Shown here one piece after another: positions 1 through 37,559 of a stretch of 37,559 nucleotides of DNA (positions within the stretch are counted from its first letter, which is position 1; the number at the start of each line of letters is the position of its first letter). Origin of the DNA: a bacterium (GTDB taxonomy: Bacteria > SZUA-79 > Acidulodesulfobacterales > Acidulodesulfobacteraceae); NCBI GenBank assembly GCA_021811805.1, contig JAKAQA010000003.1, positions 1 through 37,559 on the forward strand. The letters are read 5' to 3'. A program made the translations under genes and the position numbers. A model generated the notes under the pieces. It did not search any database. It saw only the letters and a program-made list of their open reading frames with translations, and had not been told where the DNA came from.

Positions 1-1380
1 AACCGGAAATTCGTCGAGATAAATAAAAAAACTGCGGCTATCGGGATTTTCTTCTCTCAATGCATTTCTTCTGTTTTCATATATTCCGTCGATAAAAATT
101 TGCGTAATGAAAGATATCAGCCTGCCCCCGCCGGAATTTATCTTTTCTTTAGGTATTCCGGCTACAAAAAGCATGTCTTTAGCAAAAAAATTTTCCGTAA
201 AAAAACAGTCTTCGCCTTCCTTATATTTAAATCGGCTTGCGGCTTGCGGGTCGTTTAAAAAGTCTAAATTATTCAGTATATCCGTAATTACTTTCGCCCT
301 TTCGTAAACCGGAAGCTCTAAGAAGTTATTAAATAAATTTTTTATATTTTTTGCGTTTTCGCCGTTAAATTTTAAGATTTCGCCTTCTATGAATTTAACC
401 CCTCTTTCAAAAAAAGATTTTACCGTCGGCAGGTCGAAATATTTTGCCCCATATTTATATTTCAGATATACGAGGCAGGCGTAAAAGAGGTCGGAAGACC
501 TTTTCGAATAGTATTTATGGGCGTGGACGTCTCCGCCTTTTAAATCGCTTCTGTCTAAATGAAAAAGCATCGAAGAAAGTCCGAGGAGCTTTTCGTCCGG
601 TAAAGGTTTTTTATCTTTACCTAACAGCGGGTTGAAACGGACCCTTTTTCTTACATGGGTATTACCTTCGCGGGCTCCGTCGCCTTCATAGATTTCATAA
701 TCGTAAGGGTCGAAATGGACGACGTTTTTACCCTGAGCGAGCCAGGCATTGTTAACGGATTCGAACAAATAAGGACTGTCTATGTCTATAGCGAAAACCG
801 AGACGTTGGAATACCGCGCATCTGCGGCAATCCCCGGAACTATATACCGCGACGTTTTACCGCCGCCCGTTGGCGAAACTACAAGCGTGTGTTCGAATCT
901 CTTTTTTTCGTCTAATCCGATTAAAACGTCGGGATATTTTTTATTGCCTGCGCCTTTTAAAATTCCAAGTTCAAAGGCTTTTTCGCTTATGAAACCGCCG
1001 GAAGTATTTTTAATGCCGTCGGGCGCAATAGAACCGAAATCTTTCCGGCCTTTATTGAACCCGCTTATTTTATTTCCCGCAAAGATTAATATAAAAAAGA
1101 AAACGAGCCACGATATCAGATATTCTGCGGATATCTCAAACGGACTGCGGACGGCGGGCGCGGCGGAGTTTAAAAATATCGTTATAATTATTGCAAAGAT
1201 GAGCGATACGGCGGATACCGCAAAAAAATAATAAAATTTTTCGGAGCGGGAATTTGTTTTGCCCGGTTCAGAAACCGGAGAATTATAAGCGATACATGCG
1301 AAATTAGAAACGATTTCGCCGTAAGAGGCGAAACGTCCCGAGGCGGCGGGATGATTGTTTTTATTTTTGCCGAAAAACAT
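1..1380 (-). CDS. VirD4/TraG-type type IV coupling protein ATPase, partial at left edge
   Basis: An open frame of 460 codons runs from an ATG at 1380 to the window edge with no stop, so the C-terminus lies outside. Two hydrophobic stretches near residues 48-70 and 84-102 would be the paired N-terminal membrane helices of coupling proteins. A Walker A motif (SPTGGGKTS) sits at residues 189-197. An FDPYDYE and an FNPL motif follow near 223-251, resembling the DPKGE and NPL signatures of the family. A Walker B motif (FFIYLDEFPV) ends at residue 460. Known family role: hexameric inner-membrane ATPases that pass DNA-relaxase or protein substrates to a type IV secretion channel. The start lies 18 bases after the DedA stop, without a clear ribosome site. 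Relaxase and channel genes, if any, must lie to the left. Family assignment is firm; whether it serves conjugation or effector export is not visible. Confidence 0.85.
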   Translation of the reverse strand, partial: MFFGKNKNNHPAASGRFASYGEIVSNFACIAYNSPVSEPGKTNSRSEKFYYFFAVSAVSLIFAIIITIFLNSAAPAVRSPFEISAEYLISWLVFFFILIFAGNKISGFNKGRKDFGSIAPDGIKNTSGGFISEKAFELGILKGAGNKKYPDVLIGLDEKKRFEHTLVVSPTGGGKTSRYIVPGIAADARYSNVSVFAIDIDSPYLFESVNNAWLAQGKNVVHFDPYDYEIYEGDGAREGNTHVRKRVRFNPLLGKDKKPLPDEKLLGLSSMLFHLDRSDLKGGDVHAHKYYSKRSSDLFYACLVYLKYKYGAKYFDLPTVKSFFERGVKFIEGEILKFNGENAKNIKNLFNNFLELPVYERAKVITDILNNLDFLNDPQAASRFKYKEGEDCFFTENFFAKDMLFVAGIPKEKINSGGGRLISFITQIFIDGIYENRRNALREENPDSRSFFIYLDEFPV

Positions 1381-1398
1381 AATAATAATATAAATATA

Positions 1399-1968
1399 TT
1401 AGTTTTTAAACGCCGCTTTTATGTGTTTGTAGAAATATATAATTATTAACGCCGATACGGCTAATATCAAAATAATTCCGAATTTCCTGAAATACGGAAT
1501 AAAAACGCCGATATTGCGCCCTACGACGAGGCCGAGATATGCGACGGCGGTATTATAGATAAGCGAACCTAATATTATAAAAATGCTGAATTTTTTATAA
1601 TTCATAAGCGACGCGCCGGGTGGAAAACCTATATAAGTTTTTATAACCGGCAGACACACGCCGACTAATACCGCTATAGAGCCGTATTTATTAAACCATA
1701 TTTCAGCTTTATCGAGTTCGTTTTTGCTGACGAGGAAATATTTTCCGTATTTTTCTATCAGCCTTCTGCCGCCTTTTTTACCGATATAATAAAGCAGAGA
1801 CGCGCCGATAAAGGTGCCGAGCGTTGCGCTTAAAACGGCAAGATAAAAGTTTATTTTTCCCTCCCCGGATAAAAATCCCGAAAGTCCCAGAACCAACTCG
1901 GAAGAAACGGGAAGAGCGCATGATTCCAGAATCATTAAAAAAATAATGCCCGGATACATCAGCCCCAT
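1399..1968 (-). CDS. DedA/SNARE-associated family membrane protein
   Basis: A 189-residue polytopic membrane protein of the DedA (PF09335) family. The LMILESCALPVSSELVL segment near residues 11-27 matches the family signature of an acidic residue followed by P-x-x-S-E. A second conserved stretch is PVIKTYIGFPPGASLM near 107-122, resembling the usual R-x-x-x-G-x-x-x-M region. DedA proteins are thought to act in lipid (undecaprenyl-phosphate or phospholipid) flipping and proton-dependent homeostasis. The first canonical start is ATG at 1968, but this starts abruptly at the signature. The open frame continues upstream for about 24 plausible residues (GYIGVFISWALS just before the ATG) to a strong AAGGAGG at 2055-2049, with ATC at 2040-2038 at the expected spacing. 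The true N-terminus may therefore be longer. It lies downstream of bioA on the same strand. Confidence 0.85.
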   Translation of the reverse strand: MGLMYPGIIFLMILESCALPVSSELVLGLSGFLSGEGKINFYLAVLSATLGTFIGASLLYYIGKKGGRRLIEKYGKYFLVSKNELDKAEIWFNKYGSIAVLVGVCLPVIKTYIGFPPGASLMNYKKFSIFIILGSLIYNTAVAYLGLVVGRNIGVFIPYFRKFGIILILAVSALIIIYFYKHIKAAFKN

Positions 1969-2048
1969 CGAAAGAGCCCATGAAATAAATACGCCTATAT
2001 AGCCTTTATTTAATGCGTTTAAATTTGAAGTCTTTAAGATTGTTCTTG

Positions 2049-2055
2049 CCTCCTT
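2049..2055 (-). promoter_or_regulatory. Strong Shine-Dalgarno of the DedA gene
   Basis: AAGGAGG on the minus strand, 8 bases before an ATC codon (2040-2038) that is in frame with the DedA gene. No ATG, GTG or TTG lies in any frame within roughly 50 bases downstream. It suggests either non-canonical initiation at ATC or a base error in the start codon. Confidence 0.5.
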
Positions 2056-2135
2056 GCTAACCGTTTTTTATAATAACCGCCGCATCGGAACCGCCAGCTA
2101 TTAATTTCCCTGCTTAAACTGCCCCATAATAGTTG

Positions 2136-3500
2136 CTAATTTTGCACGGCCGCTTTAACTGAATCGTAAATTGCCGACATAAGCGTTTCGAGCGTGCTTT
2201 CGTCTATGACGAGAGGCGGCATTACCACGACGACGTCGCCGAGAGGCCTTATTATTACTCCTCTTTCCCGCGCGTTAAGAACGACCTTATGCCCGATTCT
2301 CTTTCCGGCTTCAAACGGCTCTTTCGTTTCTTTGTCTTTTACTAATTCTATGCCCGCCGTAAGACCGATATTTCTTATGTCTCCTATGTTTTCCAACTGC
2401 CCGAAGTCTTTAAGGAGCTCGTTAAAACGGGCTATAACGGGTTTCATCTTATTAAGCAGTCCGTATTTTTTAAACATTTCGAGCGATTTTACGGCGCATG
2501 CGGATGCCAGCTGGTTTCCGGTATATGTATGCCCGTGAAAAAAAGTTTTGTTGTCCTGATAGTTTCCGAGAAACCCGTCGTAAATTTCCTGAGTGAAAAG
2601 CGTAGCCGCCATAGGAAGATAACCGCCCGTTATGCCTTTTGCCATACACATAGCGTCGGGCGAAATATCCTCGTGGAAAGCGGCAAACATTTCTCCGGTT
2701 CTTCCGAAACCGGTGGCTACTTCGTCGAGTATAAGAAGGATGCCGTTGTCTTTGCACGCCCTTTCTATTTTTTTCATATATCCCGCGGGCATTGTTATCA
2801 TTCCCGAAGCCCCCTGAAGCATAGGTTCGATTATGAGCGCACAGGACTCCTCGGCATGGACTTTTATTATTTTTTCGGCTTCTTTGGCGCAGTATAACCC
2901 GCAATCGGGATGCTTAAGATTGAAAGGACATCTATAGCAGTAAGGATAAGTAATCCTGACCGTTTCAAAGAGCAGCGGCTTGTAAATGGAATGGAAAAGT
3001 TCGATGCCCCCTACCGAAACGCTTCCCAAGGTGTCGCCGTGATAAGCCGACGTAGCGGCGATAATTTTTTTCTTGTTTTTATACGCCGGCCCTTTTTGCC
3101 TGAAATATTGGAAAGCGACCTTGACCGCGATTTCGACCGAAGTAGAACCGGAATCCGAATAAAAAACTTTTTTAAGGTTTTTAGGCGCGATTTCGATAAG
3201 TTTTTCGGCGAGAACCGCGGACGGCACGTTTGCAAGCCCTAATAGAGTGCTGTGCGATATTTTATCGAGCTGTTCCTTTAGCGCCGAGTTCAGTTCCGGA
3301 TTGTTGTGTCCGTGAACGTTTACCCATAAAGACGATACTCCGTCGATATATTTGTTTCCGTAAATATCGTACAGATAAACTCCCTCTCCTCTTTCTATCA
3401 GGATATTCCGCTCTTTTTCCCAGTCCGACATCTGCGTAAAAGGGTGCCAGACAAATTCGCGGTCTAATTTTTCGATATCTGCGCCCTGCATATTTTTCAT
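2136..3500 (-). CDS. bioA: Adenosylmethionine-8-amino-7-oxononanoate aminotransferase
   Basis: A 454-residue class III aminotransferase that makes 7,8-diaminopelargonate from KAPA using SAM as amino donor, the antepenultimate step of biotin synthesis in the cytosol. WHPFTQM at 18-24 is typical of BioA. SGST at 117-120 forms the PLP phosphate cup. LDEVATGFGRTG at 258-269 has the cofactor Asp259, and MAKGITGG carries the Schiff-base Lys288. A cysteine-rich insert (C188, C191, C200, C204) occurs in the middle, as in several non-enteric BioA proteins. No other bio gene is in view. It follows the PHP gene by 17 bases. The start is ambiguous between M1 and M4 because neither has a good ribosome site. 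Confidence 0.95.
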   Translation of the reverse strand: MKNMQGADIEKLDREFVWHPFTQMSDWEKERNILIERGEGVYLYDIYGNKYIDGVSSLWVNVHGHNNPELNSALKEQLDKISHSTLLGLANVPSAVLAEKLIEIAPKNLKKVFYSDSGSTSVEIAVKVAFQYFRQKGPAYKNKKKIIAATSAYHGDTLGSVSVGGIELFHSIYKPLLFETVRITYPYCYRCPFNLKHPDCGLYCAKEAEKIIKVHAEESCALIIEPMLQGASGMITMPAGYMKKIERACKDNGILLILDEVATGFGRTGEMFAAFHEDISPDAMCMAKGITGGYLPMAATLFTQEIYDGFLGNYQDNKTFFHGHTYTGNQLASACAVKSLEMFKKYGLLNKMKPVIARFNELLKDFGQLENIGDIRNIGLTAGIELVKDKETKEPFEAGKRIGHKVVLNARERGVIIRPLGDVVVVMPPLVIDESTLETLMSAIYDSVKAAVQN

Positions 3501-3517
3501 AATTTTATAAATATAAA

Positions 3518-4762
3518 TTAATAAATTTCTATGTTATTCGAATAAAGATACGTTATTTTTTTCCGCCCGAAATAAACGTCTATCTCGACCCTGTAAAAAG
3601 ACGGGATATCCGAGACCGGTTTTATTTCATAAACCAGTCCGCCGTTTTTTGAAGAAAATATCTTTTTGCCGTTACGGAATAAATTTATTATATACGGATT
3701 TTTTTTCGGATTTATATCTATTCCGGAATATATTATAACATTTTTACCGTTTTTGTCTATATGCGGGGCGGCGGCCGGAGCCGCCGAATCTCCGCTGAAA
3801 TAATATTTTTCCCCGATAGAAGCATAGTAATAAAACCCTTTCGGAATTCCGAACAGGTCGAAGGAGAAAAAACACCTTCCTTTTTTCACGGCTTCCGTTA
3901 TTTTCTTTTTGTCCCCCGATAAATCTCCGGACAGCCTGCCGTCAAGAAGGATATGCGTCCTGGCTACGGAAAAAAGTTCGGAATATTTAGGGAATTTAAT
4001 TCTGCGCTTTTTCGTTAATTTTACGTTTGAATGGGCGTCTGCCGCCGCTATGCCCGTCTTCATAGATTTGTGCTTTTGGACGCCGTCCCAGAATTTTATC
4101 GTCTTTACCGGCTTATGCGATAAAAAATGCAACGCATAGAAAGGATTTATACGGTACGACAGAATTACCGCAACTATATATAAAGGGTTCATTCCCCTCC
4201 ATTGCGAATCAAGATTTATAATTTCGATGCCGTCGTATCCTTTAACTTTAAAATTTTTCCACGGGGTCCACCAGTTATACGGATGGCATATGACGGCGGC
4301 GCCGTTCTGCCTTTTAATATCCGATAAAATCTCTTTATATTTTCCTCTTTTTATCTCTTTTTCTATTCCGAGCGCAAGAAGATGTCCGAATTCCGTATTT
4401 ATTTCTTCCGCGGCAAAATATAAAAGTCTCCCGTAGTAATAACCTTCGAGTCCGTCCGATTTAGGCTTAAGCGTGTTATGGTCGGAGGAAACGAGAAAGT
4501 CCGCTTTAAGTTTTTTAGCGGTTTCTATAAGGTCTTCTATGCGTCCTGAGCCGTCCGAATATACGGTATGAAAATGAATAATCCCGTTTATCTCGAAAAG
4601 TTTCGGGACGGGGAGGTTTTCGTTTTTGCCGCTTAAAAAATCTATTTTTAATTTAAAAAATTTTATCCTAAAATAAATAAGCAGTATCAAAAGCGCCGCA
4701 AAAACTAAAAACAGCCTCGAAGATACGATAAAGACGGCAATGTTCATAAATTTCGTTTCCAA
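3518..4762 (-). CDS. Membrane-anchored PHP-domain phosphoesterase
   Basis: A 414-residue protein with one N-terminal membrane helix (residues 8-32) followed by a PHP metal-dependent phosphoesterase domain. Visible metal-site motifs are HFHTVYSDGSG at 63-73, SSDHNT at 92-97, the acidic pair E119/E120, CHP at 159-161 and AADAHS at 240-245, in the normal PHP order. The last 130 residues look like a beta-rich domain often found after PHP in CehA-like proteins. The tail is not recognised further. PHP enzymes hydrolyse phosphoesters with two or three metals; the substrate here is unknown. The frame opens with TTG at 4762; an ATG five codons later (4747) is an equally plausible start. It is transcribed just ahead of bioA, with waaA upstream. 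Confidence 0.85.
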   Translation of the reverse strand: METKFMNIAVFIVSSRLFLVFAALLILLIYFRIKFFKLKIDFLSGKNENLPVPKLFEINGIIHFHTVYSDGSGRIEDLIETAKKLKADFLVSSDHNTLKPKSDGLEGYYYGRLLYFAAEEINTEFGHLLALGIEKEIKRGKYKEILSDIKRQNGAAVICHPYNWWTPWKNFKVKGYDGIEIINLDSQWRGMNPLYIVAVILSYRINPFYALHFLSHKPVKTIKFWDGVQKHKSMKTGIAAADAHSNVKLTKKRRIKFPKYSELFSVARTHILLDGRLSGDLSGDKKKITEAVKKGRCFFSFDLFGIPKGFYYYASIGEKYYFSGDSAAPAAAPHIDKNGKNVIIYSGIDINPKKNPYIINLFRNGKKIFSSKNGGLVYEIKPVSDIPSFYRVEIDVYFGRKKITYLYSNNIEIY

Positions 4763-4807
4763 TTTATATTCAATTTGTAACGGGTCGGAATTGAATTCTG
4801 CCCCGTA

Positions 4808-6139
4808 TTATAATACAACTATTTTCGTTAAATAATTTTTAAAATAGGTTTCAAATTCTTCCTTTTTTTGAAGGCAGAATTTTAACCCGTTTTTTCCGTT
4901 TTCGCTCCTGAGTTTTTCATCTTTAATTAATTTTATCAAAATATCCCTGAAGTTTTTTTCGTCCGTCTCGGTTATTGCATCGAAGCGGACCATTTCGCTT
5001 ATTATATCCTTAAAATTTACGGCATATGAACCGGTTACGACTGTTTTGCCGTATGAGGCCGGCTCCAAAACGTTATGCCCGCCTTTTTCGCTTTTGAATA
5101 AACTTTTGCCGACGTAAACTATGTCCGAAACGGGATATATATCGTCCAGCATCCCGTATTTATCGACTATTAAGGATTTAACTTCTCCGCCGGAACCGTT
5201 CCCGCCGGATTCAAAAAAATCTTCAAATCCGCCTTTGTTTTCTTTTTTTTCTTTGTTTTCTCCGTTCGTTTTTTCGCCTTTTCCGCGGTAATAAAGCGGA
5301 TTTAAGCCTATTTTAGACGCCTCCTTAAAGAGCCTGCGCGAATTTTTTATATTTCTTGGAACAAAAATAAATTTTAAACTAAATTTTTGCCTCAAGCTTT
5401 CGTCCGAAATAATTTCTCTCAAAAGTTTTAAAATAAAGCCGGATTCTTTTTTATGGACGGAAACAAAAGATATTACGATAGGAGGATTGCTTCGCTGCGC
5501 TCGCAATGGCTTCTCATAATCCTTAAGATTTTCGGCGGTTTCAAAGCATGATGCGTACTTTAAAGACAGAGGCAGAATATTTAATTCGGCTCTTCCGGCG
5601 CCGGAAACCGCCGCAGACAAAGAAAAACCGGCGGGGATTTCCCGTTCTCTGTATTTTATATCCATCTTTTTTAAACCTGAGGGACTTATTCCCATAAAAA
5701 TCAATTTTGTCCCAAAAGCCGGGTTCAAAAGTTCCTTGACTAATTTTTTGGAAACCGGATGCTGGACGGAGATAAAGTAATCCGGTTTTACTGCGGATGC
5801 GTATTTTTTAAAAATCGTTCTCAATCCCGGAAAAGGATGAAAAAAATATAATATTCCGCCGTTTTTATTATTTTGCGCGAGAGACAGAGCCGAAAACGTT
5901 TTAAAACTAATAAAAAAAACCGGGGGCGGGGCATTTTTTTCGGATAATGCGGACTTTATAATATCCGTTATGCGGGCGGCAAGGCTGAATTCTCCGAGAG
6001 ATTCGGCATAAAGCCATATCCTTTTGGGTCTTGCGGAATCCGCCGCTCCGTGCGCCGCCTCCGAAAAATGTTTTTGCGCACTGACGAAAAAATCTTCGTT
6101 TAAATAAAGAAACTGCTTAAATTTTGAAAATATTTTCAT
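4808..6139 (-). CDS. waaA: 3-deoxy-D-manno-octulosonate (Kdo) transferase-like protein, divergent
   Basis: A GT30-type glycosyltransferase of 443 residues. The ATG at 6139 overlaps the stop of the upstream zinc-ribbon gene by one base (TAATG), implying translational coupling. The longer open frame upstream only repeats that gene out of frame. AESLGEFSLA near 45-54 corresponds to the family H-A-x-S-x-G-E motif with catalytic Glu50. GGHNVLEP at 353-360, followed by GSYAVNF, is the C-terminal sugar-nucleotide signature. WaaA adds Kdo to lipid A precursors at the inner membrane. Differences from typical members: the usual E-x-WP and N-A-R-x-S stretches are replaced (SVQHPVS, MGISPSG), P-R-H is P-R-N, no N-terminal hydrophobic anchor is seen, and a charged low-complexity linker spans residues 286-320. 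A dispersed repeat encodes LRAQRSNP at 212-219. The family is clear but normal activity is less certain. Confidence 0.85.
   Translation of the reverse strand: MKIFSKFKQFLYLNEDFFVSAQKHFSEAAHGAADSARPKRIWLYAESLGEFSLAARITDIIKSALSEKNAPPPVFFISFKTFSALSLAQNNKNGGILYFFHPFPGLRTIFKKYASAVKPDYFISVQHPVSKKLVKELLNPAFGTKLIFMGISPSGLKKMDIKYREREIPAGFSLSAAVSGAGRAELNILPLSLKYASCFETAENLKDYEKPLRAQRSNPPIVISFVSVHKKESGFILKLLREIISDESLRQKFSLKFIFVPRNIKNSRRLFKEASKIGLNPLYYRGKGEKTNGENKEKKENKGGFEDFFESGGNGSGGEVKSLIVDKYGMLDDIYPVSDIVYVGKSLFKSEKGGHNVLEPASYGKTVVTGSYAVNFKDIISEMVRFDAITETDEKNFRDILIKLIKDEKLRSENGKNGLKFCLQKKEEFETYFKNYLTKIVVL
5483..5510. repeat. Dispersed short repeat inserted in frame in waaA
   Basis: The stretch contains ATTGC and GCAAT arms around a TTCGCTGCGCTC core. 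This is the short element CATTGCGAG...GAAGCAATC that I recognise as dispersed in many unrelated bacterial genomes. Here it is read as LRAQRSNP in the linker between the two WaaA lobes and keeps the frame open. Confidence 0.6.
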
Positions 6140-6342
6140 TAAAGTTCGTCTATATTTATACCGGCTTCGTCTATATTTATTGCATCTTCCGTCAGGAGAA
6201 TCGGGATTTCGTCTTCGACCGGGTAATAAACCCTGCAATTTTTGCAGATAAGCATTTCTTTTTCTTTAAGCTCTTTATAAACTAGGCTGCCGCGGCATTT
6301 CGGGCATACGAGAAATTCTTCCGCCATTTCTTTAACGTTCAT
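6139..6342 (-). CDS. Trm112/UPF0434-family small zinc-ribbon protein
   Basis: A 67-residue protein with CPKC at 13-16 and CKNC at 33-36, followed by the [12 protein letters not shown] block that defines the Trm112/YcaR (UPF0434) family. Bacterial members are small metal-binding proteins often encoded beside lipid A or Kdo genes; their biochemical role is not settled. That context is preserved here, since the stop codon overlaps the waaA start. The C-terminus ends in a small duplication (INIDEAG then INIDEL), created by a 15-base direct repeat. Confidence 0.9.
6145..6180. repeat. Tandem 15-base direct repeat in the zinc-ribbon gene tail
   Basis: TTCGTCTATATTTAT occurs at 6145-6159 and again at 6166-6180, a 21-base period that preserves the frame and duplicates the INIDE peptide at the C-terminus. 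Confidence 0.8.
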
Positions 6343-6384
6343 AATTAATTTAACCCCTGTTTTATTTTTTTTGCGTTAATTTAA

Positions 6385-7899
6385 TTACTGCCGTTTCGTC
6401 CCGGTAAATTTATAAGTAGTTCCGAATCCGGTATCTTCCAATACGACGCCCTTTTCGAGAAGGAGCTTTCTTATTACGTCCGCCGAACCGTAGTCTTTAT
6501 TTTTCCTGAATTCGTTTCGTTCGTCTATAAGTTTTTTTATCTCTTCCCCGCTTATCGAATCTTCGCCGCCGCCGTCCGCCGCAATATCAGCCGAATTGGA
6601 CTCGATAAACCTCTTGGGGTTTTCGTTTAAAAGCCCGAATATGCCTGTAAGCGATTCCTTGATAAACGCCGCGGCAGAGTCTAAAAATAACGCGTCTTCC
6701 GAATTTATAGAACTTTGCGCTATAGAATCGTTAATCATTTTATTTGTTCTTCTTACGAGGTCGAATATGACCGATAAAGCTTTAGCGGTGTTAAAATCGT
6801 CGCTGAGCGAATTATAAAAATCGTTCGTATAATTTTCGATATTTTCCGCCTTTGCGGAAAAATCCTCTTTTTTTAAGGTTATGCGGTTTTCTCCTATTAA
6901 TTTTTTAAATTCTCCGTAAAGATTTACCGCCTGATAAAGCCTGAGCAGGCTTTGCTTCGCGCTTTCTACGCCTTCGAACGAAAAATCTATGAAAGACCTG
7001 TAATGAGTGAACATAAAAAAGAGGCGCAGGGCTTCGGGATGAAATTTATCGAGAACGTCCCTTATAGTAATAAAGTTTTTAAGGGATTTCGACATCTTTT
7101 CGCTGTTTATGTTGACAAATCCGTTATGAATCCAGTAATTTACAAAATTCCTGCCGGTATAGCTTTCGGACTGCGCTATCTCGTTTTCGTGATGGGGAAA
7201 TATAAGGTCCGAACCTCCGCCGTGGATATCTATGCTTTCGCCGAGAAACTTCATGCTCATTGCAGAACATTCAATATGCCATCCCGGTCTGCCTTTCCCC
7301 CACGGACTGTCCCACGACGGCTCGCCTTCCTTAGATTTTTTCCAGAGGGCAAAATCGAGAAAATTTTCCTTTTCTTCGTTTACCGGTATTCTGGAGCCTG
7401 CGATAAGCTCGTCTATATTTTTATGGGAAAGTTTGCCGTAACCTTTAAAAGAAGAGACTCTGAAAAAAACGTCGCCGTTTATCTCGTAAGCATTGCCTTT
7501 TCTTATCAAACCCGAAGCCAAATTTATCATTTCTGAAATAGTTTCCGTCGCTTTAGGCTCGTAAGCCGGCTTTAAAACATACAGTGCGTCCATATCTTTA
7601 TGGTATTCGCCTATATATTTCGAGGAGATTTTTTCTACCGTCGAATTTTCATCGTTTGCTTTTTTTATGATTTTATCGTCTATATCGGTAAAATTCCTGA
7701 CGTAAATTACGTTATAACCGAGCCGCATCAAATAACGGTAAATTATATCGAAGGTAATATATGCCCTTGCATGGCCTATATGCGACAGGTCGTATGCGGT
7801 TATTCCGCATACGTACATTAAAACCCTGTCCTCGTCTATAGGTTTAAAAAGCTCCTTCGAGAGGGAAAGCGTATTATATATATATATTTTTTTATCCAT
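6385..7899 (-). CDS. cysS: Cysteinyl-tRNA synthetase
   Basis: A class I aminoacyl-tRNA synthetase of 504 residues that charges tRNA-Cys. The signature HIGH is at 40-43 and KMSKS at 268-272. The zinc site that selects cysteine is visible as C31 (YVCGITAYD), C211 (WHIECSAMS), H236 and E240 (HHENE). The C-terminal helical tRNA-binding region follows, with an insertion near residues 440-455 relative to short homologues. The ATG at 7899 lacks a clear ribosome-binding site. A 221-base gap separates it from the divergent HNH gene, so cysS probably heads the transcript that includes the Trm112-like gene and waaA. Confidence 0.97.
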   Translation of the reverse strand: MDKKIYIYNTLSLSKELFKPIDEDRVLMYVCGITAYDLSHIGHARAYITFDIIYRYLMRLGYNVIYVRNFTDIDDKIIKKANDENSTVEKISSKYIGEYHKDMDALYVLKPAYEPKATETISEMINLASGLIRKGNAYEINGDVFFRVSSFKGYGKLSHKNIDELIAGSRIPVNEEKENFLDFALWKKSKEGEPSWDSPWGKGRPGWHIECSAMSMKFLGESIDIHGGGSDLIFPHHENEIAQSESYTGRNFVNYWIHNGFVNINSEKMSKSLKNFITIRDVLDKFHPEALRLFFMFTHYRSFIDFSFEGVESAKQSLLRLYQAVNLYGEFKKLIGENRITLKKEDFSAKAENIENYTNDFYNSLSDDFNTAKALSVIFDLVRRTNKMINDSIAQSSINSEDALFLDSAAAFIKESLTGIFGLLNENPKRFIESNSADIAADGGGEDSISGEEIKKLIDERNEFRKNKDYGSADVIRKLLLEKGVVLEDTGFGTTYKFTGTKRQ

Positions 7900-8120
7900 A
7901 TTCGGAATCTGCAGGTTCGGATTTATTAATTTTTAATAATTTTATTTAATATATGTATACCGTAACTTCATATCTTATCATATATAAGACTTTTTTTTAA
8001 CATATTTTTAACGAAAATTTAACGAAAACGAAACATTATCGTCATAATGCCGCAACATTCGTTTGATATATTAATATATATGTTAAAAATGTATGGAAAC
8101 GGCAAAAGGGAGAGGATTAA
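7900..8120. promoter_or_regulatory. Divergent intergenic region with inverted and direct repeats
   Basis: This AT-rich stretch separates cysS (minus) from the HNH gene (plus). TTTTAACATAT at 7995-8005 recurs inverted at 8078-8088. TTTAACGAAAA is repeated around 8008-8027. A GGGAGAGG ribosome site ends six bases before the ATG at 8121. I do not see a consensus promoter with good spacing. Confidence 0.45.
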
Positions 8121-9437
8121 ATGGAAATAAACATATGGAGCGGCGGGGATTTCCCTGCCGGAAAAGATACCGCATGCCGCGGCTTAAAAGTTAAAACGCC
8201 GGAAGAGAAAGGAAACCTCGGTTTGGAGCCGGTTAAAACCAGGAACATTTCCTCAGGCGAAAGAGAGATAAAAACGCTTTTAAATTCCGGCTTTATTATA
8301 AAAAACGACGAAAATTTTTTATTGAATACTTACGGCTTTATAGACAAAGACGTTAAAAACAATATTAACGGCTTATTTATAAAAAATAATTTCGTAGAAG
8401 TCCAAGGGGCGTCTTTTAATTCTATGACGCCTTACGGCAGAAATATAACGGTAAAAAATCTTATTATGTCTTCGGAAAAATTCAACGAAATCAATTCGGC
8501 GAAATATGCAGGAAATTACGCTAAATACGACGAGAAATTCAACGAGGATTATAAATTATCTAAATTTACGCTGGACAACTATTTCGACCTTAAGCGGTTA
8601 CCGATAGCAATAGAGGCAAAAAATGCCGCGCCCGGAGTTATAAATATCGAAACCGGGGAAGCATCCGGCAGCCGGTTAAAGCAGATAAAATACTCTATCA
8701 GCGAAATCCCGTCTTCATATAAATTTAAATTCGACAAAAAACGTCCCGATACATTTTCCGACAAACGACCCGAACTTGGCATACTCAAAGAATATAAAGA
8801 TACTACGGACGGCTTTAGAAATATCAAAGTAACGGTGAACGATAAAAAAATTTTAGAAATCGAATCCATCCACAACTGGCAAAAAATTATGAATTACGTA
8901 AAAACAAGGGATATGCAGTTTTTAAGAGGCTTAAGAAGAAACGAAGGGGATAAAATTTCGGACAGGATAGAAGTCCACCATATAAACCAGCTTCAGGACG
9001 ACGGCAAAGAAAACGTCCGCAATCTTATCGCTTTAGGCGAAGACGCTCACAGGCTGGCCGATTCTTATAAAATCCTGATAGATAAGAACACCGGCTATTA
9101 CAGGGAGCGCTATTTTAATTCGGAAGCTGGAAATGCGGTTAAATCCGAAAACATTATCAAAGAAAAAACTTATGCCGTACTTTTGAAAACTATTAGCAAT
9201 CTGGCTCTAAACGACAAAATAATGCTTAACGATATCAGATTAGACGTTGAAGCAAATTCCGCCATGAGACTTACTATGATGACGGATACGGGCGAAAATC
9301 TGAGACTGCTGTTTATAGACGGCAAAACGGGGGAGGAGTTGAGACTGCTTGCCGCAAAAACGGACGACGAAACGGAAAAGAATATCGCTAAAACGGCATT
9401 GATTAATATCGTCAAAGAATCGGCTACTGGCATATAA
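8121..9437 (+). CDS. HNH-motif nuclease-like protein of unknown role
   Basis: A 438-residue soluble protein with no signal peptide or membrane helix. Only one region is recognisable: residues 282-310 (RIEVHHINQLQDDGKEN, then NLIALGEDAH), with H286, H287, N301 and H310 spaced as in HNH endonucleases. It lacks the CxxC zinc pairs found in some HNH families. The N-terminal 270 residues are unrecognised. They are rich in Asn/Lys and could be a targeting or substrate domain, as in effector or polymorphic-toxin proteins, but nothing proves this. Residues 375-410 have two R-L-T/R-L-L beta-like repeats. A good ribosome site (GGGAGAGG) supports the start. The plus-strand gene at 9525 is the likely operon partner. 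Nuclease activity is inferred from motif only. Confidence 0.7.
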   Translation: MEINIWSGGDFPAGKDTACRGLKVKTPEEKGNLGLEPVKTRNISSGEREIKTLLNSGFIIKNDENFLLNTYGFIDKDVKNNINGLFIKNNFVEVQGASFNSMTPYGRNITVKNLIMSSEKFNEINSAKYAGNYAKYDEKFNEDYKLSKFTLDNYFDLKRLPIAIEAKNAAPGVINIETGEASGSRLKQIKYSISEIPSSYKFKFDKKRPDTFSDKRPELGILKEYKDTTDGFRNIKVTVNDKKILEIESIHNWQKIMNYVKTRDMQFLRGLRRNEGDKISDRIEVHHINQLQDDGKENVRNLIALGEDAHRLADSYKILIDKNTGYYRERYFNSEAGNAVKSENIIKEKTYAVLLKTISNLALNDKIMLNDIRLDVEANSAMRLTMMTDTGENLRLLFIDGKTGEELRLLAAKTDDETEKNIAKTALINIVKESATGI

Positions 9438-9524
9438 TATAACCTAACGTCCTATAAATAAGGTTAAACAAAAATAATGCGTCATTAATTACATAAAATA
9501 TAGCGGGAGAAGGTTTAAAAAATT

Positions 9525-10508
9525 ATGGGGACAAACAATAGAAATAATAATTCGGAATCTAAAAAATACGAACTGCTCGCAACGCATGTAGAAATGTTCA
9601 GGAGGGCTTTCGCTGCTTATCTCGAACAATGCGGACAGGAAAACGGTAAATCTGCGGAATCCGGAGAATACGCCGAATACGCTGAATTAACCGGCGAAAC
9701 GGAAAACGGCATAATTTTCGAAGAACTCCTCTGCAGTTATTATCAAACCGTAATTTCCGCTTTAAAGAAACTCGCCGGATACGATAGGAAATATATTTCC
9801 GCCCTGGTAGAAACTTACGAAGAGCTGTGGAAATCCGCTCCGAGGCTTAACGGCAAGAATTATCTATGCCCTTATTTATTCGACCTGTGCAAATTTTTAT
9901 ACGAAATCAGGGAGGCGGGCGCTCTGGCTTTTTTTTACAATCTTCTTATTTACTGCAGGGAAATACCTTTTTTATCGCTGAACGGAGAAAAGGAAAAGAA
10001 ATTAGCCGACGGGTACGAAAGCGGCGGCGAAGAAGACCCGTTTGCAGAATTCAGAAAAGAAAGGCGGGAAAGAATGACGGCAGGTTTCGACGAAAACCTT
10101 TTCAATAAAACTTTGGACAAGTTCTTTGTAATACTGTCCGGGTGGAGGGAAAAAATAGAAGGATATTATACTAAAGACGAAATATTTTTTATGAACGGAC
10201 TGTTTATAACGGACGAACTTGCGGATTGCGTTTACGGCGAAGAAAAAAACGGCGGGAAAAGCAAAACTTTGTTCCGCAAAGCGGATAATTCCGGCGAAAA
10301 TACTTATCTATACGTTTACGGCGGCGAAATGAAAGAAAAAATAGCCGGATTTTACGAGAAGGCGCTAAGGTATTTCAAGCGTGCGATAAATTATAATCCC
10401 GACAACCCCAGATATTACTATGAATATGCCAGATGTCTGAAAAATTCCGGTAAATCCGCCGAGGCTGAAATATTTTTCAAAAAGGCTTTCGATTTAAATG
10501 TGAAATAG
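9525..10508 (+). CDS. Hypothetical protein with C-terminal TPR-like repeat
   Basis: A 327-residue soluble protein I cannot assign to a family. It is mostly helical and Glu/Lys-rich, with low-complexity acidic stretches near residues 38-60 and 158-185. Residues 277-325 form a TPR-like helix pair (YEKALRYFKRAINYNPDNP, then YYEYARCLKNSGKSAEAEIF), a protein-protein interaction module. It lies 87 bases after the HNH gene on the same strand, with its own AGAAGG ribosome site, and nothing follows on the plus strand until queC. A chaperone, adaptor or immunity role for the HNH protein is possible but only inferred from adjacency. Confidence 0.65.
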   Translation: MGTNNRNNNSESKKYELLATHVEMFRRAFAAYLEQCGQENGKSAESGEYAEYAELTGETENGIIFEELLCSYYQTVISALKKLAGYDRKYISALVETYEELWKSAPRLNGKNYLCPYLFDLCKFLYEIREAGALAFFYNLLIYCREIPFLSLNGEKEKKLADGYESGGEEDPFAEFRKERRERMTAGFDENLFNKTLDKFFVILSGWREKIEGYYTKDEIFFMNGLFITDELADCVYGEEKNGGKSKTLFRKADNSGENTYLYVYGGEMKEKIAGFYEKALRYFKRAINYNPDNPRYYYEYARCLKNSGKSAEAEIFFKKAFDLNVK

Positions 10509-10524
10509 CGCGCAGACAGTGACC

Positions 10525-10550
10525 ATAACCTTTAATTTCTGGTTATTTTT
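10525..10550 (+). terminator. Possible weak terminator after the HNH/TPR-like pair
   Basis: ATAACC at 10525-10530 pairs with GGTTAT at 10541-10546 across a 10-base loop, followed by a run of T. The stem is short, so this is a weak candidate. The rest of 10551-10703 shows nothing I recognise. Confidence 0.35.
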
Positions 10551-10703
10551 ATTAACAAAAACAGTATATACAGAAAATAATTTACATAACAGACAATACA
10601 GTTGCTAACTCCTTTTTATTTTCAAAAATCCAGGATTAGTTTAATAGGAAAATAAAAATTAAGTCGGGATTGAAGCAATAAACTATTTTTCGCCATTTTT
10701 TAT

Positions 10704-11933
10704 TTATAGCGTTAAAAGGATATCAATAGGATTTATATCTAATTTTAATTTTAACGGTGAAACCGCATCGGCAATCCTATCGCTGAACCCCTCGAATAAA
10801 TCTACTTCGACCGGTTTAACGTATTTTTTAATAATAGAATCATAAAATACTTTAATTATAGGGGTCAACAGACTTTTTCCATTCTGTTGAATGACTAATG
10901 CCACCCTTCCCGACTCAAGCATAACAAAACTGCCGGTTGGATAAATCCCTATAGTATGTATAAACTGTTCTACAAGCAGTCTGTCAAATTTAGAGCCTCT
11001 CCATTCGAATATCTTGCTTAATGCCTTATTCGGTATTAAGCCTTTACGATATAAACGGTCGAAAGCTATAGCATCGTAAACATCGCATATTGCGGCAATT
11101 CTCCCAAACTTTGATATCTTATCTCCCTTAAGGCCTTTAGGATAACCGGAGCCGTCATAATTTTCATGATGTTCGCAAATAATCTGCTTTGAAATTTCCG
11201 GTATATCAGGTATTTGATCTATAATTTTTCTGCTTTCCGCCACGTGCTCTTTTGCTATATTAAATTCTATTTCGGTAAGTTTTACGGTTTTATTAATAAT
11301 TTTATTATCAATTTTTGCTTTACCTGTATCATGTAATAACCCTCCTAAACCGGCGCTATTAACGCTTTGCTCATCAAAACCCAATGAATTGCAAAAAGCT
11401 ACAATTAATGAACACACCGATATGGAATGCTGAAATATATGGTCATTTTTATTTTTAGAACTGCATAACAATAATAAAGCATCTTGGCATTTTGTTATGG
11501 ACTCGGATATTTGAGCCACGCTTAATTTAGCCTTATCTTCCGAAATACGCCGTCCTTTGCTTACATCGTCAATAATATAGCGGATAATTCTGCCTGCTTC
11601 ATTATACGTTTTTTGAGCGCTGTCTAATTCATCATATATGCTTACTTTAACTTTGTCTTCACCGTTTTTTTTATCATCAGCGATTTTATCCATTTCATTT
11701 TTGAGGTTTTTTAAAATATCGCTGTAGGACGGTGCATCCGGCACGTCAAGCCCTTTGGATGTATCAATATATACCGCACGTATTCCGGCATCGATTAATT
11801 TACGAATTACGCCATCGTCTTTAACCTGAAACCTGCTTAGGATAAAAGGGTGGTCCATATAACCCTCGTCAAGGTCGGAAATATACATACCTACCTTAAG
11901 CTGTTCTACGAGAATTTTTTTAATTTTCTTCAT
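10704..11933 (-). CDS. HD-GYP domain c-di-GMP phosphodiesterase
   Basis: A 409-residue cytosolic protein. The N-terminus (VEQLKVGMYISDLD near 9-22) matches the DUF3391 module that commonly precedes HD-GYP. The catalytic domain shows H169 (FQHSISV), the HD pair H201-D202 (LLHDTGKAKID), H230, H255/H256 (CEHHENYDGSGYP) and D284, the normal metal ligands. The GYP signature is intact at 263-265. HD-GYP enzymes hydrolyse c-di-GMP, usually to GMP. It is the last gene of the c-di-GMP cluster; the next cyclase gene stops 37 bases upstream of its ATG. No clear ribosome site is seen. Confidence 0.93.
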   Translation of the reverse strand: MKKIKKILVEQLKVGMYISDLDEGYMDHPFILSRFQVKDDGVIRKLIDAGIRAVYIDTSKGLDVPDAPSYSDILKNLKNEMDKIADDKKNGEDKVKVSIYDELDSAQKTYNEAGRIIRYIIDDVSKGRRISEDKAKLSVAQISESITKCQDALLLLCSSKNKNDHIFQHSISVCSLIVAFCNSLGFDEQSVNSAGLGGLLHDTGKAKIDNKIINKTVKLTEIEFNIAKEHVAESRKIIDQIPDIPEISKQIICEHHENYDGSGYPKGLKGDKISKFGRIAAICDVYDAIAFDRLYRKGLIPNKALSKIFEWRGSKFDRLLVEQFIHTIGIYPTGSFVMLESGRVALVIQQNGKSLLTPIIKVFYDSIIKKYVKPVEVDLFEGFSDRIADAVSPLKLKLDINPIDILLTL

Positions 11934-11970
11934 ATATAATAAAAAAACAGTTGTTTAAGATGCAAAATTT

Positions 11971-12822
11971 TTATTTAACGTTATACTTATTCTTACCTTC
12001 ATGTTTGGATTTATATAATGCTTCGTCGGCGCGTTTTATTAAATCGATGTCCGTTAAATCTTTTTCATTAACGGACGTTATTCCGAAACTTGCGGTAATG
12101 TTTAAATCCTCAAGGCAGTCCATTGTTTCTATGTCTTTTTTTATTCTTTTGACGATTTTAATAGAATTTTCAATGTTTGTTTCCGGAAGAACCAATATAA
12201 ACTCGTCTCCGCCGTATCTTCCGGCATAATCGACGTCTCTTATATTCTCTTTGAGTATAACGCCTACGGCCTTTAAAACTTCATCTCCTTTTATGTGGCC
12301 TAATCCATCGTTTATAATTTTAAATCCGTCTAAATCCATCATAACAATCGTTAAAGGCTTTTTATATCTTTTAGATTTTTTAAGCTCGTAATTTATTATG
12401 CTTATTATTTTTCTCCTGTTGTAAATATCGGTTAAAAAATCCACCTCCCAAACCAATTCAAGCTGTTTTTTATTGTTTTCGAGTTCATTAAAAAATATAT
12501 CGCTTATATCGTCTATTAATTCTATATATAAATTGTCCGATATCTTTTTTAAGATAACGGTATTGTATGCATTTCCGTTAACCGTTTTATGAACGTGAAG
12601 CGTCGTAAATTTGTCAACTTTTTTATTTAATATTTCATACATAGGGCATATTTCTCCGCATTCATAGCACGGCTTGATATTTTTGTGCGTATATTGAAAG
12701 CATTTTGTTCCTTTTTTTACCGCTCCGAAAGTTTTTACGGCGCATTCGTTTGCATGTATTATTTCGTTATCCGAGTTAAGAATTAGAACGGACGATGGAA
12801 TAAAATCTGTTTTTACTTTCAT
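11971..12822 (-). CDS. PAS-GGDEF diguanylate cyclase with cysteine cluster
   Basis: A 283-residue cytosolic protein. Residues 8-110 form a PAS-like domain (SSVLILNSDNEIIHANECA) carrying C41, C52, C55 and C59 in the pattern C-x10-C-x2-C-x3-C. Similar C...PC-x2-C segments occur in many PAS sensors, and a redox or metal role is possible. Residues 125-283 are a GGDEF domain with intact GGDEF at 204-208. The metal-binding D-L-D-G-F is at 163-167, and RDVD at 195-198 is exactly five residues before GGDEF, the canonical inhibitory (I) site. It should make c-di-GMP with product inhibition. Confidence 0.93.
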   Translation of the reverse strand: MKVKTDFIPSSVLILNSDNEIIHANECAVKTFGAVKKGTKCFQYTHKNIKPCYECGEICPMYEILNKKVDKFTTLHVHKTVNGNAYNTVILKKISDNLYIELIDDISDIFFNELENNKKQLELVWEVDFLTDIYNRRKIISIINYELKKSKRYKKPLTIVMMDLDGFKIINDGLGHIKGDEVLKAVGVILKENIRDVDYAGRYGGDEFILVLPETNIENSIKIVKRIKKDIETMDCLEDLNITASFGITSVNEKDLTDIDLIKRADEALYKSKHEGKNKYNVK

Positions 12823-12883
12823 AAAATGTCCCGCTAATGTTAAAAATACGTTAATTAATTTTAACTTTTTTATTCATTATATT

Positions 12884-14894
12884 TTATTCATTATATAATT
12901 GCCAGAACGTTTCTCTCTCTCCCTTTTTCGCCTTTATGCCGTACATTGCGTTGTCAGCGTGAACCAGCAATAGATACGGCGGCTGTTTGTCTAAAGGGTA
13001 AAGGGTAATGCCTAAACTTATTTTTAAATAAATATCGTTCCCTTTTATAATAATGGGTTTTGCAAATGCCTTTTCTATTCTCGGAATAAGTATATATAAG
13101 TCGTCCTTATTTTTTAAATCCTCCATAATTATAACAAACTCGTCTCCTCCAAGCCTGACTAAGTGGTCCGTCTGCCTTAAAATATTTTTTAATCTTTTTG
13201 CAAATTCTTTTAAAAGATTGTCTCCCTCATCGTGTCCGAAGGTATCGTTAATTTGTTTAAAGTCGTCGAAGTCGATCATCCCTACGCCGACATAAGTTTT
13301 ACCTCTATCCGCCCTATTCAGCGCTCCTTCCAAAAGCTGAGTAAGAAGAAGCCTGTTAGGAAGTCCGGTAAGCGCATCGTGGTGGGCAAGATATTCCGAT
13401 CTTCTTTTCTCCTTTTCAAGTTCATTTTTGATATCTATTTCATTAAGGCTGTGGGATAAAAGGGCGGATATTTTAGAAACGAATTCGAGTATCTCCTTGT
13501 CAAAGACATTCTTTTTGTCGGAAATCAAAGTAATAACTCCCCACACCTTGCCGGCCCTGTGGATGGGGGCGGCGCAGGCGGAGAGCCACTCATTTTTTAT
13601 CAGAAAATCAAGATACGGCTCAAGAAGCGGGTCGGAAATATGGTCGTTATTATAAACTATGCGGTTTAAACATACAGCCCTTTCGGCAAGCGTCAAAAAC
13701 TTTTTATCGCAGTCCGCGTTTAATTTTATCTTCATTAGTTCCTGCGTTCCTCTGCCTCTGGCGGATATATATTTGATATTCCCGTCAGATTCAAGCCTAC
13801 CTATCCATACGGCGTTGATAATGCCGCTTTTTTGCAGGGCGACAAGCGTCCTGTGAAAAACGGCATTCTCGCTTTCGGGGTTTAATATTAAAGAAACTTC
13901 CTTTATTAATGATTCATATAGCTGTTTAAGCGACTTTATTTTAGATTCGCTTGCGAGCCTTTCGGTAACATCCAGAATCGTTGCAACAGCTAACGGCGCA
14001 TCCTTTTTATAAATTAATGTAAGGCCGACCTCGATATCCCTTATTTCTCCATTTTTTAAAGGAAATTTAAGCCCTCTGAAAGTTTTATCTTTTCCTTCCT
14101 TGAATTTATCCAAAAGTTTAAAAATTATATCCTTTGTAATAAACGGGTCGATTTCGTCCAGAGTCTTTCCCTCGACCTCGTTTTCGGCATATCCGCCGTA
14201 TTTTATAGCGGATTCGTTTACATCCAGTAAAACAAGAGTTTCTAAATCAAAAGTAAACATCGGGATGGAATTATCGTAAAACATAGATTTGAACTGTTTT
14301 TCGCTCTCCATTCTATCCGTTATATCGTGCCCTACGGCTATAGACAGCAGTCTTCCGCCTTTTTCGTCAAAAATAGGTATCTTTGTAATATCAAAGATAT
14401 GGGAAGCTTTATTCCTATCATAAAGTTGGAGTAAAAAATTATGGGGGTTTTCTGTTACCCATATTATTTTGTCGGCATCTTCTACTGTTTTAAAGAAATC
14501 TTCCGATTGAAAGGATGAACTTTTTATTTGCTCATCCGTTTTACCTACAGTAGAAGTAAGGTCAGGAGTAGAATGAAATTCCTCCGCGCTTTTGCTGGCT
14601 GCTATATATACTCCCGAAGGATTTTTAACTACAATGGTATCGGTGGTATATTTCATTACTGCATCAAAAAGCCTTTTTTGCTCCGATAATTTCAAATCTC
14701 TCTTGGCAATCAGATAAGACGATAAAAATATCGAAGAAATAATTATGAATGCGCCGAAAAAAAATATTTATATTAAACCTTCTTATAGCATAATTGAAAT
14801 CACCGGTAAAATATACTATTAATGCCGAAAACATTAAAAGTATTACTCCTATCGTCAGTCCGATTAAAAACTGCTTTGATTTCAGAACGTTCAA
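12884..14894 (-). CDS. Membrane PAS-PAS-GAF-GGDEF diguanylate cyclase, split by a one-base frameshift
   Basis: The catalytic part (12884-14695, 603 residues from a TTG) has two PAS domains (about 5-130 and 135-255), a GAF domain (about 270-420) and a GGDEF domain with GGDEF at 516-520 and an RQTD I-site five residues before it. Upstream, a separate frame from TTG at 14894 encodes a membrane helix (FLIGLTIGVILLMFSALIVY). A second helix (FGAFIIISSIFLSSYLIA) lies in the frame of the catalytic part, just before it. The two frames meet in a run of eight A (14757-14764; T8 in the mRNA sense). Removing one base fuses everything into a 669-residue protein. AAAGGAGG precedes the TTG at 14894, confirming that as the native start. 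This is either an assembly error, phase variation or a real mutation. Confidence 0.85.
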
Positions 14895-15060
14895 AAATAT
14901 ATGCCTCCTTTAATATAGTAGTAATATATGTTTACAAATTTATTTTAAAAAACAAATACAACATTAATTATAATAATTAATAACAACTATTTCAAATTAA
15001 AATATATATTGCAAAATCACGGAATTTTCCCTATGCATAATTTAAAATTTACTTATAACA

Positions 15061-15382
15061 TTATTTGATTATTTTGAACGCTTCTTGTTCCGGCATGGGT
15101 TTTGCCAGTAAAAATCCCTGAACGTAACAACAGCCTAAGGATTTCAATATATCGAACTGCTCCTGCGTTTCCACTCCTTCGGCTATCGTTTTTAAACCGA
15201 GTTCTTTGGAAAGTTCGATATTTGAGGTTTTCAATATTGCTTTTATTGTCTGGAATATCCGATAAATATTCTTTTTTAGCCGAGGTATTTAAAAAAATTA
15301 CGTCGTATTTATCGTTAATTACTAAAATAGGATGCAGCAATTTATCGAATAAAGAATAATCGTCCTCGATTTTTTTGCTCAT
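15061..15382 (-). pseudogene. Deleted PAS...EAL phosphodiesterase remnant
   Basis: The first 45 or so codons from ATG 15382 read as a PAS start (LLHPILVINDKYDVIFLNTS). Near 15240-15250 the sequence jumps, in another frame, to the last third of an EAL domain: ELGLKTIAEGVETQEQF, then GCCYVQGFLLAKPMPEQEAF, ending with TAA at 15063-15061. The catalytic EAL motif and most of the domain are gone, and the two parts are out of frame. The open frame of 109 residues that covers this stretch is therefore not a natural protein. It is a decayed member of the same c-di-GMP cluster. Confidence 0.8.
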
Positions 15383-15656
15383 ATTATAATTTATTTTTTC
15401 GCATTAAATTTTAATATTTATCGATAAATATTATTATTCAATAATTTATATTATATAATTATAAATAATATTTTTTAATAACAGATTATAATTTTATAAT
15501 AATACCCCTCCCCCATCAAGTTTTTTAAGAAACTTTAACCCTGCATTAGAAATTTTATTTTCTGGATGCCTTTTATGCAGAAAAATAATTTTCTATCGGC
15601 AATTTTAGGTATTTTATACGTCTTTTCTGTAATTTCTATCCGGCATAATCGGCGTA
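15383..15656. other. AT-rich intergenic stretch with a 22-base palindrome
   Basis: No gene is visible. A perfect palindrome lies at 15412-15433 (arms TAATATTTATC / GATAAATATTA) about 30 bases upstream of the PAS-EAL remnant start, in operator position. The rest is AT-rich with only short degenerate repeats. Confidence 0.6.
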
Positions 15657-17075
15657 TCAGGAAAAACTGATAAATTTAAGCTCGGTCATTTCCTCTAGGG
15701 CGTATTTTACGCCTTCCCTTCCTATGCCGGATTCTTTTACGCCGCCGTAAGGCTGGTGGTCGGCTCTCGCGGTAGGAATGTCGTTTATTAAAACGCCGCC
15801 GGTATCGATATGCTTGACGAAATACAGTGCGTTTTTGAGGTCGTTGGTATATATGCCCGCCTGAAGGCCGTAAATCGAATCGTTTACCATACGGACGGCA
15901 TCCTGCATATCTTTAAAGGGAACGGTAGAAACTATGGGGGCAAAAACTTCGAGGCACGATATTTTCATCTTTTCGTTAACGCCGGAAAATATAGTCGGAT
16001 TCATTATGTTTCCGTTAAAATCGCCGCCTAGCTCTATTTTTGCGCCTTCTTTGACAGCTTCTTCTACCCAGCCGATAATTCTCTGCTTGGATTCGGAATT
16101 GATGACTGGGCCGATGTCGGTCGATTCGTCGAGCGGGTCGCCTATTTTTAATTTTTTGGTTTCTTTAATAAAATGCTCTAAAAACTCCCGTTCGATATCC
16201 TGATGCACGTAAATCCTTTGAAGCGAGATGCAGACCTGGCCGGAATTGTAAAAAGCGCCTACTACGGCTTTTCTTGCGGCTTCCAAAATATTTGCGGTTT
16301 TATCGACGATAAGGGCGGAATTGCTTCCGAGCTCCATAGTATATTTCTTAAGCCCGCCTTTAGCCATTATTTCCCTGCCGACTTTAGGGCTTCCGGTAAA
16401 ACTTATCATGCGGATTTTTTCGTTAGCGACTATCGCTTCTCCGGTGTCTTTGTCGCCGTAAAGCAGATTTACGGCGTCTTCGGGCAGGCCGGCTTCGAGC
16501 ATAGCCTGAACGAGAAAATATGCGGTAATAGAACCGTTTATGGACGGCTTGAACACGATGCTGTTTCCCGCCGCGATAGCGGGAGCTATTTTGTGGGCGG
16601 GAAGATTAACCGGAAAGTTAAAAGGCGTAATAGCGGCAATAATGCCTACGGGAACCCTTAAATAAAAAGACAGCCTGTTTTCGAATCCCTTGACTACATC
16701 CATAGGCACCGTTTCGCCGTGGATTCTTTTGGCTTCCTCGGCTGCGTATTTGAATATATTGACTACCCTCTGCGTTTCTATCAGCGAGTATTTATAGGCT
16801 TTTCCGACTTCCAGGGAGATGTAATGCGCAATTTCCTTCGCGTTGCGCTTTAAAATATCTCCGGTTTTTTCCAATATCTCGAATCTTTCGTATGTATGAA
16901 GGCTTCTCATCTTATGAAAGCCTTTTTCGGCGGAAATTACCGCCGCTTCGACGTCGGACCGGTCAGGTTTGCTTAAAAGAGCGACGATTTCGCCGTTATA
17001 AGGACTGTTCACATCATAAGTTTTTTCTTTTTCGACCCATTTACCGTTTATGTATAAAGGATAATTTTTAGGCAT
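15657..17075 (-). CDS. NAD(P)-dependent aldehyde dehydrogenase
   Basis: A 472-residue soluble aldehyde dehydrogenase. The catalytic Cys282 is in GQVCIS, the general-base Glu248 in MELGSNS, the oxyanion Asn152 in PFNFP, and the Rossmann stretch includes VFKPS (K176) and SFTGSPKVG at 225-233. Length and order are normal. The PFNFPVNLPAHKIAPA context resembles the lactaldehyde/glyceraldehyde-3-phosphate type, but the substrate cannot be read from sequence. The gene is monocistronic, with a consensus promoter upstream and a GGGAAGG ribosome site just before the ATG. The gap of 581 bases from the nearest complete open frame downstream suggests independent expression. Confidence 0.95.
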   Translation of the reverse strand: MPKNYPLYINGKWVEKEKTYDVNSPYNGEIVALLSKPDRSDVEAAVISAEKGFHKMRSLHTYERFEILEKTGDILKRNAKEIAHYISLEVGKAYKYSLIETQRVVNIFKYAAEEAKRIHGETVPMDVVKGFENRLSFYLRVPVGIIAAITPFNFPVNLPAHKIAPAIAAGNSIVFKPSINGSITAYFLVQAMLEAGLPEDAVNLLYGDKDTGEAIVANEKIRMISFTGSPKVGREIMAKGGLKKYTMELGSNSALIVDKTANILEAARKAVVGAFYNSGQVCISLQRIYVHQDIEREFLEHFIKETKKLKIGDPLDESTDIGPVINSESKQRIIGWVEEAVKEGAKIELGGDFNGNIMNPTIFSGVNEKMKISCLEVFAPIVSTVPFKDMQDAVRMVNDSIYGLQAGIYTNDLKNALYFVKHIDTGGVLINDIPTARADHQPYGGVKESGIGREGVKYALEEMTELKFISFS

Positions 17076-17111
17076 AGACCTTCCCTTTAGGATTTAATTA
17101 AGCTCAATTTA

Positions 17112-17141
17112 ATTATAATCCAAAAGTCGCTCAACTGTCAA
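17112..17141 (-). promoter_or_regulatory. Consensus sigma-70-type promoter of the aldehyde dehydrogenase
   Basis: On the minus strand TTGACA (17141-17136) and TATAAT (17117-17112) are separated by 18 bases. Both hexamers are perfect. The predicted start is near 17105, about 30 bases before the ATG. Confidence 0.8.
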
Positions 17142-17206
17142 CCGCCGGAACCTTCGCCGCTTACCCGCCCGCTTATCTCCGACTATAGCCCGAAAACGGA
17201 TAGAAA

Positions 17207-17467
17207 TCAGGCTTTTCCGTAATAGCAGGCAAAGCAGTAATGTTTATTGTCGTGGTCGGATACTTTCGTTTTCTCTTTTACGATTATCTCTCCGCATTTA
17301 TTGCAAATGACGAGATGGCTTATAAGGGTTTTGACCATCTTTTCCCTAAGCGCCTTGTCGTTTAAGATATCCGAAATTAACTCGTGTTTTAAATCTTTGT
17401 AGTTCCTGTCGTGAATAAGAGATGAGACAAATTCGCGTTTGTCTGTTTGTTCGGCTAAATGATTCAT
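17207..17467 (-). CDS. Small zinc-ribbon-like protein, unknown function
   Basis: An 86-residue protein. The first 50 residues are helical and charged. The C-terminal third has two cysteine pairs, CNKC at 55-58 and CFAC at 78-81, with H76 nearby: a treble-clef or zinc-ribbon pattern similar in layout to DksA/TraR-type fingers, though I cannot assign a family. GGAGG lies 9 bases before the ATG. A promoter and a palindromic operator-like site precede it. It could be a regulator acting on its own promoter; this is inference. Confidence 0.7.
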   Translation of the reverse strand: MNHLAEQTDKREFVSSLIHDRNYKDLKHELISDILNDKALREKMVKTLISHLVICNKCGEIIVKEKTKVSDHDNKHYCFACYYGKA

Positions 17468-17485
17468 TTTAATTTTCCTCCATTT

Positions 17486-17504
17486 TTTATAACGTCGTTA
17501 TAAA
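17486..17504. promoter_or_regulatory. Operator-like 19-base palindrome in the leader of the zinc-ribbon gene
   Basis: Arms TTTATAACG and CGTTATAAA flank a single central base. The site lies between the predicted transcription start and the ribosome site of the gene at 17467. Confidence 0.6.
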
Positions 17505-17520
17505 GTAAATCTTAAAATAT

Positions 17521-17548
17521 ATTATACCATAAAATAAAAAATATGAAA
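17521..17548 (-). promoter_or_regulatory. Promoter of the small zinc-ribbon gene
   Basis: On the minus strand TTTCAT (17548-17543) and TATAAT (17526-17521) are 16 bases apart. The -10 is perfect and the -35 moderate. Confidence 0.6.
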
Positions 17549-17592
17549 CGAATTTATTAAATAGTTTAGTTTATAAATCGGAATTTTGGCTA

Positions 17593-18573
17593 TCAGCCGA
17601 TAAGTTTTGCGGCGTAAAGAGAATAATAGCTTATAATTATATCCGCTCCCGCTCTTTTAATAGAGGTAAGCATTTCGAGAACGGCGGCATCTTCTTTTAA
17701 ATATCCGAGCTTTGCCGCGGCTTTAATCATGGAATACTCGCCGGATACGTTATAGGCGGCAAGAGGCCTTTTGAAAGTTTGTTTCAGTCTGTATATTATG
17801 TCGAGATAGCTTAAAGCCGGCTTGACCATAATGATGTCCGCGCCTTCGTCCAAATCGAGGGCAGTTTCCAGAATAGCCTCGTCCGAATTGGAATAGTCCA
17901 TCTGATAAGATTTTCTGTTGCCGAATTTAGGCGAACTGTCCGCCGCATCTCTGAACGGTTCGTAAAAAGCCGAAGCGTATTTCGAGGAGTAGGACATAAT
18001 GGGAATATCGGCTAAACCCTCGTCGTCCAAGGCTTCCCTTATTTTTTTTACCCTGCCGTCCATCATATCCGAAGGCGCAATTATATCCGAGCCGGCTTTT
18101 GCATAAGAAACGCTTATTTTTGCTAAATATTCCAGCGTTTCGTCGTTTTTTACGCGGCCGTTATGGTCCACGATTCCGCAGTGTCCGTGCGAGGTATAAT
18201 CGCACATGCAGACGTCGGTTATAACGAGAAGGTCCGGATATTCTTCTTTAAGGGCTTTAAGGGTCGTTTGAATTATTCCGTTATCAGAATAGCTTTCCGA
18301 ACCGGATTCGTCCTTGTGCTCCGGCACTCCGAAAAGAAGGATTCCTCCGATATTTAAACTTATGACGCTTTTAACCTCCTTCAAAAGTTCGTCTATAGAA
18401 TACCGGAACTGTCCCGGCATGCTTTCGATAGGCTCTCTGAGGGATTTGCCGTGGGTAACGAAATACGGCATAATAAATTTTGAAGGGTCGAGAACGGTCT
18501 CGCGCACTAAACTTAATAATTTTGAAGAAGACCTTAGTCTTCTCGGCCTTATTAAAGGATAACCGGAATTCAT
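17593..18573 (-). CDS. hemB: Porphobilinogen synthase (delta-aminolevulinate dehydratase)
   Basis: A 326-residue enzyme that condenses two 5-aminolevulinate molecules to porphobilinogen in tetrapyrrole synthesis. The Schiff-base lysines are visible as K198 (SYSSKYASAFY) and K251 (IMVKPALSY). The three-cysteine zinc site C122, C124, C132 (DVCMCDYTSHGHC) marks the zinc-dependent class rather than the magnesium type. GGAGG precedes the ATG by 10 bases. No other hem gene is in the window. It is divergent from queC with 77 bases between them. Confidence 0.97.
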   Translation of the reverse strand: MNSGYPLIRPRRLRSSSKLLSLVRETVLDPSKFIMPYFVTHGKSLREPIESMPGQFRYSIDELLKEVKSVISLNIGGILLFGVPEHKDESGSESYSDNGIIQTTLKALKEEYPDLLVITDVCMCDYTSHGHCGIVDHNGRVKNDETLEYLAKISVSYAKAGSDIIAPSDMMDGRVKKIREALDDEGLADIPIMSYSSKYASAFYEPFRDAADSSPKFGNRKSYQMDYSNSDEAILETALDLDEGADIIMVKPALSYLDIIYRLKQTFKRPLAAYNVSGEYSMIKAAAKLGYLKEDAAVLEMLTSIKRAGADIIISYYSLYAAKLIG

Positions 18574-18608
18574 TTTATTAATTCCTCCGAATTTATTTAT
18601 TTTCGATA

Positions 18609-18641
18609 ATTATAACATAAAAACCTCGAATATGCTATACT
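18609..18641. promoter_or_regulatory. Divergent hemB/queC promoter region
   Basis: TATAAT on the minus strand (18614-18609) would serve hemB. TATACT on the plus strand (18636-18641) lies nine bases ahead of the queC ATG, so the queC transcript would start within a few bases of its start codon. Neither -35 is convincing. Confidence 0.45.
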
Positions 18642-18650
18642 ATATACAAT

Positions 18651-19376
18651 ATGGACAAAGAAAAAAATAAAGCGGTCGTTCTTTTCAGCGGAGGGCTCGA
18701 CTCTACGACCACGCTTAAAATTGCGATAGACGAAGGATTCGAGCCGATACCTGTTACGTTTTTTTATAACCAGAGGCATAAAATCGAAATAGAACACGCG
18801 AAAGATATAATAAAGTTTTTTAATTTAAAAAAGCATATAATAATTAATCTTGATTTCGGCGCCGTTAAAGGCTCCGCGTTAACGGACGACGCCTTAAGCG
18901 TTCCTAAAAACAGGATAGATAAAAACGACGGAATAAAAACGACTGGAAACGATACGTATATACCAGTTACGTACGTTCCGGCGAGAAATACTATTTTTCT
19001 GTCGTATGCGCTTGCCGTTGCCGAAGTCCGTAAAGCGTCCGATATTTTTATAGGAGCCAATTATATAGACTACAGCGGCTACCCCGACTGCAGGCCGGAA
19101 TATTTAACCGCATTCGAAAAGACGGCAAACTTAGCGACAAAAGCCGGAGCGACCGGCGAAATAAGTTTTAAAATAAAAGCCCCGCTTCTAAAATTAACAA
19201 AAAAAGATATAATCGTAAAAGCGTTCGAAATAGGCGCGCCGCTCGAACTTACACACAGCTGTTACGACCCGGTAGAAGGCCTGGCATGCGGCGTATGCGA
19301 CTCCTGCATTTTAAGGAGGAGGGGCTTCGCCGAAGCCGGAATTAACGACCCGACAAAATATTACGGGTCAGACTAA
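18651..19376 (+). CDS. queC: 7-cyano-7-deazaguanine synthase
   Basis: A 241-residue PP-loop ATPase that converts 7-carboxy-7-deazaguanine to preQ0 in queuosine synthesis. SGGLDS at 13-18 is the PP-loop. The C-terminal zinc site is C204, C213, C216, C219 (HSCYDP, then CGVCDSC). YNQRHKIE and YVPARNTIF are also typical QueC stretches. No ribosome site precedes the ATG. The 3' end overlaps the convergent flavoprotein gene by nine bases. Confidence 0.96.
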   Translation: MDKEKNKAVVLFSGGLDSTTTLKIAIDEGFEPIPVTFFYNQRHKIEIEHAKDIIKFFNLKKHIIINLDFGAVKGSALTDDALSVPKNRIDKNDGIKTTGNDTYIPVTYVPARNTIFLSYALAVAEVRKASDIFIGANYIDYSGYPDCRPEYLTAFEKTANLATKAGATGEISFKIKAPLLKLTKKDIIVKAFEIGAPLELTHSCYDPVEGLACGVCDSCILRRRGFAEAGINDPTKYYGSD

Positions 19377-19742
19377 TTCCGTTACCTCTTTGACGTTAAA
19401 AACCATCGCCGACCTTACCCAGCTAAAACGCGATTTTAATTTGTCGAAATTTATGCCGTTTTCCTCGAATTTTGCCTTGCCTTTAAGCAGAAATCCCGCA
19501 CCTTTGCCCTGAAGTCCGGCAACGTCTTTTGAAGCCAGAATCATCTGCACTTCGCTCCCCGACTCTACATTTCTCTGCGTTTTATTAAGATGTCCCGCTG
19601 GAATTAAAAGCGTATCGTCGTTGTAAAGAACCTCGATATAGCTGTTCCACGTGGCGGCAAGATGAATTCCGTCCGTCCCGTACGTCGCAAAACTTGCCGG
19701 ACCTTCGTGCTTTAAAATTTCGATTATTTTTTCGTTAAGCAT
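19368..19742 (-). CDS. Pyridoxamine 5'-phosphate oxidase-like FMN-binding protein
   Basis: A 124-residue split-barrel protein of the PNPOx-like family. It begins with a helix and a first beta strand (GPASFATYGTDGIHLAATW), followed by LLIPAGHLNKTQRNV and VQMILASKDVAGLQGKGAGF, in family order. Members bind FMN or related cofactors; the substrate is unknown. AAGGAG lies about 11 bases before the ATG. Its end overlaps queC on the opposite strand. Confidence 0.85.
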   Translation of the reverse strand: MLNEKIIEILKHEGPASFATYGTDGIHLAATWNSYIEVLYNDDTLLIPAGHLNKTQRNVESGSEVQMILASKDVAGLQGKGAGFLLKGKAKFEENGINFDKLKSRFSWVRSAMVFNVKEVTELV

Positions 19743-19887
19743 AATTTAATAATCTCCTTGATATTGATATTAATTTTTTCCGTTTAAGGTAAACTTACAT
19801 CGATTATATCATTATTATTCATTTTTTAATATACAGTATACTTACCCCAAAATTGCCGATAGAAATTTTTACTTTACCTGCTTTATT

Positions 19888-22797
19888 TTATATTCTACCG
19901 CATAAAACGTAATAGGGACAGTATCCGCATATTTTTTTGCCGGATTCTTTTTTAACGCAGTCGAAATAATCCGAGTTTATTATTTCTCCTGTCAGCATTT
20001 CGATAAATGCGGCATAGGAGTTGAAAGAACCGCCGTCTTTAAGGTCTATTGAATATTCCCTGCCTTTTTTAAGCCCCCATAGTTTAGCCGAAACATTCGA
20101 ATGTCCTACGCCTTTATGGCTGCAGTAAAGCATTATATAAAACGGGAGCTGGACGGATTTGACGTTTTTCAGCCATTCTTCCCTGTTTCCCGCCGCCGGT
20201 ATAAATTTTTTATCGGGTACCGATAATATTCCGCCCGTTTTATAATCTATAATAAAGTGCTCTCCGTCTTTTTCAAATATTAAGTCAGCTCTTCCCGCAA
20301 GTTTTATTTTTTGAGCGCACCGCTCAGCCGTTATAAAAGTTTCCATAGGATATTCGACGCCGGTTATGGTTGCGCCCGAAAGCTCTTTCCGCCTCGCCTC
20401 TATAAGCTCGCCGAGAGCATAAAACATCTGCCTTTTTTGCAGGTTAAGGACTTTCGAGCCGCGGCAGTTAAAATTTTTGCCTAATATTCCGTAAATCTCG
20501 GCTTTTTCGTTTTCCGAATCAGAAATCCGGTATTCTTTATATAAAAACTTTTCGAAATATTCTTTAAGAACGGCGTGGATAACGTTCCCCACGCCGGGTG
20601 CGTCTATATCCTCTCCTACTTCTTCGCTTTCGCTCATGTTTAATACGTACCTGTAATAAAACATCGAGGGGCATTTGAGATATGCATCGAGTTTGGCGGC
20701 TGAATAATCGATGCCGCAGAGATATTCCTTTACTTCTTCCGTCTTTTCTATTGGGGAAGGCTCTTTGCGGATAAAATTAATTTTAAAAGCGGAATTTGTT
20801 TCTTTCGGCTCTTTTAAATTTTTAGTTTTTTTCTGAATGTCCCATATAATTTTTTCTATGAAACGCGACTTTTCCGACGAGCTCGAATCTTTATAAAAGA
20901 AATGTACTTCTTTTGCGGCAGATATCAGGTTAAAAAAATTATACTCCTGCATGCGCGACGATTCGTCTGCCGCCGGAATCTTCAGGAATTTTCTTACGTC
21001 TTCGGTCAATACGGTATCTTCTTTCGAAACGTCCGGCAGGGTTCCTTCGTTTGCGCCGAGGTAATAAACTCTGTCGAAATTAATCGTTCTTGCTTCCAGC
21101 GGTCCTAAAACCTGCAGGCCTTTAACCGGCGTTCCGGCGAAAGGAACTTTCTGCCGCTTCAGGATGCTTTTTAAAAGGTTGAAATAACCGGATATTCCCT
21201 CGAATTTATAAGCCGAAAAACTTTCGGCGCCGAACTCCATTACGCTTTTAAGAGCGGATTCTATAAATTTTGAGCCGTAGGGATGTTTGTCCGCGGCTGA
21301 ATTATGAGATACCGCGTCTATTATTTTTATAATTTTTTCTATAAAATCTTTTATGTTTTCGATATTTTCAAAGTCAGATATAAATATCCGGTGCATCTCC
21401 GAAAGATACGCTTTCATATCGTTTTGGCCGCCGGAGACGGGTTCGATGTTTTCGATATCCTTAACGGAAATAAATAAAATTTTATTTATTTTAATATAAT
21501 ATTCGATGGACTGAAAAAGCGTTCTGGTCCGGACGGCGTTAAAATCTAACTGAGGCAGTCCTTTTAATTTTCCGCTGATGTTTTTTACGTAAGGATGCAG
21601 AAATAACGAAATATAGTCTTTAGCATAAAATTTGCCGTTTTTTTTTCTGCCGTGCAGAACGGACATCAAATTAAAAAGCGTATATATAGGCGTCCTCTTT
21701 AAAGAATATCCGATAGATACGTTGTATTCTTCTTTATTTAACGAATTAAGGAGGTTGTGGAGCAGGGGAAAAAGATAGTCTTCTTTGGAAAGCACTATCA
21801 AATCCTTGGAAGACAGCTTGTTTTCGGACTGCTTTATCGTTTCTTTCAGGCGCATTATTTCGTTATGCACCGAGGAAACTTTGTTGAAATAAAATTTAAC
21901 CTGCGCATATTCCGATTCATAGCCGTTATATTTATTTCCGCCGCCGTTTATTATTCCGTTTTTTTCCTCCGGAGGCTCTAAACCGATTTTTTTAAGAAAA
22001 TCCGTTATTCCTGCGCCTGTTTTCGATACTATGCAGGCTTGCGTTTCATTTCCGGAGTTTTTATTTTTTAATAAATTTTTAAATATAACGGATTCTGCGG
22101 CGGTGATTCCGTAAAAAGCGGCAAGAATTACCCTCCTGCCGTTTAAAAAAGAAGAAACTGCGCCCGCGGCTGGATTTTCGGCGGTATTTTCCGCTATGGA
22201 TTTATACCTGTAAGACCTCGAGCAGAATCCCCGCTCTGATAGAGTTTCGTAAAAAAGTTTATACATTTTAGAAAATTTTGCAAATTTATCGGGGAAATTA
22301 AAAATATTTAAGCCGGGGTCTATTTTTTCCGCTATAAGCCCGTCGCATGACGCGGGGTCGGCAGATTCTATCAAAAGCTCTTCGAAATCTCCGAACAGCT
22401 TATATCCCCAAGGCATAAAAACATCTAATTTTTCGGCATTTTTTATTAACCGAGTTTCTTTATTATTGTTTAAATCGAAAATAATAAAAGCCGCTTCGGC
22501 GGAATTTATCTTCGGAAAAGGCGGAAATACGGAGGGGGCGGATGATTCCCAGCATTTATCTATAAAATCGTCTATCGAAAACATTTCTACGGCGTCCGTA
22601 GAAATGTTATAGGCGCCGGAAATATATTTCCCCAGAAAATAGGCGGGCCTTCTGTGCGGGAATATAACCGCGACTTTTTGTCCCGATTTAATTTCTTGGA
22701 GGACTAAATCGCCGGTATATTTTATTATATCGGCGGATTTTTTTAAAATATGCGCCTCGCCCCCGCCCGAAATGCCGCCTAAAATAAAATTATCCAT
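19888..22797 (-). CDS. addB: AddB-like subunit: inactive helicase fold plus PD-(D/E)XK nuclease with Fe-S cluster
   Basis: About 969 residues from the ATG at 22797. A GTG 12 bases upstream, overlapping the addA stop, is an alternative start. The N-terminal GGISGGGEAHIL corresponds to a Walker A loop that has lost its GK(T/S), as expected for a non-motor AddB/RexB-type subunit. The middle contains PVKGLQVLGPLEARTINF and a YLGANEG segment typical of AddB. The C-terminal nuclease shows GNVIHAVLKEYFEKF, AGRADLIFE and IIDYKTG. Cysteines at LKCPSMFYYRY and at C957, C960 and C966 (CGYC, then C) match the AddB iron-sulfur cluster. With AddA it processes double-strand breaks for RecA loading. Confidence 0.88.
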   Translation of the reverse strand: MDNFILGGISGGGEAHILKKSADIIKYTGDLVLQEIKSGQKVAVIFPHRRPAYFLGKYISGAYNISTDAVEMFSIDDFIDKCWESSAPSVFPPFPKINSAEAAFIIFDLNNNKETRLIKNAEKLDVFMPWGYKLFGDFEELLIESADPASCDGLIAEKIDPGLNIFNFPDKFAKFSKMYKLFYETLSERGFCSRSYRYKSIAENTAENPAAGAVSSFLNGRRVILAAFYGITAAESVIFKNLLKNKNSGNETQACIVSKTGAGITDFLKKIGLEPPEEKNGIINGGGNKYNGYESEYAQVKFYFNKVSSVHNEIMRLKETIKQSENKLSSKDLIVLSKEDYLFPLLHNLLNSLNKEEYNVSIGYSLKRTPIYTLFNLMSVLHGRKKNGKFYAKDYISLFLHPYVKNISGKLKGLPQLDFNAVRTRTLFQSIEYYIKINKILFISVKDIENIEPVSGGQNDMKAYLSEMHRIFISDFENIENIKDFIEKIIKIIDAVSHNSAADKHPYGSKFIESALKSVMEFGAESFSAYKFEGISGYFNLLKSILKRQKVPFAGTPVKGLQVLGPLEARTINFDRVYYLGANEGTLPDVSKEDTVLTEDVRKFLKIPAADESSRMQEYNFFNLISAAKEVHFFYKDSSSSEKSRFIEKIIWDIQKKTKNLKEPKETNSAFKINFIRKEPSPIEKTEEVKEYLCGIDYSAAKLDAYLKCPSMFYYRYVLNMSESEEVGEDIDAPGVGNVIHAVLKEYFEKFLYKEYRISDSENEKAEIYGILGKNFNCRGSKVLNLQKRQMFYALGELIEARRKELSGATITGVEYPMETFITAERCAQKIKLAGRADLIFEKDGEHFIIDYKTGGILSVPDKKFIPAAGNREEWLKNVKSVQLPFYIMLYCSHKGVGHSNVSAKLWGLKKGREYSIDLKDGGSFNSYAAFIEMLTGEIINSDYFDCVKKESGKKICGYCPYYVLCGRI

Positions 22798-22802
22798 GAT
22801 TT

Positions 22803-25800
22803 TTAACACTCTAATATGCCGCCGCTATCGATATTATATATAACGGCGGAAATCTTTTTACCGGCGTAAATATCCTTCAAAACGGATTTATATCCGAGCA
22901 GCTGGGTTTTGTAGGATTCCGACTCTTTCTTATTCATATCGCCGGTTTTATAATCCAATATGCAAATTTCGCCCGTTTTTTCCGATACGGAAACTCTGTC
23001 CATACGGCAGACGCTTCCGGCGGCGGACAGATACTCTTTTTCGGTAAATACTTCGTATATTTCCCTGTCGAACAGTTTCAGCAGAAAATTATTTTCTTTT
23101 ATCCGCTCTATTTTTTCTTTTATATCGGTTTTAGTTTCGCAAATACCGGCTAAAAGCATATATTTTTCTATTAAGGCGTCCAAATTCATAAAGTCTTCGG
23201 CATATTTAATTTCGCTCAAAACTTTATGGTAAAAATCGCCTCTTTTTATGCTTAAATATTGGGTTACCGTTTTTATCGCTCGTTCGAAGCCGATATCGCA
23301 GTATCCGCAATCCAAAGCGATTTCCAAGTTTTCGGGCGGGTTTCCTTCCGAGCCGCCTTTTTCATTTTCATTTTCTTGTCCTTGCTCTTGTCCTTGCCCG
23401 TTTCTTTTTTCATTTTCGCTTTTTCCGTCTTTGTCTTCCGGCTTTTTGAAGGGCTTTTCGCCGGCAGACTCTTCCGGCAGAGGACATTCTCCCTTTGAAA
23501 TAATAAGATTATACATCTCGTGCTTCGCCCTTGTCAGCGCGACATAAAGAACATTGAGGCCGCTTATATTTTCGTTTTTTACCGCGCCGAAATAAACCGA
23601 CTCTAAATAAGAGGATTTAAACATCTTTTTGGTTATGTAAAGCAGGTCTAAAGACCCTTTTCCTTCTCCGGTATCCGTGTCCGACACGGCGGCAAAGTAG
23701 TTTTTTTTCGCTCCATTATTGTTTTTGCTTCCTGACCCGTCCGGTCTGAGGGCATAATTTTCTTCCGCAAAAAAAACGTTTATTACGGCATCCCACTGCA
23801 GTCCTTTTGCTTTATGGACGGTAAGAAGAGTCAGCGCGTCTGCGGCTTTCGGCAGTTCTAAAGAAAATATTTCTTTTTCGGAGCCGTCTTTAGAATTATC
23901 GGGATTAATTAAATCTAAAAAATCGTTTAAATCGGCGGAACCTTTTTCCTCCGCGTACTGGATTGCGTCTAAAAAATGCGCAAGATAGGCGGATTCTTCG
24001 GGAAAATTTTCCGTAATATTAAAAACTTTATAAATATAAAGGACTATTTCATACGGCGGAAGGTATCCGGTTTTGTTGAATAATTCTTCGAAGCATTCGT
24101 TCCATAAATTTTCGTATTTTTCCCTGAACTCTATATACAGCGGGACATTTTTTAAATTTTTTAAATTAGTTTCGAACAGAAATTTTTCGAACTCTTTTCT
24201 GCCTGACCCGAAGCCGTTCTTTTTCCCTAAAATATCTCCCAGAATAAAACCGCCGAAATTAAAATCGTCCGTCGGAGAATTTAAAAAATTTAATAGCATT
24301 TCTATTTCTTTTATAATTTTTCTGTTTCTAATGTCTAAACTGCTCTGCGTAACTACCGGATAGCCTTTTTCTATAAGCCGCCCCGCTATATCGTTAAGGT
24401 ATCTGTTTTTCTGGGCCAGTACGGCTATATCTCCGTATCCGTAACCGCGCCTCTTAAGGTCTTCTATTATTTCGATAAGACGCGGTTCTATAATGTCTAA
24501 AGGATTGGCGGCAGGCGCGGCTGACTCCGCATCTTTTTCCATGGGGGCATCCGGATATTTGAATATTTCCGTTCGGCAGTAGCCTCCGGCATTAATATTT
24601 TTACCGCCTTCGTCAAGCGGCGTATCCTGTTCGTAAGTTAAAAAACCCGCCGGATCGCCTACGGATTCCGCCCTGTCCCTGAGCGCGCTTTTAAAAACGT
24701 TGTTTACGTAATCCACTAAAACCTTATCCGACCTGAAATTAAATTTCAGCGATACTTTTTTGAATTCGTTAAGCGAAGGAAAAGATTTGCCTCCGCCGTC
24801 CATAAGGGCTTTCATTATTTTATAATCTGCTCCCCTGAATCCGTATAAAGCCTGTTTCAGGTCTCCGACCGTGAACAGGGAGCCGCCTTTTGAAAGGGAT
24901 TCTTCTATTAACGGTTTAAGATTGCGCCACTGCACTTTTGACGTGTCCTGAAACTCGTCTATAAAATAATGGTAGATGTTATTTCCCAGTTGAAAATAAA
25001 TTTCGGGAACGGAACTTTCGCTTAAAAACCGGCTTAATTTTTTATTTATGTCGCTTATATAAACAAGTCCCGAAATTTTATAAGCGTTTATCAATTCTTT
25101 TTTAAAAGATTCGTAAAGGGTTAAATACGGCAGGCTTTTTAGTTTTGCTATATCCGGCAGATACTTATCGAAACCGTCGAATAATTCTTCCCACTTTTCC
25201 GAACAGCCGTCTTCATCCGGCCCGGTTTTATTTTTTTTACGGTTTTTATACGGAAACCCTTTTCTATCGTTGACCAATCCGAAATAATTTTTATCGTTCA
25301 AAAAATTTTTTATTTTATCTACGGTATCTTTTTTGAAGTTGCCTTTAATCTCTAAACCCTCGTCCTCAGCCGTTTTTAATAAATCTTTAAGCCCTTCTAT
25401 CAAGGGCTTAAAATTTTCGTCCAATTTTGCTTTAAACGAAAAATCGGAAGAAAACTCTTCGTTATAGTCGGATTCGGTTTCCAGCAGGCGTTTCATCTCG
25501 TCTTTAATCTTTTTAACGGGGTTAAAGTCTATTCCGTCTCCGCTTTTATTCCTGTCTAAAAGGTCGAGAAATTCGTCTAAAACGGTTTGACCGGCGGACT
25601 CGACCATATTTATAACGGCGTAGTTTATAACCGGAGAACTTTCGGTAGATATTTCAAAATCAGGGGGCAGTCCTATCTCGGCGGCGGACGCTTTAAGTAT
25701 CTTAGAGGTAAAACTGTCTATCGTTCTTATCTGAAAATCGTGGTAATTAGACAGTATCCCGTCTATAAGATTTTCGGCGGCCGAAGCGGGAGACTGTCCG

Positions 25801-26102
25801 CCGAAATCGGTAATATCCGAAATATAACGGAGCGTGCCGGCGTCGAGAAGGCCGAGGCGCATCGACTTCAGTTTGCCTAATACCTGCGTTTTCATCTCTT
25901 TCGCCGAATTGTTGGTAAAAGTAATACCCAATATATTTGTAAGTTTATTATCGGGTATATTGTTGCGCGATAATAGAAATTGCAGTACCCGCAGGGTAAG
26001 GGTATATGTTTTGCCCGAACCGGCGGACGCCTCTACGGAATAAATATGCGGGAAACGCAGTTCCGTATCTTTTTCCAGAGTTTCGTTAATTTTGCCGTCC
26101 AT
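22803..26102 (-). CDS. addA: AddA-like UvrD-family helicase-nuclease
   Basis: A 1099-residue superfamily 1 helicase with a C-terminal RecB-type nuclease. Walker A EASAGSGKT is at 24-32. Helicase motifs follow in order: FIDEFQDTSKVQW, FTVGDLKQALYGFRG, TVHKAKGLQWDAV and YVALTRAKHEMY. The nuclease has GDFYHKVLSE, CRMDRVSV, CILDYKTGD and QLLGYK, the usual catalytic set. A charged, repeat-rich linker (GQGQEQGQENENE) sits between helicase and nuclease. It is cotranscribed with addB. It lies 27 bases after ackA, so it may share that transcript; no ribosome site is evident. Confidence 0.93.
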   Translation of the reverse strand: MDGKINETLEKDTELRFPHIYSVEASAGSGKTYTLTLRVLQFLLSRNNIPDNKLTNILGITFTNNSAKEMKTQVLGKLKSMRLGLLDAGTLRYISDITDFGGQSPASAAENLIDGILSNYHDFQIRTIDSFTSKILKASAAEIGLPPDFEISTESSPVINYAVINMVESAGQTVLDEFLDLLDRNKSGDGIDFNPVKKIKDEMKRLLETESDYNEEFSSDFSFKAKLDENFKPLIEGLKDLLKTAEDEGLEIKGNFKKDTVDKIKNFLNDKNYFGLVNDRKGFPYKNRKKNKTGPDEDGCSEKWEELFDGFDKYLPDIAKLKSLPYLTLYESFKKELINAYKISGLVYISDINKKLSRFLSESSVPEIYFQLGNNIYHYFIDEFQDTSKVQWRNLKPLIEESLSKGGSLFTVGDLKQALYGFRGADYKIMKALMDGGGKSFPSLNEFKKVSLKFNFRSDKVLVDYVNNVFKSALRDRAESVGDPAGFLTYEQDTPLDEGGKNINAGGYCRTEIFKYPDAPMEKDAESAAPAANPLDIIEPRLIEIIEDLKRRGYGYGDIAVLAQKNRYLNDIAGRLIEKGYPVVTQSSLDIRNRKIIKEIEMLLNFLNSPTDDFNFGGFILGDILGKKNGFGSGRKEFEKFLFETNLKNLKNVPLYIEFREKYENLWNECFEELFNKTGYLPPYEIVLYIYKVFNITENFPEESAYLAHFLDAIQYAEEKGSADLNDFLDLINPDNSKDGSEKEIFSLELPKAADALTLLTVHKAKGLQWDAVINVFFAEENYALRPDGSGSKNNNGAKKNYFAAVSDTDTGEGKGSLDLLYITKKMFKSSYLESVYFGAVKNENISGLNVLYVALTRAKHEMYNLIISKGECPLPEESAGEKPFKKPEDKDGKSENEKRNGQGQEQGQENENEKGGSEGNPPENLEIALDCGYCDIGFERAIKTVTQYLSIKRGDFYHKVLSEIKYAEDFMNLDALIEKYMLLAGICETKTDIKEKIERIKENNFLLKLFDREIYEVFTEKEYLSAAGSVCRMDRVSVSEKTGEICILDYKTGDMNKKESESYKTQLLGYKSVLKDIYAGKKISAVIYNIDSGGILEC
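23375..23398. repeat. Tandem 12-base repeat in the addA linker
   Basis: CTTGTCCTTGCT and CTTGTCCTTGCC lie back to back and encode the Gln/Glu/Gly-rich linker between helicase and nuclease. The 12-base unit keeps the frame if its copy number changes. Confidence 0.7.
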
Positions 26103-26129
26103 AACTATTTATTAATTTTTTATAGATTT

Positions 26130-27389
26130 TTATGCACGAACGAGATTTATCGATTCAAAAGCCATTTGAAGCTCTTCGTCGGTATGGACGGCAAAAACTT
26201 CCGCGCCCGAAGTTTTGCCGCCGAGCGGCATTACCGAGTTTTCGGCGTCGAGCCTGCCGAACGGGTCGTGCGACTGAAAATATTTTGCGGCGGCGGCGTT
26301 TTTTCGTCCGTCGATTTTTATTCCGAGATAAGTAAGATTTTCGCATACCTCTTTTCTCAAAAAGCCTGAATTTTCGCCTATGCCTCCGGTAAAAACAAGG
26401 GCGTCCACGCCGTTTAAGGCGGCGGCATACTGACCTATAAATTTTACGATTCTGTAAGCATACATTTTTAAGGCAAGTTTGGAATATTCGTCGCCGAATT
26501 CCGTTAATTCCTTGAAATCGTATGTTTTTTTAGATATGCCGAGAAGCCCGCTTTTTTTATTTAAAATTTCGTTTACGCCGTCGTCCGTTAAATTAAGCTT
26601 CTTTTTTAAAATAAAAGGGACTTCGGGGTCTATGCTCCCGCACCTCGTTCCCATCATAAGCCCTTCGAGCGGAGTATAACCCATAGAAGTGTCTATGGAT
26701 TTTCCGTTTTTTACGGCGCACAAGCTTGCGCCGTTGCCGAGGTGGCAGATTATAAGTTTTTCTATAGGCTTATTCCTGTATATTTTTAACAAATTGACTA
26801 TAAACGAATATGAAATCCCGTGGAAGCCGTATTTTTTTATGTCTAATTTTTCGAAGTATTCTATGGGAAGCGGATAAAGCGAGGCGTAAAGCGGAAGCGT
26901 TCCGTGGAACGCGGTATCGAAAATGCAGATTTGCCGGGCGTCGGGAAGCATGGCTCTCATAATTTCGAGCCCTTTCAGGTTGGAAGGGTTATGAAGCGGG
27001 GCAAGTCCGTTCAATTCCGACAGTTTTTTTATGTCGCCGTCTCCGGCTATGAGGGGTTTTATATAATATTTCCCGCCGTGGACGTATCTGTGTGCGACGA
27101 TATCTACGGAACTGCCTATGCCGGTTTTTTGAAGAATATAACCCAGCGCCGTTTCGTGGTCTGCAAAGTTCCGCTTTTCGCTTTCCGTTTTATCTTTATC
27201 CCTCATGTAAAAAGAGCCGTATTCCGTTCCTATCTCTTCTATTTTGCATGATAACACCCTGTCTATATCCGATAATGACGATAAGGCGTTTTTTGAACCG
27301 CCGGATAAATCCGAAAAATCGAAAACGGAAAATTTTATAGAAGAACTGCCGCAGTTTATAGAAATTATTTTTAAATAGTTACGGGGCAT
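26130..27389 (-). CDS. ackA: Acetate kinase
   Basis: A 419-residue ASKHA-fold kinase interconverting acetyl-phosphate and acetate with ADP/ATP. INCGSSSIKF at 11-20 has Asn12, HRYVHGG has Arg101, DTAFH has the catalytic Asp158, and YGFHG has His190. HLGNGASL, GTRCGSIDPE (Arg249) and FTGGIGENS complete the phosphate and adenosine motifs. Length is normal. No phosphotransacetylase gene is adjacent. The divergent promoter region with the methyltransferase contains overlapping TATAAT boxes. Confidence 0.97.
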   Translation of the reverse strand: MPRNYLKIISINCGSSSIKFSVFDFSDLSGGSKNALSSLSDIDRVLSCKIEEIGTEYGSFYMRDKDKTESEKRNFADHETALGYILQKTGIGSSVDIVAHRYVHGGKYYIKPLIAGDGDIKKLSELNGLAPLHNPSNLKGLEIMRAMLPDARQICIFDTAFHGTLPLYASLYPLPIEYFEKLDIKKYGFHGISYSFIVNLLKIYRNKPIEKLIICHLGNGASLCAVKNGKSIDTSMGYTPLEGLMMGTRCGSIDPEVPFILKKKLNLTDDGVNEILNKKSGLLGISKKTYDFKELTEFGDEYSKLALKMYAYRIVKFIGQYAAALNGVDALVFTGGIGENSGFLRKEVCENLTYLGIKIDGRKNAAAAKYFQSHDPFGRLDAENSVMPLGGKTSGAEVFAVHTDEELQMAFESINLVRA

Positions 27390-27421
27390 ATTTATCGCAA
27401 ATAAACGGAAAATAAATTAAA

Positions 27422-27451
27422 TTGATTTATATGTTTATTATAATATATAAT
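27422..27451 (+). promoter_or_regulatory. Promoter of the methyltransferase, start site at the start codon
   Basis: TTGATT (27422-27427) and TATAAT (27446-27451) are 18 bases apart. The expected start, seven bases on, is the A of the ATG at 27458, so the transcript would be leaderless. Confidence 0.6.
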
Positions 27452-27459
27452 AAACATAT
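27429..27459. promoter_or_regulatory. 31-base inverted repeat overlapping promoter and start codon
   Basis: Fourteen-base arms (27429-27442 ATATGTTTATTATA, 27446-27459 its exact complement) surround a three-base centre. It covers the methyltransferase -10 box and ATG and the TATAAT of the divergent ackA promoter. Confidence 0.6.
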
Positions 27460-28093
27460 GCACAAATTTAATCCTGCCGACCATAAAAGGCTCGACTCCG
27501 AAGAAAGGCATAAACTTATGCCTCCCGAAGCCCTTGTAAACGAAATAGAAAAAACGGCGTACGAATATTTTAAAAAAGAAAATGCGGTCGCGTTTGCCGA
27601 CATCGGATGCGGAAGCGGTTTCTTCTCGATACCGCTGGCAAAAAGGGCGCAAAATTTTAAAGATAAAAAATTCATCATGTTCGCGCTGGACATAAGCGAA
27701 GAAATGCTCGGCGTTTTTAACGGCAATCTTAAAAAAGCCCATGATATAGACTTGGCGGAATCCGGTTCCTGCATGATAAAATGCGTTAAATGCGAGGAAT
27801 TTTTTATTCCACTCGAAGACTCTTCGGTAAACATTCTTCTTTTGGCGAACGTTTTTCACGAAATAGCAGGCAAAAGCGATTACCTGAAGGAAATCAAAAG
27901 AGTATTGAAAGACGGCGGAACTTTTTTTATTTTGGACTGGAAAAAGGAAGACCCGCACCCCGTATTCGGACCTCCGCAGGCCGAAAGGGTTTCTACGGAA
28001 GAAGCGGAAAAAGCCGTCGAGGAATCGGGTTTTAAAGATATAAAAATACTGCCTTTATATTCTTCGTCGTTTACCTTGGTTTCAAAAAAATAA
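27458..28093 (+). CDS. Class I SAM-dependent methyltransferase
   Basis: A 211-residue protein from the ATG at 27458. Twelve further codons open upstream, but they lie in the promoter and have no ribosome site. Motif I is DIGCGSG at 48-54, followed by FALDISEEML (motif II region), NILLLANVFHEI (motif IV) and EIKRVLKDGGTFFILDW (motif V region): a Methyltransf_11-type fold. Substrate unknown. It lies alone on the plus strand, divergent from ackA and convergent with the coiled-coil gene. No other function clue is in the neighbourhood. Confidence 0.88.
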   Translation: MHKFNPADHKRLDSEERHKLMPPEALVNEIEKTAYEYFKKENAVAFADIGCGSGFFSIPLAKRAQNFKDKKFIMFALDISEEMLGVFNGNLKKAHDIDLAESGSCMIKCVKCEEFFIPLEDSSVNILLLANVFHEIAGKSDYLKEIKRVLKDGGTFFILDWKKEDPHPVFGPPQAERVSTEEAEKAVEESGFKDIKILPLYSSSFTLVSKK

Positions 28094-28137
28094 AAACTCC
28101 TGCGCCATTATTTTTTTTAAGCGGCGGCTAAAATTTT

Positions 28138-28458
28138 TTAACGTTTAAAAAACAGGTCTAAAACGGCGACCAATATACCAATCTGTCCCGCCCAGAATAT
28201 AAACATCCATTTAATAATATCGGCTTTATTTTCCGACATATTTTTGTCGAGTTCATTAATCCTTTTATCTATCTTGGCATCAAGTTTAGAAATTTCTTCC
28301 GTAAGCCTTCTTTCGAATTTCTCTTCGACAGTTATTATAGCCGCTTCGCTCGAAGATTTTACGATTTTATCGAAAAAATCGGCAAGTTCTTTCTGTTCTT
28401 CTTTATTTGTGTTTTTAAGCAATGCGGGCGGCAATGCAATAACCGATGCCATAGACAT
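28138..28458 (-). CDS. Small coiled-coil protein with C-terminal membrane helix
   Basis: A 106-residue protein. Residues 35-75 form a heptad-rich coiled coil (LTEEISKLDAKIDKRINELD), and residues 82-103 are a membrane helix (WMFIFWAGQIGILVAVLDLF). The architecture resembles the DUF1640/CCDC90-like family, whose bacterial role is unknown. AGGAGG lies four bases before the first ATG and ten before the second (M3), so M3 (28452) may be the real start. It stands alone between the methyltransferase end and nadB. Confidence 0.75.
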   Translation of the reverse strand: MSMASVIALPPALLKNTNKEEQKELADFFDKIVKSSSEAAIITVEEKFERRLTEEISKLDAKIDKRINELDKNMSENKADIIKWMFIFWAGQIGILVAVLDLFFKR

Positions 28459-28664
28459 TTTTCCTCCTGATAAATTATATCATATGCAGATATTTTTTTA
28501 AAATAGCTATTTGCTATTGTTTTATTATAGCAGGAGAATATTACGGGATTATGACGGCAATGTTAAAAGCAGGTTAAATTTTTGTTGCAAATTTGTTATG
28601 TGAATCAGCAAACGCAGGCGGGATTATGAAAATAAATAAATCCGACTTTATTTAAGACATTAAA
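28459..28664. other. Intergenic region between nadB and the coiled-coil gene
   Basis: No gene is visible. A small hairpin (AATAGC / GCTATT, five-base loop) lies near 28503-28519; it has no clean T-run in the nadB direction, so terminator function is uncertain. Confidence 0.4.
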
Positions 28665-30287
28665 TTACAGCACAGTAGGATGCTTGAAGTTTTTGTCGTC
28701 TTTTTCCGGATAGTCGATATTGTAGTGGGTGCCTCTCGACTCCTTTCTTAATATAGCCGAAGTTATTATAAGGTTTGCTACTTCCGCTATATTCCTCAGT
28801 TCGAGCAGGTCGGTGGTTATTTTAAAATTCCAGTAGTATTCCTTGATTTCCGACAGCAGGTTGTCTATGCGCCGCCTTGCCCTTTCGAGACGCTTGTCGG
28901 AACGAACGATGCCGACATAGTTCCACATAGTCCTCCTCAACTCGTCCCAGTTATGCGAAATAACTATCATCTCGTCGCCGCCGGTCAAGCCGAAGTCTTT
29001 CCACTCCGGGAGAACGGCCCGTTCTCCCTCATTGCTTAAAACTTCCGAGTTCCTGCTTTTACCGGTTTTTTTGAGCATCCTATCCGCCGCCTCATACGCC
29101 TTTTTAGCAAAAACGCACCCTTCGAGCAAAGAATTGCTTGCAAGCCTGTTTGCTCCGTGAAGCCCGGTGCATGCGACTTCCCCTATCGCGTAAAGGCCGC
29201 CGAGCGAAGTCAAGCCGTTTTCGTCCGCCATCACGCCTCCGCAGAGGTAATGGGCGGCGGGAACAACGGGAATCCATTTTTTAGACATATCTATGCCGAA
29301 ACTTAAGGTGATTTTAAATATATCGGGGAACCTTTTTTCCAAAAACTCCCTGCTCTTATGCGTCATATCGAGATATACGCATTCGTCTCCCGTCCTTTTA
29401 AGTTCGAAGTCTATAGTCCTTGCGACTATATCGCGCGGAGCGAGGCTTTTAAGGGGATGGACTTTATCCATAAAAGGCGTTCCGTCTTTTAATCTTAAGG
29501 TTCCGCCCTCTCCTCTCAGCGCCTCGGATATCAAAAACGATTTTGCTTCGGGGTGATACAGTATCGTAGGGTGAAACTGATAAAATTCCATATTGGCTAT
29601 TTTAGCGCCCGCCCTGCGCGCCATCGCTATTCCATCGCCCGTGGATATATCGGGATTAGAAGTATAGAGGAAAACTTTTCCGGCTCCGCCCGTGGCAAGA
29701 ACGACGACGTCCGCTCCCGCCGTTATAACTTCGCCTGTATTTTTATTTAAAAAATATGCGCCTAAAACCCTGTTTTCCTTTTCTCTTTCTATTTTAAGCT
29801 TGCGGGTAGTAATTAAATCGATGCCTATGTGGTTTTCGAATATTTTTATATTCGGCTTTTTTCTGGAAGTTTCGACTAACGCCCTTTCTATTTCCCTTCC
29901 GGTAATATCTCCGGCATGAAGAACCCTTCTTTCGGAATGTCCGCCTTCCCTGCCGAGGTCGAATTCTTTATTGTTTTCGGAATATTTGGCAAATTTAACG
30001 CCCCAGCCTAAAAGATCTTCTACTACTCCCGGTCCTTCTTCCACGACCATTCTTACGATTTTTTCGTCGCAAAGTCCGTCCCCCGCTGTCAGCGTGTCCC
30101 GAATATGTTTCTCATAGGAATCTTTATCGAGGTTCATAACGGCGGCAAGCCCGCCTTGAGCGTAATTAGTATTCGATTCGGCTTCTTCTTTTTTTGTAAA
30201 AATACCGACGGAAACCGATTCGTCGAATCTGTTTGCGAGAGAAAGTCCGGCTATTCCAGAACCGATAATAAGGACGTTAAAATGCAT
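28665..30287 (-). CDS. nadB: L-aspartate oxidase
   Basis: A 540-residue FAD flavoprotein that oxidises aspartate to iminoaspartate in de novo NAD synthesis. The FAD-binding GSGIAG is at 9-14. Characteristic stretches follow: TNYAQGGLAAV, GREGGHSERRVLHAGD, EFYQFHPTILYH, HYLCGGVM and GLHGANRLASNSLLEG. The C-terminal helical region ends with SRGTHYNIDYP. The length is normal. nadA and nadC are not in the window. The ATG lies 13 bases after the lipoprotein stop, with no ribosome site, suggesting coupling. Confidence 0.96.
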   Translation of the reverse strand: MHFNVLIIGSGIAGLSLANRFDESVSVGIFTKKEEAESNTNYAQGGLAAVMNLDKDSYEKHIRDTLTAGDGLCDEKIVRMVVEEGPGVVEDLLGWGVKFAKYSENNKEFDLGREGGHSERRVLHAGDITGREIERALVETSRKKPNIKIFENHIGIDLITTRKLKIEREKENRVLGAYFLNKNTGEVITAGADVVVLATGGAGKVFLYTSNPDISTGDGIAMARRAGAKIANMEFYQFHPTILYHPEAKSFLISEALRGEGGTLRLKDGTPFMDKVHPLKSLAPRDIVARTIDFELKRTGDECVYLDMTHKSREFLEKRFPDIFKITLSFGIDMSKKWIPVVPAAHYLCGGVMADENGLTSLGGLYAIGEVACTGLHGANRLASNSLLEGCVFAKKAYEAADRMLKKTGKSRNSEVLSNEGERAVLPEWKDFGLTGGDEMIVISHNWDELRRTMWNYVGIVRSDKRLERARRRIDNLLSEIKEYYWNFKITTDLLELRNIAEVANLIITSAILRKESRGTHYNIDYPEKDDKNFKHPTVL

Positions 30288-30300
30288 GGCCGAGGATTGT

Positions 30301-30942
30301 TTATTCTTTATTTATGCTCCACTTCAAAACGGCTTTTCCGTTTACTCCGGTAATTATAAGTTTTATCCATTTTACCGGAGGATTCAAAAACAGCTTATTT
30401 TCTTTTTTAGCGTAATATTCGGGAAATTTCATAATATACTGCTTCGACCAGCCGGTAACGTAGGGAAAAAACTTCTTTAAAAACACTCTTTTTTCCCGGG
30501 AAGGCTTGATGCTGACGGGCATTACGCTTTCACCCTCGTTATTCGTTAAATAAACCATCCATATAGAGCGGCTTGAATCTAAATTGTTATAGGATTTTTG
30601 CGGAATATAAATCGAAACTAAAAAAGTAACGTATCCGCGCAGTTTTTTCCTTAATCCTTCCGGCTTTTTCATATAATAATAGAGGTATTCTTTCTCATAA
30701 GCGCGGACGAAAGTTTTATTAAAATAAGTAGCCCTTATATACATTACGGTATTCAGTTTATTATAAATATCGGCTTTTCTGCTCGCTTTCCGCAGAGCCG
30801 ACCTGTATCCGCCGCTCGACTGAAACGAGGGAGGAATACCGAGCGAGCTTAAAACCGAACATCCCGACAGGCAAAAAAGAGGGGTAGAAACCGCAAAAGA
30901 CAAGATAATTAAAAAAACCGTTCTTTTCATAAAAGTATTCAT
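30301..30942 (-). CDS. Predicted lipoprotein, unknown function
   Basis: A 213-residue protein with a basic N-terminus, a hydrophobic stretch (TVFLIILSFAVSTPLF) and a lipobox L-S-G-C at 25-28, so Cys28 should be lipidated after export. The mature part has a conserved-looking beta pattern (YVTFLVSIYIPQK, SIWMVYLTN) and ends in VKWIKLIITG. I do not recognise a family. An internal M5 could be the start. It lies between pyrE and nadB on the same strand, possibly in their transcript. Confidence 0.75.
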   Translation of the reverse strand: MNTFMKRTVFLIILSFAVSTPLFCLSGCSVLSSLGIPPSFQSSGGYRSALRKASRKADIYNKLNTVMYIRATYFNKTFVRAYEKEYLYYYMKKPEGLRKKLRGYVTFLVSIYIPQKSYNNLDSSRSIWMVYLTNNEGESVMPVSIKPSREKRVFLKKFFPYVTGWSKQYIMKFPEYYAKKENKLFLNPPVKWIKLIITGVNGKAVLKWSINKE

Positions 30943-31004
30943 AATAACCCTAATAATGCAGCATAAATTTTAACTTAACTGAATCAAGTCCGTACAAGTA
31001 CCAA

Positions 31005-31571
31005 TTATCCCGTTATATCGCTTTTCGTAAAAACCGAATGAAGGACAATGCCGTTTTCCTTAAGAAATTCCGCCCCGCCCTCCTGCCTGTCAACCATACA
31101 TACCGCGTCGGTTATCTCGTAGCCCTCTTCTCTTGCGTTTTTGACGGCTTTTAAAATAGAGCCGCCGGTAGTAACGACGTCTTCTATTATTAAAATATTC
31201 GCTCCTTTGGATAAAAACTGAACCGGTTCTATAAGGTTGCCTTTGCCGTATTCTTTTTTTTCTTTCCTGATGACCACCGATTTTAAAGGATTTTTATCTA
31301 AAAAACTTGCCGCCAGAATTGCCGAAATCAGCGGAATACCGCCTACCGGAACGCCGGCGATAACCGAAAATTTTAAATCTTTAGCATTACCGATTTCTTC
31401 GTATAGCAATTTTCCGATTAAATATAAATACTCGCCGTCGAAAGAAATCCTCCGCAAATCTATATAGAAATCGCTCTTTTTCCCCGAAGCGAGCGTAAAT
31501 TCCTTTTTTTCCCAGCACAGCGTTTTTATAGCGTTTAATACGAAGGTTTTAGTTTCGCCCGCATTATTCAT
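31005..31571 (-). CDS. pyrE: Orotate phosphoribosyltransferase
   Basis: A 188-residue type I phosphoribosyltransferase that makes OMP from orotate and PRPP for pyrimidine synthesis. The PRPP loop ILIIEDVVTTGGS is at 126-138, and the catalytic loop RKEKKEYGKGNLIEP at 102-116 carries the expected lysines. It lies 47 bases downstream of purF. No other pyr gene is present. Confidence 0.94.
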   Translation of the reverse strand: MNNAGETKTFVLNAIKTLCWEKKEFTLASGKKSDFYIDLRRISFDGEYLYLIGKLLYEEIGNAKDLKFSVIAGVPVGGIPLISAILAASFLDKNPLKSVVIRKEKKEYGKGNLIEPVQFLSKGANILIIEDVVTTGGSILKAVKNAREEGYEITDAVCMVDRQEGGAEFLKENGIVLHSVFTKSDITG

Positions 31572-31590
31572 TTTATCGTTTTTGGCCGGT

Positions 31591-31620
31591 AAATTTAATT
31601 AATTTAATTTAATTTAATTT
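31591..31620. repeat. AATTT tandem repeat between purF and pyrE
   Basis: About five near-perfect AATTT units fill most of the 47-base gap between the purF stop and the pyrE start and reach the purF stop. A simple-sequence tract of this kind can change length. Confidence 0.7.
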
Positions 31621-33031
31621 AAAAGACTTCTTTGCTGAAAAGCTTTAACTGGGTCTGGTTTTCATATTCGGATTCGCAGTCTATTTCCTGGGGATAAACG
31701 TTTGAAAAGCAGGCCTCGCAGAAATTTACGCCGTTTCCGACGGCTCTTCTTAATCCGTCTATCGAAAGAAACCTCGTAGTCGTAGCTCCAAGTTTGGCGT
31801 TTATCTCCTTTTCCGTATATTTAGAAGCCATAAGGTCTTCTTTAACCGGGGTGTCTATTCCGTAAAAGCAGGGGGCTATTACCATAGGAGAACTTAAGCG
31901 CAGATGAATTTCTTTTGCCCCGGCAAGTTTAAGCATATCGACTATTTTTTTAGACGTCGTCCCCCTTACTACGGAGTCGTCCACCACTACGACTTTTTTG
32001 CCTCTTATAACGTCGGGAACGGGATTTAATTTTACCTTGACGCCGAAATGCCTTATAGACTTTTTAGGCTCTATGAAAGTTCTGCCCACATAGTGGTTTC
32101 TGGTAAAACCCATTTCGAAATCTATTCCGGAACCTTTTGAAAATCCCAAAGCGGCAGGCGCTCCCGAATCGGGAACGGGTATTACGATATCCGCATCGGG
32201 CGCAGATTCTTTCGCAAGCTCCTTACCCATTTGAATGCGGAGCTTATAAATGGATTTGCCGTTAAAAATACTGTCCGGTCTTGAAAAATATATAAGTTCG
32301 AAGACGCAGTTAGAAGTTTTTTCTAATCTGAAAGGAAAAAAGCTTTTTACTCCTTCGCCGTTTACCAGAACTACTTCGCCGGGTTTGACGTCCCTGATAT
32401 ATTCGGCGTTTATAAGGTCTAGGGCGCAGGTTTCGGACGCAAAAACCAAAGAGCCGTTAAGCCTCCCCATAACGAGCGGCCGGAAGCCGAAAGGGTCTCT
32501 TGCGGCAATCATCTCTTTTTCAGAAAGAAAAAGGAAAGAATATGCGCCTTTAAGCCTTTTTAAAGAATTTATCGTCCTGTCTATAAGAAGGTCTTCCGCC
32601 GATGAAGCTATCAAGTGTATTACGACCTCGGTATCGGAGGTGGAGGAAAATATAGAGCCGTTTTCTTCGAGTTCGTCTTTTATAATGCGGGCGTTAGTAA
32701 TGTTTCCGTTATGTGCTACCGCGATAGAGCCGTAATAGTAATCGGCGACTAGCGGCTGCGCGTTTTTCAGGAGAGTTTCTCCCGCCGTAGAATATCTGAC
32801 GTGTCCTATAGCGTTTTTTCCTTTAAGCTGGGAAAGGGTATTTTCTTTGAATACATCGTTCACGAGACCGAGGCTTTTATGAAAATAAAGATTATTGGCG
32901 TCGGAGGATGCTATGCCGCAGGATTCCTGCCCCCTGTGCTGAAGTGCGTAAAGCCCCAGATAAGTTATTTTGGCCGCCTCTTCGTTGTTATATATTCCGA
33001 ATACGCCGCATTCGTCTTTTATCTCTTCCAT
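31619..33031 (-). CDS. purF: Amidophosphoribosyltransferase, Fe-S type with propeptide
   Basis: A 470-residue enzyme for the first committed step of purine synthesis (PRPP and glutamine to phosphoribosylamine). A seven-residue leader precedes Cys8 (DECGVFGIY), which must become the N-terminal nucleophile after processing. Four cysteines, C242, C388, C438 and C441, match the 4Fe-4S ligands of the Bacillus-type enzyme rather than the cluster-free E. coli type. The PRPP loop KVVVVDDSVVRGTTS is at 346-360. It is transcribed after purL. Confidence 0.96.
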   Translation of the reverse strand: MEEIKDECGVFGIYNNEEAAKITYLGLYALQHRGQESCGIASSDANNLYFHKSLGLVNDVFKENTLSQLKGKNAIGHVRYSTAGETLLKNAQPLVADYYYGSIAVAHNGNITNARIIKDELEENGSIFSSTSDTEVVIHLIASSAEDLLIDRTINSLKRLKGAYSFLFLSEKEMIAARDPFGFRPLVMGRLNGSLVFASETCALDLINAEYIRDVKPGEVVLVNGEGVKSFFPFRLEKTSNCVFELIYFSRPDSIFNGKSIYKLRIQMGKELAKESAPDADIVIPVPDSGAPAALGFSKGSGIDFEMGFTRNHYVGRTFIEPKKSIRHFGVKVKLNPVPDVIRGKKVVVVDDSVVRGTTSKKIVDMLKLAGAKEIHLRLSSPMVIAPCFYGIDTPVKEDLMASKYTEKEINAKLGATTTRFLSIDGLRRAVGNGVNFCEACFSNVYPQEIDCESEYENQTQLKLFSKEVF

Positions 33032-33080
33032 TTTAAAAAACCGCCGCCCCCGTAATTTTTCTTAAGAATATAAATTGGAA

Positions 33081-35342
33081 TTAAATTGCCGAATAGTACC
33101 CTTCTTTTATTTTACCACTTTTTAAGTTTATTATCCCGTTAATTTTCATTGCGCCTTTTTCTACGCTGCCGATTTTTTCCGATTTTATGCCGTATTTTTT
33201 AAGGATTGCGGCCGTTTCGGACTTCCGCCGTCCGTCCGGTTTTTGAACCGTGGTTATTATAAAAGCCTGTTCGAATTCGGAAAATAAAAATTCGTCGATT
33301 CTGAGCTTGTGCGCCTTAATATCGCAATTTACGTCAAATCCGAGGGTTTTTTCGGGATTAGTTATTGCGCTTTCCGCAAGAGCGGTAAAAATTCCGCCTT
33401 CGCTTATGTCGGCGGCGCTTTTCAAAAATCCTTTATTTATCAAAGACCTTAAACAGTTCTGCAACCGGACTTCATAGTCTAAATCCAAATCCGCAGGTTT
33501 TTGCCGAAAATCTCCATATGCAAGTTCCATATATAAACTGCCGCCGAGACCGCCTTTAATGGAACCGAGCAGGTAAATTTCGTCGCCTTCGTCTTTAAAA
33601 TAAGGCGTTACCGCACTGCCGGCGTCGTCTATAAATCCCAGCATGCCTATTACCGGAGTCGGATAAATCTTGGAAACGTATGTTTTGTCCCCGTCTTTTT
33701 TTGCGGTTTCGTTGTAAAAACTGACGTTTCCGCTTATAACGGGAGTATTTAATTTTACGGCCGCCGATTTTATGCCTTCTACCGCATATGCAAACTGCCA
33801 CATAATTTCGGGGTCTTCGGGGCTCGCAAAATTAAGGCAGTCAGTAATCGCGGCGGGATAACCTCCGCACGCGGTTATATTGCGGGCGCATTCCGTTACG
33901 GCAAGCGCTCCTCCGGTAAAGGGGTCCAGATACGTATATCTGGAATTTCCGCCTGCGTTAAGCAGAAAGCCTTTATCGCCTTTTTTAGATTTGTTTCTGC
34001 CTCCGCCCGCGCCGTTAATCCTTAAGACCGCCGCCGAAAAACCCGGCGGAACGACGGTAGCCGTCCCTATGGAATAGTCGTACTGGGTAAAGACCGTCCT
34101 TTTAGACGCTATATTGGGGTGGGTTATAATTTTAACGGCAAGAGCGTTAAGATTTTCGGGTATTTTGTAATTATTTATTTTTACGGGCTTTATTTTATTC
34201 AAATATTGCGGTTTTTTTAACGGTCTTTTATATTCAGGCCCGTTAACGATAACATCTACATCCAACGTTTTATAAATTTTCGACTTATAATAAAATTTAA
34301 TAACTTTTTCTTTTATTACTTCTCCCGCCTTAACGCAGTTCAACCCCCATTTGTCGAAAACGGCTTTCAATTCCGGAAATTTTTCCTTTTCGCAGGCAAT
34401 TAACATTCTTTCCTGCGATTCAGACAGCATCATTTCTACCGGAGTCATTCCGGCGGTTCTGAGCGGAATAGCGTCTAAGTCTATAAGCATTCCTTTTCCG
34501 CTTTTATCAGCCATTTCGAAGGACGAACTCGTCAAGCCGGCGGCGCCCATATCCTGAATGGATACGATAAGTTTTTTCTCCATAGCTTCGAGGCATGCTT
34601 CGAGAAGAAGTTTTTCGGTAAAAGGGTCGCCTACCTGAACCGTGCTTCTTTTTTTGTTCTTTTTTAAGTCGAATTCTTCGGACGCCATAGTGGCTCCGTG
34701 TATTCCGTCCATTCCGGTTGCCGAACCAACGTAAACTACTATATTTCCGACTTCGCACTTAGAAGAAAGAAATATGCCGTCTTTTTTAGCTATGCCTATA
34801 GTGAAAGCGTTTACGAGTATGTTGTCGTTATAACATTCGTCGAATACGACTTCGCCGCCTACCGTAGGCACGCCCATGCAGTTTCCGTAAAAACCTATTC
34901 CTTTAACGACTTCGGAGAGATAATAAGGCGTCCTCGGATGCGAAAAACTTCCGAACCTTAAGGAATTGAGGTTTGCCACTGGCCTTGCGCCCATAGTAAA
35001 AATATCGCGCATAATGCCGCCTACCCCTGTCGCAGACCCCTGAAAAGGCTCTATGAAAGAAGGATGGTTATGGCTTTCCATTTTAAATACAAGCACGTCG
35101 CCTTCCCCAAAATCGACTACTCCGGCATTCTCTCCGGGACCTATCATGACCTTGCCGCCTTCCGTCGGCAGGGTTTTAAGGTAAACCTTGGAACTTTTGT
35201 AAGAACAGTGTTCCGACCACATAGCCGAGAATATGCCGAGTTCGAAAGAGTCGGGCTCCCGACCGAGCAGTTCCGAGATTTTTTCGTATTCTTCGACCGA
35301 TAGGCCGAAAAGTTTTTCCGCCTGTTTTTTAGTTTTATCCAT
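33081..35342 (-). CDS. purL: Phosphoribosylformylglycinamidine synthase, small PurL subunit
   Basis: A 753-residue ATP-dependent FGAM synthase catalytic subunit. The length marks the small form that needs separate PurQ and PurS, both encoded just upstream. [10 protein letters not shown] has His45. [21 protein letters not shown] at 89-109 is the family signature, and [19 protein letters not shown] and the paired C-terminal half ([25 protein letters not shown]) complete the duplicated fold. No ribosome site is visible before the ATG. Confidence 0.97.
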
Positions 35343-35358
35343 TTTATTTTATAATTTT

Positions 35359-36075
35359 TTATTTTTCCTTTATATATTTGATAATGGATTTAAAAATCCA
35401 GCCGCCGTCTTCGCTTCCGAGAATTTTTTCCGAAGACCTCTCCGGATGGGGCATAAGTCCCATTACGTTGCCGGCCGAATTTGAAATGCCGGCGATATTG
35501 CGTATGGAGCCGTTTGGATTGGAACCTGCGGTAATTCCGCCTTTTTCGTCGCAGTATTTAAAAATAATGCTCTTTTTCCCGTCTAAACCGGAGATTAAGC
35601 TCTCCGTCGCAAAATAGTTTCCGTCATGGTGGGCTATGGGCATTTTAAGAACGGCGCCTTTTTCTACGGCGCACGTGAAAGGCGTTTCGGTATTGAGCGT
35701 TTTTAAATATACGTCTTTGCACTCGAACTTTAAAGAACGGTTGGCAAGCATAACGCCGTCCAGGAGACCCGCTTCGAGAAGTATCTGAAAACCGTTGCAT
35801 ATTCCGAGCGTTATACCGCCTTTGGCGGCATAGTCCTTAACCGATTCCATAACGGGACTTCTTGCGGCAAGAGCGCCCGACCTTAAATAATCTCCGTAAG
35901 AGAATCCGCCGGGAATTACGATAAAATCGTATTTTTTAAGGTCTTTGATTTCGTCTTTATGCCATATAAAAGATGCATTTACTCCGAATACCGAGTTTAA
36001 AACGCGATAAACGTCCGCGTCGCAGTTTGAACCGGGAAATACCGTAATCCCGGCTTTAATTTTTTTATTGTCCAT
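35359..36075 (-). CDS. purQ: FGAM synthase glutaminase subunit
   Basis: A 238-residue class I glutamine amidotransferase that supplies ammonia to PurL. The catalytic triad is visible as Cys93 (GICNGFQ), His210 and Glu212 (MPHPERS). PGGFSYGDYLRSGA is the family oxyanion region. It lies 16 bases before purL and 31 after purS. Confidence 0.97.
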   Translation of the reverse strand: MDNKKIKAGITVFPGSNCDADVYRVLNSVFGVNASFIWHKDEIKDLKKYDFIVIPGGFSYGDYLRSGALAARSPVMESVKDYAAKGGITLGICNGFQILLEAGLLDGVMLANRSLKFECKDVYLKTLNTETPFTCAVEKGAVLKMPIAHHDGNYFATESLISGLDGKKSIIFKYCDEKGGITAGSNPNGSIRNIAGISNSAGNVMGLMPHPERSSEKILGSEDGGWIFKSIIKYIKEK

Positions 36076-36106
36076 TGTCGGGTTTAATTTGAATTTATGA
36101 AGCGGT

Positions 36107-36361
36107 TCATTTAATTTCTATGCTGAATTCTTCTATTAACGGGTTCGATAGAACTTTCTCCGAAATTTCTTCGGCTTCTTCTTCAAGCGGGCGGCGTTTG
36201 CCGCTTTTGTCTTCATTGAAATCAAGTTCTATATATTTTCCTACCCTTACGTCTTTAACGTTGCCGTAACCGGAAGACTTAAGAACCGATAAAACTGCTT
36301 TTCCCTGAGGGTCGAGGACTTCTTCTTTCAGCACAACCTTAATAAATGCTTTTTTTGCCAT
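36107..36361 (-). CDS. purS: FGAM synthase structural subunit
   Basis: An 84-residue PurS protein. Family features are KVVLKEEVLDPQGKAVLSVL near the N-terminus, KSSGYGNVKDVRVGKYIEL, and NPLIEEFSIEIK at the end. PurS forms a dimer bridging PurQ and PurL. A GAGG ribosome site precedes the ATG. The purB gene is upstream, separated by a palindromic element. Confidence 0.95.
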   Translation of the reverse strand: MAKKAFIKVVLKEEVLDPQGKAVLSVLKSSGYGNVKDVRVGKYIELDFNEDKSGKRRPLEEEAEEISEKVLSNPLIEEFSIEIK

Positions 36362-36409
36362 TTTTTCCTCTTTTCATTTTTATTTGACTTCTATAGTTTA
36401 TATTAAAAC

Positions 36410-36480
36410 AACCACCCCGCCCTACGGGCACCCCTCCTTATAAAGGAGGGGTGCCAGGCGCCAGCCTGACGGGGCGGTTA
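36410..36480. repeat. Palindromic repeat element between purB and purS
   Basis: A perfect 13-base stem (36427-36439 GGCACCCCTCCTT pairing with 36443-36455) with a three-base loop forms the core. Outer arms (ACCACCCCGCC and GACGGGGCGGT, two mismatches) flank it, and a secondary hairpin CAGGC/GCCTG lies in the right arm. The composition is far more GC-rich than its surroundings. It looks like a small dispersed (REP- or MITE-like) element, and it could also act as an attenuating hairpin. Confidence 0.7.
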
Positions 36481-36515
36481 AAAAATAAATCTGCCTTTTC
36501 TTATGCCTTTTCCGG

Positions 36516-37559
36516 CTATTCGGCGTTATACCTGTCGAATATATAATTTATGTATTTGTAATAATAATTTATATCGAATATAGCTTCTATTTCTTCCGGC
36601 GTCAAAAGATTAGAGACGGAGGCGTCTTTTTTTAATAATTCCTTGAAGCCCGTCTGCGTTTGAATGCTCTCGTGGGCAAGTTTTTGAACTATTTTATAGG
36701 CTTCTTCCCTTAACATGCCTTTATCCACTAAGGACAATAAAACTTTCTGCGAAAAAATAACTCCTTTGGTCAAATCGATATTTTTGAGCATATTTTCTTT
36801 ATTGACGACTAAGTTGTCTATCAGATACGTCAACTGATGAAGAATGTAATATGCCAGAATAGTAGAATCCGGAGCTATAATTCTTTCTACCGACGAATGG
36901 GATATGTCTCTTTCGTGCCACAGGGGTATATTTTCTAAAGAGGCTATAAGATTAGACCTTAAAATTCTCGAAAGTCCGCAGATATTTTCGGATATTATCG
37001 GATTCTTCTTGTGCGGCATAGCGGAAGAACCTTTTTGGCCCGGCGCAAAAGGCTCTTCGACCTCGGAAACTTCGGTTCTCATAAGATGCCTGATTTCAAG
37101 CGCTATTTTTTCGCAGGAAGCTCCGAGCGACGCAAGCGCGTAAAAGGCGTCGGCATAAACGTCTCTCTGAATAACCTGGTTCGATAAAATATTATTAAGT
37201 CCGAGCAGTTCCAAGGCGTTCTTTTCCACTTCGGGAGGTATATTGGCATATGTTCCTACGGCTCCCGAAAGTTTGCCGAAAGACGACGAACTAACGGCGT
37301 TTTTAATCCTTTTCTCAGCCCTTTTAATTTCTTCGTAAAATATCAGAAGTTTAAAACCCATAGTGACTGGTTCGGCATGTATTCCGTGCGTCCTTCCCAT
37401 TACCGGCGTAAATTTATGCCTTAACGCCTGATTTCTGAGAGATTCCTTGAGGGTTTCGGCTTTCTTAAGAATAAGTTCGAGCGCTTCTTTTAATATTAAA
37501 GAAAAAGACGTGTCGCCCACGTCGGAAGAAGTAAGCCCTAAATGAATAAATCTCGAGTC
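36516..37559 (-). CDS. purB: Adenylosuccinate lyase, N-terminus cut by the right edge
   Basis: A 347-codon open frame continues to the window edge. The family motif HLGLTSSDVGDT is encoded across 37544-37509, so the GTG at 37520 inside it is a valine codon, not a start. GRTHGIHAEPVTMG follows. The lyase signature GSSAMPHKKNPI is intact near residues 180-191 of the visible part, with catalytic-loop Ser. PurB splits SAICAR and adenylosuccinate in purine synthesis. About 90 N-terminal residues are expected beyond the edge. Confidence 0.97.
   Translation of the reverse strand, partial: DSRFIHLGLTSSDVGDTSFSLILKEALELILKKAETLKESLRNQALRHKFTPVMGRTHGIHAEPVTMGFKLLIFYEEIKRAEKRIKNAVSSSSFGKLSGAVGTYANIPPEVEKNALELLGLNNILSNQVIQRDVYADAFYALASLGASCEKIALEIRHLMRTEVSEVEEPFAPGQKGSSAMPHKKNPIISENICGLSRILRSNLIASLENIPLWHERDISHSSVERIIAPDSTILAYYILHQLTYLIDNLVVNKENMLKNIDLTKGVIFSQKVLLSLVDKGMLREEAYKIVQKLAHESIQTQTGFKELLKKDASVSNLLTPEEIEAIFDINYYYKYINYIFDRYNAE

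What the first reader, a model, noticed from the sequence alone, without database searches (positions are those of the whole stretch)
14757..14764. Homopolymer-split membrane diguanylate cyclase
An eight-A run separates a start with a strong ribosome site plus membrane helix 1 from membrane helix 2 and the PAS-PAS-GAF-GGDEF body. One base fewer gives a continuous 669-residue protein. A run of this kind is a candidate for phase-variable or slippage-controlled c-di-GMP synthesis.
Basis: seen in the sequence. Interest (0 to 1): 0.55.

Follow-up and report, generated by a model that had tools for sequence, protein, structure and literature searches.

The report
Broken copy of switchable signalling enzyme
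The enzyme gene here is broken by one extra base just beside, not inside, the eight-A run, and in related bacteria the same kind of gene carries a run of G's of varying length that looks like an on-off switch for a biofilm signal.

Summary
The A8 run (14757-14764) and the split diguanylate cyclase are real, but the run is not the lesion: in-frame relatives also carry eight, and the window has one extra A in a neighbouring run (14767-14769). Such runs are ordinary here. One low-coverage relative does have T7, its only indel in 3,540 bp. The adjacent GGDEF-EAL partner is a deletion remnant, so the locus looks decaying; assembly error is not excluded. Wider result: in this family the tracts that look like switches of c-di-GMP genes are poly-G. 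A promoter-like TTGA-G8-TATNAT motif occurs at 22 sites in 15 of 30 family genomes, its C8 version at none. Of 19 sites with a gene in view, 12 precede a GGDEF gene. Two contigs differ by one substitution and one indel in 2,330 bp, G10/G11 before this same enzyme. MutS and MutL domains were found in 0 of 30 family genomes; MutS in 61 of 69 others. The window gene's own promoter lacks the G-tract. No switching was measured.

The parts
14757..14764 (-). T8 on the coding strand (A8 on +), the reported run; same length in in-frame relatives
14767..14769 (-). AAA on the coding strand where all 8 aligned loci have one A fewer: the frame-breaking extra base
14664..14894 (-). 76-aa leader ORF (TTG start, first hydrophobic stretch), ends in TGA 14666-14664
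14904..14909 (-). AGGAGG ribosome-binding site of the leader start
14967..14995 (-). promoter-like TTGAAA-17-TATAAT without a G-tract; the same sequence is present in L034 and L035
12884..14695 (-). open body ORF, 603 aa, PAS-(PAS)-GAF-GGDEF; GGDEF motif and RxxD upstream of it read from sequence
14654..14656 (-). in-frame ATG of the body 7 nt after the leader stop; possible re-initiation site (inference)
15053..15382 (-). remnant of an upstream PAS-GGDEF-EAL gene: PAS N-terminus joined out of frame to the EAL end (EAL piece 15061-15234); about 1.35 kb present in L034 is missing
15505..15514 (-). interrupted G-tract GGGGGAGGGG between TTGATG (15519-15514, sharing one G) and TATTAT (15504-15499), a degenerate form of the G10 promoter tract of L034
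11971..12822 (-). second GGDEF gene, downstream
10704..11933 (-). DUF3391-HD_5 (HD-GYP type) gene, downstream

Best explanation
The window holds a membrane diguanylate cyclase (DGC) gene put out of frame by one extra A immediately upstream of a T8 run of normal length. Most likely it is a genuine frameshift in a lineage without MutS/MutL mismatch repair, in a c-di-GMP locus that is decaying (the adjacent GGDEF-EAL partner is a deletion remnant and that partner's G-tract is interrupted). The gene belongs to a family of DGCs that in relatives carries poly-G contingency tracts: between the -35 and -10 boxes (L036, L038, L039) or within the first codons (L037, L040, L042). There, slipped-strand changes in tract length would alter promoter spacing or reading frame and so switch c-di-GMP synthesis on and off. 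Shown: the lesion position relative to relatives, the tracts, their promoter-like setting, their length differences, their gene neighbours, and no detectable MutS/MutL. Inferred: switching, expression, enzyme activity, and that the window lesion is real rather than an assembly error.
For: Extra A shared by none of the 8 aligned loci, T8 shared by 5 of 8. Body under purifying selection: dN/dS 0.13-0.25 against 8 loci; window-private codon changes 12 synonymous to 8 non-synonymous (one alignment column dropped to read frames). Partner gene present in L034, L035 and L042, reduced to a remnant in the window. Promoter-spacer motif with G8: 22 distinct sites in 15 of 30 family genomes; C8 version 0 of 30; reversed pattern 0 of 30. 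GGDEF in 12 of the 19 sites with a gene in view, against 9-25 GGDEF matches per genome in the 19 family genomes counted. L036 and L039: one mismatch and one indel (G10/G11) in 2,330 bp. 9 of 11 non-duplicate homologous tract pairs with both flanks abutting differ in length. MutS_I, MutL_C and MutS_V each 0 of 30, controls 11 of 14; MutS_I in 61 of 69 outgroup genomes.
Against: No reads or coverage for the window's MAG are on hand, so an assembly error cannot be excluded. The window gene's own promoter has no G-tract, so the family-level switch does not act on this copy directly. L033 shows T7 in the same run, an independent indel within a few bases of the window's; two random indels that close in about 2 kb have probability near 0.006, which hints that the spot itself is unstable. 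The family genomes are MAGs, several tracts lie near contig ends (11 of 69 runs within 150 nt of the end of the fetched stretch), and L033 and L039 sit in bins of other genera, so they are probably misbinned contigs. Orthologous sites are not independent. Only 13 of 22 sites have the nearest -10 at a spacing of 15-19.
Confidence: 0.55

Rival explanations
1. Assembly or consensus error: the extra A is not in the organism and the gene is an intact 669-aa DGC.
For: MAG in 169 contigs, 84% complete; body fully open with no other indel in the alignment and selection still visible.
Against: 26 gene-sized ORFs were taken as genes in the window, and 11 A/T runs of 8-9 inside them cause no break (completeness of those genes was judged by length, not tested one by one). 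The neighbouring partner gene is clearly damaged by a large deletion, and the family appears to lack mismatch repair, so true indels are expected.
Confidence: 0.27
2. One reading: the T8 run is a slippage switch in this genome, toggling the full-length DGC.
For: T7 in L033 against T8 in L036 is the only indel in 3,540 bp; A7/A8 in the neighbouring gene separates L034 from L035; no MutS/MutL found.
Against: The window run is at the length found in in-frame relatives; the extra base is in the AAA. Runs of 8 A/T are common in open genes here. A loss of one T would restore the frame but leave N-I-N-I-F-F where relatives have N-I-I-F-F-F.
Confidence: 0.1
3. The split is used: the leader peptide is made and the soluble PAS-GAF-GGDEF body is translated by re-initiation at ATG 14656 or by a +1 ribosomal shift at UUU UUU CGG.
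For: The leader stop lies 7 nt before an in-frame ATG. CGG is used 39 times in about 10,800 codons.
Against: All relatives that hold both parts are in frame except L033 (whose contig starts inside the first part), so the split arrangement is not conserved. CGA and CGT are rarer than CGG. No special signal was found.
Confidence: 0.06

Closest known systems
Transcriptional, translational and C-terminal phase variation by homopolymeric tracts in Neisseria (fetA, porA, pilC), as set out in PMC5320596 (passages read)
   Same: [quoted passage not shown] All three placements are seen here: DGC promoters (L036, L039), 5' coding (L037), 3' end of a GAF-HD gene (L117, L150).
   Different: The Neisseria examples in the passages seen are mainly surface proteins; here many of the targets are c-di-GMP enzymes in an uncultivated lineage. 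Switching has not been measured.
Phase-variable c-di-GMP phosphodiesterases pdcB/pdcC of Clostridioides difficile (PMC9286219, search listing and start of abstract; PMC11868660, passages)
   Same: Stochastic switching placed upstream of c-di-GMP turnover genes.
   Different: There an invertible promoter and site-specific recombination; here a homopolymer in the promoter spacer, mostly before GGDEF genes.
Intergenic homopolymer indels in Pseudomonas aeruginosa evolution (PMC8115180, passages)
   Same: Intergenic homopolymer indels proposed to work together with c-di-GMP enzymes.
   Different: A speculation about separate mechanisms acting in synergy, not tracts placed at GGDEF promoters.
Membrane PAS-GAF-GGDEF diguanylate cyclases (Pfam PF00990)
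   Same: GGDEF domain E 8.3e-45, PAS and GAF domains.
   Different: The window copy has its membrane N-terminus out of frame.

Membership tests
Simple-sequence contingency (phase-variable) locus | Hypermutable mononucleotide tract placed where its length would alter expression | tested here: met
   For relatives: promoter-spacer G-tracts at 22 sites in 15 of 30 family genomes, C control 0. For the window DGC itself: not met, its promoter has no G-tract.
Simple-sequence contingency (phase-variable) locus | Tract length differs between closely related strains while flanks do not | tested here: met
   For relatives: L036 G10 versus L039 G11, one mismatch and one indel in 2,330 bp; 9 of 11 homologous pairs differ. 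For the window T8 against in-frame relatives: same length.
Simple-sequence contingency (phase-variable) locus | Reversible switching of expression within a clone | not testable with these tools
   No reads, cultures or expression data.
   Window T8; L034, L035, L036, L037, L039 also T8. One other locus, L033, does differ (T7).
Programmed frameshift or split gene | Out-of-frame arrangement conserved in relatives | tested here: not met
   In frame in L034-L039, and in L040 with its own different N-terminus.
Diguanylate cyclase (GGDEF) | GGDEF domain with catalytic motif | tested here: met
   PF00990 E 8.3e-45; GGDEF and RxxD read from the translation.
Diguanylate cyclase (GGDEF) | Makes c-di-GMP | not testable with these tools
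   No assay.
Pseudogene | Disabled reading frame with relaxed selection | tested here: inconclusive
   Frame broken; body dN/dS still low and private changes 12 synonymous to 8 non-synonymous: recent event, truncated use or error.

The most novel reading that the evidence does not exclude
A whole bacterial family without MutS/MutL mismatch repair has built its c-di-GMP network on poly-G contingency loci: G-tracts in promoter spacers, start regions and 3' ends of many GGDEF, GGDEF-EAL and HD-GYP type genes, plus a chemoreceptor, a FliK, lipoprotein-like genes and a sigma-70-type factor, so that each cell draws a random combination of second-messenger enzymes. The window's A3/T8 spot would be a broken member of that set.
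Probability: 0.55. Interest if true: 0.72.

Novelty: new variant of a known kind. Interest (0 to 1): 0.55.

Why it matters
Phase variation is known mainly for surface structures of host-associated bacteria. A 2025 review (PMC11868660, passages) names the link with c-di-GMP as a new insight and, in the passages seen, gives only phosphodiesterases switched by inversion or epigenetically (and a signal transducer in C. difficile). Homopolymer-switched cyclases as a class, in an environmental lineage lacking mismatch repair, would extend bet-hedging to the motile/sessile decision itself and could be tested in existing metagenome reads. Searches for precedents in print; none of the listings showed it, but the library holds only open-licence papers.

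Tried and rejected
T8 as the lesion: rejected by the alignment with 8 loci. A8 as an unusual run: rejected. A shared regulatory element at G000:C132 (75% identity over 64 nt): its neighbours are ORFs that look ParA-like and formyltetrahydrofolate-deformylase-like by eye, so I took it for an AT-rich chance match. Programmed +1 shift: CGG is not the rarest arginine codon and the split is not conserved. Poly-G as a sequencing artefact: many tracts are interior, sit between promoter-like boxes and are homologous between assemblies, but 11 of 69 lie close to the end of the fetched stretch and those may be unreliable. Enrichment of long runs: with a window-based first-order Markov model 31 G/C runs of 10 or more are expected in 27.6 Mb and 69 were found (about twofold only); the excess is clear at 12 or more, 29 against 2.0. 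Only 18 of 69 runs of G10 or more contain or precede a c-di-GMP ORF, so many tracts have other or no clear targets. Pfam found nothing for L212 (lipoprotein-like by eye), L213, L221, L119 and L152; L218, L039, L123 and L174 were not scanned with Pfam.

Full report
What was reported. An eight-A run at 14757-14764 was said to separate the start and first membrane helix of a diguanylate cyclase (DGC) from the rest, and to be a candidate slippage switch.

What is there. The run, the ribosome site, the start and the split are real. The leader ORF is 76 aa (14894-14664) and the body ORF 603 aa (from 14695 down to 12884); one base fewer joins them into 669 codons, the length of the intact relatives L118 and L141. 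Pfam finds PAS, GAF and GGDEF in the body. The window is one whole contig of a MAG of 1.6 Mb in 169 contigs.

The run is not the lesion here. I aligned the window with 8 loci that encode the same protein at 80-93% identity. 5 of the 8 (L034, L035, L036, L037, L039) have exactly T8; L038 has a substitution making T9 and L040 is diverged, neither with a net indel; L033 has T7. All 8 lack one A that the window has, in the AAA at 14769-14767, two bases upstream of the run. So the simplest account is one inserted A. Runs of eight are ordinary in this AT-rich DNA: 15 A/T runs of 8 or more in the window, 28.7 expected from a Markov model, 11 inside ORFs that remain open.

L033 and L036 are 98.6% identical over 3,540 bp with a single indel, and it is T7 versus T8 in this same run. 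Coverage is about 3 in both (contig names) and the run is close to the contig end in L033. In the neighbouring PAS-GGDEF-EAL gene, L034 has A7 and is out of frame while L035 has A8 and is open at that point; those contigs are 99.3% identical at coverages 26 and 12 (contig names). Two indels within a few bases of each other in about 2 kb are unlikely if placed at random (about 0.006).

State of the locus. Downstream lie a second GGDEF gene and a DUF3391-HD_5 gene. Upstream, L034 and L035 have a PAS-GGDEF-EAL gene, of which the window keeps only the two ends, joined out of frame. L042 has that partner open but a large internal deletion in the DGC. Selection on the window body still looks purifying (dN/dS 0.13-0.25; private changes 12 synonymous, 8 non-synonymous). 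The damage is therefore recent, or tolerated because the soluble part suffices, or an assembly error; I cannot separate these without reads.

Following the tracts. Seven related loci carry a run of 9-13 G near the DGC or its partner. In L036, L038 and L039 the tract lies about 150 nt before the DGC start, between TTGACG and TATGAT or TATTAT. In L037, L040 and L042 it lies in the first codons; by my frame arithmetic L037 (13) is in frame, L042 (10) and L040 (9) are not. In L034 it lies in the promoter-like region of the partner gene; in L035 the same place reads GGGTGTGTGG, and in the window GGGGGAGGGG. The window DGC promoter has no tract.

How general this is. The motif TTGA-N2-10-G8-N0-14-TATNAT was searched in 99 genomes, 30 of the family and 69 others. 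Overlapping rows merged, the family has 22 sites in 15 of 30 genomes; the 69 others have 3 sites. With C8 in place of G8 the family has 0 in 30 genomes and the others 10 rows in 7 genomes; the reversed pattern gives 0 in the family and 1 elsewhere. The window's own genome has no strict match. The nearest -10 lies at a spacing of 15-19 nt in 13 of 22 sites, against about 5 of 23 possible spacings (rough, since sites are not independent).

What they precede. Three of the 22 sites are at contig ends with no gene in view (L216, L219, L220). Of the other 19, GGDEF domains follow in 12: L118, L141, L136, L126, L125, L156, L130, L210, L214, L215 and L217 by Pfam, and L039, which was not scanned itself but is the near-identical copy of L118. 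L174 starts a short ORF with a GGDEF ORF about 0.4 kb further on and was not counted. The rest: a chemoreceptor (L209), a FliK (L211), two lipoprotein-like proteins by eye (L212, L218) and two unknowns (L213, L221). Family genomes hold 9-25 GGDEF matches each (19 family genomes counted). Several sites are orthologues; by my own grouping about 6 of 12 gene families are GGDEF. Among all 69 runs of G10 or more in 16 genus genomes, 18 contain or precede a c-di-GMP ORF, 7 of them in the 3' end of a GAF-HD_5 gene with lengths 13, 13, 12, 16, 10, 20 and 15.

Length variation. L036 and L039 differ by one substitution and one indel in 2,330 bp, the indel being G10/G11. Of 11 non-duplicate pairs of tracts with both flanks homologous, 9 differ in length.

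Mismatch repair. MutS_I, MutL_C and MutS_V domains were each found in 0 of 30 family genomes, 19 of them at least 90% complete, while the tool's controls rang in 11 of 14. MutS_I was found in 61 of 69 outgroup genomes. That loss of this pathway destabilises mononucleotide runs is general knowledge, not tested here.

Interpretation. The family most likely uses poly-G contingency tracts to vary c-di-GMP enzymes. The window DGC is a member that has lost or never had the tract at its own promoter and is out of frame through a neighbouring indel. Nothing here measures switching. Neisseria offers precedents for each placement of the tract (PMC5320596, passages); phase-variable c-di-GMP enzymes are known through promoter inversion and epigenetic control (PMC11868660, passages). 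The paper on Candidatus Acidulodesulfobacterales (PMC6776010, term search) has no hit for phase variation, homopolymer, poly-G, GGDEF or c-di-GMP; that the window belongs to that group is my recollection of similar MAGs and was not tested.

Noticed in passing
G000:C32 (L222:657-1564) and G014:C1 (L114, about 2315-3261 on the reverse complement of the fetched stretch): A sigma-70-type factor (by eye) is split by G10 between its N-terminal part and the region-4-like end, out of frame in both genomes; other family genomes carry open paralogues at 57-66% identity. Possibly a phase-variable sigma factor; in L114 a GGDEF ORF follows.
   Followed up: partly
L117, L128, L133, L150 (own genome, C15), L159, L161, L164: GAF-HD_5 gene with a G-tract of 10-20 at its 3' end in 7 genomes, upstream of a gene that looks like cobyric acid synthase by eye.
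   Followed up: partly
30 genomes of the window's family: No MutS_I, MutL_C or MutS_V domain detected in any.
   Followed up: partly
L034 near 1740-1770 and L035 near 4240-4270: A7 versus A8 decides whether the PAS-GGDEF-EAL gene is in frame in two contigs 99.3% identical.
   Followed up: partly
L152:2951-4063 (G000:C35): Own-genome lipoprotein-like gene (by eye) behind TTGACA, G11 and a weak -10-like stretch.
   Followed up: no
L143 and L167: Two different genus genomes share a G10 tract with both 200-nt flanks 100% identical, perhaps a recent transfer or shared contig.
   Followed up: no
L033 (bin of G026) and L039 (bin of G023): Contigs nearly identical to a window-genus genome lie in bins assigned to other genera, probably misbinned.
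   Followed up: no
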